Assembly (NCBI GenBank): GCA_005116955.1
Contig: SWDI01000005.1
Location: forward strand, 161,156-219,162
From: Nitrospira sp.
GTDB taxonomy: Bacteria; Nitrospirota; Nitrospiria; Nitrospirales; Nitrospiraceae
Direction of reading: 5' to 3'
Length of the DNA stretch: 58,007 nt
Shown: in pieces, positions 1 through 58,007 of the stretch
How positions within the stretch are numbered: the stretch's first letter is position 1
How the letters are laid out: each line of letters begins with the position of its first letter
Translations under genes and position numbers: made by a program
Notes under the pieces: generated by a model
Seen by the model: the letters and a program-made list of their open reading frames with translations, nothing else
Databases searched by the model: none
What the model was told of the DNA's origin: nothing

Positions 1-74
1 CTCTTCATTGCCTCGCTCCTTTGGCTCGCCACCACCCGGTGGCATCGGTGAAGCCAGGCTACCACTTAGCACAC

Positions 75-1352
75 TGTCCGAATTTCCGGAGCCCCCTCTG
101 TCTGTAGGCTGTTTTTGTTTGGTGCCGACTTGAACGTCGTTTGCCAAAAACCATGTACGTTCCCCGGGGTAACCACCCCGAGGAATGCATATGTATGTTG
201 GCAAGACGCTGTTCGCTCAGGTCATGGAGTTCGTACCGTGGACGAGCTTCACGCGCATCGTGCATCGGTATCGAGGCAACGCGGGTGTGCGCACGCTGTC
301 GTGCGCCGAGCAGTTTCGTGCGATGGCCTTCGCGCAACTCACCTGGCGCGAGAGCTTGCGCGACATCGAGGTCAGCCTGTCCGCCAACCCCTCCAAGCTC
401 TACGCGATGGGATTTCGCTCGCCGGTCAAACGCTCCACGCTGGCCGATGCCAACGAATCGCGCGACTGGCGCATCTGGTTCGATCTGGCCACCGTGCTGA
501 TCCGCCGCGCCCGCAACGCGCTCGGTGTCGAGCTGAACAACACCGTCTACGCGCTCGATTCCAGCACCGTCGATCTGTGCCTGAGTCTGTTCGACTGGGC
601 ACCGTTTCGCTCGACCAAAGCGGCCATCAAGCTGCATACCTTGCTGGACCTGCGCGGCTGTATTCCGGCGTTCCTCTATATCAGCGATGGCAAGCTGCAC
701 GACGTGAAGGTGCTGGACTTGCTCGCGTTCGAGGCGGGTGCCTTCTACGTGATGGATCGCGGGTATGTGGACTTCGCGCGGCTGTACGTGCTGCATCAGG
801 CTGGCGCGTTCTTCGTCACCCGTGCGAAGTCGAACTTCAACGCGCGGCGGGTGTACTCCGCGCCCTGCGAGCGCGACAGTGGCGTGATCTGCGATCAGCG
901 CGTTGCGCTCAACGGCTTCTATGCCGCGCGAGATTATCCGGAGCATCTGCGGCGCATTCGCTTCAAGGATCCGGACTCGGGCAACAGGCTGGTTTTTCTG
1001 ACCAACAACACCGCGCTTTCCGCCCTGACGATCTGCGCACTGTACAAGCAGCGCTGGCAGGTCGAACTGTTCTTCAAGTGGATCAAGCAGCACCTGCGCA
1101 TCAAGAAGTTTCTGGGCACCAGCGAGAACGCGGTGAAGACGCAGGTGTGGTCCGCCATCGCCACCTATGTGCTGATCGCCATCGTGAAGAAGGAGCTTCA
1201 CCTCAATGCCTCACTCTACACATGTCTACAGATCTTGTCGGTCTCAGTTTTCGAGAAAACCCAGCTTTCATGCGCCCTGCAGCTCGATGACCATCGAACC
1301 GAACCGCCAGCAGACGACAACCAATTGATTTTGTTCAACCCTTAACCGGACA
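75..1352 (+). mobile_element. IS4-family insertion sequence (approximate ends)
   Basis: The element is defined by the complete IS4-type transposase it encloses. TGTCCG at 75-80 and its reverse complement CGGACA at 1347-1352 sit just outside the gene and may be the inner match of imperfect terminal inverted repeats. I could not find a convincing target-site duplication, so the true ends may lie a few bases further out. The DNA is clearly more GC-rich than the AT-rich gene that follows, as expected for a recent arrival. Confidence 0.55.
191..1345 (+). CDS. IS4-family DDE transposase
   Basis: This is the transposase of the insertion sequence. The N-terminus resembles the DUF4372 domain that precedes the catalytic core in this IS4 subgroup. 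The DDE residues can be placed: first Asp in ALDSSTVDLC, second Asp in YVMDRGYVDF, and the Glu in YKQRWQVELFFKWIKQ, which is the YREK-like signature of IS4. At about 384 residues it is full length with no internal stop. ATG at 191 is preferred over ATG at 185 because GAGG at 180-183 is then 7 bases upstream and the protein begins MYVGKTLFAQ, as relatives do. Long open frames on the other strand and in other frames are GC-driven shadows. Probably intact and potentially active. Confidence 0.92.
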   Translation: MYVGKTLFAQVMEFVPWTSFTRIVHRYRGNAGVRTLSCAEQFRAMAFAQLTWRESLRDIEVSLSANPSKLYAMGFRSPVKRSTLADANESRDWRIWFDLATVLIRRARNALGVELNNTVYALDSSTVDLCLSLFDWAPFRSTKAAIKLHTLLDLRGCIPAFLYISDGKLHDVKVLDLLAFEAGAFYVMDRGYVDFARLYVLHQAGAFFVTRAKSNFNARRVYSAPCERDSGVICDQRVALNGFYAARDYPEHLRRIRFKDPDSGNRLVFLTNNTALSALTICALYKQRWQVELFFKWIKQHLRIKKFLGTSENAVKTQVWSAIATYVLIAIVKKELHLNASLYTCLQILSVSVFEKTQLSCALQLDDHRTEPPADDNQLILFNP

Positions 1353-1549
1353 CCAATGGCATCTTATAAGAATTCAAGATGCGGATTCCCCCAAGCCTTT
1401 TGGCTTTTTGGATCTATTTCTTCAAGGTAGGACAATGGGCCCATGAGAGTCCTCCTCCTCATCTCGTTTTTGACGTTTTGCCTGTCGTAAGCCAAAATAT
1501 AAGCTCTCAATTTGTAAATCCAGTCCCAGTAGTGTTTTGAATAGGATTT

Positions 1550-3274
1550 ATGAAGCGCTATACCCTGGAAGACATGCAGCAGCTTGCAAGTAAGAGAGGA
1601 GGAAAGTGTATCTCCAATGAATATCGAGGGATGAATCACCGCCTGCATTGGCGCTGCGGTAACGGTCACGAGTGGTTTGCAATCCCCAGTTCAATCAAAG
1701 GAGGTCATTGGTGCCCGCGTTGCTATGGGAATACCCCATTTACCCTTATGGAGTTAAGCAAAATTGCCGCTTCGCACGGTGGCCATATCCTCTCGACGAA
1801 ATTCGATAACCGACGGTCAATACTTCAGTGGCGCTGCGCGGAGGGGCATGAATGGCACACATCAGCTCAGAATGTGATGGCTGGACATTGGTGCCCAGTG
1901 TGCGGACAAAGCCAGCCTCTCTCTTTGGAAACAGCGATGAAAGCTGCCATCATTAATGGTGGAAGATGTCTGTCTGAATCTTATGCTAACGCACGGTCAC
2001 CACTTCTCTGGGAATGCAAATTCGGTCATCGGTGGCGGGCAACGCTCTCTAAAATTCGCGGTGGGCAATGGTGCCGCATCTGTCGAACAAAGCAAACTGC
2101 GGCGAAACTCCGACTCACATTGGATGAAGTTCAGAAGCGTGCAAGACAAAAGGGAGGGATATGTCTTGCCACTGAATATGGAGGCACAGCGGGTACTGTC
2201 CTACAGTTTGAGTGCGCACATCAACATCGTTGGTGGGCTTCGCCCAATACTATTCAACGTTCCTGGTGCCCTTATTGTGCAGGGAAAATCGTCAACCTAG
2301 ATGACATTCAATGCATCGCACGCGAGCGCGGTGGAGAATGCATATCAGAGCGTTATACCAATGACCATACAAAACTCTCATGGCAGTGTCGTTATGGGCA
2401 CAAGTGGGATGCTACCCCTGGATCCGTAAAACGTGGTAGTTGGTGCCCAGAGTGTTCTACTGGACTAGGAGAACGTCTTTGCCGCGCCTTCTTTGAGTCA
2501 CTCTTCAAAGCAGATTTCTCTCGCGCATACCCTACGTGGATGAAGCTCGGAGGGCGTAGAAAATTACAACTGGACGGATACAATGAAGGGCTTGGCATCG
2601 CATTTGAGCATCATGGGCGGTATCATTTCGTTGTTGAAGGAAGATATTCCAAAGATGCAACGGCGCTTGCGCGGAGACAACAACTTGACACTGTGAAAGA
2701 ATCGCTCTGCCGGACGCACGGTGTTCGCCTCATCATAGTTCCTGAAATACCTACAATGCTACCGGTCGATAAGGTTAGGGAATTTGTTCTAGCGCGCTGC
2801 TCAGAGGTAGGAATCACAGTACCAGACCCCAATGCCACTACGAATCTTATGCGTGCCTATGCACCTGACTGGTGGAATTACTATAACGAGATGGCGATAG
2901 CGCGTGGCGGAAGGCTCCTTTCTAAGCATTACATGGGTGCTGGCACTAAACATCAATGGAGCTGCATGGAAGGGCACATTTGGGAATCTGTTCCAAATAG
3001 TATTCAGCAAGGGACCTGGTGCCCATTTTGTCGAGGCATCAGAATTTTGGATGAAATAAAGGTGACGCGCTTAGCTGAGTTGGCTGAAATCGCCAATGCA
3101 CGTGGCGGGAAATGTTTAGCTATGGAATATGTAAGCTGTAACACTAAAGTCTCTTGGCAGTGCAGGGTAGGACATGAATGGGAGGCCACTCCACGAAATG
3201 TTATCGCTAATAGCTCATGGTGTCCGTACTGCTGGCAAGCCCGGCGCGGACTTCGAAAGGGCCAGCGGTCGTAA
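1550..3274 (+). CDS. Seven-fold zinc-ribbon repeat protein with embedded PD-(D/E)XK-like nuclease domain
   Basis: The 574-residue protein is built from seven copies of a ~60-residue unit: a helix ending ARxRGGxCLS, then WxCxxGHxW, a short basic loop, and WCPxC. Units start near residues 1, 63, 122, 184, 246, 440 and 496. Most keep four metal ligands (Cys/His of CxxGH plus the CPxC pair); unit 4 reads CAHQHRW, and unit 3 ends CRIC. Between units 5 and 6 (about 304-437) is a domain with LDGY at 341-344, then IAFEHHGRYHF (Glu353, His355) and a downstream RR-D-K set near 375-383, as in Vsr/PD-(D/E)XK-like nucleases. Zinc-ribbon units of this type with such a domain occur in uncharacterised phage and mobile-element proteins. 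Function is unknown; DNA binding and cleavage is inference. It follows an IS element and is more AT-rich than the backbone, suggesting transfer. Confidence 0.85.
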   Translation: MKRYTLEDMQQLASKRGGKCISNEYRGMNHRLHWRCGNGHEWFAIPSSIKGGHWCPRCYGNTPFTLMELSKIAASHGGHILSTKFDNRRSILQWRCAEGHEWHTSAQNVMAGHWCPVCGQSQPLSLETAMKAAIINGGRCLSESYANARSPLLWECKFGHRWRATLSKIRGGQWCRICRTKQTAAKLRLTLDEVQKRARQKGGICLATEYGGTAGTVLQFECAHQHRWWASPNTIQRSWCPYCAGKIVNLDDIQCIARERGGECISERYTNDHTKLSWQCRYGHKWDATPGSVKRGSWCPECSTGLGERLCRAFFESLFKADFSRAYPTWMKLGGRRKLQLDGYNEGLGIAFEHHGRYHFVVEGRYSKDATALARRQQLDTVKESLCRTHGVRLIIVPEIPTMLPVDKVREFVLARCSEVGITVPDPNATTNLMRAYAPDWWNYYNEMAIARGGRLLSKHYMGAGTKHQWSCMEGHIWESVPNSIQQGTWCPFCRGIRILDEIKVTRLAELAEIANARGGKCLAMEYVSCNTKVSWQCRVGHEWEATPRNVIANSSWCPYCWQARRGLRKGQRS

Positions 3275-3319
3275 AACGGGCGTATAGTAGGTCGGTTATG
3301 TACTGTGTGAATATGCATT

Positions 3320-4006
3320 TCAATGACTGGCATCCTTCACTTGTTCATTTACTGGTGGAGGGAGATTTTGCTCTGAAAATGCCCTCAACCAATCCATGCC
3401 GTCTTTATAGAAGGCGGTAAACGCCTTCGCTAGCCACATCAAGGAGACACCATGGAACTGGACCCCTGATGCAAGTTTATTGCGATCCAGACTGAGTGCA
3501 TAGACGCAGGGCTCATCTCTGCCTATGACGTTGATGTCTGAGTCCACAAACGAATGTTTAAAAGCATTTGCAATCTCATTTAACTGGGTAAGCATGTGAA
3601 TGTGCGGAGTCCAAGGTTTTAGATACTCTTCTGGGGATAGGTCTAACAAGGCACCGATGCAGTCTACTTTTATCTTTTCTGGACAACCACCTTTTGTTTG
3701 CCACTCGGACAAGCACCATATCAGCGAAATCATTTCGTCGGCTGTTCTCCTTAAAAGGTAGATGGCTTGTTCGTTGGCATAGATGTGTCGTTGGAGCGCA
3801 TTGGGCGGAGAGATGCCATCCGGTCGGGCCTGTTCCCAAAACGCACGGCTCTCCGTAAGCCTACGATTTGCCTCATCTATGCGCTGACAGATCTTCATTA
3901 ATTTGAGTTGGAAGTTCCCATAGGGGGAATTGGGTGGGAGCCAAAAACCAAGTCTGGCACTATATGGCTCATCGGGACTTTTCCCGTTATCAATCCAGAT
4001 GGTCAT
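3320..4006 (-). CDS. Conserved-looking hypothetical protein
   Basis: A 228-residue cytosolic protein that I do not recognise. It has no signal peptide or membrane segment; the middle (about residues 45-135) is predicted largely helical, with charged and Leu/Ile-rich stretches such as YLLRRTADEMISLIW. An all-helical HEPN-like fold is possible but unsupported by a clear RxxxxH motif. The start is set at ATG 4006 because GGAGG lies 7 bases upstream; the open frame extends 17 codons further up without a ribosome site. It converges with the zinc-ribbon gene and lies in the same AT-richer accessory patch. Confidence 0.6.
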   Translation of the reverse strand: MTIWIDNGKSPDEPYSARLGFWLPPNSPYGNFQLKLMKICQRIDEANRRLTESRAFWEQARPDGISPPNALQRHIYANEQAIYLLRRTADEMISLIWCLSEWQTKGGCPEKIKVDCIGALLDLSPEEYLKPWTPHIHMLTQLNEIANAFKHSFVDSDINVIGRDEPCVYALSLDRNKLASGVQFHGVSLMWLAKAFTAFYKDGMDWLRAFSEQNLPPPVNEQVKDASH

Positions 4007-4120
4007 CAATCTGCCTCCGTATCGAGCACGTTTGTTAACTAGGACAGACAATAGCATTCTAGCTAGTTTGAGGCAGATCTATCGCGTCCCATGTGGTAGG
4101 GAATTCGGGGGGACAGGGAA

Positions 4121-4170
4121 GCGGTAACCCACGGTAATGGACGGTAAACGACGGTAGAGGACGGTACTCA
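4121..4170. repeat. Five tandem decamers, consensus (A/G)CGGTANNNN
   Basis: Five consecutive 10-base units begin at 4121, 4131, 4141, 4151 and 4161. Each starts (A/G)CGGTA and then has four variable bases, giving one CGGTA per helical turn. They lie in the 300-base gene-free stretch between the hypothetical gene starting at 4006 and the 3' end of serS. The rest of that stretch (4007-4306) shows no gene that I can support. Confidence 0.7.
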
Positions 4171-4306
4171 GACGAGCAGGGGAATCGGCAATGCTGACAA
4201 TGGGTTTCGAAGTTTTTCGCGGGGTTCGAGGACTGATGCTTCGGGATTTTCAAGACCGGCACGTTAGGCCGCTGCGTGGTGTTCGATGGGACCCAGAGGG
4301 GTGTGC

Positions 4307-5602
<1,296 letters not shown>

Positions 5603-5681
5603 TTAGCAGGCTGCTGAAAACATTTCAGAACTCACGAACGTTCGGCCCCTCGCAGGTGATGGACTGAATCGGATTCGTGCG

Positions 5682-5807
5682 CAGGATGTTCAAATAGGCC
5701 TTTCAGCAAGGCCGCAACGAGCGAAGAGGCGAGGCGTACGCTTCGGTACGTTGAGCCTCTGAGCGATGCGAGAACGAAGCTGAAGGCCTATTTCAATATC
5801 CTGCTAG
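5682..5807. repeat. Interspersed palindromic repeat, copy 1 (with a stray left end at 5604)
   Basis: The left arm CAGGATGTTCAAATAGGCCT is mirrored at the right end by AGGCCTATTTCAATATCCTG, giving an imperfect terminal inverted repeat of about 25 bases. The interior contains the family signatures GCGAAGAGGCGAGGCGTAC and GAGCCTCTGAGCGATGCGAG. A fragment resembling a second left end (TAGCAGGCTGCTGAAAA) lies at about 5604-5620, just upstream of serS. Related copies occur at 7321, 15477 and 21873. The flanking intergenic sequence to 5900 shows no gene. Confidence 0.85.
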
Positions 5808-5920
5808 AAAGCGGTTGGAATCTAGCACCCGATTTCTACAGAGTCAATGAATGGCCAGTTCAGGCGACATGAGCCGATGGCTTTCCTAAGAATTGACATC
5901 GAATGGGTGTGAAGAACAGG

Positions 5921-6943
5921 ATGTCGACCATGCGCCAGATCTCCAATCCTCCCAACCCATTTGAGTCGCGGCATCGGGAACTTCTGGAACCGTCTGCGTC
6001 GCCGCAATTGATGGTGTATACGGACGAGACGCGAGAGATCCTGAGTCGTAACGACAGCCCGGATTTACCGTTTCGATGGAGTGTGAATCCCTATCGAGGC
6101 TGCTTTCATGCCTGTGCCTATTGCTATGCGCGTCCTTCACATGAATATTGGGGATTCGGTGCGGGAACCGATTTTGAGAGTAAAATCGTGGTGAAGGACG
6201 ATGCTCCACGATTACTTCGGCAGCAATTTGAGAAGGCTTCATGGCCTGGAGAGCTGATCGTCTTTTCAGGCAACACGGACTGCTACCAGCCGATTGAAGC
6301 AGAGTACGGGTTGACCCGAGACTGTCTGCAGGTCTGTGCGGACTATCGGAACCCTGTCGGTATTATTACGAAAGGCGCGTTGGTGTTGCGCGATCTTGAT
6401 GTGCTCATGCAGTTACAGCATGAGGCCTGGGTCCTGGTCTACTTTAGTATTCCCTTTGCGTCAGACGAGATGGCCAGGAAAGTAGAGCCCCAGGCTCCGT
6501 CGATTACGAAACGGTTCTCTGCCATGAAGGCGCTTTCCGACGCTGGAATTCCAACAGGTATTTCAATCGCGCCGATCATTCCTGGTCTGAATGAAGATGA
6601 TATTCCTGAACTGTTGGATCGCGCGTATGGTGCCGGCGCCCGTACTGCGACCCAGAGCTTGTTGAGACTATCCGGCAGTCTGGAGGCGGTGTTTCGGGAT
6701 CGGATGGGGGAGGCTTTTCCAGAGCGGATCGGAAAGATCACCAATCGACTTCGTGAGATCAGGGGCGGGTCGTTGACGGAGAGCCGATTCTTCACGCGGC
6801 AGGTAGGGCAAGGACCCTATTGGGAGTTGATTGAGCAGCTATTCGCCCTGGCTAAACGGAGAGCGGGATTTCCTGAGGATGACATGGGCGCTATCCCTCA
6901 GACCTTTCATCGTCCGGGCGTGGAACAGGGATCACTTTTTTGA
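5921..6943 (+). CDS. PA0069-family radical SAM protein
   Basis: A radical S-adenosylmethionine enzyme of the family related to spore photoproduct lyase (PA0069/Rv2578c group). The cluster-binding motif is CFHACAYC (CxxxCxxC), preceded by the family phrase WSVNPYRGC. Its substrate is not known. The frame is open from ATG 5903; ATGs at 5921 and 5930 are also possible and none has a strong ribosome site. I used 5921. The stop lies 13 bases before the rhodanese ATG, with GAGAGGGGAC between, so the two are probably cotranscribed. A TTGACA hexamer at 5893-5898 could be a -35 element, but no good -10 partner was found. Confidence 0.9.
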   Translation: MSTMRQISNPPNPFESRHRELLEPSASPQLMVYTDETREILSRNDSPDLPFRWSVNPYRGCFHACAYCYARPSHEYWGFGAGTDFESKIVVKDDAPRLLRQQFEKASWPGELIVFSGNTDCYQPIEAEYGLTRDCLQVCADYRNPVGIITKGALVLRDLDVLMQLQHEAWVLVYFSIPFASDEMARKVEPQAPSITKRFSAMKALSDAGIPTGISIAPIIPGLNEDDIPELLDRAYGAGARTATQSLLRLSGSLEAVFRDRMGEAFPERIGKITNRLREIRGGSLTESRFFTRQVGQGPYWELIEQLFALAKRRAGFPEDDMGAIPQTFHRPGVEQGSLF

Positions 6944-6956
6944 AGAGAGAGGGGAC

Positions 6957-7322
6957 ATGAAACATAATCCTGGATTTTTGCAGCTTGTCGAACAGGCGAA
7001 ACAACGCGTCAAGGAGTGTAGTGTGGCCGAGGTAAAGGCTCGTCTCGACCGGGGCGAGCAGTTCCACTTCATCGATATTCGGGAAGATCATGAATTCGCC
7101 AAGGACCATGCCCGTGGCGCCCGCCACCTGGGGAAGGGAATCATTGAGCGGGATATCGAGTCGGTGGTTCCTGATAAACAGGACTCAGTGGTGCTCTATT
7201 GTGGGGGAGGCTATCGATCGGCGCTGGCGGCCGATGCGTTGCAACAGATGGGGTATGAGAACGTCATCTCGATGGATGGAGGGATTCGTGCGTGGCGGGA
7301 AGCCGGGTACCCGCTGGAGTGA
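6957..7322 (+). CDS. Rhodanese-like domain protein
   Basis: A single-domain sulfurtransferase of 121 residues. The active-site loop CGGGYRS carries the catalytic Cys at about residue 81; FIDIREDHEFAKDHARGA is the CH2A-type N-terminal signature and MDGGIRAW the C-terminal one. The start ATG 6957 is chosen because GAGAGGGG lies just upstream; the open frame extending back to 6831 overlaps the radical SAM gene. No signal peptide, so cytosolic. The stop codon TGA is also the first bases of repeat copy 2. Confidence 0.93.
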   Translation: MKHNPGFLQLVEQAKQRVKECSVAEVKARLDRGEQFHFIDIREDHEFAKDHARGARHLGKGIIERDIESVVPDKQDSVVLYCGGGYRSALAADALQQMGYENVISMDGGIRAWREAGYPLE

Positions 7323-7444
7323 GGATGCTGCAAAAGCCCTCCAGCTTCGTTCTCGCATCGCTCAAGGCCTCAACGTACCAACCACGTACGTCTCAGCCTC
7401 TCGCTCGCTGCGGCCTTGCTGGACGAGCTTTTTCACTCATCCTC
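7321..7444. repeat. Interspersed palindromic repeat, copy 2
   Basis: Begins inside the rhodanese stop codon (TGAGGATGCTG) and ends CATCCTC, eight bases before the stop of the convergent Skp-like gene. Left arm GAGGATGCTGCAAAAG pairs with right arm CTTTTTCACTCATCCTC. The interior CTTCGTTCTCGCATCGCTCA and CTCGCTGCGGCCTTGCTGG match the other copies in inverted sense. It could fold into a long imperfect hairpin and act as a bidirectional terminator between the convergent genes. Confidence 0.85.
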
Positions 7445-7451
7445 TAAGATC

Positions 7452-8000
7452 CTACTTGTTCGTCCGATCGAACTCCTTGATGACCTGCTCGGTGAGATCA
7501 ATCGTATCCTTGCTGTAGATCACGATCTTGACGGTCTGTTCGCTCCCTTTGTCGACGACGATGGACACTCCTCCTTTTTCAGCGACCGCTTGTGTCGCCG
7601 AGGAGATTTTCTTCATGTACTCGTCGACCAGCTCCTTCTGCTTTTTCTGGAGTTCCATGTTGAATTCTTGCGCACGCTTCTGGAAGTCCTGCACCTTTGT
7701 CCGGAATTGCCCCTCTTTCTCCTTCTTTTCCGTGTCGGTCCACTTGGGAGCCTGCTCCTTCAATTGTTTCTCGGTATTGCGAAGGTCTTCCTCATCTTTG
7801 GCGAGAAGCTTCTGTCTGGTTCCTACGTATTCCTTCAGCGTTTCGAGCGCGCGTTTCCCCGCCTTGGATTTTTCTAAGACGGATTGCGGGTCTACCACAC
7901 CCATCTTAAACTCCGCGGCTTGGGCGTGAGGCGCAGTGAGTAAGAGAACGGGAGAAAGGGCCATTGCCAGAAACAGGGATCGCAGAGCAGAAATACGCAT
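7452..8000 (-). CDS. OmpH/Skp-family periplasmic chaperone
   Basis: A 182-residue secreted protein of the Skp/OmpH family, which holds unfolded outer-membrane proteins in the periplasm. The N-terminus MRISALRSLFLAMAL... ending in AQAAE is a signal peptide cleaved near residue 25. The mature part starts FKMGVVDPQSVLEKSKAGK, the family's opening strand, and continues as a long Lys/Glu/Gln-rich coiled coil (about 45-140). Start 8000 is supported by AGGAGG 13 bases upstream and by the signal peptide; the frame runs a further 30 codons without either. The Bam complex genes usually found beside skp are absent. Confidence 0.88.
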   Translation of the reverse strand: MRISALRSLFLAMALSPVLLLTAPHAQAAEFKMGVVDPQSVLEKSKAGKRALETLKEYVGTRQKLLAKDEEDLRNTEKQLKEQAPKWTDTEKKEKEGQFRTKVQDFQKRAQEFNMELQKKQKELVDEYMKKISSATQAVAEKGGVSIVVDKGSEQTVKIVIYSKDTIDLTEQVIKEFDRTNK

Positions 8001-8083
8001 CTTGGTTCTTATGCCTCCTGGCCTAGTTTGGGAAACCACGCGAGAATACCCGCGCATCGTGGGTCTGTCAAGCGATGGCGTCG

Positions 8084-8494
8084 TTACCATGAATCAAAAC
8101 TGATTGGCTCTTCCGCGATCCAGATCTCGACGCCGTAGCGCCACTTGAGTCGTCGAGCAACCGCTCGCAAGGCGTATTCATCTGCATGGACCGGATCGAA
8201 CGGATTCTTGATCTTCTGAATCTTTTCTTTTCTGAACGGCGGTGGATAGCCGAGGTCCTTCATGGCAAGGGCCACGATATTCAACTGAAAAATGCGTGGC
8301 GTTTGGTTCAGTTGCGCCAGGATGACCTCGGTCGATCCATCTGAAGTCGTGTGGGTTTTGTAGACTTCAAGCACGCGGCTTTTGAGCTGAGACCGTTGTG
8401 TGTCTGTAAACTCAGGGATGGCCAACTCTATCAAGAGCGCATTGGTGGCACCATTGAACGATGGCATGCTGAGAAGTCTGCTTAGTAATCCCAT
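8084..8494 (-). CDS. Hypothetical protein
   Basis: A 136-residue protein of unknown function. The N-terminal MGLLSRLLSMPSF could be a weak membrane-associating helix; the rest is soluble, ending in a strand-rich segment with a conserved-looking tryptophan-rich tail. ATG 8494 is preferred because GAGGA lies six bases upstream; the frame remains open to 8677 but that extension is low complexity and lacks a ribosome site. It reads in the same direction as the Skp-like gene, 83 bases upstream of it, and may share its transcript. Confidence 0.55.
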   Translation of the reverse strand: MGLLSRLLSMPSFNGATNALLIELAIPEFTDTQRSQLKSRVLEVYKTHTTSDGSTEVILAQLNQTPRIFQLNIVALAMKDLGYPPPFRKEKIQKIKNPFDPVHADEYALRAVARRLKWRYGVEIWIAEEPISFDSW

Positions 8495-8867
8495 CGAAAT
8501 CCTCGCTGCAAATTCGTGAAACCGTGTGCGGCAGTCTTTCCTTCTGGCAACGCGGCTAGGTTTCGAAGAGTGTACTGAAATGGGCGGCGTTTTTCTAGAC
8601 GGCAAAAAAGGGGGATGGGGATAAGAATCAGTCGACATTCGCCCACAATCCGGCTGGTACAGTGTGATTGAGGACACGTTTGTTGCGTGAACCGCTTTTG
8701 CTTGGGAAATGGCCTTGACGAAATTGGGGGAGGTGGCTGAGAATGCGCCGCGGTTCTTCTGCTATTCGATAGATCTTGTGAGGTTGGGGCGCACAATCCC
8801 AGGCAGTATCTTCCACAGTAAGCCCGCAGAACCGAGCAGTCTACCTTCATCAACTAAGGAGTTCATT

Positions 8868-9380
8868 GTGACGCAGATTTACACGAGAAGGATCATGAGC
8901 ACCTGTGTAGTGGTGCTCGCCCTGTTCATGGGGCTCCCGACATATGCTCACGAAGATCGGGCCCCGACAGGCTCTTGGAAAGGAGTGGTCCGTTTCACCA
9001 CGGAACAGCGGCCGTCATTGACGACCCTCTTGACGTTCACCGCCGATGGCAATCTCGTCGAATCACGTCGTCTCTATCTGCCGGAGTCTCCGTTAGGTCC
9101 ACTGCTTGCGACGCCGGGTCACGGCGAGTGGCGCCGTTCAAAGAACGGCGGGTTCGATGCGACGATCGTGGTGCTCTACCAAGGGGCTTCCGAGCATCCA
9201 ACATCGCCTGGAATTGTCATTGGCAGGGAGAAGGTGCGCTACAAGTTGCAACTGGTCAATGGTGGCCAACAACTTCAAGGAACTATTTTGGTCGAAGTGC
9301 AAGACGGCGAGGGCAACGTCGTCTCTTCTGATCCAGGCACCATCGAGGCCACGCGCATCCGGCCCGAACCCTTGCCGTAA
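8868..9380 (+). CDS. Secreted hypothetical protein
   Basis: A 170-residue exported protein of unknown function. GTG 8868 is chosen as start because AAGGAG stands seven bases upstream; the N-terminus then reads basic residues, a hydrophobic core (CVVVLALFMGL) and PTYAHED, a signal peptide cleaved near residue 25-27. An ATG nine codons in is an alternative. The mature part is beta-rich (GSWKGVVRFTTEQRPSL ... LLTFTADGNLVESRR), similar in style to small lipocalin/streptavidin-like proteins, but that is only an impression. Just downstream begins a zone of IS remnants. Confidence 0.65.
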   Translation: MTQIYTRRIMSTCVVVLALFMGLPTYAHEDRAPTGSWKGVVRFTTEQRPSLTTLLTFTADGNLVESRRLYLPESPLGPLLATPGHGEWRRSKNGGFDATIVVLYQGASEHPTSPGIVIGREKVRYKLQLVNGGQQLQGTILVEVQDGEGNVVSSDPGTIEATRIRPEPLP

Positions 9381-9439
9381 CTGCGGTGGCTCTGGTTGGG
9401 TGGACGGTGTAGCCCTTTCTGTTAGTAGCGCCTGGCGGA

Positions 9440-9765
9440 TTGCTGACGCCGCACCAAGTCCTGAGGCAGAGCTCCCATCGTTTCGCTGGCGTGGGAATGC
9501 ACCTCCTCGTATGTGATGCGTTCCCAGGGTCATTCCACAAACACGTTATCCCGCCAGCAGCCTGTGCTGTCCATGCTGATCTGAATGCCGTGATGAGTGA
9601 GAAGTCCTGTGAACACATGGCTGGTGAACTGGCACCCTTGATCGGTGTGGAAGATCTCGGGGCTGCCATCCTGTGTGATCGTCTCCCGCATTGCGTCGAG
9701 GCAGAAGTCCGTGGTCAACGCATTGAAGACTCGCCACGCCGACATTCTGCGCAAAGCCCCGACGC
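9440..9765 (-). pseudogene. IS3-family transposase fragment (DDE core)
   Basis: The minus strand encodes the integrase-core end of an IS3 transposase: ALTTDFCLDAM, FHTDQGCQFTS (second catalytic Asp) and GIQISMDSTGCWRDNVFVE (catalytic Glu). An in-frame TGA follows VE directly; after it the same frame continues P-WERITYEEVHSHASET, which matches the normal continuation, then decays. N-terminal orfA and the first catalytic Asp are absent. A dead remnant. Confidence 0.85.
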
Positions 9766-9814
9766 ATGGGAAGGTAGGGGCAGTTTCAAATTCTATGTGC
9801 AGCGTGAGAAAGAT

Positions 9815-9990
9815 GGCGCAGGTGCGCATGACTTCCTGAGGCGTCGCAAAGCCGAGGCATGTTTTCGGGCGTTATGTTCAAGCGATGGACGGTGGCGTTC
9901 AACTCGCGCTGGATATACCCGGACCAGTCCGTCTCCTTGGGCAGGTACTGGCGCAGCTGGCCAGTGGTATTCTCGTTGGTCCCGCGAAGT
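9815..9990 (-). pseudogene. IS30-family transposase C-terminal fragment
   Basis: Reading the minus strand gives GTNENTTGQLRQYLPKETDW, then SGYIQRELNATVHRLN, the C-terminal end of the IS30 integrase core (normally NENTNGLLRQYFPKGTD). A frameshift follows and the normal ending GFATPQEVM appears one frame over, running straight into the IS3 fragment. Two different insertion sequences have therefore collapsed onto each other here. Only about 60 codons survive and upstream sequence (9990-10026) contains stops. Confidence 0.8.
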
Positions 9991-10026
9991 CACTACTCAT
10001 GTCTGGCCACAAGACTTGGTGTGGGG

Positions 10027-11127
10027 TTAGGGAGTTTGGGAGGTGACGGAGGGCATGGGAGTCGTCAAGGCCTCGTTCCCTAGATCCCGTATCAAACGTT
10101 GAAACTCTGGATCGTTCCGAAGCAGGTGCGATCCCGCCAGCAGCAGATGATCGACTTCCTCGTCGGTCAGTGCCATGTTGGTGGCGATATTCATCAGACG
10201 CGCTTCTTCCTCCGAATCCGTTACTTCGGTCAGACTAGCGTTGATGAAGTAGATATCCGCGTCGGGCGCGAAGACACTGGACATACCTGTCGGCCGTTGC
10301 TGCAATTGGACGCGCCATTGTTGAATGGCTCGATGCATGAGTTGCAGGGTGTCTATGGAGTAACGATTGATGGGCATATCGATCAGGGCTCGGCTTACCC
10401 GCGAGAGGCCTGGAATCTCGTTGAGTGTATATTGATTGAGGTCCGGCGCCGTCTCTGCACTCACCATAAGATAGACCAGTTTATTAATCTTCTTGGCGCC
10501 GAGCATCTGAAACGTCGATTCCAGATCTCCCACGAGCGCGGTGGTTTCCAAAATACTGCGCATGCCGACGTTGTCGGATAGGCCGCCGTCCAGCAAATGG
10601 ATATAGGGGCGTTTCTTGGCGTCAAGATAGGAGCGGAGTTCGTTCGCCCGCTGTCTGCCCCATGCGGTGGGCCGCTCTTCCACCAATCGGGCCGGCGGTT
10701 GAAACCCGCATTGGCCGGCATAGTTGATCATCGAAATCGGGCTGAGAAGGAGTGGCAGCGCGCTGGTGGAGGCGGCGGCAACCGACAGGGGCAATTGGCT
10801 CAAGTCGGAGCAGATCACGTCGAATTGCCGTTGGTTGAATTCGAACCGGGAAAGGGAGGCCATGTCGGAGGCATGCAGATTGATGAGTGGGCGCTGATGT
10901 CTGGCGACGAGATCGCCAAAGGTCTGGCCGTCGAACAGTGCCTCGTCCAACAACTCAGCAAAGATATGGGCGCGACCAAAATAGGGAGACCAGAGTCGGA
11001 GCCAATTGGAGGGCGACCGGAAGATTCGTGAGCGGAACTCGCTCTCCCAGTTCTTCCGTAGAAAACGGATCTCGAAATCTTGAAAGATCCGGTTTCCATA
11101 CAGGGTATAGGAGGTGTGCGGATCCAT
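10027..11127 (-). pseudogene. 5'-truncated patatin-like phospholipase
   Basis: The 366-codon frame corresponds to the C-terminal part of a bacterial patatin-like lipase. The catalytic Asp motif is present as DGGLSDNVG, and the opening YTLYGNRIFQDFEIRFL matches the region that normally follows the nucleophile. The oxyanion-loop GGGxRG and the nucleophile elbow GxSGGS are missing: the frame starts just after where they should be, and the upstream sequence is the promoter of the next toxin-antitoxin pair. Without the serine it cannot work as a lipase, so I call it a pseudogene, although the remaining frame is open and could still be translated. IS fragments lie immediately downstream. Confidence 0.7.
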
Positions 11128-11137
11128 CTCAAATGCC

Positions 11138-11167
11138 TTGATAAGGCGCCTATACTAGGCGCATAAT
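11138..11167 (+). promoter_or_regulatory. Promoter with palindromic operator in the spacer
   Basis: TTGATA (11138-11143) and CATAAT (11162-11167) form a -35/-10 pair with an 18-base spacer. The spacer holds a perfect inverted repeat, GCGCCTA-tac-TAGGCGC (11146-11162). This is where an autoregulating antitoxin would be expected to bind; the antitoxin gene begins at 11209. Binding is inference. Confidence 0.55.
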
Positions 11168-11208
11168 GTTGGTATCCAAGCAGATGCGTCTTCTCGGAGA
11201 ATGACACT

Positions 11209-11442
11209 ATGGCCAAACTCAATGTGTCCATCGATGATCGACTGCGAGATGAGCTCTTCAAGCTGATTCCACCTCGACGGCGGAGTCAGGTGGTGAACGA
11301 AGCGCTTCGGCATGAACTGCTCCGGCGTAAGCGCCAGCAAGCGACCGAAGTGGTGCATCGCTTGCGGAAGCGAAGCGCCACCCTGACCGGACAGGAGATC
11401 GTGGATGCCGTCCGTCGGGATCGGGAGCGAGCTGAGCGATGA
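11209..11442 (+). CDS. Ribbon-helix-helix antitoxin (VapB-like)
   Basis: A 77-residue protein whose N-terminus (KLNVSIDDRLRDELFKLIPPRRRSQVVNEALRHEL) has the beta-strand plus two-helix pattern of ribbon-helix-helix DNA-binding antitoxins; the charged C-terminal tail would wrap the toxin. GGAGA lies nine bases before ATG 11209. The stop overlaps the toxin start by ATGA (11439-11442), typical of translational coupling. The palindrome at 11146-11162 is the likely operator. Confidence 0.88.
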   Translation: MAKLNVSIDDRLRDELFKLIPPRRRSQVVNEALRHELLRRKRQQATEVVHRLRKRSATLTGQEIVDAVRRDRERAER

Positions 11443-11870
11443 TCATCGTGCCCGATGCCTCCGTCATCTTGAAGTGGGTCTTGGAACAAGAGCATGAGCC
11501 TGACCATCGCAAAGCCATTCAGTTGCAACAGGCGTTGCTGGATGAATCGATCGAGATTCGGTTACCGACGCTCTGGCGGTATGAAGTAGGGAATGTATTG
11601 GGTCTTAAGAAGCCGGCCATGGCCGTCGAATTGATGAGTGCCTTGTTGGCGTATGAGTTTGACGAGGTCCCCTTGCGGACAGAGTATGGGCTGGCCGTGC
11701 TTGAACATATGAGAGAGGTGAAACACGTCACCTTCTATGACTCCGCCTACCATGTGCTGGCCATTCGTACGAAGGGCTTGTATTTGACTGCCGATACGGC
11801 CTATGTGAAACGAGCCAAGGCGAAAGGGCATGTGGTGCTCTTGGCCGAATGGAAAGCTCCAGCGACGTAA
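11439..11870 (+). CDS. PIN-domain toxin (VapC-like ribonuclease)
   Basis: A 143-residue PIN-domain protein, the toxin of the pair. The acidic metal-binding residues are visible: Asp in VPDASVILKW, Glu in LWRYEVGNVL, Asp in FYDSAYHVLA and Asp in LTADTAYVK. Such toxins are Mg-dependent ribonucleases that cut specific tRNA or rRNA; the target cannot be read from sequence. No frameshift, so the pair appears functional. Confidence 0.92.
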   Translation: MIIVPDASVILKWVLEQEHEPDHRKAIQLQQALLDESIEIRLPTLWRYEVGNVLGLKKPAMAVELMSALLAYEFDEVPLRTEYGLAVLEHMREVKHVTFYDSAYHVLAIRTKGLYLTADTAYVKRAKAKGHVVLLAEWKAPAT

Positions 11871-11911
11871 GACCTATATTTGCCAAGCAACGAACTGTGA
11901 TGTGCGTTTCC

Positions 11912-12322
11912 CTAATCCGTCTTTGTGTCAGCCGCAGCCTCAGCTAACACGTCCTTGGCATTATAGAGGTCTGCAAGTCTGGCGAGTGTGAGGCCTTTGT
12001 ATATCGTGACCGTCATGGCTGTGCGGCGTGAGAGTCCCAGCACGTCGGCTCGTTGAGCCATCTGAAAGAAGTCGTATCCCTCTCGGAGCGTCAGCTCCGC
12101 GCAGCGTCGACGCAGGTAGCGATCCAGCTGTTCTTGCGACGTGAAGGCACTAGCCCGATATTCCACCCGGTACACGTTTGCCTTTAGCTGCTCAACTTCT
12201 GCACTCGCCGCTTTACCCAGCGGTGTGTATTGTCCTGTCGCGCAGCCACTCAGAGCAACAATCAGCATCAGAACAAGCGGTTCCCGAAACTTGAAACTCG
12301 TCTTCCAAGAATGCGTCGACAT
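11912..12322 (-). CDS. Small lipoprotein, copy A
   Basis: A 136-residue exported protein with a lipobox (VALSGC, Cys near residue 27) after a hydrophobic signal. The mature part is helical and contains a striking conserved block (YRVEYRASAFTSQEQLDRYL and RRCAELTLREGYDFF). Function unknown. A shorter, closely related gene lies at 13259-13573 on the same strand, with a complete toxin-antitoxin pair between them. Confidence 0.8.
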   Translation of the reverse strand: MSTHSWKTSFKFREPLVLMLIVALSGCATGQYTPLGKAASAEVEQLKANVYRVEYRASAFTSQEQLDRYLRRRCAELTLREGYDFFQMAQRADVLGLSRRTAMTVTIYKGLTLARLADLYNAKDVLAEAAADTKTD

Positions 12323-12479
12323 GGTCGGTGGCCATCGTAGCGAGACGAGTTTGGGAGGTCAACAGCAGACGCACTCCGTCGTCTCTGATTCACAGGAGCC
12401 CTGGGAATTTGGCAGAACAGCACCCATCGGGCTCCTTAAGAAGTGGCACCCTAATCGTTGATTAGGCAGCGCGTAATTA

Positions 12480-12536
12480 TTGACGGTCACCTGTCTTGAT
12501 GCTACTATGATGCATGGTGATGCATCATGTGATGCA
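12480..12536 (+). promoter_or_regulatory. Promoter and palindromic operator of the second TA pair
   Basis: TTGACG (12480-12485) and TACTAT (12503-12508) are spaced 17 bases. A perfect 9-base inverted repeat, ATGATGCAT-ggtg-ATGCATCAT (12507-12528), overlaps the -10 and the presumed start point, and a third half-site TGATGCA follows at 12530-12536. The layout suits repression by the antitoxin that starts at 12549. Confidence 0.6.
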
Positions 12537-12548
12537 GAAGGAGGTGCG

Positions 12549-12806
12549 ATGAAAGCGGTCACTTTGCGCAATCTTCCCCCTCAGCTGGATCGTACGATCC
12601 GGGAGAGGGCGAAGAAGAAGGGTGTGAGCGTGAACAAAGTCGTGATCGGTCTTCTGCAAGAGCATCTTGGCGAGTCGGAGCGAAAAAAAGTCCGCCAATA
12701 TCATGATCTCGACGAACTGGCGGGGTCTTGGAGTAAGCAGGAAGCCGAGGCCTTTGATCGGGCGCTGGCGAAGCAACGAGGGATCGATCTGGAGATGTGG
12801 ACGTGA
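12549..12806 (+). CDS. FitA-like ribbon-helix-helix antitoxin
   Basis: An 85-residue antitoxin. MKAVTLRNLPPQLDRTIRERAKKKGVSVNKVVIGLL is a ribbon-helix-helix motif of the FitA/VapB type; the C-terminal half is acidic and would mask the toxin. ATG 12549 is chosen because AAGGAGG precedes it at the ideal distance; the frame upstream runs through the operator. It overlaps the toxin start by GTGA. Confidence 0.9.
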   Translation: MKAVTLRNLPPQLDRTIRERAKKKGVSVNKVVIGLLQEHLGESERKKVRQYHDLDELAGSWSKQEAEAFDRALAKQRGIDLEMWT

Positions 12807-13216
12807 GTCGAGCGCTCCTTGATACCTCAGGCTACTCTGCCTTCATGCGGGGTGATGCAGTGGTCACGGAGATGCTCCAGACCGTGGATGCTATTTACGT
12901 GAATGCCGTAGTGCTGGGGGAGTTACGGGCTGGGTTTTTGCGAGGCCGCATGCGGCAAAAAAACGAAGCGCGGTTGGGCCAGTTTCTCGCGTCGTCCAGA
13001 GTTTCGGTGCTGTCGATTGACGAGGATACGGCCGAACGTTATGCCGTGATTCTCAATACACTATGGAGCGTGGGGACGCCGATTCCGACGAATGATATCT
13101 GGATTGCCGCGTCCGCGATGCAGTATGGCTTGGCGGTGATTACGACAGATGCGCACTTCCTGAAAATCCCACAAATTCTGGTTTGGCATAGTCCTCCTCC
13201 GAAATCGACATCGTGA
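12803..13216 (+). CDS. FitB-like PIN-domain toxin
   Basis: A 137-residue PIN-domain ribonuclease toxin. The four acidic sites can be placed: Asp in LLDTSGYSAF, Glu in VLGELRAGFL, Asp in TNDIWIAASA and Asp in ITTDAHFLKI. GTG 12803 is preferred because it gives the GTGA overlap with the antitoxin stop and GGAG lies eight bases upstream; GTG 12797 is possible. No stop or frameshift, so the pair should be functional. It belongs to a different PIN subgroup from the toxin at 11439, judged by spacing and sequence around the acidic residues. Confidence 0.92.
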   Translation: MSRALLDTSGYSAFMRGDAVVTEMLQTVDAIYVNAVVLGELRAGFLRGRMRQKNEARLGQFLASSRVSVLSIDEDTAERYAVILNTLWSVGTPIPTNDIWIAASAMQYGLAVITTDAHFLKIPQILVWHSPPPKSTS

Positions 13217-13258
13217 GAGGCCGCATCATGGCCGGCGATCATTTGTTCGCTCTGATCT

Positions 13259-13573
13259 CTATGACTGGCTTGTATGGCGTGAGAGTCCTGGCGCATTAGA
13301 TCGCCCAGCCAGGTGAAAATAGTCGTATCCCTCGGGGAGCGTCAGCTCCGCGCAGCGTCGACGTAGATAGTAGTCAAGCTGCTCCTGGGACGTGAAGGTA
13401 CTAGCCCGATATTCCACCCGGTACACGTTTTCCTTGAGTTGCTTAACCTCAGTCATTTCCGCGCCACCCAACGGTCCATATTGCCCAGTCGCGCAGCCAG
13501 CCAGAGATGTAGTCAATATCAGAAAAGCTGGAACACACAATCTGAAACTTATTGATCGGGGATACATCCACAT
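13259..13573 (-). CDS. Small lipoprotein, copy B (shortened paralogue)
   Basis: A 104-residue paralogue of the lipoprotein at 11912-12322. Lipobox SLAGC is followed by the same block (YRVEYRASTFTSQEQLDYYL, RRCAELTLPEGYDYF), and even the DNA matches closely over about 120 bases. It loses alignment after GLSRHT and stops about 30 residues early, so it may be a degraded copy. A toxin-antitoxin pair occupies the space between the two copies. Confidence 0.7.
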   Translation of the reverse strand: MWMYPRSISFRLCVPAFLILTTSLAGCATGQYGPLGGAEMTEVKQLKENVYRVEYRASTFTSQEQLDYYLRRRCAELTLPEGYDYFHLAGRSNAPGLSRHTSQS

Positions 13574-13896
13574 TTAGGTGGCTATCGTAGTGTGATGAGT
13601 TTGGAGGTCAAAAGTTGCTGCGAGTTATTCAACAAAAGACTCCCGACCCCATTTATTTTTCTCAATCGTCGACAGCCATTCGAGCGGTAGGAAGGGGCGG
13701 GAGGCTCTGTGTAAGGCGGCGATCCAGGACGTGGCAGGCAGAGTCTCCGGCAGCTTGACTTGGCAACATTTCCGAGTCTACGCTGCCTGACTTTTCGTCT
13801 TTGCTGGCATCGCAATAGAGAAGGCTAAGGTACTCGGTCAGGTGTCTTGGTATGGGGCCTCACTGTTAACGACATCATGGTCATGAGACATTCGAT
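13574..13896. other. Gene-free interval
   Basis: No gene that I can support. One plus-strand frame of about 40 codons (around 13676-13792, ending LTWQHFRVYAA) has protein-like composition and could be the tail of a lost gene, but it has no start and I do not recognise it. The methyltransferase promoter is probably here. Confidence 0.4.
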
Positions 13897-14895
13897 ATGC
13901 TGAACCTGTTCCTCGTGACGATTGTCTTTCTCCTGGTCCTCCTGCTGATCGGAGTCGTGCTGTACGTGCGAGTCCCCCGCACATATCAGTCTGCCGATTC
14001 TGTCGCCAATTCTTATGATGATTGGACGAATGACGGCATCCTTGAGTTCTACTGGGGCGAACATATCCATCTGGGACACTATGGCTCTCCACCCGGCAAC
14101 AAGGACTTTCTCAAAGCCAAGTCAGACTTTGTGCATGAAATGGTGCGTTGGGGTGGGTTAGACAAGCTTCCTGCCGGTACGACGGTGTTAGATGTGGGCT
14201 GCGGCATTGGCGGCAGCAGTCGCATGCTGGCGCGAGAGTATGGCTTTGCGGTCACCGGAGTCACCCTCAGTCCTCAGCAAGTCAGACGGGCTCAAGAACT
14301 GACCTCCCCAGAGGTGAATGCCCACTTTCAGGTCGATGATGCGCTGGCCCTGTCGTTCCCCGATGCCAGTTTTGATGTGGTCTGGTCGGTCGAGGCGGGA
14401 CCGCACATGCCGGATAAGGCACAATTTGCTCGAGAGCTCATGCGCGTGCTGAAGCCGGGTGGCATTCTGGTTGTGGCCGATTGGAATCAGCGGGACGATC
14501 GCCAGGTTCCACTCAATTGGTGGGAAAAGCCGGTGATGCGGCAACTGCTCGATCAGTGGTCGCATCCGGCATTTTCCAGCATTGAAGAGTTTTCAGAATT
14601 ACTGGAGGCCACCGGACTGGTGGCGGGTGACGTCACCACCGCCGATTGGACTGCCGAAACCTTACCCTCATGGCTCGATTCGATCTGGCAGGGAATTGCC
14701 CGTCCCGCAGGGCTTGTTCGGTTCGGTGTGAGCGGGTTCATGAAATCCTTGCGAGAAGTGCCCACAATCCTGTTAATGCGTCTGGCATTCGGGGCAGGGC
14801 TGTGCCGCTTTGGCATGTTTCGAGCCGTGCATGCCAAGGTCCCGGCGAGTGAGCGGTTGTCTGCGCAGACGGATGACAGGCTTGTACGGTCATGA
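13897..14895 (+). CDS. Membrane-anchored SAM-dependent methyltransferase, tocopherol/quinone-type
   Basis: A 332-residue class I methyltransferase. Residues 3-25 form one hydrophobic membrane anchor. The SAM-binding motif I is VLDVGCGIGGSSRM (98-110), with the acidic loop VTGVTLSPQQVRRA and the post-motif VLKPGGILVVADW. The upstream phrase LEFYWGEHIHLGHYG is typical of gamma-tocopherol and MPBQ/MSBQ methyltransferases and related sterol-type enzymes. A lipid-soluble quinone or phenolic substrate at the membrane is therefore plausible, but the substrate is inference. It is followed 27 bases later by glutathione peroxidase, which may be cotranscribed. Confidence 0.85.
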   Translation: MLNLFLVTIVFLLVLLLIGVVLYVRVPRTYQSADSVANSYDDWTNDGILEFYWGEHIHLGHYGSPPGNKDFLKAKSDFVHEMVRWGGLDKLPAGTTVLDVGCGIGGSSRMLAREYGFAVTGVTLSPQQVRRAQELTSPEVNAHFQVDDALALSFPDASFDVVWSVEAGPHMPDKAQFARELMRVLKPGGILVVADWNQRDDRQVPLNWWEKPVMRQLLDQWSHPAFSSIEEFSELLEATGLVAGDVTTADWTAETLPSWLDSIWQGIARPAGLVRFGVSGFMKSLREVPTILLMRLAFGAGLCRFGMFRAVHAKVPASERLSAQTDDRLVRS

Positions 14896-14922
14896 ACATA
14901 AAGACGCTGTGAGGTGGGAGCT

Positions 14923-15399
14923 ATGAGCTTCTACGACATCGACCTCGTCACGATCGACGGCACGCCGCAGAAGATGGAGGTCTACCGCAGCAAGACATTG
15001 CTCATCGTGAATGTCGCGAGCCAGTGCGGCTACACGCCGCAGTATGAGGGACTCCAGGCGCTCTACGGGAAATTCAAAGATCGGGGTCTCGTGGTGCTCG
15101 GGTTCCCCTGTAACCAGTTCGGACAGCAGGAGCCGAGCGGCGAAGCAGAGATTGAGCAGTTCTGCACCAGCAAATTCAGTGTCACCTTTCCGATGTTCGC
15201 AAAGATCGACGTCAACGGCGCAAACGCACACCCGCTCTACCAATATCTGAAATCGGAGAAGCCCGGGATTCTCGGGACCGAGGCGATCAAATGGAACTTC
15301 ACCAAGTTCCTCGTCGGTTCCGACGGCACGGTCCTGAAACGCTATGCGCCGAGCGATAAGCCGGAGATGATTGAGGCCGACCTGGCCACGAAGCTCTAG
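14923..15399 (+). CDS. Glutathione peroxidase-family thiol peroxidase
   Basis: A 158-residue member of the GPx family, reducing peroxides with a cysteine (not selenocysteine) at residue 35 in NVASQCGYTPQY. The catalytic Gln sits in FPCNQFGQQEP and the Trp in IKWNFTKFLVG, completing the usual tetrad. No signal peptide; in bacteria such enzymes usually use thioredoxin. ATG 14923 has GGGAG just upstream. Base composition is noticeably GC-rich compared with its neighbours, so horizontal origin is possible. Its TAG stop coincides with a left end (TAGCAGG) of the interspersed repeat family. Confidence 0.93.
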   Translation: MSFYDIDLVTIDGTPQKMEVYRSKTLLIVNVASQCGYTPQYEGLQALYGKFKDRGLVVLGFPCNQFGQQEPSGEAEIEQFCTSKFSVTFPMFAKIDVNGANAHPLYQYLKSEKPGILGTEAIKWNFTKFLVGSDGTVLKRYAPSDKPEMIEADLATKL

Positions 15400-15476
15400 C
15401 AGGTTGCGGAAAAGCCTGGTCTATCCCCTTGGGGCATGATAGGCATCGAAGGTTGAGACGATATCAATGTGTCATC

Positions 15477-15667
15477 CAGGATGCTCAAAATGGCTGTCCA
15501 TCAAGGCCGCAGCAAACGAAGAGGCGAGGAGGTACATACCGAGCTTCGCTTGAACCGCTCGTTTCAATCACATACGAGCGGATAGGTACTTTGCCTTCGC
15601 CTTCTTTACGTTGAGCTTCTGAGCGATGCGAGAACGCCGCCGCCGGACTTTTTTAGCATCCTGCTAG
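15477..15667. repeat. Interspersed palindromic repeat, copy 3 (enlarged), with a stray left end at 15397
   Basis: Left end CAGGATGCTCAAAATGGC and right end TTTTTTAGCATCCTGCTAG bracket the same interior signatures as the other copies (GAAGAGGCGAGG and TGAGCGATGCGAGAACG). The middle is enlarged by about 65 bases containing its own small hairpin (CCGCTCGT / ACGAGCGG). As with copy 1, an extra left end (TAGCAGGTTGCGGAAAAG) lies about 80 bases upstream, here supplying the glutathione peroxidase stop codon. Confidence 0.8.
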
Positions 15668-15729
15668 GCGACCGGGGGGCGTCGAGAAGCGAAGTCGTGA
15701 CCTGCTCGAAAATTCAGAATGTCCCCGTT

Positions 15730-15789
15730 TTATCTCCACGGGGACGTGACGTGTGCGTAGACGAGCAGATTCGCGTCGAACAGAATCAT
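15730..15789 (-). pseudogene. VapC toxin remnant (19 codons)
   Basis: Directly after the antitoxin, overlapping by ATGA, the minus strand reads MILFDANLLVYAHVTSPWR and stops. MILFDANLLVYAH is the standard N-terminus of a PIN toxin with its first catalytic Asp. Everything after that is missing, and the sequence downstream leads into repeat copy 3. The toxin is therefore dead. Confidence 0.8.
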
Positions 15790-16037
15790 CGAAAGGCTTG
15801 GCCTTCAGCCGTGGCCAGCACGTCGGCCACATCATCCAAGCTGCCCACAAGGCAGCGCCCCAGCGAAATACCTTTGGTCCAGAAGGGCCTCTTGGGCCGT
15901 GCCGCCGGCCCCAGGAGATCTTTAAGACCCTGGCGCATCGCATCGTTGACCACGGTCTTGAGGCTGGCTTTGCGGACTTTCTGTGCCCGCTTCAACAGTG
16001 CGGCCACATCGTTGTCCAGGCTGAGCATCGTTCGCAT
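15786..16037 (-). CDS. Orphan antitoxin (VapB-like, DUF2191 style)
   Basis: An 83-residue antitoxin: MRTMLSLDNDVAALLKRAQKVRKASLKTVVNDAMRQGL has the N-terminal strand and helices of the ribbon-helix-helix group, followed by a C-terminal stretch (PFWTKGISLGRCLVGSLDDV) that normally contacts the toxin. Its cognate toxin survives only as 19 codons, so this gene is an orphan and may be kept as a protective antitoxin or be decaying. Confidence 0.8.
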   Translation of the reverse strand: MRTMLSLDNDVAALLKRAQKVRKASLKTVVNDAMRQGLKDLLGPAARPKRPFWTKGISLGRCLVGSLDDVADVLATAEGQAFR

Positions 16038-16399
16038 GCATCACAGCGTAAGAGTCATGATGTCAATAAGAAGGAGGAATGCGGTGACGCTGGAGGCAGG
16101 CAGAACTATTGGGGTATGGCGCCCCGGCCGAGTTGGGGCGTGTGGCGGATAGGGATTTCAGCCTTCGGATCCGCGGAGCTTGTGGTGTAGTCGTCAGTAT
16201 CATGGAAGATCGTCGCCTCGCTGATTGCCGAGGGCGATGGCAATGTATGATTGCAAGACCTGCCCAAAGATCAACGTATTCCAAGGCGCCGCCACGTTAG
16301 ATTTCGCAAGATCGCTCGCAGTAGACTGTACCACCGATTGCCGCTATTATCATCACATGCTATAGGCCCTATGAACGGAAAACTGGCCGATCGAACGTC
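16038..16399. other. Gene-free interval
   Basis: Contains the upstream region of the orphan antitoxin (minus) and of the DUF4258 gene (plus). A minus-strand frame of about 48 codons without a start (roughly 16205-16345, including WNTLIFGQVLQSYIAIALGN) looks protein-like and may be a remnant, but I cannot name it. No RNA gene seen. Confidence 0.4.
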
Positions 16400-16723
16400 A
16401 TGAGCGACACATTCGAACGAATTAAACGCCTTGTCACCAGTCAAGCGGTCCGGATTTCAGAGCATGGATATGACGAATTGGCGGCCGATGATATTTTCAC
16501 ACGCGATATTCTGGAGGGCATTACTCAGGGTGTGGTCGTCGAAGATTACCCTGACTATCCGAAAGGGCCGTGCACACTCGTATTGCAACGGGACAGGGCC
16601 GGCAACCCTCTTCACATCCTCTGGGGAATTCCCAAGGGCCATGTAGAGCCGGCAGTACTTGTCACAGCCTATAGACCGGACCCGGCCATCTGGCAAGACG
16701 GTTTTACGAGGAGGCGATCATGA
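16400..16723 (+). CDS. DUF4258 domain protein, possible toxin
   Basis: A 107-residue protein. The pattern [14 protein letters not shown] ... [15 protein letters not shown] ... [27 protein letters not shown] matches DUF4258, a RelE-like small fold often found in toxin-antitoxin-like pairs. Its stop overlaps the next start by ATGA (16720-16723), which fits a coupled two-gene module. Toxicity has not been shown for most members, so the role is inference. Confidence 0.8.
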
Positions 16724-16935
16724 GAACACAGAAGCGGACGAAATTGGTTCATGAAGGACGATACTTGGCCGAGGTCGACGTTGAGCTGCTGATCAATGCG
16801 GATGAATGGTCGCCCTATCTCTCAGTGGCCGATGCTTATAAGCTGGACGATGTACGGGCAGCACTGAAAGCCGGTGATACGGCGACGGCAGCACAATACG
16901 GGAGGGTCTTTGCACTCACCCCGCTGGCCATGTAG
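16720..16935 (+). CDS. Small partner of the DUF4258 protein, possible antitoxin
   Basis: A 71-residue protein ([25 protein letters not shown] ... [25 protein letters not shown]). It resembles small proteins commonly paired with DUF4258 genes. It has no obvious DNA-binding motif. The ATGA overlap with the upstream gene indicates cotranslation. Antitoxin role is inferred from the pairing only. Confidence 0.7.
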
Positions 16936-17228
16936 GCCTCGTCTCCAGGGCAGGACCAGGATACGTGTAAAAAGGCAAAGTGGTTAAACGGTAACAGGAA
17001 CAGACTCCCGGTTCATTTTCAGATCTCACGATTTTTAGATCATCTGTCAAAGCGGGGTCCCTCGCACCGCCTTCGAGATCTAACTCGCTGTAGAGGAACG
17101 CCTGCCTTCTCCGTTGGCCGGTGCGCGGCGCAACTGGTAGATGAGGGGTGGGTACTGCGATATGGACCTAGCGCCTAGTGGACTGTAACACTTAAATAGT
17201 TAGTATAATTGCGCCTATGGAGGGCGCG

Positions 17229-17297
17229 ATGAAACTGACTAACCGCGAACGCATGGAACTGCAACGGCAAGCGGGGACTTCTGCAAAGGTCTGCTGA
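17229..17297 (+). pseudogene. IS630-like transposase N-terminal remnant
   Basis: A 22-codon frame, MKLTNRERMELQRQAGTSAK..., begins with GGAGG at ideal spacing and TATAAT just upstream (about 17204-17209). The residues look like the N-terminal helix of IS630-type transposases (MKLTxREREELxR). It ends in TGA, and the following bases in another frame (LLMHGRA) look like the expected continuation after a deletion. The rest of the interval 16936-17371 holds nothing that I recognise. Confidence 0.4.
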
Positions 17298-17371
17298 TGC
17301 ATGGGCGCGCCTCCCGTTTAATGCTGCATTCCTCATAGCACATCACCAACGGGGAATAAATCAGACCTTCC

Positions 17372-18511
17372 TTAGGTCGATCGCATTTCCCACTGATTGC
17401 CCATCACGCCGAGCCGGTTGCGGTGCCGGCGCGAGTCGTCATGTGGAACCCCATCGATACTCATGCGGATGTCGGCATTGACGTGTCCCACGAGATAGTA
17501 ACTGTGTTCTACGAGACCCTTGATGAGAGGGGTGCAGTCGACCTGGTGTACCTTGTTATGCACGTGAGCCGGTCGCGCCGGGCCGTTTGACCCCAGTCGA
17601 TCCGGATTGCCTTTCGTGAAATCAGAAATGACGAGGGCGGCATCGCCACGATTGTGGTAGACACTGACGCTCCTGGACAATTCATGCAGTCGACCTAACG
17701 GCTGCTCTGATTCCAGTGCCGTATCATCGACGTCGGGTGCGCAGAGGAAGATGTGTTCGAATATGCGGGGTAGCGCATTGCCAGGTGTGAAGGCATCGCA
17801 CCGTTCGAGGGCGTTCTCTAAGAGGTAGTTGCCCATCGAGTGGCAGAGGAGATGCAGGTCCTGCTTGCAGAGCTCTTCGTCCGAGCGACGCAGGCTGGCG
17901 AGAAAGTCCCGCACTTTCAGAATGCCGCGGCCGATGGCGTTGCCGGACCCGGCCGCCTCTGACCGATCTGATTTATAGGAGACGAAGGGGAGTGCCATTC
18001 CGTCGGAGGGCCAGGTGAAGAGTACGACCTGCACCTGCTGTTCCGGGTCTCTCTCCGGACTGGAATTCAGCATAGTCTGCAGCGATAGAGCCGTGCCGAC
18101 GGCGTCGGTCCAGGAGACGTTGTAGCCATGGATGAACAGCAGCACATCGGAATGCTGGCGCATGATCGCTTGCAGATCTGAGAACGCTGCCTGCGAGCCC
18201 AGCTTAATGTTCTCTTGTTGGTCTTCGGCGACCGACCGGTTGATCTTTTCCCGATAGGCCACGATGTCTGCGGACTCGGCGCATTTGGCCAGGTACTTGA
18301 TGAGCCCCTCGCCGTCACCCCGTCCCATGCTGCCACTGTCCTTCTCTAGAAATTTGGCCATCTTGGACTCATCGACTTTGACGAGGGCTCGGCCGAACCG
18401 AAGATTCTCGACACCGTCATCGCTGAATTTTTTGCCATAGCCATCTGGATGCCAGCGATCGTTGCCGAGGTGGTTGCGGTTGGTCGCGTAGAAGAGTCGT
18501 AAGTCAGTCAT
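17372..18511 (-). CDS. Alpha/beta hydrolase of unknown function (DUF900 type)
   Basis: A 379-residue alpha/beta-fold hydrolase. The strand-loop LLFIHGYNVSW supplies the oxyanion region, the nucleophile elbow is CHSMGN (Ser), the acid is probably in CAPDVDD, and the His in VEHSYYLVG. This set matches the DUF900 family. No signal peptide. ATG 18511 is preferred over 18532 because AAGGAG lies eight bases upstream. Its substrate is unknown. The next gene upstream (18633-19577, same strand) is also an alpha/beta hydrolase but of a different family. Confidence 0.85.
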   Translation of the reverse strand: MTDLRLFYATNRNHLGNDRWHPDGYGKKFSDDGVENLRFGRALVKVDESKMAKFLEKDSGSMGRGDGEGLIKYLAKCAESADIVAYREKINRSVAEDQQENIKLGSQAAFSDLQAIMRQHSDVLLFIHGYNVSWTDAVGTALSLQTMLNSSPERDPEQQVQVVLFTWPSDGMALPFVSYKSDRSEAAGSGNAIGRGILKVRDFLASLRRSDEELCKQDLHLLCHSMGNYLLENALERCDAFTPGNALPRIFEHIFLCAPDVDDTALESEQPLGRLHELSRSVSVYHNRGDAALVISDFTKGNPDRLGSNGPARPAHVHNKVHQVDCTPLIKGLVEHSYYLVGHVNADIRMSIDGVPHDDSRRHRNRLGVMGNQWEMRST

Positions 18512-18632
18512 GGTCAGAGCTCCTTCGGTCACAAACGTGAGGTACTGTGGCGGTGCCGGGCAGTGACTGCGTAGATCTGCTTATCGGCTTCGATGAGGAA
18601 AGTCAAGGATGGGTAGTCGGTCCATGGGCGAA

Positions 18633-19577
18633 TCAACGGTCTTGAGGACTCCCGTGTAGCTCCGTCAGAAGAAACCGCCGAACCCGTGCGCGCGCGTCTC
18701 GGGAAGACTGTCCGGTCTCATCCTGCTTCTTCCACGAGCCAATTAGAGTGCTGTGCGCGTTGGTCGGTTTCCCATCATGCTGGTATTCGTCAGCTGGGAT
18801 TTCTCCGCTGAGAAACCGTTCGCCAAACTCTTTGCGTAGCGTGTGTTGTTTCGCGGGATCTGACATGCAGTCTGTTTCAAATCTCAGTCCATAAATCTTC
18901 GCAGTACTCCCACGTGCGCCCTGAAGGTCGTCGACTGAGAGACCGAGTGATTGTTTGTCCGCATCAGTGGACCACCAAAAGGACAGAGGCAACGCCGGTT
19001 GGGCGACCACCGCAGCACCAACGTGCGGATTGTCCAGCAGTGCCACAGGGAGAGGGCCGGTCATGCAGTTGCCGATGACACCAAGCCGCTGGTCATGGTG
19101 GCGTTCTCCAATCTTCTGCACGACACCGCGTAGCCATTCAACGATGGGCGTGCTTCCATGAGAGGGAATACCCCACTCGCCGTCAGGAAAGAAATCAACC
19201 AAACCTCGAAACCAATAGGCCCACAGTCCAGAGGTCGGGGAGAGCTTTCCTTTCTCACCGAACAACAGGGGCACGTAGACGGTAAAATCTTTCGAGAGTT
19301 CTTCCGCATAAGCGAGTGTCCCTGGCGTCAGCCCCGTCAGCTCGTGGAGTAGGAGTACAGGCGGTTTAGAAGTGCCGTCATTGAGGCAGAACACCGAATG
19401 CGTTATTCCAGCATGTGCAAAGGGGGCCTCGAAGCATTCGGTCCAATTCAGTACAGGAGTGCCTTCTTCTTTCGTATGTGGTGCGCATGTGCCCAACTGC
19501 GCGGCTCCACAGCCGGTCTGCAGTAAGAGCAAGGCTGCTGCAATCGCGCGAAAGAGAGAACGGCGAGGTGTTTTCAT
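18633..19577 (-). CDS. Dienelactone hydrolase-family lipoprotein
   Basis: A 314-residue exported hydrolase. The N-terminus MKTPRRSLFRAIAAALLLLQTGC is a lipoprotein signal with the lipidated Cys at 23. The core has the dienelactone hydrolase pattern: LLLHELTGLTPGTLAYAEELS, then the nucleophile elbow IGNCMTG with Cys in place of Ser, as in true dienelactone hydrolases. His in NAHSTLIGSW may complete the triad. ATG 19577 is preferred because it starts the signal peptide; 31 upstream codons lack support. Substrate unknown. Confidence 0.85.
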   Translation of the reverse strand: MKTPRRSLFRAIAAALLLLQTGCGAAQLGTCAPHTKEEGTPVLNWTECFEAPFAHAGITHSVFCLNDGTSKPPVLLLHELTGLTPGTLAYAEELSKDFTVYVPLLFGEKGKLSPTSGLWAYWFRGLVDFFPDGEWGIPSHGSTPIVEWLRGVVQKIGERHHDQRLGVIGNCMTGPLPVALLDNPHVGAAVVAQPALPLSFWWSTDADKQSLGLSVDDLQGARGSTAKIYGLRFETDCMSDPAKQHTLRKEFGERFLSGEIPADEYQHDGKPTNAHSTLIGSWKKQDETGQSSRDARARVRRFLLTELHGSPQDR

Positions 19578-19817
19578 AGCTGTTGTACGCCACCAGGGAT
19601 TACTATGTGTGCGGTCCAAGTCGCAGGGTGAATCTTGCCGAAGCTTGCCAGCCTTTACGCGCCAAGACAAGCCCGATGTTGGTGAGGCGTATGCAACAGG
19701 AGAGACGCGATGGCTCTCCTAACTGCCAAGCTGGACGCACGTCAGTGGTACAGTGGCCCAATAGGAACCGTGATGTAATCATCGGAAGCGAGGGCTTGTC
19801 GACCAATGCATTGACTC

Positions 19818-20580
19818 TTACTGAATCGATATCAGCACTTCTCGTGTGGCTGGCGTCTGTAGTTTGCGAAGTGCGTGAGCCTCGATCTGGCGAACCCGTT
19901 CCTGGCTTAAGTCCAACTGTTCGCCGACCTCGACCAAGGTCATCATCTTGTCGCGACCGAGGCCGAAGCGCATGCGAATCACAGCGTTTTCTCTCGGGCT
20001 GAGCGGGCGCAGTAGGCGTTCGAGTTCTTTTTCTCGTTCGAGCTGATGGATAGAGCTGTCCGGTGGTGCCGTCTGATGATCGCGGGGAGAAGTTCGCCTA
20101 AGACCGTTTTGCGACATCGACTGCCAGGCGCAAGTTGTGCCGGACGAACTCCTCTTTCGCGTCTTCCAGCTGGCGGCCTGCCGTTCGTATCTCCGTCAGC
20201 ATAGTGAGGAGTTGCTGACGGACCTCCGGTACCACGAGGCTGCCCTCTGCGGTTGATCCAGCCTAAGCACTGAGAAGTGTGTCGGCTCGATCCAGTGCAA
20301 TGGCAGAGAGACCGCTCAGACGCCGGATGGCACTGAGCTCTTGGATCGTCTCTTTACGGGAGGTTGGGGAGACAGCGTTAGCCAGTATGGCCGTGGCATT
20401 CTTCACGGACATCCTGATGCGGCGGGTTCCTTCGTCGATTCGTTTGGCAAGGTCGAGTTCCTCCTTCTTGGTCAACAGGGCTGTACCACGGAAGGAACGG
20501 AAATAGAGAGATTCGAGCAGAAAGGGATTCTGTCGGCTTCGACCCTCTGTGTCAGGCAGGATTCGGTAATAGACCGTCGT
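19818..20580 (-). pseudogene. Sigma-70 family factor (RpoD/RpoS-like), internally deleted
   Basis: Minus-strand fragments appear in the right order for one sigma factor. First comes region 1.2 (ALLTKKEELDLAKRIDEG, around 20430-20490). Then, after a stop and in another frame, the start of region 2 (EEFVRHNLRLAVDVAKR, around 20110-20160) breaks off into a stop. Finally region 4 (LSPRENAVIRMRFGLG and DLSQERVRQIEAHALRKL, 19818-20000) is in frame again. Regions 2.2-3, which bind core and the -10 element, are missing. The region 4 part has an ATG (20117) and could still be translated as a 99-residue protein, but the gene as a whole is dead. Confidence 0.82.
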
Positions 20581-20663
20581 CTCTCATTGGCTTGACCTTC
20601 GTTTCCATCGGCACCTATAATCCCGGAGCGTGCCGGTTATAAGTTGCTGATTCAACGGACAAA

Positions 20664-21158
20664 ATGGACGAATTTACGCATTTCAATGAATCGGGTCGAG
20701 CTCGGATGGTCGACATCAGTGCCAAGGGCTCGACGGAGCGTCTCGCCACTGCGCAGGCCAAGGTCTTTCTACTTCCTGAAACCCTTGAAAAGATTCAACG
20801 TGGAAAGATTGCGAAGGGTGACGTACTGGCTGTCGCCCAGGTTGCAGGCGTGATGGGTGCGAAGAAGACACCGGACCTCATTCCCATGTGCCATCCGATT
20901 CTCCTGACGAGTGTCGATATCTCTTTCAAGGAGGAGCCTCAGCCGAGTCCAGAAGGCCGCTGCTCCATCACCATTATCGCGACTGCCAAGACAACAGGAC
21001 CAACGGGGGTCGAAATGGAAGCCATGACGGCAGCTTCGGTCGCGGCGTTGACCATTTACGATATGTGCAAAGCTGTGGATCGCGGGATGAGCTTTGGCGA
21101 GGTCTGTCTGCTTTCCAAATCGGGCGGGAAATCAGGACTGTATACCAAGAATGGTTAA
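20664..21158 (+). CDS. moaC: Cyclic pyranopterin monophosphate synthase
   Basis: Converts the MoaA product (3',8-cyclo-GTP) to cyclic pyranopterin monophosphate in molybdenum cofactor synthesis. The 164-residue protein shows the MoaC signatures [18 protein letters not shown], the active-site phrase PMCHPI and [26 protein letters not shown]. It is followed 19 bases later by the moaD-moaE fusion, and moaA lies just beyond the repeat, so the cluster makes the first two steps of the pathway. No Moco riboswitch was apparent upstream. Confidence 0.97.
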
Positions 21159-21177
21159 GGGTAAGGGGCTAGGGACG

Positions 21178-21873
21178 ATGATTACAGTACGATTGTTCGG
21201 TATGACGAAGATGCTGGCGGGAAATCAGGGGTTCCTGTTGGTGAATGTGGCGAATGGCCGGCAGGTCAAGGATCTGGTCGGTGCAATCGAGGCCAGCCAT
21301 CCCGCAATCGGGGAACTGATTCAGAAGAGGAAGGTGCTCGTGTCCGTGAATCAGGACGTTGCGCACGAAGAGACGATCATCAATGACGGCGACGAGGTTG
21401 CGCTTTTGCCTCCGTTCGCCGGAGGATCAGGGCAGGAACCGACAGACCAGGGGCAATTCGCCCGTATCCAGCGAGAGAATTTCTCTCTCGATCGGGAGCT
21501 TGATCGGGTACGCAGTCGATCGAAACGGATCGGTGGAATCGCCACATTTTTGGGCATTGCGCGTGACCGATCGCGCGGGCGTGATGTGGATGGGATTATG
21601 TTCGAGCATTACGAAGGGATGGCAGAGAAGAAGCTGCGGGAGATTCGAGAACGGGCGCTGAAAGACTTCGATATTCTAGAGTTGCTCATCATCCATCGGT
21701 ATGGCGAAATCACGATCGGTGAAAATATTGTATTGATCATTGCCGGTGCAGAGCACCGAGCCGACGCGTTCAATGCCTGTCGGTGGGCGATTGATGAGCT
21801 GAAACAGATCACTCCGATTTGGAAGCTGGAACATACTCCTGAAGGGGAGGTCTGGGTGGAGGAACATCCCTAG
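21178..21873 (+). CDS. moaX: MoaD-MoaE fusion (molybdopterin synthase)
   Basis: A 231-residue single protein joining both subunits of molybdopterin synthase, which adds two sulfurs to cyclic pyranopterin monophosphate. Residues 1-83 are the ubiquitin-like MoaD, ending ALLPPFAGG with the Gly-Gly at 82-83. Normally that Gly must be a free C-terminus to carry a thiocarboxylate. After a linker (about 84-115) residues 116-231 are MoaE (IATFLGIARDRSRG, FEHYEGMA, HRYGEITIGE, AEHRADAFNACRWAIDELK). The known mycobacterial MoaX has the same order and is cleaved after MoaD; similar processing is likely here. ATG 21178 is used because it starts MITVRLFG. Confidence 0.95.
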   Translation: MITVRLFGMTKMLAGNQGFLLVNVANGRQVKDLVGAIEASHPAIGELIQKRKVLVSVNQDVAHEETIINDGDEVALLPPFAGGSGQEPTDQGQFARIQRENFSLDRELDRVRSRSKRIGGIATFLGIARDRSRGRDVDGIMFEHYEGMAEKKLREIRERALKDFDILELLIIHRYGEITIGENIVLIIAGAEHRADAFNACRWAIDELKQITPIWKLEHTPEGEVWVEEHP

Positions 21874-21996
21874 AGGATGGTGAAAATGGCGCCCAGCTGC
21901 GTTCTCGCATCGCTCAGGGGCTCGACGTACTGTGCTAATGTACGACTCGCTCCTTCGCTCGCTGCGGCCTTACTGGACACCATTTTGACCATCCTC
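21873..21996. repeat. Interspersed palindromic repeat, copy 4
   Basis: Starts at the last base of the moaD-moaE stop codon (TAGAGGATGGTGAAAATGG) and ends CCATTTTGACCATCCTC, the reverse complement of its start apart from one mismatch. Interior CTGCGTTCTCGCATCGCTCA and TCGCTCGCTGCGGCCTTACTGG match the other copies. It separates moaD-moaE from moaA and could fold into a long hairpin in the mRNA. Confidence 0.85.
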
Positions 21997-22007
21997 ATGA
22001 GAGGCAG

Positions 22008-23075
22008 ATGCAAGAAGACTTTTCTCATAGTCATGTTGTGAGAGGCGTAACCGATACGCTCGGGCGGCCGTTGAAGAGTTTGCGGCTGTCCGTGACTGAT
22101 CGCTGCAATCTTCGTTGCCGGTACTGCATGCCCGAGCCAGAGTATGTCTGGCTGCCGCGAGAAGACCTCCTGAGCTTCGAAGAAATGTCGACGCTCGTCG
22201 GCTCTTTTGCCGATCTGGGAGTGGATAAGGTCAGACTGACAGGGGGAGAGCCCTTGTTACGTCGGGATCTGGCGCGGCTGGTTCGGCTGCTTCGACAGGA
22301 CCGACGAATTACCGAAGTGGCCCTGACGACAAATGGTGTGTTACTGGCCGAGTCGGTCCAGGACCTCTACTATGCCGGACTCGACCGCATCACCGTCAGT
22401 CTCGATACTCTGAAGCCTGAGCGGTTTCGTCAACTGACAGGGCGAGATGAATTTTCGCGTGTTCTGGAGGGCATTGAATCGGTTGGGATGGCGGGCTTTA
22501 CCAATCTGAAGCTCGACACGGTCGCGATTCGCGGGTTCAATGACGATGAACTGAACGAGTTGATCGAATGGGGCAAGCGGTATCACGCTGAGGTGCGTTT
22601 TATCGAATACATGGATGTTGGGGGAGCCAACGAGTGGAGGATGGACAAGGTCCTGTCTCAGGACATGATCCTCGATACCCTCGCTCGACGGTACGGTCGA
22701 ATCACCGCACTTCCAGAACGGGGGGCCGCTCCCGCCCAACGATTTTGCTTGCCGGACGGCACGATCTTTGGGATTATCCCCTCGACGACCACACCGTTTT
22801 GCGCGCAGTGTGACCGTAGTCGTGTCACCGCTGATGGGATGTGGTACCTGTGCTTGTACGCGGGATCTGGAGTTGATCTCCGCAAGCCTCTTCGCATGAA
22901 CATGCATCCAGCGCACATGCGGGAAATCATTCGGTTGGGATGGGCGGCTCGTCGCGATCGTGGCGCTGAGGAGCGGAAGGCGCTGGAACGAGTGGGGCTT
23001 CGAGACGGAGGGTTGATCGAGATCGATCGTCTTCGGGAAGATCCCCATCTGGAAATGCATGCCCGTGGTGGGTGA
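22008..23075 (+). CDS. moaA: GTP 3',8-cyclase
   Basis: The first enzyme of molybdenum cofactor synthesis, a radical SAM protein that rearranges GTP to 3',8-cyclo-GTP. The N-terminal cluster motif is CNLRCRYC (Cys33, 37, 40); the C-terminal cluster ligands are in PFCAQCDRSR and WYLCLY. The sequence ends in Gly-Gly (HARGG), which inserts into the active site in this family. At 355 residues it is slightly longer than average. It lies 12 bases after repeat copy 4. Confidence 0.98.
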   Translation: MQEDFSHSHVVRGVTDTLGRPLKSLRLSVTDRCNLRCRYCMPEPEYVWLPREDLLSFEEMSTLVGSFADLGVDKVRLTGGEPLLRRDLARLVRLLRQDRRITEVALTTNGVLLAESVQDLYYAGLDRITVSLDTLKPERFRQLTGRDEFSRVLEGIESVGMAGFTNLKLDTVAIRGFNDDELNELIEWGKRYHAEVRFIEYMDVGGANEWRMDKVLSQDMILDTLARRYGRITALPERGAAPAQRFCLPDGTIFGIIPSTTTPFCAQCDRSRVTADGMWYLCLYAGSGVDLRKPLRMNMHPAHMREIIRLGWAARRDRGAEERKALERVGLRDGGLIEIDRLREDPHLEMHARGG

Positions 23076-23181
23076 GCAAGGCACCTGTTCTCATCGAGTC
23101 CGTGTTGGCCTCTTTCCATGTTCGTGTTGGTACGGAGTGTGATGGACGCAGTCACCCCACTATTGGATTTCTAGATGCACG

Positions 23182-23889
23182 ATGCCTGATACCGATTTGT
23201 TGACGTTGCTCGGGATTGGTTTTGTGCTGGGACTGCGGCACGCTCTGGATACAGACCATCTTGCAGCGGTCTCGACCGTTCTTGCTGAGCGGCCCTCATT
23301 TTTGGCGTCCGGCGCTGTCGGATTGTGGTGGGGGACCGGCCATACGCTGACGCTGTTGTTGGTTGGATCGATCGTGCTTGCCTGGGGATTCCATATTCCT
23401 GCTGAATTTGAGGTCATGGCCGAGTCCGGAGTCGGACTGCTCCTGATTGTACTTGGAGGGAGTCTTGCGCTGAAACTGTACCGTGAGCGTTGGCATGTCC
23501 ATAGCCATGACCACGACGGTCAGCCGCATGTCCACCTGCACAGCCACCAGCAACAACGCGATCATTGCCATCGTCATTGGATGACGGACGCAATTCGTCC
23601 GTTGTGTATTGGCATGGTGCATGGGCTTGCCGGATCAGCCGCGTTGATGTTGATGATTTTGGCGGCGACGACCACCATGGTCAGCGGGCTTGTGGCGATC
23701 CTCGTCTTTGGCGTTGGATCGATCATCGGCATGATGGCGATCGGTTTGACCTTAAGTGTGCCGGTCATCTATTCGCGTTCGATGAGTCAGCGACTCTTTG
23801 TGGGGGTTCAGGGATTTGCCAGCCTTGCCAGTATCTTGGTTGGGGTATGGATGTTGGTGGAGTTGACCCCCTCGGTCCTCGGACATTGA
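23182..23889 (+). CDS. Nickel/cobalt membrane transporter (NiCoT/NicO-like)
   Basis: A 235-residue membrane protein with about six hydrophobic segments. The family motif RHALDTDHLAAV (the HAxDADH signature of NiCoT permeases) lies in the first helix, and GLWWGTGHTLT in the second matches the next motif. Between helices 3 and 4 is a His-rich loop (about residues 95-130: HVHSHDHDGQPHVHLHSHQQ) that would bind metal. Nickel or cobalt uptake is the family role; which metal is used here is not visible. Alone in its transcription unit. Confidence 0.88.
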   Translation: MPDTDLLTLLGIGFVLGLRHALDTDHLAAVSTVLAERPSFLASGAVGLWWGTGHTLTLLLVGSIVLAWGFHIPAEFEVMAESGVGLLLIVLGGSLALKLYRERWHVHSHDHDGQPHVHLHSHQQQRDHCHRHWMTDAIRPLCIGMVHGLAGSAALMLMILAATTTMVSGLVAILVFGVGSIIGMMAIGLTLSVPVIYSRSMSQRLFVGVQGFASLASILVGVWMLVELTPSVLGH

Positions 23890-23992
23890 TGCGGCTTGGT
23901 GTATCAGGTGCGATACGCCGCTAAGGTGCATTGGTGGTAGCCCTGTGCTATTGTCTGCGAATTGATGGTAGGACTGCACTAAGATAATAACC

Positions 23993-24829
23993 ATGACGTG
24001 GTTCAAAAAAGAGAAACCTGCAGAATCCGCCCCGCCGCCCCGTTCAAAAAGCAGCGAGGGGATGTGGCTTAAGTGCAATCACTGCCGGGAGATCGTCTAC
24101 CGCAAGGAGGTTGACCGGAATGACAAGGTTTGCCCAAAATGCGAGTATCATTTCCCGATCTCGGTCACTGAGCGGATTGGTTTGCTCCTTGATCTCGGTA
24201 CCTTCAAAGAATGGGATGCGGGTTTAGAAGCACAGGATCCGTTGAAGTTCCACGATACCAAGCCGTATAAAGATCGAGTCAAGGCTCACCAAGAAAAGAC
24301 GGGCCGGAAGGATGCGCTTGTTATCGGTGAAGGCCTGGTCAACGGGCGTCGGGTAGTGCTCTGTGTCTTCGATTTCAGTTTTATGGGCGGGAGTATGGGG
24401 TCTGTGGTCGGGGAAAAGCTCTGTCGCGCGATTGATCGGGCGTTGGAGCTAAAGCTGCCGGTCATCCTCGTCACCACTTCTGGGGGTGCGCGGATGCAGG
24501 AAGGCATCCTGTCGTTGATGCAGATGGCCAAGACCTCGACTGCGGTCGCGAAGCTGGGCGAGGCCAAACTGCCGTTTATCTCGATTCTTGCCGATCCGAC
24601 GTTCGGCGGCGTCACCGCCAGTGTGGCGATGTTGGGAGATGTCATCATTGCGGAGCCAAAAGCGTTGATTGGGTTTGCGGGACCTCGTGTCATCGAACAA
24701 ACTATCAAGCAGCAGTTGCCGGATCAGTTCCAACGGGCCGAGTTTCTTCTCGAACATGGCATGATCGATATGATCGTCGAGCGCAAGCGTCTCAAGGAGA
24801 CGGTTGGCACCCTCGTGAATCATTTTTAG
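23993..24829 (+). CDS. accD: Acetyl-CoA carboxylase carboxyltransferase subunit beta
   Basis: The beta subunit of the carboxyltransferase that makes malonyl-CoA for fatty acid synthesis. Residues 28-50 form the zinc ribbon (CNHC and CPKC), followed by the crotonase-like core with [19 protein letters not shown] and [11 protein letters not shown], the acyl-CoA-binding loop. The 278-residue length is normal. It is followed 25 bases later by folC, the usual accD-folC arrangement. Confidence 0.98.
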
Positions 24830-24854
24830 CCTTCTGCATCCTCCCGGCTTGTCG

Positions 24855-26153
24855 ATGAGCTACTCCTCCATAATTGAGTATCTCTACGCGCTTCAGAAGC
24901 ACGGCATCAAGCTGGGCCTGGAGACCATGCAGATTCTGTTGGACAGGGTCGGCAATCCTCATCGCTCACTTCGCGTCCTTCATATTGGAGGAACCAACGG
25001 AAAGGGTTCGACGGCGGCGATGGTTGCGGCGGTCCTTCAGCATGCAGGCCGACGGGTCGGGCTCTATACCTCTCCTCACCTCATCGAATTTCGGGAGAGG
25101 ATTCGTGTCAACGGATGCATGATCCCGGAGCCTCACGTTGAGGCGTTGATCGCGCGTTTGCGGGCCGTGCTCGAAGATAATCTGGAACCGACGTTTTTTG
25201 AGATGACGACGGCTCTGGCATTCCTCTATTTCGCAGAGTCGGAAGTCGATGTCGCTGTATTGGAAGTTGGGTTAGGCGGGCGCTTCGATGCAACCAACGT
25301 TGTAGAGCAACCACTGGCTAGTGTGATTACGACCATTGGTCTGGACCATCAAGAATATTTGGGGCACACGGAGGAGGCCATCGCATTTGAAAAGGGGGGA
25401 ATCATTAAGCCCTTTGTCCCGGTTGTGATCGGACGGATGGGAGAGGAAGCTGAACGGGTTCTACGCCGGATCGCGCAGGATCGTGCAGCTCCCTTGTGGC
25501 AGCTTGGCCGCGACTTTGCTATTGACGGAACTCGTTTCGAGCGACTGACGTATCGGGGTGTGACTCGTGTGTGGGAGGATCTCACGTGTGGTTTGACAGG
25601 GCGTCACCAGTGGGACAATGCTGCTTGTGCATTGGCACTTCTTGAATCGGTGGATCAAGCTGGGCTGGCTGTGGATGCGGCAGCCGTTCGCAATGGCTTG
25701 CGTACGGTCTCATGGGAAGGTCGGTTAGAGGTGATCGGCGAGTACCCCACGGTCGTGCTCGACGGCGCCCATAACCCTGCCGCCGCGCATGCGCTCGCAG
25801 AGTATTTCACGGATTTTTCCGTCAGTCACCCCACATCACGGATTATCCTCGTATGGGGCATGATGCGGGATAAAGATCGTCGGGGATTTATTGATCCGCT
25901 GTTGCCGTGTGTGTCGGAAGTCGTGCTGACGCAGGCGACCCTTGCACGGTCTGCTACACCCCAAGAACTTCGTGCAACTCTGGGTGAATGGCAAGGGCCG
26001 GTGTTCGAAGCCGTCCTTCCCATGGACGCATTGGTAGTCGCCAGAAGCCGAGCCTTGCCTCACGATCTCATCTGTATTACAGGATCATTGATGCTCCTGG
26101 GGGATATCAAAGCGGCAGTGCGTGGCTGTGGACTGTCACCGATTCGTGGCTAG
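24855..26153 (+). CDS. folC: Folylpolyglutamate synthase/dihydrofolate synthase
   Basis: Adds glutamate to dihydropteroate and to reduced folates. The P-loop HIGGTNGKGSTAAMVA, the second motif YTSPHLIEFRERI and the Mg-binding region VGLGGRFDATN are all intact, as is LDGAHNPAA in the C-terminal domain. ATG 24855 is preferred to TTG 24849 as it starts MSYSSIIEYLYAL. The stop lies one base before the ATG of lptD, so the two are tightly coupled. Confidence 0.97.
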   Translation: MSYSSIIEYLYALQKHGIKLGLETMQILLDRVGNPHRSLRVLHIGGTNGKGSTAAMVAAVLQHAGRRVGLYTSPHLIEFRERIRVNGCMIPEPHVEALIARLRAVLEDNLEPTFFEMTTALAFLYFAESEVDVAVLEVGLGGRFDATNVVEQPLASVITTIGLDHQEYLGHTEEAIAFEKGGIIKPFVPVVIGRMGEEAERVLRRIAQDRAAPLWQLGRDFAIDGTRFERLTYRGVTRVWEDLTCGLTGRHQWDNAACALALLESVDQAGLAVDAAAVRNGLRTVSWEGRLEVIGEYPTVVLDGAHNPAAAHALAEYFTDFSVSHPTSRIILVWGMMRDKDRRGFIDPLLPCVSEVVLTQATLARSATPQELRATLGEWQGPVFEAVLPMDALVVARSRALPHDLICITGSLMLLGDIKAAVRGCGLSPIRG

Positions 26154-26154
26154 C

Positions 26155-28623
26155 ATGGTGGGTCCTCTCGCGTGGGTCCGCTGGCAGCGCATTTTCATCA
26201 TCGCCATTCTCACTCTCATTCCCTTTCCTGGATCAGCGGCAGATACCCAAGTAGGTGTCGGAACGTCACCCGCTGGATCCGCTCCTCTCGATATCACGGC
26301 AGAGCGGATCGACTATCGACAAGATCAAGACGTCTACGAGGCAAACGGATCGGTGGTGATTCAGCAGGGGGCGATTACGCTCACGGCGGACCACGCTACC
26401 ATTCAAGTCTTGTCGGGGATTCTCACTGCCGTCGGCCATGTTCACTTAACGGACCCGCAGGCCGATGTGACGGCTGAACGGATGGAGATCAATGTCAATA
26501 CAGAGGCTGGCGTGGCAACACATGCCCAGCTCTATGCTCCGACAACCAACTCATCGATATCCGGCCGCCTCCTGCAGAGGTTTTCTGAATACCACTATCG
26601 AGTGAAAGATGGCAGTTTCACGAATTGTGATGCGCAAGACGGAGAAGTGCCGGCGTGGCGTTTTCGGTTTAAGGATCTGGATCTGACCATGGGAGACACC
26701 TTGGGATCCAAAGGCGGGTGGTTCTGTGTCTTGGACGTGCCCACGATTCCACTACCTACCTTCTCCTTTCCCATGACCAAACGACAAACTGGCTTTCTGA
26801 TTCCTAGCCCGAGTTATGACACTCGATTTGGATTTCACCTGAAGCAGAGCTTTTTTTGGGCGATTAATCCGAGTCAAGACTTGACGGTCACACCCTCCTA
26901 TTACAGTGACCTCGGATATGGGTCTGATTTTGAGTATCGGTATGTCTTGGACCGGCGATCTCGGGGCAAGTGGTATGTGAGCTATCTGCAACAGACGCAG
27001 CTTCCCAATGTCTCCGGCCTCACCGACACCGGGGAAGATGTCAAACAGGCACGCGCCGCACTCATCGGAACCCATACGCAATACCTCACCGATACGTTGC
27101 TCCTCCGCGCCAACGCCAATTTGGTTACAGACCCTAACTATTTCCAACAACTGAGCAATTCAGGGATACTCCGTGCTTCGCCGAGCAGCGAATCAAACCT
27201 CTTGGTGACCCAGCGCTTGCCCTACGGCAACCTGTATCTTCTTGGCCTCTATCTGCAACCGCTACAAGCCGGAGGAAAGGATACATTTCAACGGCTTCCG
27301 GAGGCCGGCTATAGCCTGCCCCACGTCTCACTATTCAATTCTCCTATCTTGTTGGGCATGGAAGGGAACTATGTCAATTTCTATCGCGATCAAGGATTTA
27401 CGCTGAATCGGATCAATGTCGTTCCTAGTATTTCGACAGATGTACTGCATCTCGGGCATGTGATTGGGATTCGACCCCAAGCGAAGTTCCGTGAGGTCTA
27501 TTACACCAGAGGGGCGCAATCGGATGAAGGGCAGCATCGAGAGACGTTTTGGTTGGGGGTGGATGCTACGTCAAAAGTGACGCGCCGATTCGCCCTTGCT
27601 GACGGGAATAGTTTGTTGCATACCCTCGAGCCCACGGTCACCTACGAATATGTGCCGTCAACTGATCAATCGAAGTTGACGCAAATCGACCAAGTCGATG
27701 ATCTTCCGAAGAAGAATTTGCTGACGTATATGCTGCGTAGTCGGGTATTGGAATCAGGGAAGACCAATGCCTTCAACTGGCTCGATCTCACGTTGGCGCA
27801 GAGTTATCATGTCGGCGATGTACAAACTCTGGCGCGTGAGTTTACGCCAGGAGTCGTCCCTTTCCTCGGATCATTCACCCAACCGCTCCAGCCGGCTACG
27901 GTGCCCATCCAAGGCAAGAAGTTTTCTGATATCTGGATGCGGGCCGTGATCGGTAACAACCTGCCGACGCTGCTGTCGCCGGCGTGGTTGGATACCCCGG
28001 TAGTTGGACGTGCGGCGCAGGCGTGGGCTCTCCGACCGCCGATCAATCGGTATCTGACGGTCGACGCGTTCTTCGATCCCTATCAACCAGGGGTGAGTCA
28101 ATTCAACACGGATCTTCGATTTCAAGAGGGAACCAACTGGTATTTCGAAGTGGGACAACGGTACACGAGAGATGGGAATCGGGTCAGGCGAGGCGACGTC
28201 TGGAACCCTATCTCATTTAATGAGGTGTTTGCTCCGACGAAGGACATTCAGTTTGTGACGATGGGCGGGGCCTTCCGCACCCCGTGGGGATGGACGTTCG
28301 GAGCCAAGGCCTACTACGATGTCAAAAATGGACGAAGCCCGGAATTGGACGCCGTCGCCTTGTATCAGAATCCGTGCAGATGTTGGTCGGTGGGGCTGTA
28401 TTACCTGAAGTTCCCGGATCGTGAGCAATATAGCTTTATGTTGAGTCTCACTGGAATCGGTTGGACAGAAAGTGCCGGGACTGCCGTCATGCGCACACTT
28501 CTGAGCCCACTGCTGTGGGGTGAACGGGGGCTCCCATGGGCGACTCTGGGCGGGCCTTATGGTATTCCTCCGCAGACCTCCGAGACCGGTGCTGCACTGC
28601 CCGGAGGTCAACCTGGACGATGA
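26155..28623 (+). CDS. lptD: LPS-assembly outer-membrane protein LptD
   Basis: An 822-residue outer-membrane protein that inserts lipopolysaccharide in the outer leaflet. A signal peptide (MVGPLAWVRWQRIFIIAILTL, cleaved after GSAA) precedes an OstA/LptA-like jellyroll (about 30-160: ITAERIDYRQDQDVYEANGS). The rest is a long beta-barrel with the family phrase FPMTKRQTGFLIPSPSYD. Cysteines that could form the interdomain disulfides lie in FTNCDAQDG and near the C-terminus in NPCRCWSVGLYY. The start is placed at ATG 26155, directly after the folC stop and at the head of the signal peptide; GTG 26122 is open but inside folC. Confidence 0.93.
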   Translation: MVGPLAWVRWQRIFIIAILTLIPFPGSAADTQVGVGTSPAGSAPLDITAERIDYRQDQDVYEANGSVVIQQGAITLTADHATIQVLSGILTAVGHVHLTDPQADVTAERMEINVNTEAGVATHAQLYAPTTNSSISGRLLQRFSEYHYRVKDGSFTNCDAQDGEVPAWRFRFKDLDLTMGDTLGSKGGWFCVLDVPTIPLPTFSFPMTKRQTGFLIPSPSYDTRFGFHLKQSFFWAINPSQDLTVTPSYYSDLGYGSDFEYRYVLDRRSRGKWYVSYLQQTQLPNVSGLTDTGEDVKQARAALIGTHTQYLTDTLLLRANANLVTDPNYFQQLSNSGILRASPSSESNLLVTQRLPYGNLYLLGLYLQPLQAGGKDTFQRLPEAGYSLPHVSLFNSPILLGMEGNYVNFYRDQGFTLNRINVVPSISTDVLHLGHVIGIRPQAKFREVYYTRGAQSDEGQHRETFWLGVDATSKVTRRFALADGNSLLHTLEPTVTYEYVPSTDQSKLTQIDQVDDLPKKNLLTYMLRSRVLESGKTNAFNWLDLTLAQSYHVGDVQTLAREFTPGVVPFLGSFTQPLQPATVPIQGKKFSDIWMRAVIGNNLPTLLSPAWLDTPVVGRAAQAWALRPPINRYLTVDAFFDPYQPGVSQFNTDLRFQEGTNWYFEVGQRYTRDGNRVRRGDVWNPISFNEVFAPTKDIQFVTMGGAFRTPWGWTFGAKAYYDVKNGRSPELDAVALYQNPCRCWSVGLYYLKFPDREQYSFMLSLTGIGWTESAGTAVMRTLLSPLLWGERGLPWATLGGPYGIPPQTSETGAALPGGQPGR

Positions 28624-28710
28624 TCCCCGTTTGACACTAAAAACAGTGGTGGGGTACGATGCCTACGCAATCACGCATCAATGATCTCAACCCCGAAGGA
28701 GGGCGCAGAC

Positions 28711-29058
28711 GTGGCTGGTGACGCCTTGAAAGTCGAAGATTCTACTTGGGATGCCGAAGTAATGAAGGCCTCCGAACTCGTCATGGTCGATTTTTGGGCG
28801 GTGTGGTGCGGCCCATGTCAAATGGTGGCTCCCATCGTGGAGGAATTGGCAAATGAATACGCCGGGAAGCTGAAGGTTCGAAAACTGAACACTGACGAGA
28901 ATCCAGAGGTGGCGGGTCGTTACCAGGTGATGAGTATCCCCACGATTCTATTCTTTAAGAACGGCCAGCCCATCGAGAAGCTGGTGGGCGCCAGACCAAA
29001 GCGACAGTTCAAAGAACTGATCGATTCACTGCTCGCTCAGCATGCAGGGACTGCCTAG
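28711..29058 (+). CDS. trxA: Thioredoxin
   Basis: A 115-residue thioredoxin with the active site WCGPC in MVDFWAVWCGPCQMVAP and the cis-Pro loop SIPTILFF. It reduces disulfides in the cytosol; no signal peptide. GTG 28711 is chosen because GGAGG lies about eight bases upstream and relatives start at this place; the ATG at 28681 would add ten residues and place that ribosome site inside the gene. Confidence 0.95.
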   Translation: MAGDALKVEDSTWDAEVMKASELVMVDFWAVWCGPCQMVAPIVEELANEYAGKLKVRKLNTDENPEVAGRYQVMSIPTILFFKNGQPIEKLVGARPKRQFKELIDSLLAQHAGTA

Positions 29059-29237
29059 CGTGATGCTGAAATAGGGAGAGGGGGGCCTCCGCTCCCGTCC
29101 AGGTGGCGCTTAGTGGCGTTCAGCGTACCAAGTGTAGGCCACTCGCTGTTCCAGCGATACGTTCTATTCGGCGGGAGGGATGTTGAGTGTTCCGAGGTGT
29201 CGTCTGCGTTTAGCTAGGCTTTGCCTTTGTTGCAGCT

Positions 29238-30914
29238 ATGCTGACTGAGCTGCGTATTACGAATTTTGCTGTGATTGAACGACTGAGTCTGAACATGGAC
29301 TCAGGATTTGCCGTGTTGACCGGAGAGACCGGGACTGGTAAGTCGTTATTAATCGATGCAGTGGCGCTTCTTGTCGGTGGGCGAGCCTCAAGCGAGCAAA
29401 TTCGTTTCGGTGAAGACGAAGCCCAACTTGAAGCGTCGTTTGAGATTCCGCTCACGCATCCTCTTCTTCAACGGCTGCGGGCCAAAGAAGTCCTTGGCCC
29501 ACACGATTCTCAACTTATCATTCGACGCATCATTGCACGCTCAGGAAGAAACCGGGTGTATCTGAACGGAATCCTCAGCCCTGTCCATGTGCTGGAGGAG
29601 TTCGCCGGTACGCTTGTCGATATCCATGGCCAGCATGACCAGCAATCGCTTCTATCCAGCTCCGCTCAGCTTGAGGTTCTGGATGCCTTTGGTCGTCTGC
29701 TGGAACTGCGGTCCCAATATCAATCAATCCATCGTGAGTTAGTGAGTTCCCGTGAGAAACGTACTGCGCTTGCCATCTCGCTCCAACAGCGGGTCCAGCA
29801 AGAAGACCTGTTGAGTTTTCAGCAGGAGGAGTTGGATGAGGCTGCCTGCCGTCTGGGGGAGGAAGAGCTGCTACAGGCTGAACGTCATCGGTTGGGGGCG
29901 TCTCGGCGTCTGACTGAATTGGCATCGGAAGCTCAGGAACGAATTCAGGGCGATGCGGCTGGTATCTTGGCGAATCTGGTGTCGATGGAGCGCGTGTTAG
30001 GAGAGCTCACTCAGATCGACCCTGCGATGGGAGGAACGGGCCGGCTTGCCTCCGAGGCCAAGGTGCTTCTGAAAGAAGTCGCCGACTCCCTTCGCGGGTA
30101 TGTCGAGGGGCTAGACGCAGATCCTCAGCGACTCAGTGTGATCGAAGATCGTTTGGCTGTCATCCAGAAGATGAAAAAGAAATACGGGGGGACGATTGAA
30201 GCCGTTCTAGAGGTTCAGGATCGAGTGAGGCAAGAACTAGGCCAACTTCGAGGGGTGGACAGCGAGATCGATCGATATGATCGTCTTATTACGGAGCAAC
30301 AACAGAACGTCTCGGCACTGGCCAGAGCGCTCTCAGGGAAGCGAACGGAAGCAGCCAAACGGTTGACGAAATTGGTGGACAAAGAGCTCAGTGCGTTGAA
30401 AATGGGATCGGTACGGTTTCTGGTCCAAGTTATGGCTTCTGGGCCTGACGAAATGTACGGTTCTGATGGTGCCGATCGTGTCGAGTTTCAGCTGTCGACC
30501 AATGCAGGCGAGCCGTTGAAACCGATATCTCGTGTGGCATCGGGTGGTGAACTCTCGCGGGTGATGCTGGCGTTGAAATCCGTCCTTGCTGAGGTCGATC
30601 ATGTGCCGGTCTTGATCTTCGATGAGATCGATACAGGGGTGGGAGGAGCGGTCGCAGCTACGATTGGGAAACGGCTACGGGAGTTGGGCCGCTACCATCA
30701 AGTGCTGTGCATCACGCATCTCCCGCAGGTCGCCTCTCAAGCCCAGCATCATTTCTCTGTCGAAAAGTTGGAGGTCAAGGGGCGAACGGTAGCGACGGTG
30801 CGTTTGTTGACTGGCATAAGTCGCGAGGGTGAAATTGCGCGCATGCTTGGTGGGGAGCGAATCACTGCCAAGACTCGATCTGCAGCGGCGGAGTTGATCG
30901 CCGGAACGCAATGA
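29238..30914 (+). CDS. recN: DNA repair protein RecN
   Basis: An SMC-like ATPase (558 residues) acting in double-strand break repair. Walker A is LTGETGTGKSLLIDA near residue 30; a long coiled coil spans about 160-360; the ABC signature SGGELSRVMLALK and Walker B VLIFDEIDTGVGG are near the C-terminus. It is followed by a convergent HD-GYP gene, with only five bases between the stops. The 180 bases upstream contain no other gene. Confidence 0.97.
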   Translation: MLTELRITNFAVIERLSLNMDSGFAVLTGETGTGKSLLIDAVALLVGGRASSEQIRFGEDEAQLEASFEIPLTHPLLQRLRAKEVLGPHDSQLIIRRIIARSGRNRVYLNGILSPVHVLEEFAGTLVDIHGQHDQQSLLSSSAQLEVLDAFGRLLELRSQYQSIHRELVSSREKRTALAISLQQRVQQEDLLSFQQEELDEAACRLGEEELLQAERHRLGASRRLTELASEAQERIQGDAAGILANLVSMERVLGELTQIDPAMGGTGRLASEAKVLLKEVADSLRGYVEGLDADPQRLSVIEDRLAVIQKMKKKYGGTIEAVLEVQDRVRQELGQLRGVDSEIDRYDRLITEQQQNVSALARALSGKRTEAAKRLTKLVDKELSALKMGSVRFLVQVMASGPDEMYGSDGADRVEFQLSTNAGEPLKPISRVASGGELSRVMLALKSVLAEVDHVPVLIFDEIDTGVGGAVAATIGKRLRELGRYHQVLCITHLPQVASQAQHHFSVEKLEVKGRTVATVRLLTGISREGEIARMLGGERITAKTRSAAAELIAGTQ

Positions 30915-30919
30915 ATAGA

Positions 30920-32047
30920 TCAAGCGGCGGGAGCGATCTCCATGGCTCGGGAAGAGACGGGGGAGTCCTTTACGACCTGAACGAAGAGTTCAAGTAACTG
31001 CGGGTCAAAATGCATATCAGATTGAAGCGAGATCTGACGGATTGCGGCATCCAGAGGAAGGGCGACGCGTCCAGGTGCGTCGGCGGTCAGATGATCAAAC
31101 GTTTGGGCAATACCGACAATACGGGCCAGTAAGGGAATATCCAGGCCTCGGAGTCCATGAGGGTAGCCCTGTCCATCCCATCGTTCGTGGTGGGATGCGA
31201 TGATTTCTCTTGTCTCAATCGGCAAACCCAACGAGGCAATCATCCGTGCACCTCTGTCGACGTGTTCCCTACAGAGGGATGCTTCGCCTGAGGGAAGGAT
31301 CTGATCCTCTGAGAACCTATATGATGGAAGACTTGTTTTTCCTACATCATGCAGAAAGGCTCCCAAGGCCAACGCTTTTTGCTCGGATACGGTAAGATTG
31401 AGTCGGCTAGCCAGCAACGTAGCATAGAAACTCACTCGGCTCGAATGATTGAGTAATTGGCGGTCCGTGGCTTCCAGAATATCGGACAGGAGTGGAAGCA
31501 AGGTCATCTCGTCTTGCTGCAAAGCATCATGGTTCTGCTGGTGAATGGAATGCGACGCATATTCCGTCTTAACTGAGTTCCATGCACGTCCACTCTCTTC
31601 CTCCGAGCCCCACAGGTCGGGTAGCGTCCGAAGGCAGTAGCGAAGAAAGTCGAGTCGGCGCTTCTTGTCCATTGTCTGTTGAATGAGTGTGGTCAGCTCG
31701 TGCACGTTGAAAGGCTTCAGTAAGTAACCCGCGGCTCCCTGACGGATACCCTCCATGGCAGACTTCAGGCTCCCGTATCCCGTGACGATAATGACCTCCA
31801 CGTCGGGGTGATGGTGCTTGATGTCTCTGAGAAGCTCGAGTCCATGACGATCCGGAAGCTTTTGATCGAGTGTGATCAGGTCAATGGGTTCCTGGCTGAG
31901 GACCTCGATGGCCATCTTGGCGTTCTCTGCAGAACGAACGTTGCAGAAAGTACGAAGTATGAATTTAAGAGCATCGCGGGGCCCCGCTTCATCATCAACC
32001 ACGAGGACAGTCGGTTGTGTTCCTGACTGACGAGAGGTTGTGATCAT
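30920..32047 (-). CDS. Response regulator with HD-GYP domain
   Basis: A 375-residue two-domain regulator. The receiver (about 13-130) is intact: VLVVDDEA, phosphoacceptor in LITLDQKLPD, and KPF. The HD-GYP domain (about 185-365) has LHDVGKTSLP and HHERWDGQGYPHGLRG, the metal-binding and GYP motifs of c-di-GMP phosphodiesterases. Phosphorylation would thus control c-di-GMP breakdown. ATG 32047 is preferred; an upstream GTG at 32056 is possible. A perfect palindrome containing the only good ribosome site lies at 32056-32072. It follows the NtrC regulator on the same strand but is separated by a 200-base AT-rich region. Confidence 0.93.
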   Translation of the reverse strand: MITTSRQSGTQPTVLVVDDEAGPRDALKFILRTFCNVRSAENAKMAIEVLSQEPIDLITLDQKLPDRHGLELLRDIKHHHPDVEVIIVTGYGSLKSAMEGIRQGAAGYLLKPFNVHELTTLIQQTMDKKRRLDFLRYCLRTLPDLWGSEEESGRAWNSVKTEYASHSIHQQNHDALQQDEMTLLPLLSDILEATDRQLLNHSSRVSFYATLLASRLNLTVSEQKALALGAFLHDVGKTSLPSYRFSEDQILPSGEASLCREHVDRGARMIASLGLPIETREIIASHHERWDGQGYPHGLRGLDIPLLARIVGIAQTFDHLTADAPGRVALPLDAAIRQISLQSDMHFDPQLLELFVQVVKDSPVSSRAMEIAPAA

Positions 32048-32055
32048 ACGCGACA

Positions 32056-32072
32056 CCTACTCCAGGAGTAGG
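32056..32072 (-). promoter_or_regulatory. Perfect palindrome overlapping the ribosome site of the HD-GYP gene
   Basis: CCTACTCC-A-GGAGTAGG is an 8-base perfect inverted repeat with a one-base centre. On the minus strand the second arm carries GGAG, the likely Shine-Dalgarno sequence for ATG 32047. It could be a protein-binding site. With a one-base centre, a hairpin would need to open a few pairs to form a loop. Confidence 0.45.
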
Positions 32073-32185
32073 CTAATGATAAGTAATCCCCGTTCCTTTT
32101 CATGAGGTTGCGAGAAATTTCAATATAGAGTGGTGGTGGCATAGTGAGCAACTATACGTATATATCATAAATGCTAGGATACCTA

Positions 32186-32243
32186 TGTTGATAACAGGGA
32201 TGTGGGGATAATGTGTGTATAAGTGTGACGCTCTTGTGCATAA
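32186..32243 (+). other. Cluster of DnaA-box-like 9-mers
   Basis: Four same-strand matches to TGTGNATAA lie within 58 bases: TGTTGATAA (32186, one mismatch), TGGGGATAA (32203, one mismatch), TGTGTATAA (32214, exact) and TGTGCATAA (32235, exact). Left of them, 32145-32175 is very AT-rich (TATACGTATATATCATAAAT). The interval lies between the NtrC-type gene and the HD-GYP gene (32048-32248). It could be a DnaA-regulated promoter, a titration site or an origin-like site; which one is not decided by sequence. Confidence 0.5.
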
Positions 32244-32248
32244 GTGTG

Positions 32249-33679
32249 TCATTCTTGTATGGGCAGGTCGGGCTCTTGGGGCGAGGAATTGTCCAGACGA
32301 CCGATGCTGAGAGTGTCCATTCGGTATTTCAGCATCCGTCGGCTAATTCCAAGTAGGTTCGCGGCGTGGGTTTGTACGTAATTGGTCCGTTTCAACGCAT
32401 CAAGGATAATCTCCCGTTCAAACTCCATTACGGCTTTTTCAAGCGACATGCGACCGGCGAGGGTATCGTCTCGAAGCGATGTTGAACGAGAGTCATTCTT
32501 GATCAGATTCGGCAAATGCTCTGGAGTGATTTGTGTAGCATTTTTGGACCAGATGAACGCCTGCTCGACGAAGTTTTCCAGCTCGCGAACATTGCCAGGC
32601 CAAGAATACCGAGTCAGAAGCTCCAATGCCTCTTTTCCGAATTCGATACGAGGGCGTCGTTCCTCGTCCAGCCGTTTCTCGAGAAAATGTTTGGCTAGGA
32701 GGGGAATATCCTCGCCGCGTTCACGGAGTGGGGGGAGAACGAGCGCAATGACGTTGATGCGGTAGTAGAGGTCTTCTCGAAACTGCGCTTTTCGAACGAG
32801 GTCATCAAGATTCTTGTTCGTCGCTGTCACGATGCGGACATCGACCTTGATTGGCTGAACTCCCCCGATTCTCGTAAATTCGCGCTCTTGGATGACACGC
32901 AGGAGCTTCGCTTGCGTGATTGGACTCAAGTCACCGATTTCGTCCAGGAACAACGTTCCGGTGTTCGCCAATTCAAACTGTCCGACGCGTCGGGCTGTGG
33001 CATCCGTGAACGACCCCTTTTCGTGGCCGAAGAGTTCGCTCTCTATGAGTGTTTCAGGCAACGCGGCGCAGTTCAGGGCAATGAAGGGGCGCTCGCGTCG
33101 GGAACTGTTGTAGTGCAAGGCTTTTGCGACTAATTCCTTTCCTGTGCCACTTTCTCCAGTAATGAGTACCGTGGTGCGGCTATCGGCGACCTGCTCGATT
33201 TTTGAGTAGATCTCCTGCATCCCCTGGCTTTTTCCGATCAGATTATGGAAGGCATAGCGCTGGACGACTTGAGCTCGCAACTGCTTGACTTCTCGCTCCA
33301 GTTCGGAGGAGTTCAGGACGCGATCAATGATGATACGGAGCTCATCGACGTCGAACGGTTTTGAGAGATAGTCAGCAGCGCCGAACTTCATGGCGTCGAC
33401 GGCTGTTTTGACAGATTTGGTACCTGTGAGCATGATGACAGGAGTCATCTTGCTCTCCAGACGAAGCGTTTGAAGTACTGCGAGGCCGTCGGTTCCCGGG
33501 AGAATGACATCGAGAAGGATGAGGTCGGGTTCATCCTTCCGAAACACATCGAGACCTTCCTGACCATCACAGGCTTGGAGAATGTCATAGATTGGTTCGA
33601 GAACCATTTTGAGGGAGGTACGGACTCGGGGATCGTCATCGATCAGCAGAACCCGTTTCCTAACAGCCAAACTTTCCAC
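32249..33679 (-). CDS. NtrC-family sigma-54-type response regulator
   Basis: A 476-residue three-domain activator. The receiver is intact (LLIDDDP, phosphoacceptor Asp57 in LILLDVILPG). The AAA+ domain has Walker A GESGTGKE and Walker [11 protein letters not shown], with the sigma-54 contact loop reading GSFTDA, not the canonical GAFTGA. The C-terminal Fis-type helix-turn-helix is near AANLLGISRRMLKYRM. GTG 33679 is preceded by AAGGAG. The histidine kinase ends 16 bases upstream, so the two form a two-component operon. Confidence 0.95.
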   Translation of the reverse strand: MESLAVRKRVLLIDDDPRVRTSLKMVLEPIYDILQACDGQEGLDVFRKDEPDLILLDVILPGTDGLAVLQTLRLESKMTPVIMLTGTKSVKTAVDAMKFGAADYLSKPFDVDELRIIIDRVLNSSELEREVKQLRAQVVQRYAFHNLIGKSQGMQEIYSKIEQVADSRTTVLITGESGTGKELVAKALHYNSSRRERPFIALNCAALPETLIESELFGHEKGSFTDATARRVGQFELANTGTLFLDEIGDLSPITQAKLLRVIQEREFTRIGGVQPIKVDVRIVTATNKNLDDLVRKAQFREDLYYRINVIALVLPPLRERGEDIPLLAKHFLEKRLDEERRPRIEFGKEALELLTRYSWPGNVRELENFVEQAFIWSKNATQITPEHLPNLIKNDSRSTSLRDDTLAGRMSLEKAVMEFEREIILDALKRTNYVQTHAANLLGISRRMLKYRMDTLSIGRLDNSSPQEPDLPIQE

Positions 33680-33695
33680 AAGCGCTCCTTACGTT

Positions 33696-34973
33696 CTAAC
33701 CTTGATGGGAGGGAAGAGTGATGAGGAAGGTTGTTCCACTCCCTTCCGTACTCTGAACTTGAATCTCTCCTCGATGCTCCCGAACGATCTGATGAGCAAT
33801 GGTCAGTCCCAAACCGGTTCCTTCGTTTAGAGCACTCGCATATTTAGTGGTAAAGAAAGGATCGAAGATGTGGTCAAGGTTTTCAGCTGAGATGCCGTGC
33901 CCCGTATCCTCGATCTGTATCTGCAGCCACATCTCACCACCCACTTTTGGGAGCCTCGTGGTCCGTACTCGAAGGGTTCCATTTTTGTCGCCGATGGCAT
34001 CCATCGCATTCAAGAGCAGGTTTAAGAGGACCTGTTTGATTTGCTGCCGATCTAACATGCCACGAGGAAGCTCCGGCGCCAAATCTTTTTCAATCTTGAT
34101 TCCGCGGCTGTTTGCCTTCACTTGGATGAAATACAGGCACGACGAGACGATTTCATTCAGATCTTCATCGGTCAACTGAGGTTCCATATATCGAGCGTAG
34201 TCGAGAATCTCCTGAATCAAACGTTCAATCCGATTGACGTCCTCAAGCACAATGCGGCTGAATTCTCCGATAAACTGACTGTCATCCTTCCGTTCTGGAG
34301 CCAGTTGGATAAACGTCTTGATCGACGTCAAGGGGTTTCTGATTTCATGCGCGAAGCCCCCTGCAATGGTTTCCAAAGAACGCAGTCGATCAGTTCGCCG
34401 CATGAGGACTTGAGATTGCCGAAGGTCCTCGTACATTAGGAAGGAGTCGAGCGCATTGGCGGCGCTCTGGGCCATAGAGGTCAGTAGTTCAAGGGTATCG
34501 GAGGGGATGATCGTGGATTCTTTTTTAGATTGGAGGACGACGAAAGCGATCAACCGACCTCGATTCAGTAACGGGATGGCTAGATTGATGGGAAGTGTGG
34601 CGAACTGGGCATCCGCTGTGTTGTCCAGCAATGTCGTGCGTAGGGAGTCGGCCAGCACGGACGAGTCGAGGATGTCCTGGCGATCAGCCAGTTGTTGAAC
34701 AAGGGGGTGCTTGAGAGGAACGGCGGGAGGTGCGGCTATTAAAGAAATCGGCGTGGGTACATTCACCAGGCGAAAACATTTTCGCTCACGATCAAGCAGA
34801 TACAGTAGCCCTTGAGAGTGCCGGGAAGCATCGGAGAGGCCGTAAACAATTCGCTCTGCGATGATGGGAAGGCTTGTCGGGTGCCCTATGTCCCGTGCGA
34901 ATTTCGTGAGTCGTTGCAGTAAAGCTGTGCCTGCCTGATCAAGGGTTGATTGAGGAGTTGGATGATTTGTCAT
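33696..34973 (-). CDS. GAF-domain sensor histidine kinase
   Basis: A 425-residue soluble kinase. Residues about 30-180 form a GAF-like sensor; the phosphorylated His is 209 in GGFAHEIRNPLTSIK; the ATP-binding domain has NLLLNAMDAIGDKNG (N box), DTGHGIS (G1) and GTGLGLTIAHQI (G2). No membrane segments, so it senses an intracellular signal, unknown. It lies directly upstream of the NtrC-type regulator, its probable partner. Confidence 0.95.
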   Translation of the reverse strand: MTNHPTPQSTLDQAGTALLQRLTKFARDIGHPTSLPIIAERIVYGLSDASRHSQGLLYLLDRERKCFRLVNVPTPISLIAAPPAVPLKHPLVQQLADRQDILDSSVLADSLRTTLLDNTADAQFATLPINLAIPLLNRGRLIAFVVLQSKKESTIIPSDTLELLTSMAQSAANALDSFLMYEDLRQSQVLMRRTDRLRSLETIAGGFAHEIRNPLTSIKTFIQLAPERKDDSQFIGEFSRIVLEDVNRIERLIQEILDYARYMEPQLTDEDLNEIVSSCLYFIQVKANSRGIKIEKDLAPELPRGMLDRQQIKQVLLNLLLNAMDAIGDKNGTLRVRTTRLPKVGGEMWLQIQIEDTGHGISAENLDHIFDPFFTTKYASALNEGTGLGLTIAHQIVREHRGEIQVQSTEGSGTTFLITLPSHQG

Positions 34974-35074
34974 GAGTGTGGTGCGCGAAGTTGTATCCGT
35001 CCGCGTAGTTCGTTGTGGTGGAAACGAGTCTACGTATCATCACTAGGTTAGAAGTATACACCCGAAAGGCTGTT

Positions 35075-38000
35075 TCACCCAGCAGATTTGGTCTTCCGTA
35101 CAACGGCGAGTAGAAGTTGGTTGTCGAGGACAGGGAACAACTGGATTGGGCCCGCACCTGCATGAGTCAGCAGACGGGCCAACTCATCCCGCTCATAGGT
35201 ATGCAATAGGCCATGGCAAATGGCTTCACGCAGACGGCCGAGATAGTGAAGGACAATCTGGGCCGGAGACCCAAATTCATCGTGGTCTTCGGCGAGCAGG
35301 TGGCGGCGAACCAGCGTCGAGAGGTCGGTGTGCGGTTGAAGGCAGGTAACGACGGCCGTTCCGTCCGAATGCAAGACGCGGAGCATCTGTTTGAGGCAAT
35401 GAAGGGGTGAGGACGTGAAGGAGAGCGAGAGCTGGCAGAAAATGCGCTCAATCGATCCGTTGGTGAATGGAAGCGGTGCATTCCAGTCTGTGCGCATCCA
35501 GCTTGTTGTTACCAATTGAGCAGTTGGGATGGCAGCTCTGAGCGTGTCGGGCAGTTCCTTAGCGAATGTATGGAACTGCTGTTCTGCAAGCCTAAGCGAT
35601 TCATGCGATTGCTCCAACCCAACGTAGCGGAGAGGGACGGTCGTCCGTTTGCTGTGATGCGCCAACCGATAGGCCTGATTGGTCAACATGAGACGGGCGA
35701 AGTGTCTTTGGCCACAGCCGATATCGAGGACAGTCATGCCTGGGTCAAGGGGAAGAAGCTGTCGATACAGGTCATTCGTCATGCCTAAATAGTTCGGCAA
35801 GTGTTCGAGTTCAGGCAGGTGAGCCAAATGAGCCCCCCACAAGGCGCTACGTGTGGCCTGCGAGACGTGGTATCGAAGGCGGATGCGCTCATGCTCCAAC
35901 TGCCGTTGCTGATGCACATCGTGGTGGTTCGATTCCTGGCTCTGAGCCAAGGGAGGACTGTTGATCTGGGGAGTCGAAATCAACTGCAAGATCGTCTTGA
36001 AGGCTTCGGCACGACGTTCGGCGTCACTGGATTCTCCGGACAGGTCGGCCGGCAGCGATATAACGGGTGGGGCGGTTCCCATGGCAGGAACGGGCTGATG
36101 TTGAGAGCCGAAAATGTCTTCAATGGGACGGTTCTTTCTGGGAGAGGCGAGAATAATTGGCGGAGTGACCAGCTGAGCGAGCTCAACCGTTAACGAGGCT
36201 AAGTCGATATACCCTCTAGTGATCGCATCGCCGACAAACTTGTCGAAGTTGACATTGAGGCCCCAGAGATTGACGACGCCCCGCCGATGGCCTTGCCGGT
36301 AGGTTTCAATGACATTGGAGCGTGAGATGGTGGAAAGAGCGGTTTCTAGGTCGAGGACAGGATTCAACAAGAAAAGTCGATCAGCTGCTGTACTCCGGGC
36401 CATAACTTTCATCGCCACTCGCGAAGTAATATCCTCGGCGAGGAGCGTGACTGGAGCGGTGGGCCATGTGGTGTGGACAAGGTCCAGAACGCTCTGGAGA
36501 TCAGTCTGCATGTTGCTTAGAGTGATGTGTAGGACACTGCCCTCGCTGTGGCCGACATGGTTCGAGTGGTCATAGCGAAGCACGCGCAGATGGTTGGCAG
36601 CGAGGTAAAACGAGAGTGGGACGTAATCAGTTTGGGTCGATCCGAATCCTGGGATCACGATGACGATTGGGGTGTCGGCTGACATGTGATGGCGAGCATG
36701 GTCGGCCGTCACTGCAATAGCTTGACCGTGCGTATTCCGGCATTCCCATCTGTCGCTGACGATCATTGGTTGGCTACCTGGGTCGGCAACGTCTAGAGAG
36801 GAGCCGATGTGTTGTGCAAGCAAACGGGTGATTTCTCGTTCTGCAAACGGCGTCAGTTGGGCAAAACGGATGCCGATCCGTTGTCTCGGCTGTGATAGAT
36901 CTGGTGTTAGCTCGGATGCCGTGGCAGGATCAGACATCAGATGGATAATGCGGCCGATCAGGATTGTGTCTGGCGTTTCTGGCTGCTGTGCTTTCGGTTG
37001 CGTACGAGTGCTGATCGAAGAAAAATGAAGCGCAACTACCTCGTCAGTCATTTCCAGGAACGGCTCCGTGAGTAGACAGACACCACCTCTGCTGAAGTTG
37101 GTGACGAGGCCAAACAGACGTCCAGCTGCAGCGTTAGAAGTTTCAATGCGGACCTGCAGCGCGACTCGAACTCTCACGGTTTCACGATAGTCTATGCCTG
37201 ACAGTCCCGATTGGGTAAAAGCTGCTGCAAGGTCATCTGCCTTATCCATCGGCGGAAACTGAGCTTCGACCGTTATAGTAAGCGCGCCTAGATGCGCTGC
37301 ATCAATATATGACGTAAGGATCTTTCGTTGGTTCTCATTGAGTGCGTTGAACTCGAGTGCAAGACGGGACGCTCGCCGGTCGATGCCGACCTGTTGGGGC
37401 GGGGCTCCTCGGTCATGCGCGGTGGCATCCAGTTCCACCATGCTCACGACTGTCTTCAGGAGCAAGTAGACGGGCTGTTGCTCAAATGATGGAAGTGTAC
37501 CTTCGACCTCCAACGAGGCTCCGCTTGGGCTCAGATCGACCATCATACCTTCATGTAGCCGAGTGCCAATGGTCACACGTGCTGACAGGGCGACGGCCGT
37601 CCGAATGTATTTGCGGCGCTCGGGCAAAGGCTTCGTTGATTGGGTGAAGGGGAGGGGTGCGGGCGGCAAGGTGTGTGCCACAGTCTGAAAAATCGCCTCG
37701 ACATTCCGTTCGACTGCGCCGCCTGCCGAAGAAAGCATGGAGGGTACAGGGACAGCGGGACTGTCCAGTAAGGGAGGTGGCTCCACCGGAATCCACACCT
37801 TGATCGACAAGAAACCGTTGATCGGGGCCTGAAAATCCCAACGGCCTCCGAGCTGTCTGATTACCGCATAGGCCGCAAAGAGATCACCGGTTGTTGCGTG
37901 CGGGGGCGGTTCCTCAACCTCAACCATGATGTCGGTTTCTTGGATGTGAATTTCGCATTCGGTGGCCGTCGCGTGTAGAACCTGGGCTGTTTCTTGGTCT

Positions 38001-39286
38001 ACAGGGGATCCGGATGGGCTGATCCTGGTACTGACTCGTAGTCGATGAGGGTTTCCCATAGCTGCCATATAGCGGTGGGCATGTGAGAGGAGCATGCGCA
38101 CGAGATCCACCATGGAGTCGAGGCTTCCGGCGTAGGGCGGAAGATTTTGTCCATATGCCCGTTCAATCCAATCGGTGTTTGTGAGGGGAGGTTGAGCGGA
38201 GGACAGGACGGCCTCGATGATCTCGTTGATGGTGTCCCGGCGGATACCGATGTCCGTCGCGGTCTGGATGAGTTCGCTTCCTAGATGAATGGCTTCAGTG
38301 GCGTATGTCGCAAGTGAATCGACTTGTTCTATCAGATGCGCATCACGGATGGTTTTGAGCAGGAGTTGAGATTGGGCTTGAATCGCACGGTGGGGGGCAT
38401 GCAGAGTTTTTGATAAGGTTGACACGCGTCGTGCGATAGCGAGAAGTTGATCGGACTCACGAAGTTGATGCTCAAGCTGGTGAATGGTCTTGGTCTGCCG
38501 GTGGTATTGTGAGATATCGCGCATCAGACCCAGCGTTCCAAGATACCGGTGATTCACATCGTACAGTCCCCTCGCACTGATCTCGGCTCTGACTCGGGTA
38601 TGGGCTGGTTTGTTAGCGGAAGTTTTGCGGAGGAGATCGATTTCCATACGCTGGGCTGCTCGAGGCCCTGTTCTGCGGTCATTGAAACGATGATGAGCGA
38701 GAGCTTGTTGATCGGAAGGTACGACGGCGGAGTAAAGAATGCCGAGTAACTCGTCCTGCCTGTAGCCCAGCATGTCGGTGACGAGCGGGCTTAGAGATAC
38801 GAATCGTCCATCCACATCGAGTTCGTATAATCCATCGCTGAGGATATCGATGAGACGGTCGTGACGTTCCTGTGTCTGTTTGAGCGTCATACGGATGGCA
38901 CGTGTTTCGAGCGCACCTCTTATGTACAAGACCAGTTCCTCGAGAAAGCCTGGTGATTTCTTGTAAAGGATAAAATCTGCACCCGACTGAAGCGTATTCA
39001 AGGCGGTGGTAGAGTCGCTATGATCCGTTTGCAGCACGAGCGTGGTATAGGGAACAAGCCGCTTCAGTTCCGAGAAAATAGGCTCAGCGCGCTGGGCGAT
39101 CACATCCTCATCGATTACGATGAGCTGCCATGATTCCCGAGGTCCCCACTGAAGCGCTTCCTCCGCGGTGTAGACCGCTTCAACGCGGCAGTTTGGGAAG
39201 AATCTTCTGAGGGTGAGCGTGGCCAGTTTGATTTCCTCGGCGATCGCATTGACGAGGAGGATGGTGACAGGCTCACTCTGCGGCAT
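35075..39286 (-). CDS. Giant fusion: receiver-PAS-kinase-like-PilZ-PilZ-LuxD-like-methyltransferase
   Basis: A 1403-residue protein without signal or membrane segments. Residues about 7-123 resemble a receiver (LIVIDEDV gives a candidate phosphoacceptor, but the N-terminal acidic pair is gone). About 140-258 is a PAS domain. About 268-503 looks like a histidine kinase without a recognisable H box or ATP-binding motifs. Two PilZ domains follow (about 556-663 and 700-828), each with RxxxR and (D/N)xSxxG (DLSPSG and NFSRGG), as for c-di-GMP binding. About 841-1063 resembles LuxD acyl transferase (PGFGSTQTDYV, LRYDHSNHVGHSEG), with Asp in place of the nucleophile Ser and no visible catalytic His. 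About 1128-1403 is a class I methyltransferase (VLDIGCGQRHFARL). ATG 39286 is chosen from MPQSEPVTILLVN; upstream codons lack support. It precedes the kinase on the same strand by about 100 bases. Confidence 0.88.
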   Translation of the reverse strand: MPQSEPVTILLVNAIAEEIKLATLTLRRFFPNCRVEAVYTAEEALQWGPRESWQLIVIDEDVIAQRAEPIFSELKRLVPYTTLVLQTDHSDSTTALNTLQSGADFILYKKSPGFLEELVLYIRGALETRAIRMTLKQTQERHDRLIDILSDGLYELDVDGRFVSLSPLVTDMLGYRQDELLGILYSAVVPSDQQALAHHRFNDRRTGPRAAQRMEIDLLRKTSANKPAHTRVRAEISARGLYDVNHRYLGTLGLMRDISQYHRQTKTIHQLEHQLRESDQLLAIARRVSTLSKTLHAPHRAIQAQSQLLLKTIRDAHLIEQVDSLATYATEAIHLGSELIQTATDIGIRRDTINEIIEAVLSSAQPPLTNTDWIERAYGQNLPPYAGSLDSMVDLVRMLLSHAHRYMAAMGNPHRLRVSTRISPSGSPVDQETAQVLHATATECEIHIQETDIMVEVEEPPPHATTGDLFAAYAVIRQLGGRWDFQAPINGFLSIKVWIPVEPPPLLDSPAVPVPSMLSSAGGAVERNVEAIFQTVAHTLPPAPLPFTQSTKPLPERRKYIRTAVALSARVTIGTRLHEGMMVDLSPSGASLEVEGTLPSFEQQPVYLLLKTVVSMVELDATAHDRGAPPQQVGIDRRASRLALEFNALNENQRKILTSYIDAAHLGALTITVEAQFPPMDKADDLAAAFTQSGLSGIDYRETVRVRVALQVRIETSNAAAGRLFGLVTNFSRGGVCLLTEPFLEMTDEVVALHFSSISTRTQPKAQQPETPDTILIGRIIHLMSDPATASELTPDLSQPRQRIGIRFAQLTPFAEREITRLLAQHIGSSLDVADPGSQPMIVSDRWECRNTHGQAIAVTADHARHHMSADTPIVIVIPGFGSTQTDYVPLSFYLAANHLRVLRYDHSNHVGHSEGSVLHITLSNMQTDLQSVLDLVHTTWPTAPVTLLAEDITSRVAMKVMARSTAADRLFLLNPVLDLETALSTISRSNVIETYRQGHRRGVVNLWGLNVNFDKFVGDAITRGYIDLASLTVELAQLVTPPIILASPRKNRPIEDIFGSQHQPVPAMGTAPPVISLPADLSGESSDAERRAEAFKTILQLISTPQINSPPLAQSQESNHHDVHQQRQLEHERIRLRYHVSQATRSALWGAHLAHLPELEHLPNYLGMTNDLYRQLLPLDPGMTVLDIGCGQRHFARLMLTNQAYRLAHHSKRTTVPLRYVGLEQSHESLRLAEQQFHTFAKELPDTLRAAIPTAQLVTTSWMRTDWNAPLPFTNGSIERIFCQLSLSFTSSPLHCLKQMLRVLHSDGTAVVTCLQPHTDLSTLVRRHLLAEDHDEFGSPAQIVLHYLGRLREAICHGLLHTYERDELARLLTHAGAGPIQLFPVLDNQLLLAVVRKTKSAG

Positions 39287-39541
39287 GGCACGATTCCCGT
39301 GTTTATGGGCAAGCCTGCGGTCAGGGAGGTCATTCAGCGGGGCTGCTGCATGTTGCCGCCGCGTGCCAATCAAGCAACTCAACTACAAAATACTGTGTGA
39401 TGCGTTAGTACAGACAGTGTGATTGTGATACCACAAGTGGTGACGAGAAACCCAGGCTGGTGGCCGGTTCTTTCGTAGGGGAAGGGTGGCTATGGAGCTG
39501 TTTGAATGAACAATTTTGGACGGTAGGAAAACTGCGGACTG

Positions 39542-39583
39542 CTTGCAGGCCTGCCGGATGTTCTTTGTCGGCAGGCCTGCAAG
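39542..39583 (-). terminator. Strong hairpin after the periplasmic gene
   Basis: A perfect 14-base stem, CTTGCAGGCCTGCC / GGCAGGCCTGCAAG, with a 14-base loop, sits just beyond the stop of the gene at 39590. There is no immediate T-run on the minus strand, so intrinsic termination is likely but not certain; it could also be an mRNA 3' stabiliser. The rest of 39383-39541 shows no gene. Confidence 0.6.
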
Positions 39584-39589
39584 GGGAGA

Positions 39590-40594
39590 TCAGTGCGCGG
39601 CGGCAGTCTTGCCCTTTTCCGAGCAGGCACCTGGCGTCATATATAGCAGATAATTGCCCATCCCATGTTGGGCTTCAGTGTTTTGTAGAGAATGGTGGTA
39701 GACCATCACCATCTCATAGTCCTCGTCTTTGGAGATGGGGAATCCCTGGCCGTCTTTATAGACTTGATGGGGTAGGAATTCCCGAAGTGTTCCATCGCGC
39801 TCAGCATCCGGAATAGTCCGGAGAAGGGTCTGTTTCTTGGTCTTATTTTCCAAGGCGATCAGGAGCAATTCATCATGGCCGTGCGGATACGCGTATTTGA
39901 CGCAGCCGTCCATGCTGAACTTCAGTGGAGCCGTACGGACTTGGACACCCGGGCCGATTTCGATTCCTTCATCCGTCTGATCCGCAGGTCGATCACCGAA
40001 CTTGGTGAAACAGACGATGTTGACGCCGACTTGATAGACGTCCATTGCTTTGACCGGTTTGGCTTTCGGGGCGAAATACATCGTAAACGTTGCGATGACG
40101 TCCTTGGTGGGAGGGGCTCCATGATAGAACGCGACCACCGTCATGAGCTTATCGGTTGCCGAAAGTTGGACGCCGTATCCATCGGGGAATTGTGTCTCCG
40201 ACATTTCGAGTCCGGCCCCACCGTAGAAGAGCGGCTCACCGGGGCAGGAGACGCTAGGCTTGGTGTTGTTGATCATCAAAATATGGTGCAGATAGTTCCT
40301 CGGCAATTCTTTTCCATCGACTGTTGACAGAGCCGACTTGAATCCAATCAGGTACTTGTCTTCGGGTAACTGGAAGTTGAACCGCGGCATGGAATCGCCC
40401 ATATCGCCTTCGCCATGGCCTGTCGGAAGATCGATGGGGCCGAAGGTTAACACCGCGGTGTTCTCTCCATACGTGATCTTTGAGCCCACCTGCTTTTTCA
40501 GGGTGGGAATGGCGTGATGCTCATGGCCCCCATCAGCGTAGGCTGATGAGATCATGAAGAAGAGAGAGATAAAAAGAACGAGGGACCTGCGCAT
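39590..40594 (-). CDS. Secreted protein, possibly copper monooxygenase-like
   Basis: A 334-residue exported protein: MRRSLVLFISLFFMISSAYA is a signal peptide. The mature part opens with a His-rich stretch (DGGHEHHAIP), then a beta-rich body including RNYLHHILMINN (His103-His104) and VVAFYHGAPP, and a second half with FSMDGCVKYAYPHGHDE and MVYHHSLQNTE. The HHILM pattern and spaced His residues recall peptidylglycine/dopamine-type copper monooxygenases, but I am not certain of the family. GGGAGG precedes ATG 40594. Periplasmic metal role is inference. Confidence 0.75.
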   Translation of the reverse strand: MRRSLVLFISLFFMISSAYADGGHEHHAIPTLKKQVGSKITYGENTAVLTFGPIDLPTGHGEGDMGDSMPRFNFQLPEDKYLIGFKSALSTVDGKELPRNYLHHILMINNTKPSVSCPGEPLFYGGAGLEMSETQFPDGYGVQLSATDKLMTVVAFYHGAPPTKDVIATFTMYFAPKAKPVKAMDVYQVGVNIVCFTKFGDRPADQTDEGIEIGPGVQVRTAPLKFSMDGCVKYAYPHGHDELLLIALENKTKKQTLLRTIPDAERDGTLREFLPHQVYKDGQGFPISKDEDYEMVMVYHHSLQNTEAQHGMGNYLLYMTPGACSEKGKTAAAH

Positions 40595-40674
40595 AAGACC
40601 TCCCAGAGGAAGTGAAGCGGTGATGGTAAACCGGACTCCGATGTCTTGGTATGGTTCAGAGAAAACAAACGGAC

Positions 40675-41550
40675 TCATTGGGCGCTGGTCGGCGATGATG
40701 TTGCCTTCTTCCAGTGGTATGTGCCGCCGTGTTCCTTTGGCGGTATATTCTTTCTCGTGTCGACTCGTGTGTACCACCAGATTCCTTTGGCTTGTGTGCC
40801 GTCTTCTGAAAGCAGAACCTCAAATCCGCCTTCGCGGTCGTTGCCGGGCTGGTGCCAGGTGCCTTGCCACAGTCGGTTCTCAATTTTAGTTGTGACAAAC
40901 CGTCCACCCTGTTGTGTGTAGGGGCCGTTTCCATTCTTGTCTAACGTTGCCTTGTAGCGTTTGTCATCCTCGACTTCGAGGATATCCCATTCCCCGCTCA
41001 CATCAGGCATGGCGGCTATCGTAGCACTGACAAGCTTTTGTGAGGTTGCCGCCGCTGACGGAGAAGCAAGCGGGCCTCCCGGCTGAGCCGAGCGGAAGGA
41101 TTCGTGCCACGATAGGAGTTGCCAACGCCCGGCACGGCGTTCGAGGACGCCGGTTTCTCTCAGGGGCAGGACCGTCCGCTTCATAGCGGATCCCTCGCCG
41201 ACATAGCGGGTATAGTCGAGCTCCATCGTGAACCAAGCCACATCGCCTTTCGTCCAGACTTTGAGTTCCGTAATCGGGATCTCAATCTTCTGCGTGTTGA
41301 CAAATTCTTCACGCATTTCTCGTTCAAACTCAGGCCAGCCGACGTACTTGCGACCGCCCACTGTGTAACTGACGATATCGGCATCATGTGCCATCAGCCG
41401 AGAAAGCGTTGGGAGATCCTTTTCCGCGTTGGCCCGGACCATTTGACGAATGGCTGTTTCGGGGTCGAGAGGATCGCTGGCGCTTGCAACTGCGGCACAA
41501 CTGATCAATAGGAACAGACTTCCACAGATAAACGATCCCCGACGGGGCAT
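40675..41550 (-). CDS. Secreted SnoaL/NTF2-like domain protein
   Basis: A 291-residue exported protein. MPRRGSFICGSLFLLISCAAVASASD is a signal peptide. Residues about 28-150 are an NTF2-like (SnoaL/CaMKII-association type) domain: AIRQMVRANAEKDLPTLSRLM ... VGWPEFEREMREEF ... WKLLSWH-like end (RWQLLSWHES). The C-terminal half (about 180-285) is another beta-rich domain with VSGEWDILEVEDDKRYKA and LWQGTWHQPGNDREGGFEV. ATG 41550 follows GGAG at a good distance. It lies 80 bases before the gene at 40594 on the same strand, possibly one operon. Confidence 0.8.
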   Translation of the reverse strand: MPRRGSFICGSLFLLISCAAVASASDPLDPETAIRQMVRANAEKDLPTLSRLMAHDADIVSYTVGGRKYVGWPEFEREMREEFVNTQKIEIPITELKVWTKGDVAWFTMELDYTRYVGEGSAMKRTVLPLRETGVLERRAGRWQLLSWHESFRSAQPGGPLASPSAAATSQKLVSATIAAMPDVSGEWDILEVEDDKRYKATLDKNGNGPYTQQGGRFVTTKIENRLWQGTWHQPGNDREGGFEVLLSEDGTQAKGIWWYTRVDTRKNIPPKEHGGTYHWKKATSSPTSAQ

Positions 41551-41641
41551 AAGGGTCTCCATGTGCATAACAAGGTTCACAATTTTAGGATGCGCAGAAA
41601 AACTACACGGCCTGATTGGCCATGTCAACAACGAAGTAGAG

Positions 41642-42400
41642 TCAGGAGCAATGAGGCGCGACCACGACCACAGTGACGTTATCTTCGCCTCCCCGATCGA
41701 GTGCTGCAGTGACGAGGCGGTTGCAGACCTGAGTTGGGTCGAGCTCGCCTGCAGTGAACACGGTACGGATCTCTTCGTCCTCCAACATCTTGGTCAACCC
41801 ATCCGAGCAAAGCAAGACTAGGTCCTCAGGGAGTAGGGGAAAGGCCGTGACGGTAGGTTTCACCGTCGAGCCAACCCCCAAGGCACGTGTTAACACATGT
41901 CGTTCTGGATGAGTCTTCGCCGTTTCTACCGTGAGGATACCGCGTTCCAGGTATTTTTCGATCAACGTATGATCTTTAGTTAGAGGGGTCAACGTACCGG
42001 ATCGCAACCGATAGGCACGACTGTCGCCGACATGGGCGAGGTAGGCAAGCGGGGCGGGGCCGGAGACGATCGCCAGTAGCACGATGGTCGTGCCCATCCC
42101 TTTCAGCTTGGGTTTTGATCGAGCCTGATTGAGAATCGCGTCATGCGCTCGGCTGAGCAGGTCTGTTAACACTTCCACAGAAGAGGATGCTGGATCTTTA
42201 TAAAGCAGAGTGCTTGTTGTTCGTGCTTCGGCTTGTATGGTTGCAATGGCCGTTTGAGCGGCGACTTCGCCACCAACATGACCACCCATTCCATCCGCGA
42301 CGGCCCAGACACCCACTTCATCGAGGACGGCGAACGCATCCTGGTTCAGGGTGCGCACGAGTCCGATCTCGCTCTGACCGACGCCGACCCAGCTGCTCAT
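41642..42400 (-). CDS. PP2C-type Ser/Thr protein phosphatase
   Basis: A 252-residue PPM/PP2C phosphatase, cytosolic. Metal-binding and catalytic motifs are complete: NQDAFAVLDE, VADGMGGHVGG, LAHVGDSRAYRL, LCSDGLTKML and GGEDNVTVVVV. It would reverse phosphorylation by Hanks-type kinases; no such kinase is in the window. Its ATG overlaps the stop of the exonuclease gene (ATGA, 42397-42400), so the two are translationally coupled. Confidence 0.95.
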   Translation of the reverse strand: MSSWVGVGQSEIGLVRTLNQDAFAVLDEVGVWAVADGMGGHVGGEVAAQTAIATIQAEARTTSTLLYKDPASSSVEVLTDLLSRAHDAILNQARSKPKLKGMGTTIVLLAIVSGPAPLAYLAHVGDSRAYRLRSGTLTPLTKDHTLIEKYLERGILTVETAKTHPERHVLTRALGVGSTVKPTVTAFPLLPEDLVLLCSDGLTKMLEDEEIRTVFTAGELDPTQVCNRLVTAALDRGGEDNVTVVVVAPHCS

Positions 42401-43191
42401 TGGGAATAGGCCGGTTGAAGGGTGGTCGACAATAATGAGGAAGGGCCAAACCGTGACATCATGTCCTCATAGAAGCGATCGGCAAGGAGTACGAGGTTTT
42501 CGGTATCCGCTCGGTTGTAGGTCAAGAGCGTATCACGAGCGATCATGTCACCGCCTCGCCACAGGAACCATAGGCGGACCGCATCCAATCCGTCGAGACC
42601 GCTGATGGTCTGGTTGCGCTCGATGCCCAGTTCTTGTTCGATGTGCTTCAGCCCTCCACGTAACGCAAGTCGACGGGCGGCAAAACAGAGGTCGAAGTGC
42701 AATATGGGAAACCGGAGATCAGGAAACTTAGCACGGAGATAGGGGACATCAAAGACGGATCCGAAAAATGTCACAAGGAGATCACAGTGATCAAGCTCCG
42801 TCTGCAACCGTTCCGTCGTCAGAGTTTCGCCACGAACCAGGCTTGTCGTGTTTCCTCCGTGATGAAGCCCAACGACAGTCACCTCTCCTGATTCCGGCGA
42901 TGCGCCGGTTGTTTCGATGTCGAGAAAGCTTATCCGAGGTCGGCAGGCTTTGTAGAGTCGCCAATGTTCTCGCCGTGGAAGGCGTGAGCCAAACAAATGA
43001 ATCTGTCCCATTTCTGTCAGCGATTGCGCCTCTCGAAGCTCTTCATCGTACCAGGTCTTGCGCTGCTCGGAGAGACCAGCTACGGACGGACGATCCAGGA
43101 AACTTTGCCAATCGAGCAGGCCCTCTTGCCACCAACGCCTTTCCGTGACTGGTCCGACACCGGGGAGAAAGATGAAGCTAGAGGTCAGCAT
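42397..43191 (-). CDS. DEDD-type exonuclease (YprB-like RNase H-fold)
   Basis: A 264-residue predicted 3'-5' exonuclease. An N-terminal segment (about 1-80: FLPGVGPVTERRWWQEGLLDWQSFLD) looks like a helix-hairpin-helix-type unit, then the RNase H-like core begins with FLDIETTG (Asp91, Glu93). The next acidic residue is in TFFGSVFDVPYL and the last in YNRADTENL with the Tyr of DEDDy type. ATG 43191 is used; the frame is open to 43248 and no start has a good ribosome site. It is coupled to the PP2C gene by ATGA. The combination is unexplained. Confidence 0.85.
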   Translation of the reverse strand: MLTSSFIFLPGVGPVTERRWWQEGLLDWQSFLDRPSVAGLSEQRKTWYDEELREAQSLTEMGQIHLFGSRLPRREHWRLYKACRPRISFLDIETTGASPESGEVTVVGLHHGGNTTSLVRGETLTTERLQTELDHCDLLVTFFGSVFDVPYLRAKFPDLRFPILHFDLCFAARRLALRGGLKHIEQELGIERNQTISGLDGLDAVRLWFLWRGGDMIARDTLLTYNRADTENLVLLADRFYEDMMSRFGPSSLLSTTLQPAYSQ

Positions 43192-43287
43192 CTCGTGGAT
43201 TGTAGCCTTGATTTCGTATAGGAGACAAGCTAGAGTTCGCAGCATCACGAAGAATGCAGTGAAGGAACGGGTGGAGCCATTGATCGT

Positions 43288-43671
43288 ATGACTGCGCCAG
43301 CGAAGAGAATTCGTATTACCGTGGGCGGAGTTCAGCTGGAGGCAGAACTCAGAAAAACGAAGACGGCTGATGAAGTCTATGCCGCGCTTCCCGTCACGGC
43401 TGCCATGACCACGTGGGGAGAAGAATTCTACTTCCCAATTTCCGGAGTCCGCGACTATCGAGAAACCGCGACGACTCAGGTGAAAGTCGGAGACATCGCC
43501 TTCTGGGGAGCAGGGAAAGTCCTGGCAATCTTTTTTGGAAGAACCCCCATGAGTTTGGGGGCGGATCCCGTCCCTGCTGATCGCGTGAATATCATCGGGG
43601 CGATCATAGGGGATGCGACCCGACTTCGGCAGGTAATGGAAGTCCCGACAATTTGTCTTGAACCGGGGTGA
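43288..43671 (+). CDS. Cyclophilin-like fold protein
   Basis: A 127-residue protein matching the bacterial/archaeal cyclophilin-like family (PF04126 type): RIRITVGGVQLEAELRKTKTADEVYAALP, WGEEFYFPI and VKVGDIAFWGAGKVLAIFFGRTPMS. These have a cyclophilin beta-barrel but no shown isomerase activity. It starts the plus-strand group with two DUF507 genes; its stop is five bases from the next ATG. Confidence 0.88.
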   Translation: MTAPAKRIRITVGGVQLEAELRKTKTADEVYAALPVTAAMTTWGEEFYFPISGVRDYRETATTQVKVGDIAFWGAGKVLAIFFGRTPMSLGADPVPADRVNIIGAIIGDATRLRQVMEVPTICLEPG

Positions 43672-43676
43672 GTGCC

Positions 43677-43958
43677 ATGCGGCTATCCAAAGAGCGTGTA
43701 CGACACATGGCTGAGAGCCTGACCGGTCGTCTCCAAGAGGAAGGCCACATTGAACTCATTGGAGAGCGGAAGGGATTCGTCGAGGTATTGGAGCAGGCCA
43801 TCACCTCTGAGTTATCTGTTGAGGATCGTGTGAATGCGGAAGTGCGGCAGATGCTGAAGGCCTATGAAGAGCAAATTGATCGAGGGCAGGTTGATTACCA
43901 AAAGATGTTCCTAATGGTGAAGCAGAAGTTGGTCCGTGAACGAGGCATCATCCTATAG
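43677..43958 (+). CDS. DUF507 family protein, copy 1
   Basis: A 93-residue all-helical protein: RLSKERVRHMAESLTGRLQEEGHIEL, then VEDRVNAEVRQMLKAYEEQID, then YQKMFLMVKQKLVRERG. DUF507 members commonly occur as adjacent pairs; their function is unknown. ATG 43677 is preferred over 43668. Its paralogue follows 94 bases later. Confidence 0.9.
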   Translation: MRLSKERVRHMAESLTGRLQEEGHIELIGERKGFVEVLEQAITSELSVEDRVNAEVRQMLKAYEEQIDRGQVDYQKMFLMVKQKLVRERGIIL

Positions 43959-44052
43959 GACGTGATAACGTGAAGCGGCATAAGGTGTAAAGAATAGCTG
44001 GGCGTTAATCCGGCTTCTTCACCGCGCACTGCTCACGTTTCACGTAGTTCGT

Positions 44053-44328
44053 ATGTTGAGCGAAGACAAGGCGAATCATCTGGCTCATGTCATTCTCACG
44101 GCCGTCAAGAAATATACGGGAGCGAAAGTGACGGGCAATGATGAGCAGGTCTTAAAATCGATTAAGCAGGTGGTGGCCGCTGAGTTGATGCAGGAACAGG
44201 CGATTGATCAAAGGGTGAAAGCCAAGTTGACATCGTATGCTCGGGGGATTGTTGAAGGAAGCACGGAGTGGGATATCTTGTATCGCAAGACGTTCGAAGA
44301 AGAGACACGCAAACAGACGAGGATCTGA
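44053..44328 (+). CDS. DUF507 family protein, copy 2
   Basis: A 91-residue helical paralogue of the previous gene (MLSEDKANHLAHVILTAVKK ... QAIDQRVKAKLTSYARGI ... WDILYRKTFEEE). The two are about equally long but clearly diverged. The interval between them contains an inverted pattern, ACGTGATAACGTGA near 43961 and TCACGTTTCACGT near 44032, that could form a hairpin. Confidence 0.88.
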   Translation: MLSEDKANHLAHVILTAVKKYTGAKVTGNDEQVLKSIKQVVAAELMQEQAIDQRVKAKLTSYARGIVEGSTEWDILYRKTFEEETRKQTRI

Positions 44329-44341
44329 AGGCTGAGGGTCT

Positions 44342-44797
44342 ATGGCCATGAGAAAAACCGTAGCACGATTGGGAGTGTTAGGTCTCGTGTTGCTGCTGGT
44401 TGGGACAACGGCATGTTCGCAGAAACGTAAACCGCTTGTCCCGCTTGGCCTTGAGAATGAGGTAAAGGCTCAGGCCACGGCGCTGACAGAAGAGGGTACG
44501 CAAGCGTATCAGGCGAAACAGTACGAGGAGGCCAAACGGTATTTCGAGCAAGCCATGGCGGCGGCTCCGCAATCCGGACCGGCCCATTACAACTATGCCT
44601 TGGCCTTGAATGCGCTTGGCGATTCAGAAGTCGCCAGGCAGCATTTTTTGGAAGCGGCCAACCTGTCTCCTGGAGACAAGACCATCTGGGACTCACCGGC
44701 GCTTTCAGCCTATGGGAATCCTGAGAACAAGGGCCGCACGAAGGATCGTCCCTATGGGACCCACCGACCGAACTTCGGCGGGATGCCGAGATATTGA
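44342..44797 (+). CDS. TPR-repeat lipoprotein
   Basis: A 151-residue exported lipoprotein. The signal ends in the lipobox VGTTAC. Residues about 50-115 contain TPR-like helices (QAYQAKQYEEAKRYFEQAM, AHYNYALALNALGDSEVARQHFLEA). The C-terminal tail is Gly/Pro/Arg-rich. ATG 44342 or 44348 could start it; GAGGG lies upstream of both. Likely a periplasm-facing scaffold; partners unknown. The Bcp gene follows 13 bases later. Confidence 0.85.
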   Translation: MAMRKTVARLGVLGLVLLLVGTTACSQKRKPLVPLGLENEVKAQATALTEEGTQAYQAKQYEEAKRYFEQAMAAAPQSGPAHYNYALALNALGDSEVARQHFLEAANLSPGDKTIWDSPALSAYGNPENKGRTKDRPYGTHRPNFGGMPRY

Positions 44798-44810
44798 AAG
44801 GGATGAATCT

Positions 44811-45278
44811 ATGAGCAAAGAACTCGCGGTAGGGGATCAGGCACCGGAACTCTCAATTCCGGACCAGCATGGGAAATCCATGACCTTGAAGAGTTTCAAG
44901 GGTAAACAAATCGTCCTCTATTTCTATCCGAAAGACGATACCCCTGGCTGCACGAAAGAGTCCTGTGATTTTCGTGATGTGGAGTCGCAGATTCTCCGAG
45001 CGGGAGGCGCCATCGTTGGAGTGAGTTTGGATGGAAAGGAATCGCATCAGAAGTTCATCAAGAAATTCGGACTGCCGTTCCCGCTCCTCAGCGATGAAGA
45101 TGCGGCGATCTCCAAGGCCTACGGCGTGTACAAAGAGAAGAATATGTACGGGAGAAAGTATTGGGGGATCGAGCGCAGCACATTCGTTATCGATCTCGAA
45201 GGCAAGCTCAAGGCCATCTTTCGGAAGGTGAGCGTCGACGGTCACGCGGACGAGGTGCTGAAAGTGCTGAAGGCCTAG
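44811..45278 (+). CDS. bcp: Thioredoxin-dependent peroxiredoxin (Bcp/PrxQ)
   Basis: A 155-residue peroxiredoxin reducing hydroperoxides. The peroxidatic Cys is in DDTPGCTKESCDFRD with a second Cys five residues on, the atypical 2-Cys form of PrxQ. ATG 44811 is chosen because GGGA precedes it and it starts MSKELAVGDQAPEL. Cytosolic; trxA at 28711 could serve as reductant. Confidence 0.96.
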   Translation: MSKELAVGDQAPELSIPDQHGKSMTLKSFKGKQIVLYFYPKDDTPGCTKESCDFRDVESQILRAGGAIVGVSLDGKESHQKFIKKFGLPFPLLSDEDAAISKAYGVYKEKNMYGRKYWGIERSTFVIDLEGKLKAIFRKVSVDGHADEVLKVLKA

Positions 45279-45325
45279 CGTCCACCCAGGATTTTGTGAC
45301 CCGTCCGTTCTTGTCCAGTAAGGCG

Positions 45326-46192
45326 ATGCGGCAGATGATGAGCCAAACCCGCAAAGCCTGTTTTACTCTCTTCCTTCTCATCGTTGCCTCGCCGGGTCTG
45401 CTGTTTGCCGCAGAGAAAAGTTCTGCCGCGATTCTCGTCAGAGACGCGCTGACGGCTCCGGGCCAGCCAGCTACCGTAGAGGCGAAACTCATCTCGAAAC
45501 GGCTCATGCTCATTGCTGCATTGGGCGGGGAACCTCTTGAACTCGTCGTGGATGGGAAGGTTGTCGCCACGGCGTTGACCGGCGGTGATGGCAGGGCGTT
45601 CTTCACCTATACTCCAAAGGCGCAAGGGCTCGCACCAGTCCACGTCCGTGTCGGCAACAGCCCACGAATCGACCAGGCAGAAGGCCAGGCCAATCTCGCG
45701 GTGTGGGAGAAGCGGCAGGCAATCCTTGTGGTCGAACTGTCGTCCCTGATCGAGGAGCCACTACCAAGTCGAGTCCCTCCCATCGGGATCGCGTTTGAAT
45801 CGGAATGGAAACCGATAGCCGAGGCCGTGCATGAGCTTGGGAAGCTCACCCAGTTTTATTACAAGGTCGTTTATGTAATGCATGTACCTGTGGGAATAGA
45901 TGCATTTCAGCGGAGCGCAGAGGTCAGGGATTGGTTGAAGAGACACAAGTTTCCAACCGGCTATGTCTTGGTGCTGCCGGCTGACACCAACGCCTTGGGG
46001 GCAAAGATTGACGAGCTCCATGCAGCCGGTTGGAGGACGGTGAAGGTCGGCGTTGGCCGATCGAAAGCTTTCGTTGAGTCTTTTGTCCAGCGTCGCCTCG
46101 ATGCCATTATGGTGCCGGAACCCACGAAGGGCGAGGTGCCGCGCAAGGCTAAGGTGGCGAAAGATTGGAAGGATGTGAGGAAGAAATTGTAG
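45326..46192 (+). CDS. Secreted two-domain protein of unknown function
   Basis: A 288-residue exported protein. MRQMMSQTRKACFTLFLLIVASPGLLFAAE is a signal peptide. Residues about 35-120 look like a bacterial Ig-type domain (ELVVDGKVVATALTGGDGRAFFTYTPKAQGLAPVHVRVG). The C-terminal half (about 150-265) has alternating strands and helices, FPTGYVLVLPADTNALGAKIDELHAAGWRTVKVGVG, resembling part of a HAD-like domain, but without the DxDxT catalytic motif. Start codon choice among ATGs 45326, 45335 and 45338 is uncertain. Confidence 0.75.
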   Translation: MRQMMSQTRKACFTLFLLIVASPGLLFAAEKSSAAILVRDALTAPGQPATVEAKLISKRLMLIAALGGEPLELVVDGKVVATALTGGDGRAFFTYTPKAQGLAPVHVRVGNSPRIDQAEGQANLAVWEKRQAILVVELSSLIEEPLPSRVPPIGIAFESEWKPIAEAVHELGKLTQFYYKVVYVMHVPVGIDAFQRSAEVRDWLKRHKFPTGYVLVLPADTNALGAKIDELHAAGWRTVKVGVGRSKAFVESFVQRRLDAIMVPEPTKGEVPRKAKVAKDWKDVRKKL

Positions 46193-46383
46193 GGGTAGAA
46201 AGTGGAAATCCATGCTAAAACAGAGCTTTATGCCATGGGGCCGTGTCCATTGCAATAAAACCCCACCTCAGAATAGTTGCATTTCTACACACCTGGCTTG
46301 ACAGTATTTATCAATCGGCTGAGAATGTGTCGCGCTCATTCCCGTTCCTCATAAACCTTGTGCTTGACGAACATGACACACGT

Positions 46384-46974
46384 ATGACTAGGGGCGAAAT
46401 CGTTTTTGAGCAGTTCTGTACGATTCACGCAATAGCTTTCGAGCGCGTAGATGAATGTCATCAGCCAACACCAGACTATATTATTGCCCTTGGTGACGGG
46501 CGCGCAGTAGCTGAGGTCAAGCAGATCGACGAAGACGAAAATTTCACTGCCATCAGCGGTTCTCGAACCATTGGCGACCATGTGCGTGCGAAGATTAACG
46601 AGGCACGGAACCAGGTGCGTGTCTCGGCGAACGGTGGCAAACCAACAATCCTGCTAATCTACAACAATTTGGATCCGCTTCAGTTGTTCGGAACTGAACA
46701 ACATGACTTCGTTGCGGCGATGTACGGAGAACCGACGCTCAGGATTTCCGTCAAAACGGGACAAATATCCGACTCCTTTGAGGGCCTGAACAAGTCCTTT
46801 CGCCGTGGTAAGAATGATTCATTCAGTGCCGTCGGCCTGCTCAAGTGCACAGGTGAAGGGCCGGTCGTGCATCTGTATGAAAACATGTATGCTAAAGTTC
46901 CGCTTGAGTATTCCCGTCTGCCAGAGGGCATAACCTACACGCGATTTGAGGTTCAGGCCCATGACGGTGCCTAA
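46384..46974 (+). CDS. PD-(D/E)XK-like protein of unknown function
   Basis: An approximately 196-residue protein (up to 243 if GTG 46243 is used; neither start has a ribosome site). PTPDYIIALGDGRAVAEVKQID fits the PD-x(n)-(E)xK nuclease motif, preceded by a typical GEIVFEQFC helix. The remainder has ATILLIYNN-like strands and no other motif that I recognise. The surrounding 46200-47700 is AT-richer than the backbone, so it may be acquired, perhaps a defence or mobile nuclease. Function is inference. Confidence 0.7.
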   Translation: MTRGEIVFEQFCTIHAIAFERVDECHQPTPDYIIALGDGRAVAEVKQIDEDENFTAISGSRTIGDHVRAKINEARNQVRVSANGGKPTILLIYNNLDPLQLFGTEQHDFVAAMYGEPTLRISVKTGQISDSFEGLNKSFRRGKNDSFSAVGLLKCTGEGPVVHLYENMYAKVPLEYSRLPEGITYTRFEVQAHDGA

Positions 46975-47223
46975 AGGAAAATTGTACGCTTAACTTGAAA
47001 GCTCTAATTAAAGCAAGAGAACCTTATCATAGGCCAGATATATGCTAGCAGTTGTGCCTCCTTCTGCCGTGACCTGATAAAGCTCATGCTAGTGGATGGA
47101 TATAAAACGCTCCCCTTGCAAATGAGAGCACCGCGCAACCTAGCCTTGAGCGGACTAGGGAGATGGCAGCAGACACAACCGCCGTCCTCGCGGGCTTGGA
47201 ATTCGAGCCCGTGCGGTAGGAAC

Positions 47224-47397
47224 CTAATGCGTAGCGACGGTCTGGGATTCTCGGGCAGCCAGGCTTTTTCGGCGGTTGTTGGAAATGGTGCGGTCGATAA
47301 TCGCACCACAGTTCATGCATTTCCATGCATAGAACACGAGAAAGAAATCAGAGAACCGCTCCAACATCAGCATCCCTTTGCACTTCGGACATTCCAT
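47224..47397 (-). CDS. 57-residue zinc-ribbon protein
   Basis: A short gene with a strong ribosome site (GAGGAGGGA three bases upstream of ATG). The product has CPKC near the N-terminus and CMNC after a hydrophobic, aromatic linker (RFSDFFLVFYAWK), i.e. one treble-clef or zinc-ribbon pair, followed by a basic tail (NNRRKSLAARES). Similar small zinc-ribbon proteins are scattered in related genomes. Role unknown. Confidence 0.75.
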   Translation of the reverse strand: MECPKCKGMLMLERFSDFFLVFYAWKCMNCGAIIDRTISNNRRKSLAARESQTVATH

Positions 47398-47699
47398 TGA
47401 TCCCTCCTCAGGTGGTTAGGTTCACAGCTGCCAGCGAAGTACAGCAAGAGCTGTACCAAGGTGTCATATGTCCGTATTGCAAGGATTCGTGAGTTACGTA
47501 GTTAACTTGAGTAATAATTGTCACATCATTGACGGTTCCAAGGAGTTACATTCGTCAATAGTTTGTCGCCTCATAATTAAAAAAGGGTCGGGAGTCTTAT
47601 ATGTGTTTGTTTATTTATTCTTGAACGAGAGGTCAAGGATAGACGGCGTTAGCGGGTCAGCTAGATTGAAGCCTTGTTCATTGCAGCGATGAGAGACCC
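47398..47699. other. Gene-free AT-rich interval
   Basis: No gene that I can support; the 74-codon frame at 47468-47692 has no ribosome site or family resemblance. Contains the upstream region of the zinc-ribbon gene (minus) and the 3' flank of the HD-GYP gene. An A-run at 47579-47585 is the only marked feature. Confidence 0.4.
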
Positions 47700-48920
47700 T
47701 TATGCGACTTTCTTGTCCAGGTAGAGAGTCGGGTCGATGCCGGATTGCTGGAGATCCAGAATAGCCGTGATCTTGCGATGCGGTGTTTCTATCTGTGCGG
47801 CGAGGTCCTGCTCATAGGGCTTTGAGAGCAAGGTATTCCCTGCGTTCTTGACCAGGAGCACCACCGGAGTCAGCGGTACATGGTGGTGGATCTGGTTGAC
47901 GATGGCGACTTCTCCTGTATTCAACTCCACGACCGATCCAACGGGGTAGACTCCCACGACCTGAATGAATTGCTGGACTAATGTCGGGTCAAGGTGGCCT
48001 TCGAGGGAGAGGCGATAGAGCAACTGAAGGGCTTGATGCGCAGGTTGTCCTTTGTGGTAGCACCGATCACTTGTCATGGCGTCATAAATATCGACGATGG
48101 CCGTGATGAGGCCGAACTGACTGATGTCTTTCCGATCGCGCTGATGCGGATATCCGGCCCCATTCACTCGCTCATGATGCTCAAGCGCAGGTTGGACGTA
48201 CGAATCTCCTAAGTCGGTTGTGCTGGCCAAGACCTCAACCCCTCTGAGGACATGTTGCTTCATGATCTCCATCTCATGCGCTTCAAACCGGCCTGGTTTG
48301 TTCAGGATTTCGAGGGGCACTTTCGTTTTTCCAATGTCATGCAGCAATGTCCCCACACCAGCGAGATGGATGGCGTCCCGATCGAACCCAAGGCTCTGTC
48401 CCAAGGACATGGCCAGCAGGGACGTGTTGACGGAATGGTAAAAGGTGTATTCGTCGAATCGCTTGAGTCTCGACAGACTGGATAAGGCGTCCGGATTCCG
48501 AAAGACGCTGTCCGTCATGTCAGACACGACTGTTCTCACCGCATCGACATTGATCGCCCGTCCCAGCCGCGTGTCATGCATGGCCTCTTGAATGACGGTC
48601 TTCGCAGCCTGATACACCTGTCGGGCAACCGCCAGCTCTTCTTCGAAGGGGACAACGGTCGGCGCTGGCACCGGTTCCTCCACAACTGGGACACTGGAAT
48701 TATCGGCAAGACTCTGCTCCGGTGCCAGCGCTTCCTGGACTGGTTCTGCATCAACGCGGACGACCAGTGTCTGCACTCCACAGGCCTTCAGCTGTGCGAT
48801 CTGTTGATGCGAAGTGATCGTCAGTTTGTGCCGAAAAAATGGCGTACTCAGCCAGGACCGATCGAGTTGTTCGATCAGCATGCCTGGCTGCAATTCGTCG
48901 ATTCCAATCCGCTTTGTCAT
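47700..48920 (-). CDS. HD-GYP domain protein with DUF3391 N-terminus
   Basis: A 406-residue protein. Residues about 1-115 match DUF3391 (IGIDELQPGMLIEQLDRSWLSTPFF), the usual N-terminus of this subgroup. The HD-GYP domain (about 140-330) has LLHDIGKTKVPLEILNKPG and HHERVNGAGYP, complete for c-di-GMP phosphodiesterase activity. No receiver, so control is by another route. It is downstream of the NtrC-type gene at 49068 on the same strand. Confidence 0.94.
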   Translation of the reverse strand: MTKRIGIDELQPGMLIEQLDRSWLSTPFFRHKLTITSHQQIAQLKACGVQTLVVRVDAEPVQEALAPEQSLADNSSVPVVEEPVPAPTVVPFEEELAVARQVYQAAKTVIQEAMHDTRLGRAINVDAVRTVVSDMTDSVFRNPDALSSLSRLKRFDEYTFYHSVNTSLLAMSLGQSLGFDRDAIHLAGVGTLLHDIGKTKVPLEILNKPGRFEAHEMEIMKQHVLRGVEVLASTTDLGDSYVQPALEHHERVNGAGYPHQRDRKDISQFGLITAIVDIYDAMTSDRCYHKGQPAHQALQLLYRLSLEGHLDPTLVQQFIQVVGVYPVGSVVELNTGEVAIVNQIHHHVPLTPVVLLVKNAGNTLLSKPYEQDLAAQIETPHRKITAILDLQQSGIDPTLYLDKKVA

Positions 48921-49067
48921 GGGAACATCCGGTTGAGGCGCTCCTTCTCCGGAACATTATCGGTCTGCGTCAGCAAATCTTAAGGCGTGAGTGACTGCAA
49001 CGCAGCCATTCGTCCATGAAGACCTACATGGCACCGGGACTTGGAATCGGAAGCGAGAGTTGTTTCG

Positions 49068-50408
49068 TCAAGACAGGTGATACTTCGCCATGCGGTAGCG
49101 GAGTGTATTGCGGGTCATCTTCAGGAGACGGCTGGCTTCTGAGATATTGCCGGATGCCTTTCGAAGCGCTTCTTCGAGCATCCGCTTTTCCATGTCCTGA
49201 AACGACAGGCCGAAGGCTAGGAACGACGGCGTGGGACCCTGGTTTCCGCTAATGCTCGACGAGACGGTTGTCACGGAGGCTGGTAAATGAGCAGGTTGAA
49301 TGACTTCTGCTTTGCAGGTGATGGTCAGCCATTCAACAACATTGTGGAGCTCGCGGACGTTTCCAGGCCAGTCGTGGTTGTGAAGGACGGCAAGGGCTGC
49401 CGGGTCGATACCCTTAATACGACACCCGCGTTCCTGTTTGGCTCGCTCCAGAAAAATCAAGAGAATCGGCTCGATATCTTCGAGCCGTTCGCGCAATGGA
49501 GGAATTCGGAGCTGATACACATTTAGCCGATAGTAGAGATCAAGGCGGAATCGACCGGCCTTGATGTGAGCCAGTAGATCCTCATTTGTGGCGGCGATGA
49601 TGCGGATGTTCACTTTATGACTGCGGGTATCGCCCAAGGGATCGATCGTATGGTTTTCCAGCACACGGAGGAGCTTGGCCTGTGCTGCCGAACTCATTTC
49701 CCCGATCTCGTCGAGAAACAATGTCCCCCCCTCCGCCAGTTGGAATCGTCCAGGCTTTGCCCGCTTGGCGTCGGTAAAGGCGCCCGATTCATAACCGAAT
49801 AACTCCGACTCTAGGAGACTCTCTGGGATGCCGGCGCAATTCAGCGTAATCAGTGGACCCTTGGCTCGTGGACTGTAGTAATGAATCGCCTCGGCAAACA
49901 GTTCTTTGCCGGTTCCACTGTCACCGGTGACGAGGACGGTCGCATCCGTCAACGCCACTTCTTTGGCCAGTTGCTTCATAAGATTCATTTGCGGTGAGAC
50001 GCTGATGATGGACGTAAAGGGATCATGTGGCAAGGACGGGAGCACCGACAATCTTGACCGGTGGAGGGCTTGTGCGATAGCGAGCTGGAGGTCTTCGAGA
50101 CAAACCGGTTTAGTCAAGTAGTCGACAGCACCGGCACGCATGGTCTCCACCGCGTCTCTGATGGAATGGCGGTCTCCGATCACAAGGAGGGGTGGAGAGT
50201 GGGGCGCCTGACGAGCATATTCAAAGAGGGGAGTCAGGGTATGGGCATTCCCCTCGGCAACGACCAGCGCGGGTGAAATATCGGACCAGAGCGCGAGTCC
50301 TTCAGATACCGTATCGGCGGAGTAAATGGTGGCGTGAGGCGAAACTGTTTGGAGTAGTTGCTTGAGGTCGGAGTCTTTAGAAAAGAGGAGAAATGTCTGA
50401 AGGTTCAT
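49068..50408 (-). CDS. NtrC-family sigma-54-type activator with pseudo-receiver
   Basis: A 446-residue activator. The N-terminal receiver-like domain (about 4-120) lacks the phosphorylation site: the acidic pair reads SKDSD and the phosphoacceptor position is Glu52 (ALVVAEGN). The Lys of YLTKP is kept. The AAA+ domain is complete ([18 protein letters not shown]), with the contact loop GAFTDA. The C-terminal helix-turn-helix is near [19 protein letters not shown] 50408 has AGGAGT upstream; the longer frame to 50516 lacks support. It lies downstream of cytochrome c and nirK on the same strand. Confidence 0.92.
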
Positions 50409-50652
50409 CGGAGTACTCCTTATACAGAGCTCCTGTAGAACCAGGTGAATGAGCACTAGCCTACACCTCTGTGCACAGAGAAAGAAAGGGGTGAGAGGAA
50501 CGGAGGGAGGGAGCACGCGTCATGCCTGAAAAGGCATGGTCGGTTACGGTCTTACCAGTGATTAAATGAGGGTCGGTCATATTTGTCCATACGGAGGGGT
50601 AGCTGTAAGAGGTTGTTAACTTCTGGCTGGAGATCGCTGATGAAGGGGAAAA

Positions 50653-50687
50653 CGAACTGTCAGCCAATGACCTTGACTGACAGTTCG
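50653..50687 (-). terminator. Rho-independent terminator after the cytochrome c gene
   Basis: On the minus strand an 11-base perfect stem CGAACTGTCAG / CTGACAGTTCG with a 13-base loop is followed by TTTTCCCC. It lies 36 bases beyond the cytochrome stop. The rest of 50409-50722 shows no gene. Confidence 0.75.
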
Positions 50688-50722
50688 CCGTCAATAGTGC
50701 TCTGCAAGATTCTCTTTAGCCG

Positions 50723-51181
50723 CTACTCCTTGTCCACACAAAATGCTCGTTCGTAGGCGATGATCGTCCAGGCTTCTTCTTCAGTGAGCATGCCGCCCTT
50801 TATGAGGCCCGGCATACCAGTGCCGGGACTTCCATTCTTCACAACCCAGAAGAGCTCCCCGTCGTTCCGCTTCTTATGGAACTTACAATTCGTAAGATTT
50901 CGTGGACCCGGTGTGAGCAGCATTCCACCCGCACCGTCACCTTCTCCAGTCTGGCCATGACAGTTTATGCAGGTACCCTTGCCCTCATAGAGCTCCTTGC
51001 CCTTGGCGATGATGTCAGGAGTTACGGTGATCGGGCTCTTCATTTTTCGTGCTTCCCCACGTTCAGCGTCTGGCACACGAGGCTTCAGTGGGTCGGACTC
51101 AGGGCCGGACCAGCCGACAGAACTCCACAAGGCAACGGCGACGAAACTACACAACGTCACAATCAAACTCGTCCCTCTCAT
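50723..51181 (-). CDS. Secreted monohaem cytochrome c
   Basis: A 152-residue class I cytochrome c. A signal peptide (MRGTSLIVTLCSFVAVALW...) precedes one haem motif, CINCH at 71-75, and the axial Met is probably Met123 in GTGMPGL. Two further Cys (99, 148) may form a disulfide. It is periplasmic and could donate electrons to NirK, which lies 760 bases away on the same strand, but a hairpin stands between them. Confidence 0.93.
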   Translation of the reverse strand: MRGTSLIVTLCSFVAVALWSSVGWSGPESDPLKPRVPDAERGEARKMKSPITVTPDIIAKGKELYEGKGTCINCHGQTGEGDGAGGMLLTPGPRNLTNCKFHKKRNDGELFWVVKNGSPGTGMPGLIKGGMLTEEEAWTIIAYERAFCVDKE

Positions 51182-51357
51182 GGTTCCTCCTTGGTGATGG
51201 CAACTGGGCTCCTACCAGATGGCTGCTCTCGCTGCGCATCTAGAGGCACAGATTCGGTACTTATGTTAACACGATATTATTCTACGTTGCAGTGCCTCTA
51301 TCTCATGGAACGTGGCTTGATTGGGGTAGAGGCGCGCTGATCTAGCAGTAGAAATGA

Positions 51358-51395
51358 TCTCGCCGGTCCGAACTCATTGGCCCGGACCGGCGAGA
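51358..51395 (-). terminator. Hairpin terminator after the truncated haemoglobin gene
   Basis: A perfect 13-base stem TCTCGCCGGTCCG / CGGACCGGCGAGA with a 12-base loop lies 42 bases after the haemoglobin stop. The minus-strand sequence that follows is TCATTTCT, a weak T-rich tail. The rest of 51182-51436 holds no gene apart from a smaller inverted repeat (CTGCAGTG/CACTGCAG) near 51412-51434. Confidence 0.65.
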
Positions 51396-51436
51396 GACTC
51401 ACGTGGGACTACTGCAGTGTTCACCACTGCAGGTTA

Positions 51437-51880
51437 CTAGGGAACTTCGACGATATCTTTGTTCATCGGCCCGAGGACGGAGAGCAACTCGCCCTTTTCC
51501 TTCGCTGGGACGTTGAAGGTATCCAATGCACTGACCAGGTCTTCCACGAGTGCGTTAAAGGCAGCGGTGGTGACCTTCATGCCCTTGTGCGTCGTCTTCA
51601 TATCACGGCCTGAGTAGGTGCAGGGGCCACCGCTCGCTGCACACACCTGTTCGACCAGGAGCTTGTTGAGCTTCTTGAGGTCGGTGGTCGCGAAATAACT
51701 ATTAATGCGCTTGTCTCCGCCCACATTGCTGATGAACTTGGTGACAACGGCTTGAATAGCACCCTGTCCGCCAAGTCGATCATAGAGCGACGCATCTGCG
51801 GCAAAGGACGTCGCGCTGCTCAGTGTCCAGGTGGCTGCGACGGCAACCACCATACTCAGAATCTTCTTACTCAAAGTCAT
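51437..51880 (-). CDS. Exported group I truncated haemoglobin
   Basis: A 147-residue protein. The N-terminal 28 residues (ending SATSFAAD) are a signal peptide, which is unusual for a truncated haemoglobin. The globin part has [18 protein letters not shown] and [14 protein letters not shown], with proximal His98. It would bind haem and O2 or NO in the periplasm. It lies 61 bases after nirK on the same strand, so a role in handling NO from nitrite reduction is a reasonable inference. Confidence 0.88.
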
Positions 51881-51941
51881 ATCGTCTACTCCTTTGTGTG
51901 AGAATGAATTGACTGCAAGACCTCCGTGCCCCGCTCATTCA

Positions 51942-52892
51942 TTACGGGTTCCAGGGAGTGTTCGGCATCAAGTTATCATACTTTTTAGGATTCTGGTTAG
52001 CGATCACAACCGCAATCGCACCACGCAAGGCGCCCGTCAAGGAGTGGGTCACCACTGGATACGCCCCTGGGTTGTCCGCGATCAGGTCAAAAGTGGCGGC
52101 GCTCCCTGGACCGACCACATAGGTCTGGACCCCGACGAACTTGTTGGCTGGATTGCCGCTTTCATAGACATTGTCCCAGATTTCGGCGATTGGATGGAGC
52201 GAGGAGAACTCGTTCGGGCCGGCATTGACGAAATAGATGCGTACCCGTTCGCCAACCTTGACTTCCAACGGCTCTCCCCCTGGGAAGAACGGATGGTACT
52301 TGAAGATCCCGCCGTTGAAAACCGTATTGTCCCACTTCCGATCAAACATTGCCTGCACGTTGTCTGGGTTCTTCCAGAACTCGGACTGCACCAAGACAAA
52401 TTCACGATCCGCCTTTGGCCACACACTGGCGTCCTTCGGATCCACGATGATCGCACCGAACATGCCACGGGCGACGTGTTGGATCATGGGGCCCGCGCCG
52501 CAGTGGTAGAAAAACACGCCAGGCTTCTTCGCGACGAAGGAGTACTGGTGTGTCTCGCCTGGTCCAACCGTCTTGTGGTAGTTCTTCAGGAAGTCGAGCT
52601 CGGCCGCATGAAAGTCCATTGAATGCGGGAAGGAGTTATTCTTGTCGCCGATCAAGGTGAAATTCACGGTATCACCCTCGGTCACTCGGACGACCGGGCC
52701 CGGCATCTGACCGTTAAAGGTCCACGCCTTATACTTTGTCCCGTTCCCGTCGATGACGATTTCTGTTTCCATCGCCGTAAACGTGACATCGTGAACCTTC
52801 GCCCCTGCGGACCCCGGCATAGTGATACAGCCGCTGGCCCCCACGAGGACGGCAAGCCCTAATGTAGCTGTGAGCACACGAAACCTCTGCAT
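51942..52892 (-). CDS. nirK: Copper-containing nitrite reductase (NO-forming)
   Basis: A 316-residue two-cupredoxin-domain enzyme that reduces nitrite to nitric oxide. The lipobox LVGASGC (Cys22) indicates a lipoprotein anchored on the periplasmic side. Ligands can all be placed: type 1 copper His90, Cys131, His139, Met144; type 2 copper His95, His130 and His283; catalytic Asp93 and His233. AAGGGAGG precedes ATG. It is followed by truncated haemoglobin and cytochrome c. In nitrite oxidisers NirK is common, but its physiological role is not settled. Confidence 0.96.
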   Translation of the reverse strand: MQRFRVLTATLGLAVLVGASGCITMPGSAGAKVHDVTFTAMETEIVIDGNGTKYKAWTFNGQMPGPVVRVTEGDTVNFTLIGDKNNSFPHSMDFHAAELDFLKNYHKTVGPGETHQYSFVAKKPGVFFYHCGAGPMIQHVARGMFGAIIVDPKDASVWPKADREFVLVQSEFWKNPDNVQAMFDRKWDNTVFNGGIFKYHPFFPGGEPLEVKVGERVRIYFVNAGPNEFSSLHPIAEIWDNVYESGNPANKFVGVQTYVVGPGSAATFDLIADNPGAYPVVTHSLTGALRGAIAVVIANQNPKKYDNLMPNTPWNP

Positions 52893-53262
52893 AGTTGCCT
52901 CCCTTATGACTGTATTTTATGGAAAAAAGACGCTGCCCATGAATAAGCGTGGCGAATTGATCCCCCTCCCACCCTTTATCGACAAACGTCCAGTGGACTA
53001 TCTACCAAATTTAGAAGAAAAAATACAAAGAAAAAATTTTCGGTTGTGCATTCATTTGAGTCCGAATGGCCCTGTTTCGCCAAGACTGAGACCCCTAGGA
53101 TTTTGCGATGCAGCACAATACATGCCGCGCGTGTGGTTCTTCAGTGAAGTAACTATAATTTCTGTGCACAATTAATAATTTATGTAGGTTGTTGGTAGAG
53201 ATTGAAAGGTTCTGTTGGAAAGAAGTCGATGCTGTGGATCAAGTGGTCCGGCTAAGGGGAAG
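52893..53262. other. Gene-free AT-rich upstream region of nirK
   Basis: No gene found. The 60 bases before nirK contain CATAAAATAC, a possible -10 on the minus strand, and AT-rich runs near 53012-53040 and 53155-53180. I looked for FNR-type (TTGAT-N4-ATCAA) and NsrR-type sites and saw none that fit well. Confidence 0.4.
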
Positions 53263-53299
53263 AATCGAATTAGATACATCCTGTATCGGATTCGATTCA
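53263..53299 (-). terminator. Hairpin after queG
   Basis: A 17-base stem with two mismatches, GAATCGAATTAGATACA against TGTATCGGATTCGATTC, and a 3-base loop. On the minus strand TTCCCCTT follows. It lies 65 bases beyond the queG stop and probably ends that transcript. Confidence 0.65.
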
Positions 53300-53363
53300 C
53301 CCAACTGCGCCCTCCAACATGAAGGGACAACAACTTCTGTGTCATCCTGAAGGCGTGAAATAG

Positions 53364-54371
53364 TCACGGGGACCTTAGATTACGTTGGGCGATGACGACG
53401 TTCCGGAGAAGCCCTTGGTGTTTTGCGCGCCGAATCGGGCTTTGTTGAAATATTGCGGCGAAGGTCTGCTCATCGAGCTGAGCCAGTTCGTTGAGGTGCG
53501 GTGCAAGGCTCCAGCGTGACGGTTGAAACGCATGTTCCTGAGTCGGTTCGGCTCGGAGATTAAAGGGGCACACGTCAAGGCAATCGTCGCATCCAAAGAT
53601 CTTGTTCCCCATACCCCCTTGTAACTCCTGAGAAATAGCGGCCTCATCACCGCGCAGTTCGATGGTCAGGTAGGAAATACAACGAGTGGCATCAACTACG
53701 TAGGGCTCGGTGATCGCTCCCGTGGGGCAGGCTTGAATGCAGAGCGTGCAGCTACCACAGAGATCAGTCGCCGGCTCATCAGGGTCTAGAGCCAATGTCG
53801 TCAGGATTTCTCCCAGTAACAACCACGATCCATATTCCGCTGATACGAGATTGGAATGTTTCCCGATCCACCCTAGGCCTGCCTGCTCCGCCCAGGCTTT
53901 CTCCATGATTGGGCCGGTGTCGGAGTACGAACGGGTTTGAGCGTCAGGTGCAAGGCTAGAGATGCGTTGCTCCAGCTGCTTCAGCCGTTTACTTAGAGTC
54001 TTGTGATAGTCCTTTCCCCACGCATAGCGCGCAATGCGGCCGTAGCCAGGTTGTTCGTTGGCACGATGGTCGGTGAGGTAGTTGGTTCCCAAGGAGATGA
54101 TTGACCGGCAGCCGGGAAGCACCTGGCAAGGATCGGCGCGTTTATCCGGAGCCCGCTCCATCCAGGCCATGGTGCCGTGATAGCCTCGCCGGAGCCATTC
54201 GGTGAGACGATCAAAGAGGCGTTGAGATACCGCGGCTTCTGAATTGAAGGGGGAGCTGTTTTCCTGGTCGCCAGCAGCTGACCGTAGATGGTCAGCCGAT
54301 ACGTGTGTAATTCCAACCGCATCGAATCCTAGCGCATGGGCTTCTTGTTTGATGGCGGCCGTGATGGACAT
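53364..54371 (-). CDS. queG: Epoxyqueuosine reductase
   Basis: The last enzyme of queuosine synthesis in tRNA, a cobalamin and iron-sulfur protein of 335 residues. The catalytic Asp is in YSDTGP (151); two ferredoxin-type clusters are CGSCTLCIQACP (205-216) and CDDCLDVCP (261-269). ATG 54371 is chosen because MSITAAIKQEAHALGFDAVGI matches the family start; no ribosome site is clear, and the frame runs 83 codons further through the preceding gene. Confidence 0.95.
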   Translation of the reverse strand: MSITAAIKQEAHALGFDAVGITHVSADHLRSAAGDQENSSPFNSEAAVSQRLFDRLTEWLRRGYHGTMAWMERAPDKRADPCQVLPGCRSIISLGTNYLTDHRANEQPGYGRIARYAWGKDYHKTLSKRLKQLEQRISSLAPDAQTRSYSDTGPIMEKAWAEQAGLGWIGKHSNLVSAEYGSWLLLGEILTTLALDPDEPATDLCGSCTLCIQACPTGAITEPYVVDATRCISYLTIELRGDEAAISQELQGGMGNKIFGCDDCLDVCPFNLRAEPTQEHAFQPSRWSLAPHLNELAQLDEQTFAAIFQQSPIRRAKHQGLLRNVVIAQRNLRSP

Positions 54372-54387
54372 GGGATATCTGGGAGAG

Positions 54388-54762
54388 TTAGTGCTGAGCG
54401 GAACAATCAAAGCGGACACTGAAGTGGGCGGAACATCGGACCGATTGGCATTGACCACATGCACCGACAATGTTTGTTTTCCAATCCGTCTTCGCTTCGT
54501 CAAACCGGCACTGCAAGCGACCACCTTTCGAGATCGTAGTCCAGGGGTGCTTGGTTCCGGGAATGGAGGCGACCAGGCATCCTTGTGGAAATGGAACGTG
54601 ACAAGGGCGTCCGGTTTCACCTTTTTCTATCATGAAGCTGCAGGATAGTTCCGTCGTGGCTGCTGAGTCTTCCTGGTCCTGTACGCTGGTGTTGGAGGAC
54701 ATCGCGAGTTCTGGTACCAGGAGTGCCATGAACAGGGTAAATTTGCTCCAGTGTGAGATCAT
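54388..54762 (-). CDS. Small secreted Cys-rich protein
   Basis: A 124-residue exported protein. MISHWSKFTLFMALLVPELAMSS is a signal-like N-terminus. The mature part has eight Cys, all in the C-terminal 80 residues (LSCSFMIEK, GRPCHVPFPQGC, LQCRFDE, GACGQCQSVRC, FDCS), probably paired in disulfides. I believe it is a lineage-specific conserved family, but cannot name it. It overlaps the open extension of queG in another frame, ends 16 bases before the queG ATG and may be cotranscribed. Start codon uncertain. Confidence 0.65.
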   Translation of the reverse strand: MISHWSKFTLFMALLVPELAMSSNTSVQDQEDSAATTELSCSFMIEKGETGRPCHVPFPQGCLVASIPGTKHPWTTISKGGRLQCRFDEAKTDWKTNIVGACGQCQSVRCSAHFSVRFDCSAQH

Positions 54763-54899
54763 CGGTGGAGAATCGTAGCACAGTCCTTTGTCTTGCAGCC
54801 ATGGAGAGGGCCACGTAGAATCCTCCCGGCCAGCTTCTATCCAAACCAATGGATGAAGCCTGATCGCTGCTACGCCCTGGTGCGCGACCACCTGAGGCG

Positions 54900-55118
54900 T
54901 TGATTTGCGTATTGGATGATCTGGTCGTAGATCGCAATCTCATAAATGACTGGGATGAACAGCGTTCACACAAACCGTTTGCTGCAATCGTCAAGCCATG
55001 GGCACCGCTGACGAGGGAGTTCCGTGCCGAGGGCTTCTACGAACGGTTTCCAGCCAAAGGACAGCTTGAACGGGTACGGAAGATTCACCAGCGGCTACTG
55101 GATGCGATTGTTGGATAA
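54900..55118 (+). CDS. Possible small protein
   Basis: A 72-codon frame beginning with TTG (DDLVVDRNLINDWDEQRSHKP, then VKPWAPLTREFRAEGFYERFP and LERVRKIHQRLLDAI). The composition looks protein-like but there is no ribosome site and no family that I recognise. It may be the 3' part of a gene whose start is lost. It overlaps the next gene by 17 bases. Confidence 0.35.
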   Translation: MICVLDDLVVDRNLINDWDEQRSHKPFAAIVKPWAPLTREFRAEGFYERFPAKGQLERVRKIHQRLLDAIVG

Positions 55119-55695
55119 CCGAACCACCGCATCACGGGGCCTCGTTCTGCTGTTGGCCGTCCAGGTGCTTCTGTCTGTTGCCGTATTGGAGACGGGTGCT
55201 CTGGCGGCGGCTGATACAGATGGATTAAAGGTGAAGGTAGAACCTAGTGGTGGAATCCGTGCGACGGCCCATCCGCTTTTCCCAGCCAAGCCGGAAGTGA
55301 TACAAGCTTTGTTGGCCGATTACTCCCATTGGCCGGATCTCTTTGAAGTTCGGATGCGGCTCGCTGAACTGACTATCCGTGAAGGGGTGGCCACGATCGA
55401 TCTTCGTATCGAGCATCCTCTGATGCCAGGAGAACATCGGTTGGTGACGGAATCGAGGAGCCTGCCAAACGGCGGCTTGGTGACCGATCTGAAGGGTGGG
55501 GACTTCAAACGTTATCATCGAGTGTGGATGTTCGAACCGGCTGGGGCTGGGAATCAGACGCGTGCGGCATTCGAACTCGTGATTGAAATCGAATCCATGG
55601 TGCCGGATTGGGTGGTGGCGATCGCCATGCGGCAGGAACTGGAAGCCCACTTTCGTATTGTCAAACAAAAGGCGTTGGAACAGTCCAAACGGTAA
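55102..55695 (+). CDS. Exported START/polyketide cyclase-like protein
   Basis: A 197-residue protein. The N-terminus (RGLVLLLAVQVLLSVAVLETGALAAADTDG) is a signal peptide. The mature part, about 45-190, has the SRPBCC/START pattern (GGIRATAHPLFPAKPEVIQALLADYSHWPDLF ... EVRMRLAELTIREGVATIDLRI ... FELVIEIESMVPDWV), a lipid-binding fold. ATG 55102 has no strong ribosome site. thiE follows five bases later, suggesting one operon, with no clear functional link. Confidence 0.82.
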   Translation: MRLLDNRTTASRGLVLLLAVQVLLSVAVLETGALAAADTDGLKVKVEPSGGIRATAHPLFPAKPEVIQALLADYSHWPDLFEVRMRLAELTIREGVATIDLRIEHPLMPGEHRLVTESRSLPNGGLVTDLKGGDFKRYHRVWMFEPAGAGNQTRAAFELVIEIESMVPDWVVAIAMRQELEAHFRIVKQKALEQSKR

Positions 55696-55700
55696 TTGAT

Positions 55701-57805
<2,105 letters not shown>

Positions 57806-58007
57806 GCCATCGAATTATGCGAGGAGCGATGCACGAAGGCAAGTGATGGAGAGCAAGTTGTAGAGAGACTGTGAGGTGATCGGGAAGAGGTAGAGGGGCG
57901 CCGTAGTTGTGAGTTATAACCAAATCTGGTGTTTGAGGGTTTGAAAAGACGCGGCGTATCTGGTTGATTTGTGATCGCGACACAACGAAGCAACCAAAGG
58001 ATACGCC
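57806..58007. other. Right edge, no gene
   Basis: Nothing that I can support in the last 200 bases. The minus-strand frames that overlap the SDR gene have no family resemblance and are shadows. Confidence 0.4.

Follow-up and report, generated by a model that had tools for sequence, protein, structure and literature searches.

We propose that the protein encoded at 1550–3274 of the window (the whole analysed stretch of 58,007 nucleotides from Nitrospira sp. contig SWDI01000005.1) is a free-standing, homing-type, site-specific DNA endonuclease, a prediction that we regard as fairly probable. The proposal is supported by the domain layout, the predicted fold, the conserved set of active-site residues, horizontal movement, purifying selection and, for a phage relative, location in an intron together with empty alleles. 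Its seven treble-clef units, presumably holding zinc, would grip a long, asymmetric DNA target to the left and right of the cut, while a nick or cut inside the target would be made by the central Vsr/EDxHD domain (E308, D342, E353, H359 and D380 with a divalent metal). Since the nuclease lies inside the array, the cut is expected within the bound region. Repair of the cut from the donor chromosome would then copy the gene and its flanks into DNA without the gene, which may additionally travel as genomic-island cargo. For the Nitrospira copy, DNA binding by each unit, cleavage, homing and a target sequence are predicted. The gene resembles a mobile gene, one belonging to a large class that has hardly been studied, rather than that of an ordinary restriction enzyme.

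Treble-clef units on both sides of a central domain

The pattern C-x3-H-x-W-x(10,20)-W-C-x2-C occurs exactly seven times in the 574-residue protein (residues 36, 96, 156, 222, 280, 472 and 538), whereas in 20,000 shuffled versions of the sequence it averaged 0.00005 matches and never exceeded one. Five units (residues 4–304) are N-terminal of a central domain of about 130 residues (305–436) and two (residues 440–563) are C-terminal of it. Four potential zinc ligands (C-x3-H plus C-x2-C) are present in 7/7 units, for which zinc binding is predicted from the sequence (Table 1). The protein is strongly basic, with a net charge of +32. Searching Pfam recovered seven DUF4379 (PF14311) stretches (E 1.9e-24; 86.1 bits against a curated cut-off of 24.5) and a CapR match exceeding the CapR cut-off (E 2.4e-7); DUF4379 is at present described in Pfam as a probable treble-clef zinc finger. 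The preliminary description of this DNA had counted seven units flanking a nuclease-like domain, which was confirmed; the units are of Cys-His/Cys-Cys type. The motif WxCxxGHxW...WCPxC given there fits the units overall, but unit 4 reads FECAHQHRW and unit 3 WCRIC, and the name 'zinc ribbons' was abandoned because the family is that of the treble-clef (DUF4379/CapR) fingers.

Models of single units (model residues 124–186 and 433–502; window 1919–2107 and 2846–3055) are similar to chain Fd of 7pua/6sga (Z about 5), an assembly protein of the trypanosome mitoribosomal small subunit, a hint that a related finger may exist in eukaryotic organelles.

Table 1. Features of the locus, in positions of the window.
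Feature	Position	Strand	Remarks
IS4-type transposase (DUF4372 + DDE_Tnp_1)	185–1345	+	neighbour, 205 bp upstream of the ORF
Segment 99–100% identical to Nitrospira RSF1	1359–4110		except at an assembly gap in RSF1
ORF, 574 aa	1550–3274	+	five treble-clef units, Vsr-type nuclease, two treble-clef units
Unit 1	1559–1729	+	residues 4–60; ligands C36 H40 C55 C58
Unit 2	1739–1909	+	residues 64–120; ligands C96 H100 C115 C118
Unit 3	1919–2089	+	residues 124–180; ligands C156 H160 C175 C178
Unit 4	2114–2284	+	residues 189–245; ligands C222 H226 C240 C243
Unit 5	2291–2461	+	residues 248–304; ligands C280 H284 C299 C302
Vsr/EDxHD-type nuclease domain	2462–2857	+	residues 305–436; conserved E308, D342, E353, G356, H359, D380, K383; from conservation and predicted fold
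Unit 6	2867–3037	+	residues 440–496; ligands C472 H476 C491 C494
Unit 7	3065–3238	+	residues 506–563; ligands C538 H542 C558 C561
ORF of unknown family, 245 aa	3320–4057	-	convergent; common to RSF1 in the matching segment
tRNA-Ser(TGA) fragment, 31 nt	4247–4277	-	adjoins serS
serS	4307–5593

Predicted fold and active site of the central nuclease

The structure model of residues 244–507 was built on 42 sequences and has a mean pLDDT of 90. Its core is alpha-beta-beta-beta-alpha-beta, and VIA-align matched it to Vsr (1cw0; Z 9.7, 111 residues, 3.5 A) and to the catalytic domain of I-Bth0305I (3r3p; Z 9.2, 97/97 residues, 2.9 A). Both enzymes are within the top three rows and well above TnsA (Z 5.8), AbaSI (Z 5.4) and others; Vsr entry 1vsr was found at Z 8.7, and the further high rows, at Z 9.4, 8.2 and 6.1, belong to mitoribosomes. 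With the full-length model the top matches were unchanged, Vsr scoring Z 10.0 and I-Bth0305I Z 8.9. Judged from these models, the central domain is a predicted Vsr-fold nuclease, so the restriction-endonuclease fold suspected earlier was found. In the Dali/Foldseek-type check proposed with it, VIA-align found Vsr but plain Foldseek against the PDB was weak (Vsr at rank 5, E 0.32). A PDB sequence search with the protein gave no true relative and sequence-profile comparisons of the nuclease with Vsr and I-Bth0305I were not significant, so that the family link to these enzymes rests on fold and motif. PHROG 559 matches the units plus the nuclease (E 5.8e-64), and for the nuclease domains of relatives the matches include PHROG 9084, labelled 'homing endonuclease', and PHROG 7140, labelled 'intron encoded nuclease'.

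In an alignment of 37 relatives, D342, E353, G356 and H359 are invariant and E308, D380 and K383 are conserved in more than 90%. E308, D342, H359 and D380 match the EDxHD set by order, being placed by motif and weak alignments and not by superposed coordinates; the counterpart of D380 in Vsr is D97, and that of IAFEHHG in I-Bth0305I is LAIEVNG, each in an alignment that is weak when taken alone. In Vsr, D51 and H69 are paired in the active site (PMC11879112). Position 355 varies freely between H, N, D and Q among the 37 relatives, and His355 is therefore not a catalytic residue. The residue numbering in the preliminary description (D342, E353, His355) was correct, but its suggestion that His355 stands in for Lys or Gln did not hold, since 355 varies and the residues conserved are E308, D342, E353, H359, D380 and K383. 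The classical PD-(D/E)XK arrangement, with Lys two residues past the second acidic residue, is absent: position 355 is H/N/D/Q and the conserved Lys is K383.

Comparison with known systems

In outline, proteins combining an array with a Vsr-type nuclease were reported in 2025 from introns of phages, where the nuclease is C-terminal. These group II intron homing endonucleases (CapR/DUF4379/DUF723 plus EDxHD/Vsr; PMC12350094) likewise consist of repeated units of about 60 aa related to CapR/DUF4379 and a nuclease distantly related to EDxHD/Vsr. They are intron-borne and have three to five units ahead of the C-terminal nuclease, whereas the Nitrospira protein carries seven units around an internal nuclease and is free-standing. 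The EDxHD homing endonuclease I-Bth0305I, whose target is long at nearly 60 bp (PMC3943268), shares the catalytic fold and the conserved E..G segment; it is a phage intron enzyme with no significant sequence match, compared here by its catalytic domain alone. Vsr (1cw0, 1vsr) also shares the catalytic fold, and D342, H359 and D380 correspond by motif to its D51, H69 and D97, but the Nitrospira protein is without CFWHHHH and a dcm neighbour and carries putative DNA-reading arrays. The T5orf172/GIY-YIG homing endonucleases with CapR/DUF723 repeats, reported in 2023, resemble it in the repeated zinc-finger unit and differ in the nuclease, which is GIY-YIG; their modular repeats were proposed to set specificity (PMC10448857).

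The cellular form, in which the nuclease lies between two arrays, is distinct from these in its architecture and was seen here in bacteria, archaea and plasmids; a partial literature search gave no description of it. Neither a solved structure (sequence search) nor biochemical or activity data (the literature searched) were found for the array-plus-Vsr class. The internal-nuclease form is a small system in which recognition of long DNA by repeated zinc fingers flanking a cut could be tested, and it would reveal by what means cellular genomes retain free-standing genes of the homing type.

Relatives in cells and viruses

A genome scan gave 56 loci from many bacterial phyla and archaea. A single-protein query of viral contigs found no close relatives and an alignment query was needed, which gave 126 relatives, the best 80 of 126 being used. 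The class occurs in Bacteria, several archaeal groups including Lokiarchaeota, plasmids, phages and giant viruses. Structurally matching proteins are present in giant viruses and phages, several of them named homing endonuclease or group I intron-associated VSR homing endonuclease. The nuclease tree has two clusters. One is a mostly viral branch (29 rows, support 95) with the nuclease C-terminal in all; the other is a mainly cellular set in which the nuclease lies between units in 42/67 rows. Many forks of the tree are unresolved. Layouts among the relatives, as units before plus units after the nuclease, include 5+2, 4+3, 3+4, 3+3, 5+7 and others. The Nitrospira protein falls in the mainly cellular set, and outside its Nitrospira kin the rows closest to it are those of a Sulfurimonas plasmid, an archaeon and a Bdellovibrionota genome, a mixture that points to horizontal spread.

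The relative in Staphylococcus phage SscM-1 (DUF4379, CapR and nuclease) lies inside a terminase gene split by group I introns. These introns all score below the gathering cut-off of Rfam, although E is below 1e-4 for two; the terminase is uninterrupted in many phages related to SscM-1, providing empty alleles. Viral relative L153 adjoins a group I intron scoring above the gathering cut-off. In T5-like phages and Klebsiella phage KpV79, like units are fused to a GIY-YIG nuclease, and the KpV79 gene splits a DNA polymerase, whose two annotated pieces flank it. These intron and split-gene positions indicate behaviour typical of homing endonucleases, as has been stated for related proteins (PMC12350094, PMC10448857). 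No introns were found at 15 loci of the cellular branch.

The Nitrospira locus

The gene was present in 3/35 Nitrospira genomes first searched, including the source genome of 3.65 Mb, and is thus sporadic. It is free-standing, with no interrupted gene at the locus, and Rfam gave no intron there at the gathering or a permissive threshold. The copy in Nitrospira RSF1 is 99.8% identical, while the adjacent serS is 92% and the other flanks are 85–92% identical. The segment common to both genomes (Table 1) appears to be an island segment recently shared between two species that differ by about 8% next door; both assemblies have nearby N gaps, and a small residual risk remains that the 99.8% identical block is an assembly artefact. 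The 245-aa ORF in this segment has no Pfam, NCBIfam or PADLOC match; a near full-length copy exists only in RSF1, with fragments in three other Nitrospira genomes. The segment is situated between serS and tRNA-Ser(TGA). These two are adjacent in Nitrospira G022 but have about 1.4–6 kb of variable DNA between them in other genomes, and this interval is an insertion hotspot in Nitrospira, marked in the window by the 31-nt tRNA-Ser fragment (Table 1). The third copy (Nitrospira G001, LS_FP_2_bin.31) is at a different locus, in an island of about 3.7 kb that is absent from G010. Codon 229 of this copy is a stop and 102 bp have been inserted, but all catalytic residues are kept. Between the two Nitrospira lineages dN/dS is 0.20 (0.11 for units 1–5), indicating that the array is maintained by purifying selection. 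Island boundaries were found when the Nitrospira empty sites were searched for a homing target, but no cognate target or defined empty target allele. Since the Nitrospira copies lie in variable intergenic islands with other genes and no defined empty target, ordinary island recombination could explain their transfer.

The IS4-type transposase noted in the preliminary description is indeed the upstream neighbour, but it is not part of the unit, and it was rejected as carrier of the gene because no such element lies beside the RSF1 or LS_FP_2_bin.31 copy. The AT-rich setting had been overstated (locally about 50% GC against about 55% in the rest of the window). As to the mobile or defence role suggested there, the gene is probably mobile, given the contrast with serS and the other locus in G001, and defence is possible.

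The IS4-type element (window 1–1358) is single-copy with about 61% GC and abuts a 100-N scaffold gap just outside the window (L008:16057–16156), so the join upstream of it may be unreliable. The 102-bp insertion of the G001 copy (L007:7229–7330) contains two palindromes rich in GC (CCCCGCAGC..GCTGCGGGG type) and in this resembles a small repeat element.

Alternatives to homing

The main rival is an island-borne defence nuclease whose array would recognise phage, plasmid or rival-island DNA for cutting by the Vsr-type domain, the gene spreading by protecting its host or island. This is conceivable, if rather unlikely. Its position in a tRNA-Ser-linked variable island and the strong purifying selection agree with it, the G001 copy adjoins an Abi_alpha gene, and neighbours of relatives include matches to MADS, AriA, AbiL, DpnI and PDDEXK_4 proteins (raw occurrences with no background rate). 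However, PADLOC, whose library holds described systems only, gave no match for the protein, no self-protecting methylase adjoins the gene, and the neighbourhood survey that had been suggested for the homologues revealed no conserved or recurrent partner gene, the neighbours being as mixed as in any mobile hotspot. The phage relatives, moreover, are intron-borne, and in our assessment homing has more direct support from relatives than defence.

That the protein is a DNA-binding regulator or element-maintenance protein with a vestigial nuclease, similar to the PLE repressor CapR, which has a related zinc finger and no nuclease (PMC10448857), seems improbable. Nuclease-free arrays do exist on Burkholderia and Cupriavidus plasmids, but the catalytic residues are all intact in the source copy and the diverged G001 copy and are conserved across phyla. 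These plasmid-borne DUF4379 arrays lie at L047:2731–3999 (Burkholderia) and L048:2926–3984 (Cupriavidus), the latter adjoining a Tn3 transposase, an HU-like gene and a tyrosine recombinase.

An array that reads RNA or DNA structure in place of DNA sequence is suggested by the likeness of a unit model to chain Fd of 7pua, an assembly factor of the mitoribosomal small subunit (Z 5.0 over 59 residues), but we think it very improbable, since DNA is the substrate of the proteins known with related fingers (phage homing endonucleases and CapR) and the nuclease fold is that of DNA-cutting enzymes. Mismatch repair by a Vsr-like nuclease at T:G mismatches can practically be dismissed: E. coli Vsr is the closest solved fold, but GRYHF replaces the Vsr motif CFWHHHH, the distribution is sporadic, and no cytosine methylase adjoins the gene (neighbours being the IS, an orphan ORF and serS), whereas E. 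coli vsr overlaps dcm.

Divergence of the units

The two-sided arrays might form a modular DNA-reading system in which each unit would contact a few bp with a learnable preference and a monomer would read tens of bp on either side of the internal cut. Such a natural counterpart of engineered zinc-finger/TALE nucleases, distributed across bacteria, archaea, plasmids and viruses, is a speculative idea to which we give a low probability. Positions differing between close orthologues were scattered over the unit, with no clear specificity residues. In the close orthologues L084 and L085 the unit order is kept and corresponding units are 80–94% identical, against about 40% identity among the units of a single protein, which fits distinct fixed roles on a long asymmetric DNA site. 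The Bacillaceae relative L084 (L084:4386–6988) is frame-split, with 5+4 units plus a further three-unit frame, and L085 has 5+7 units in one frame.
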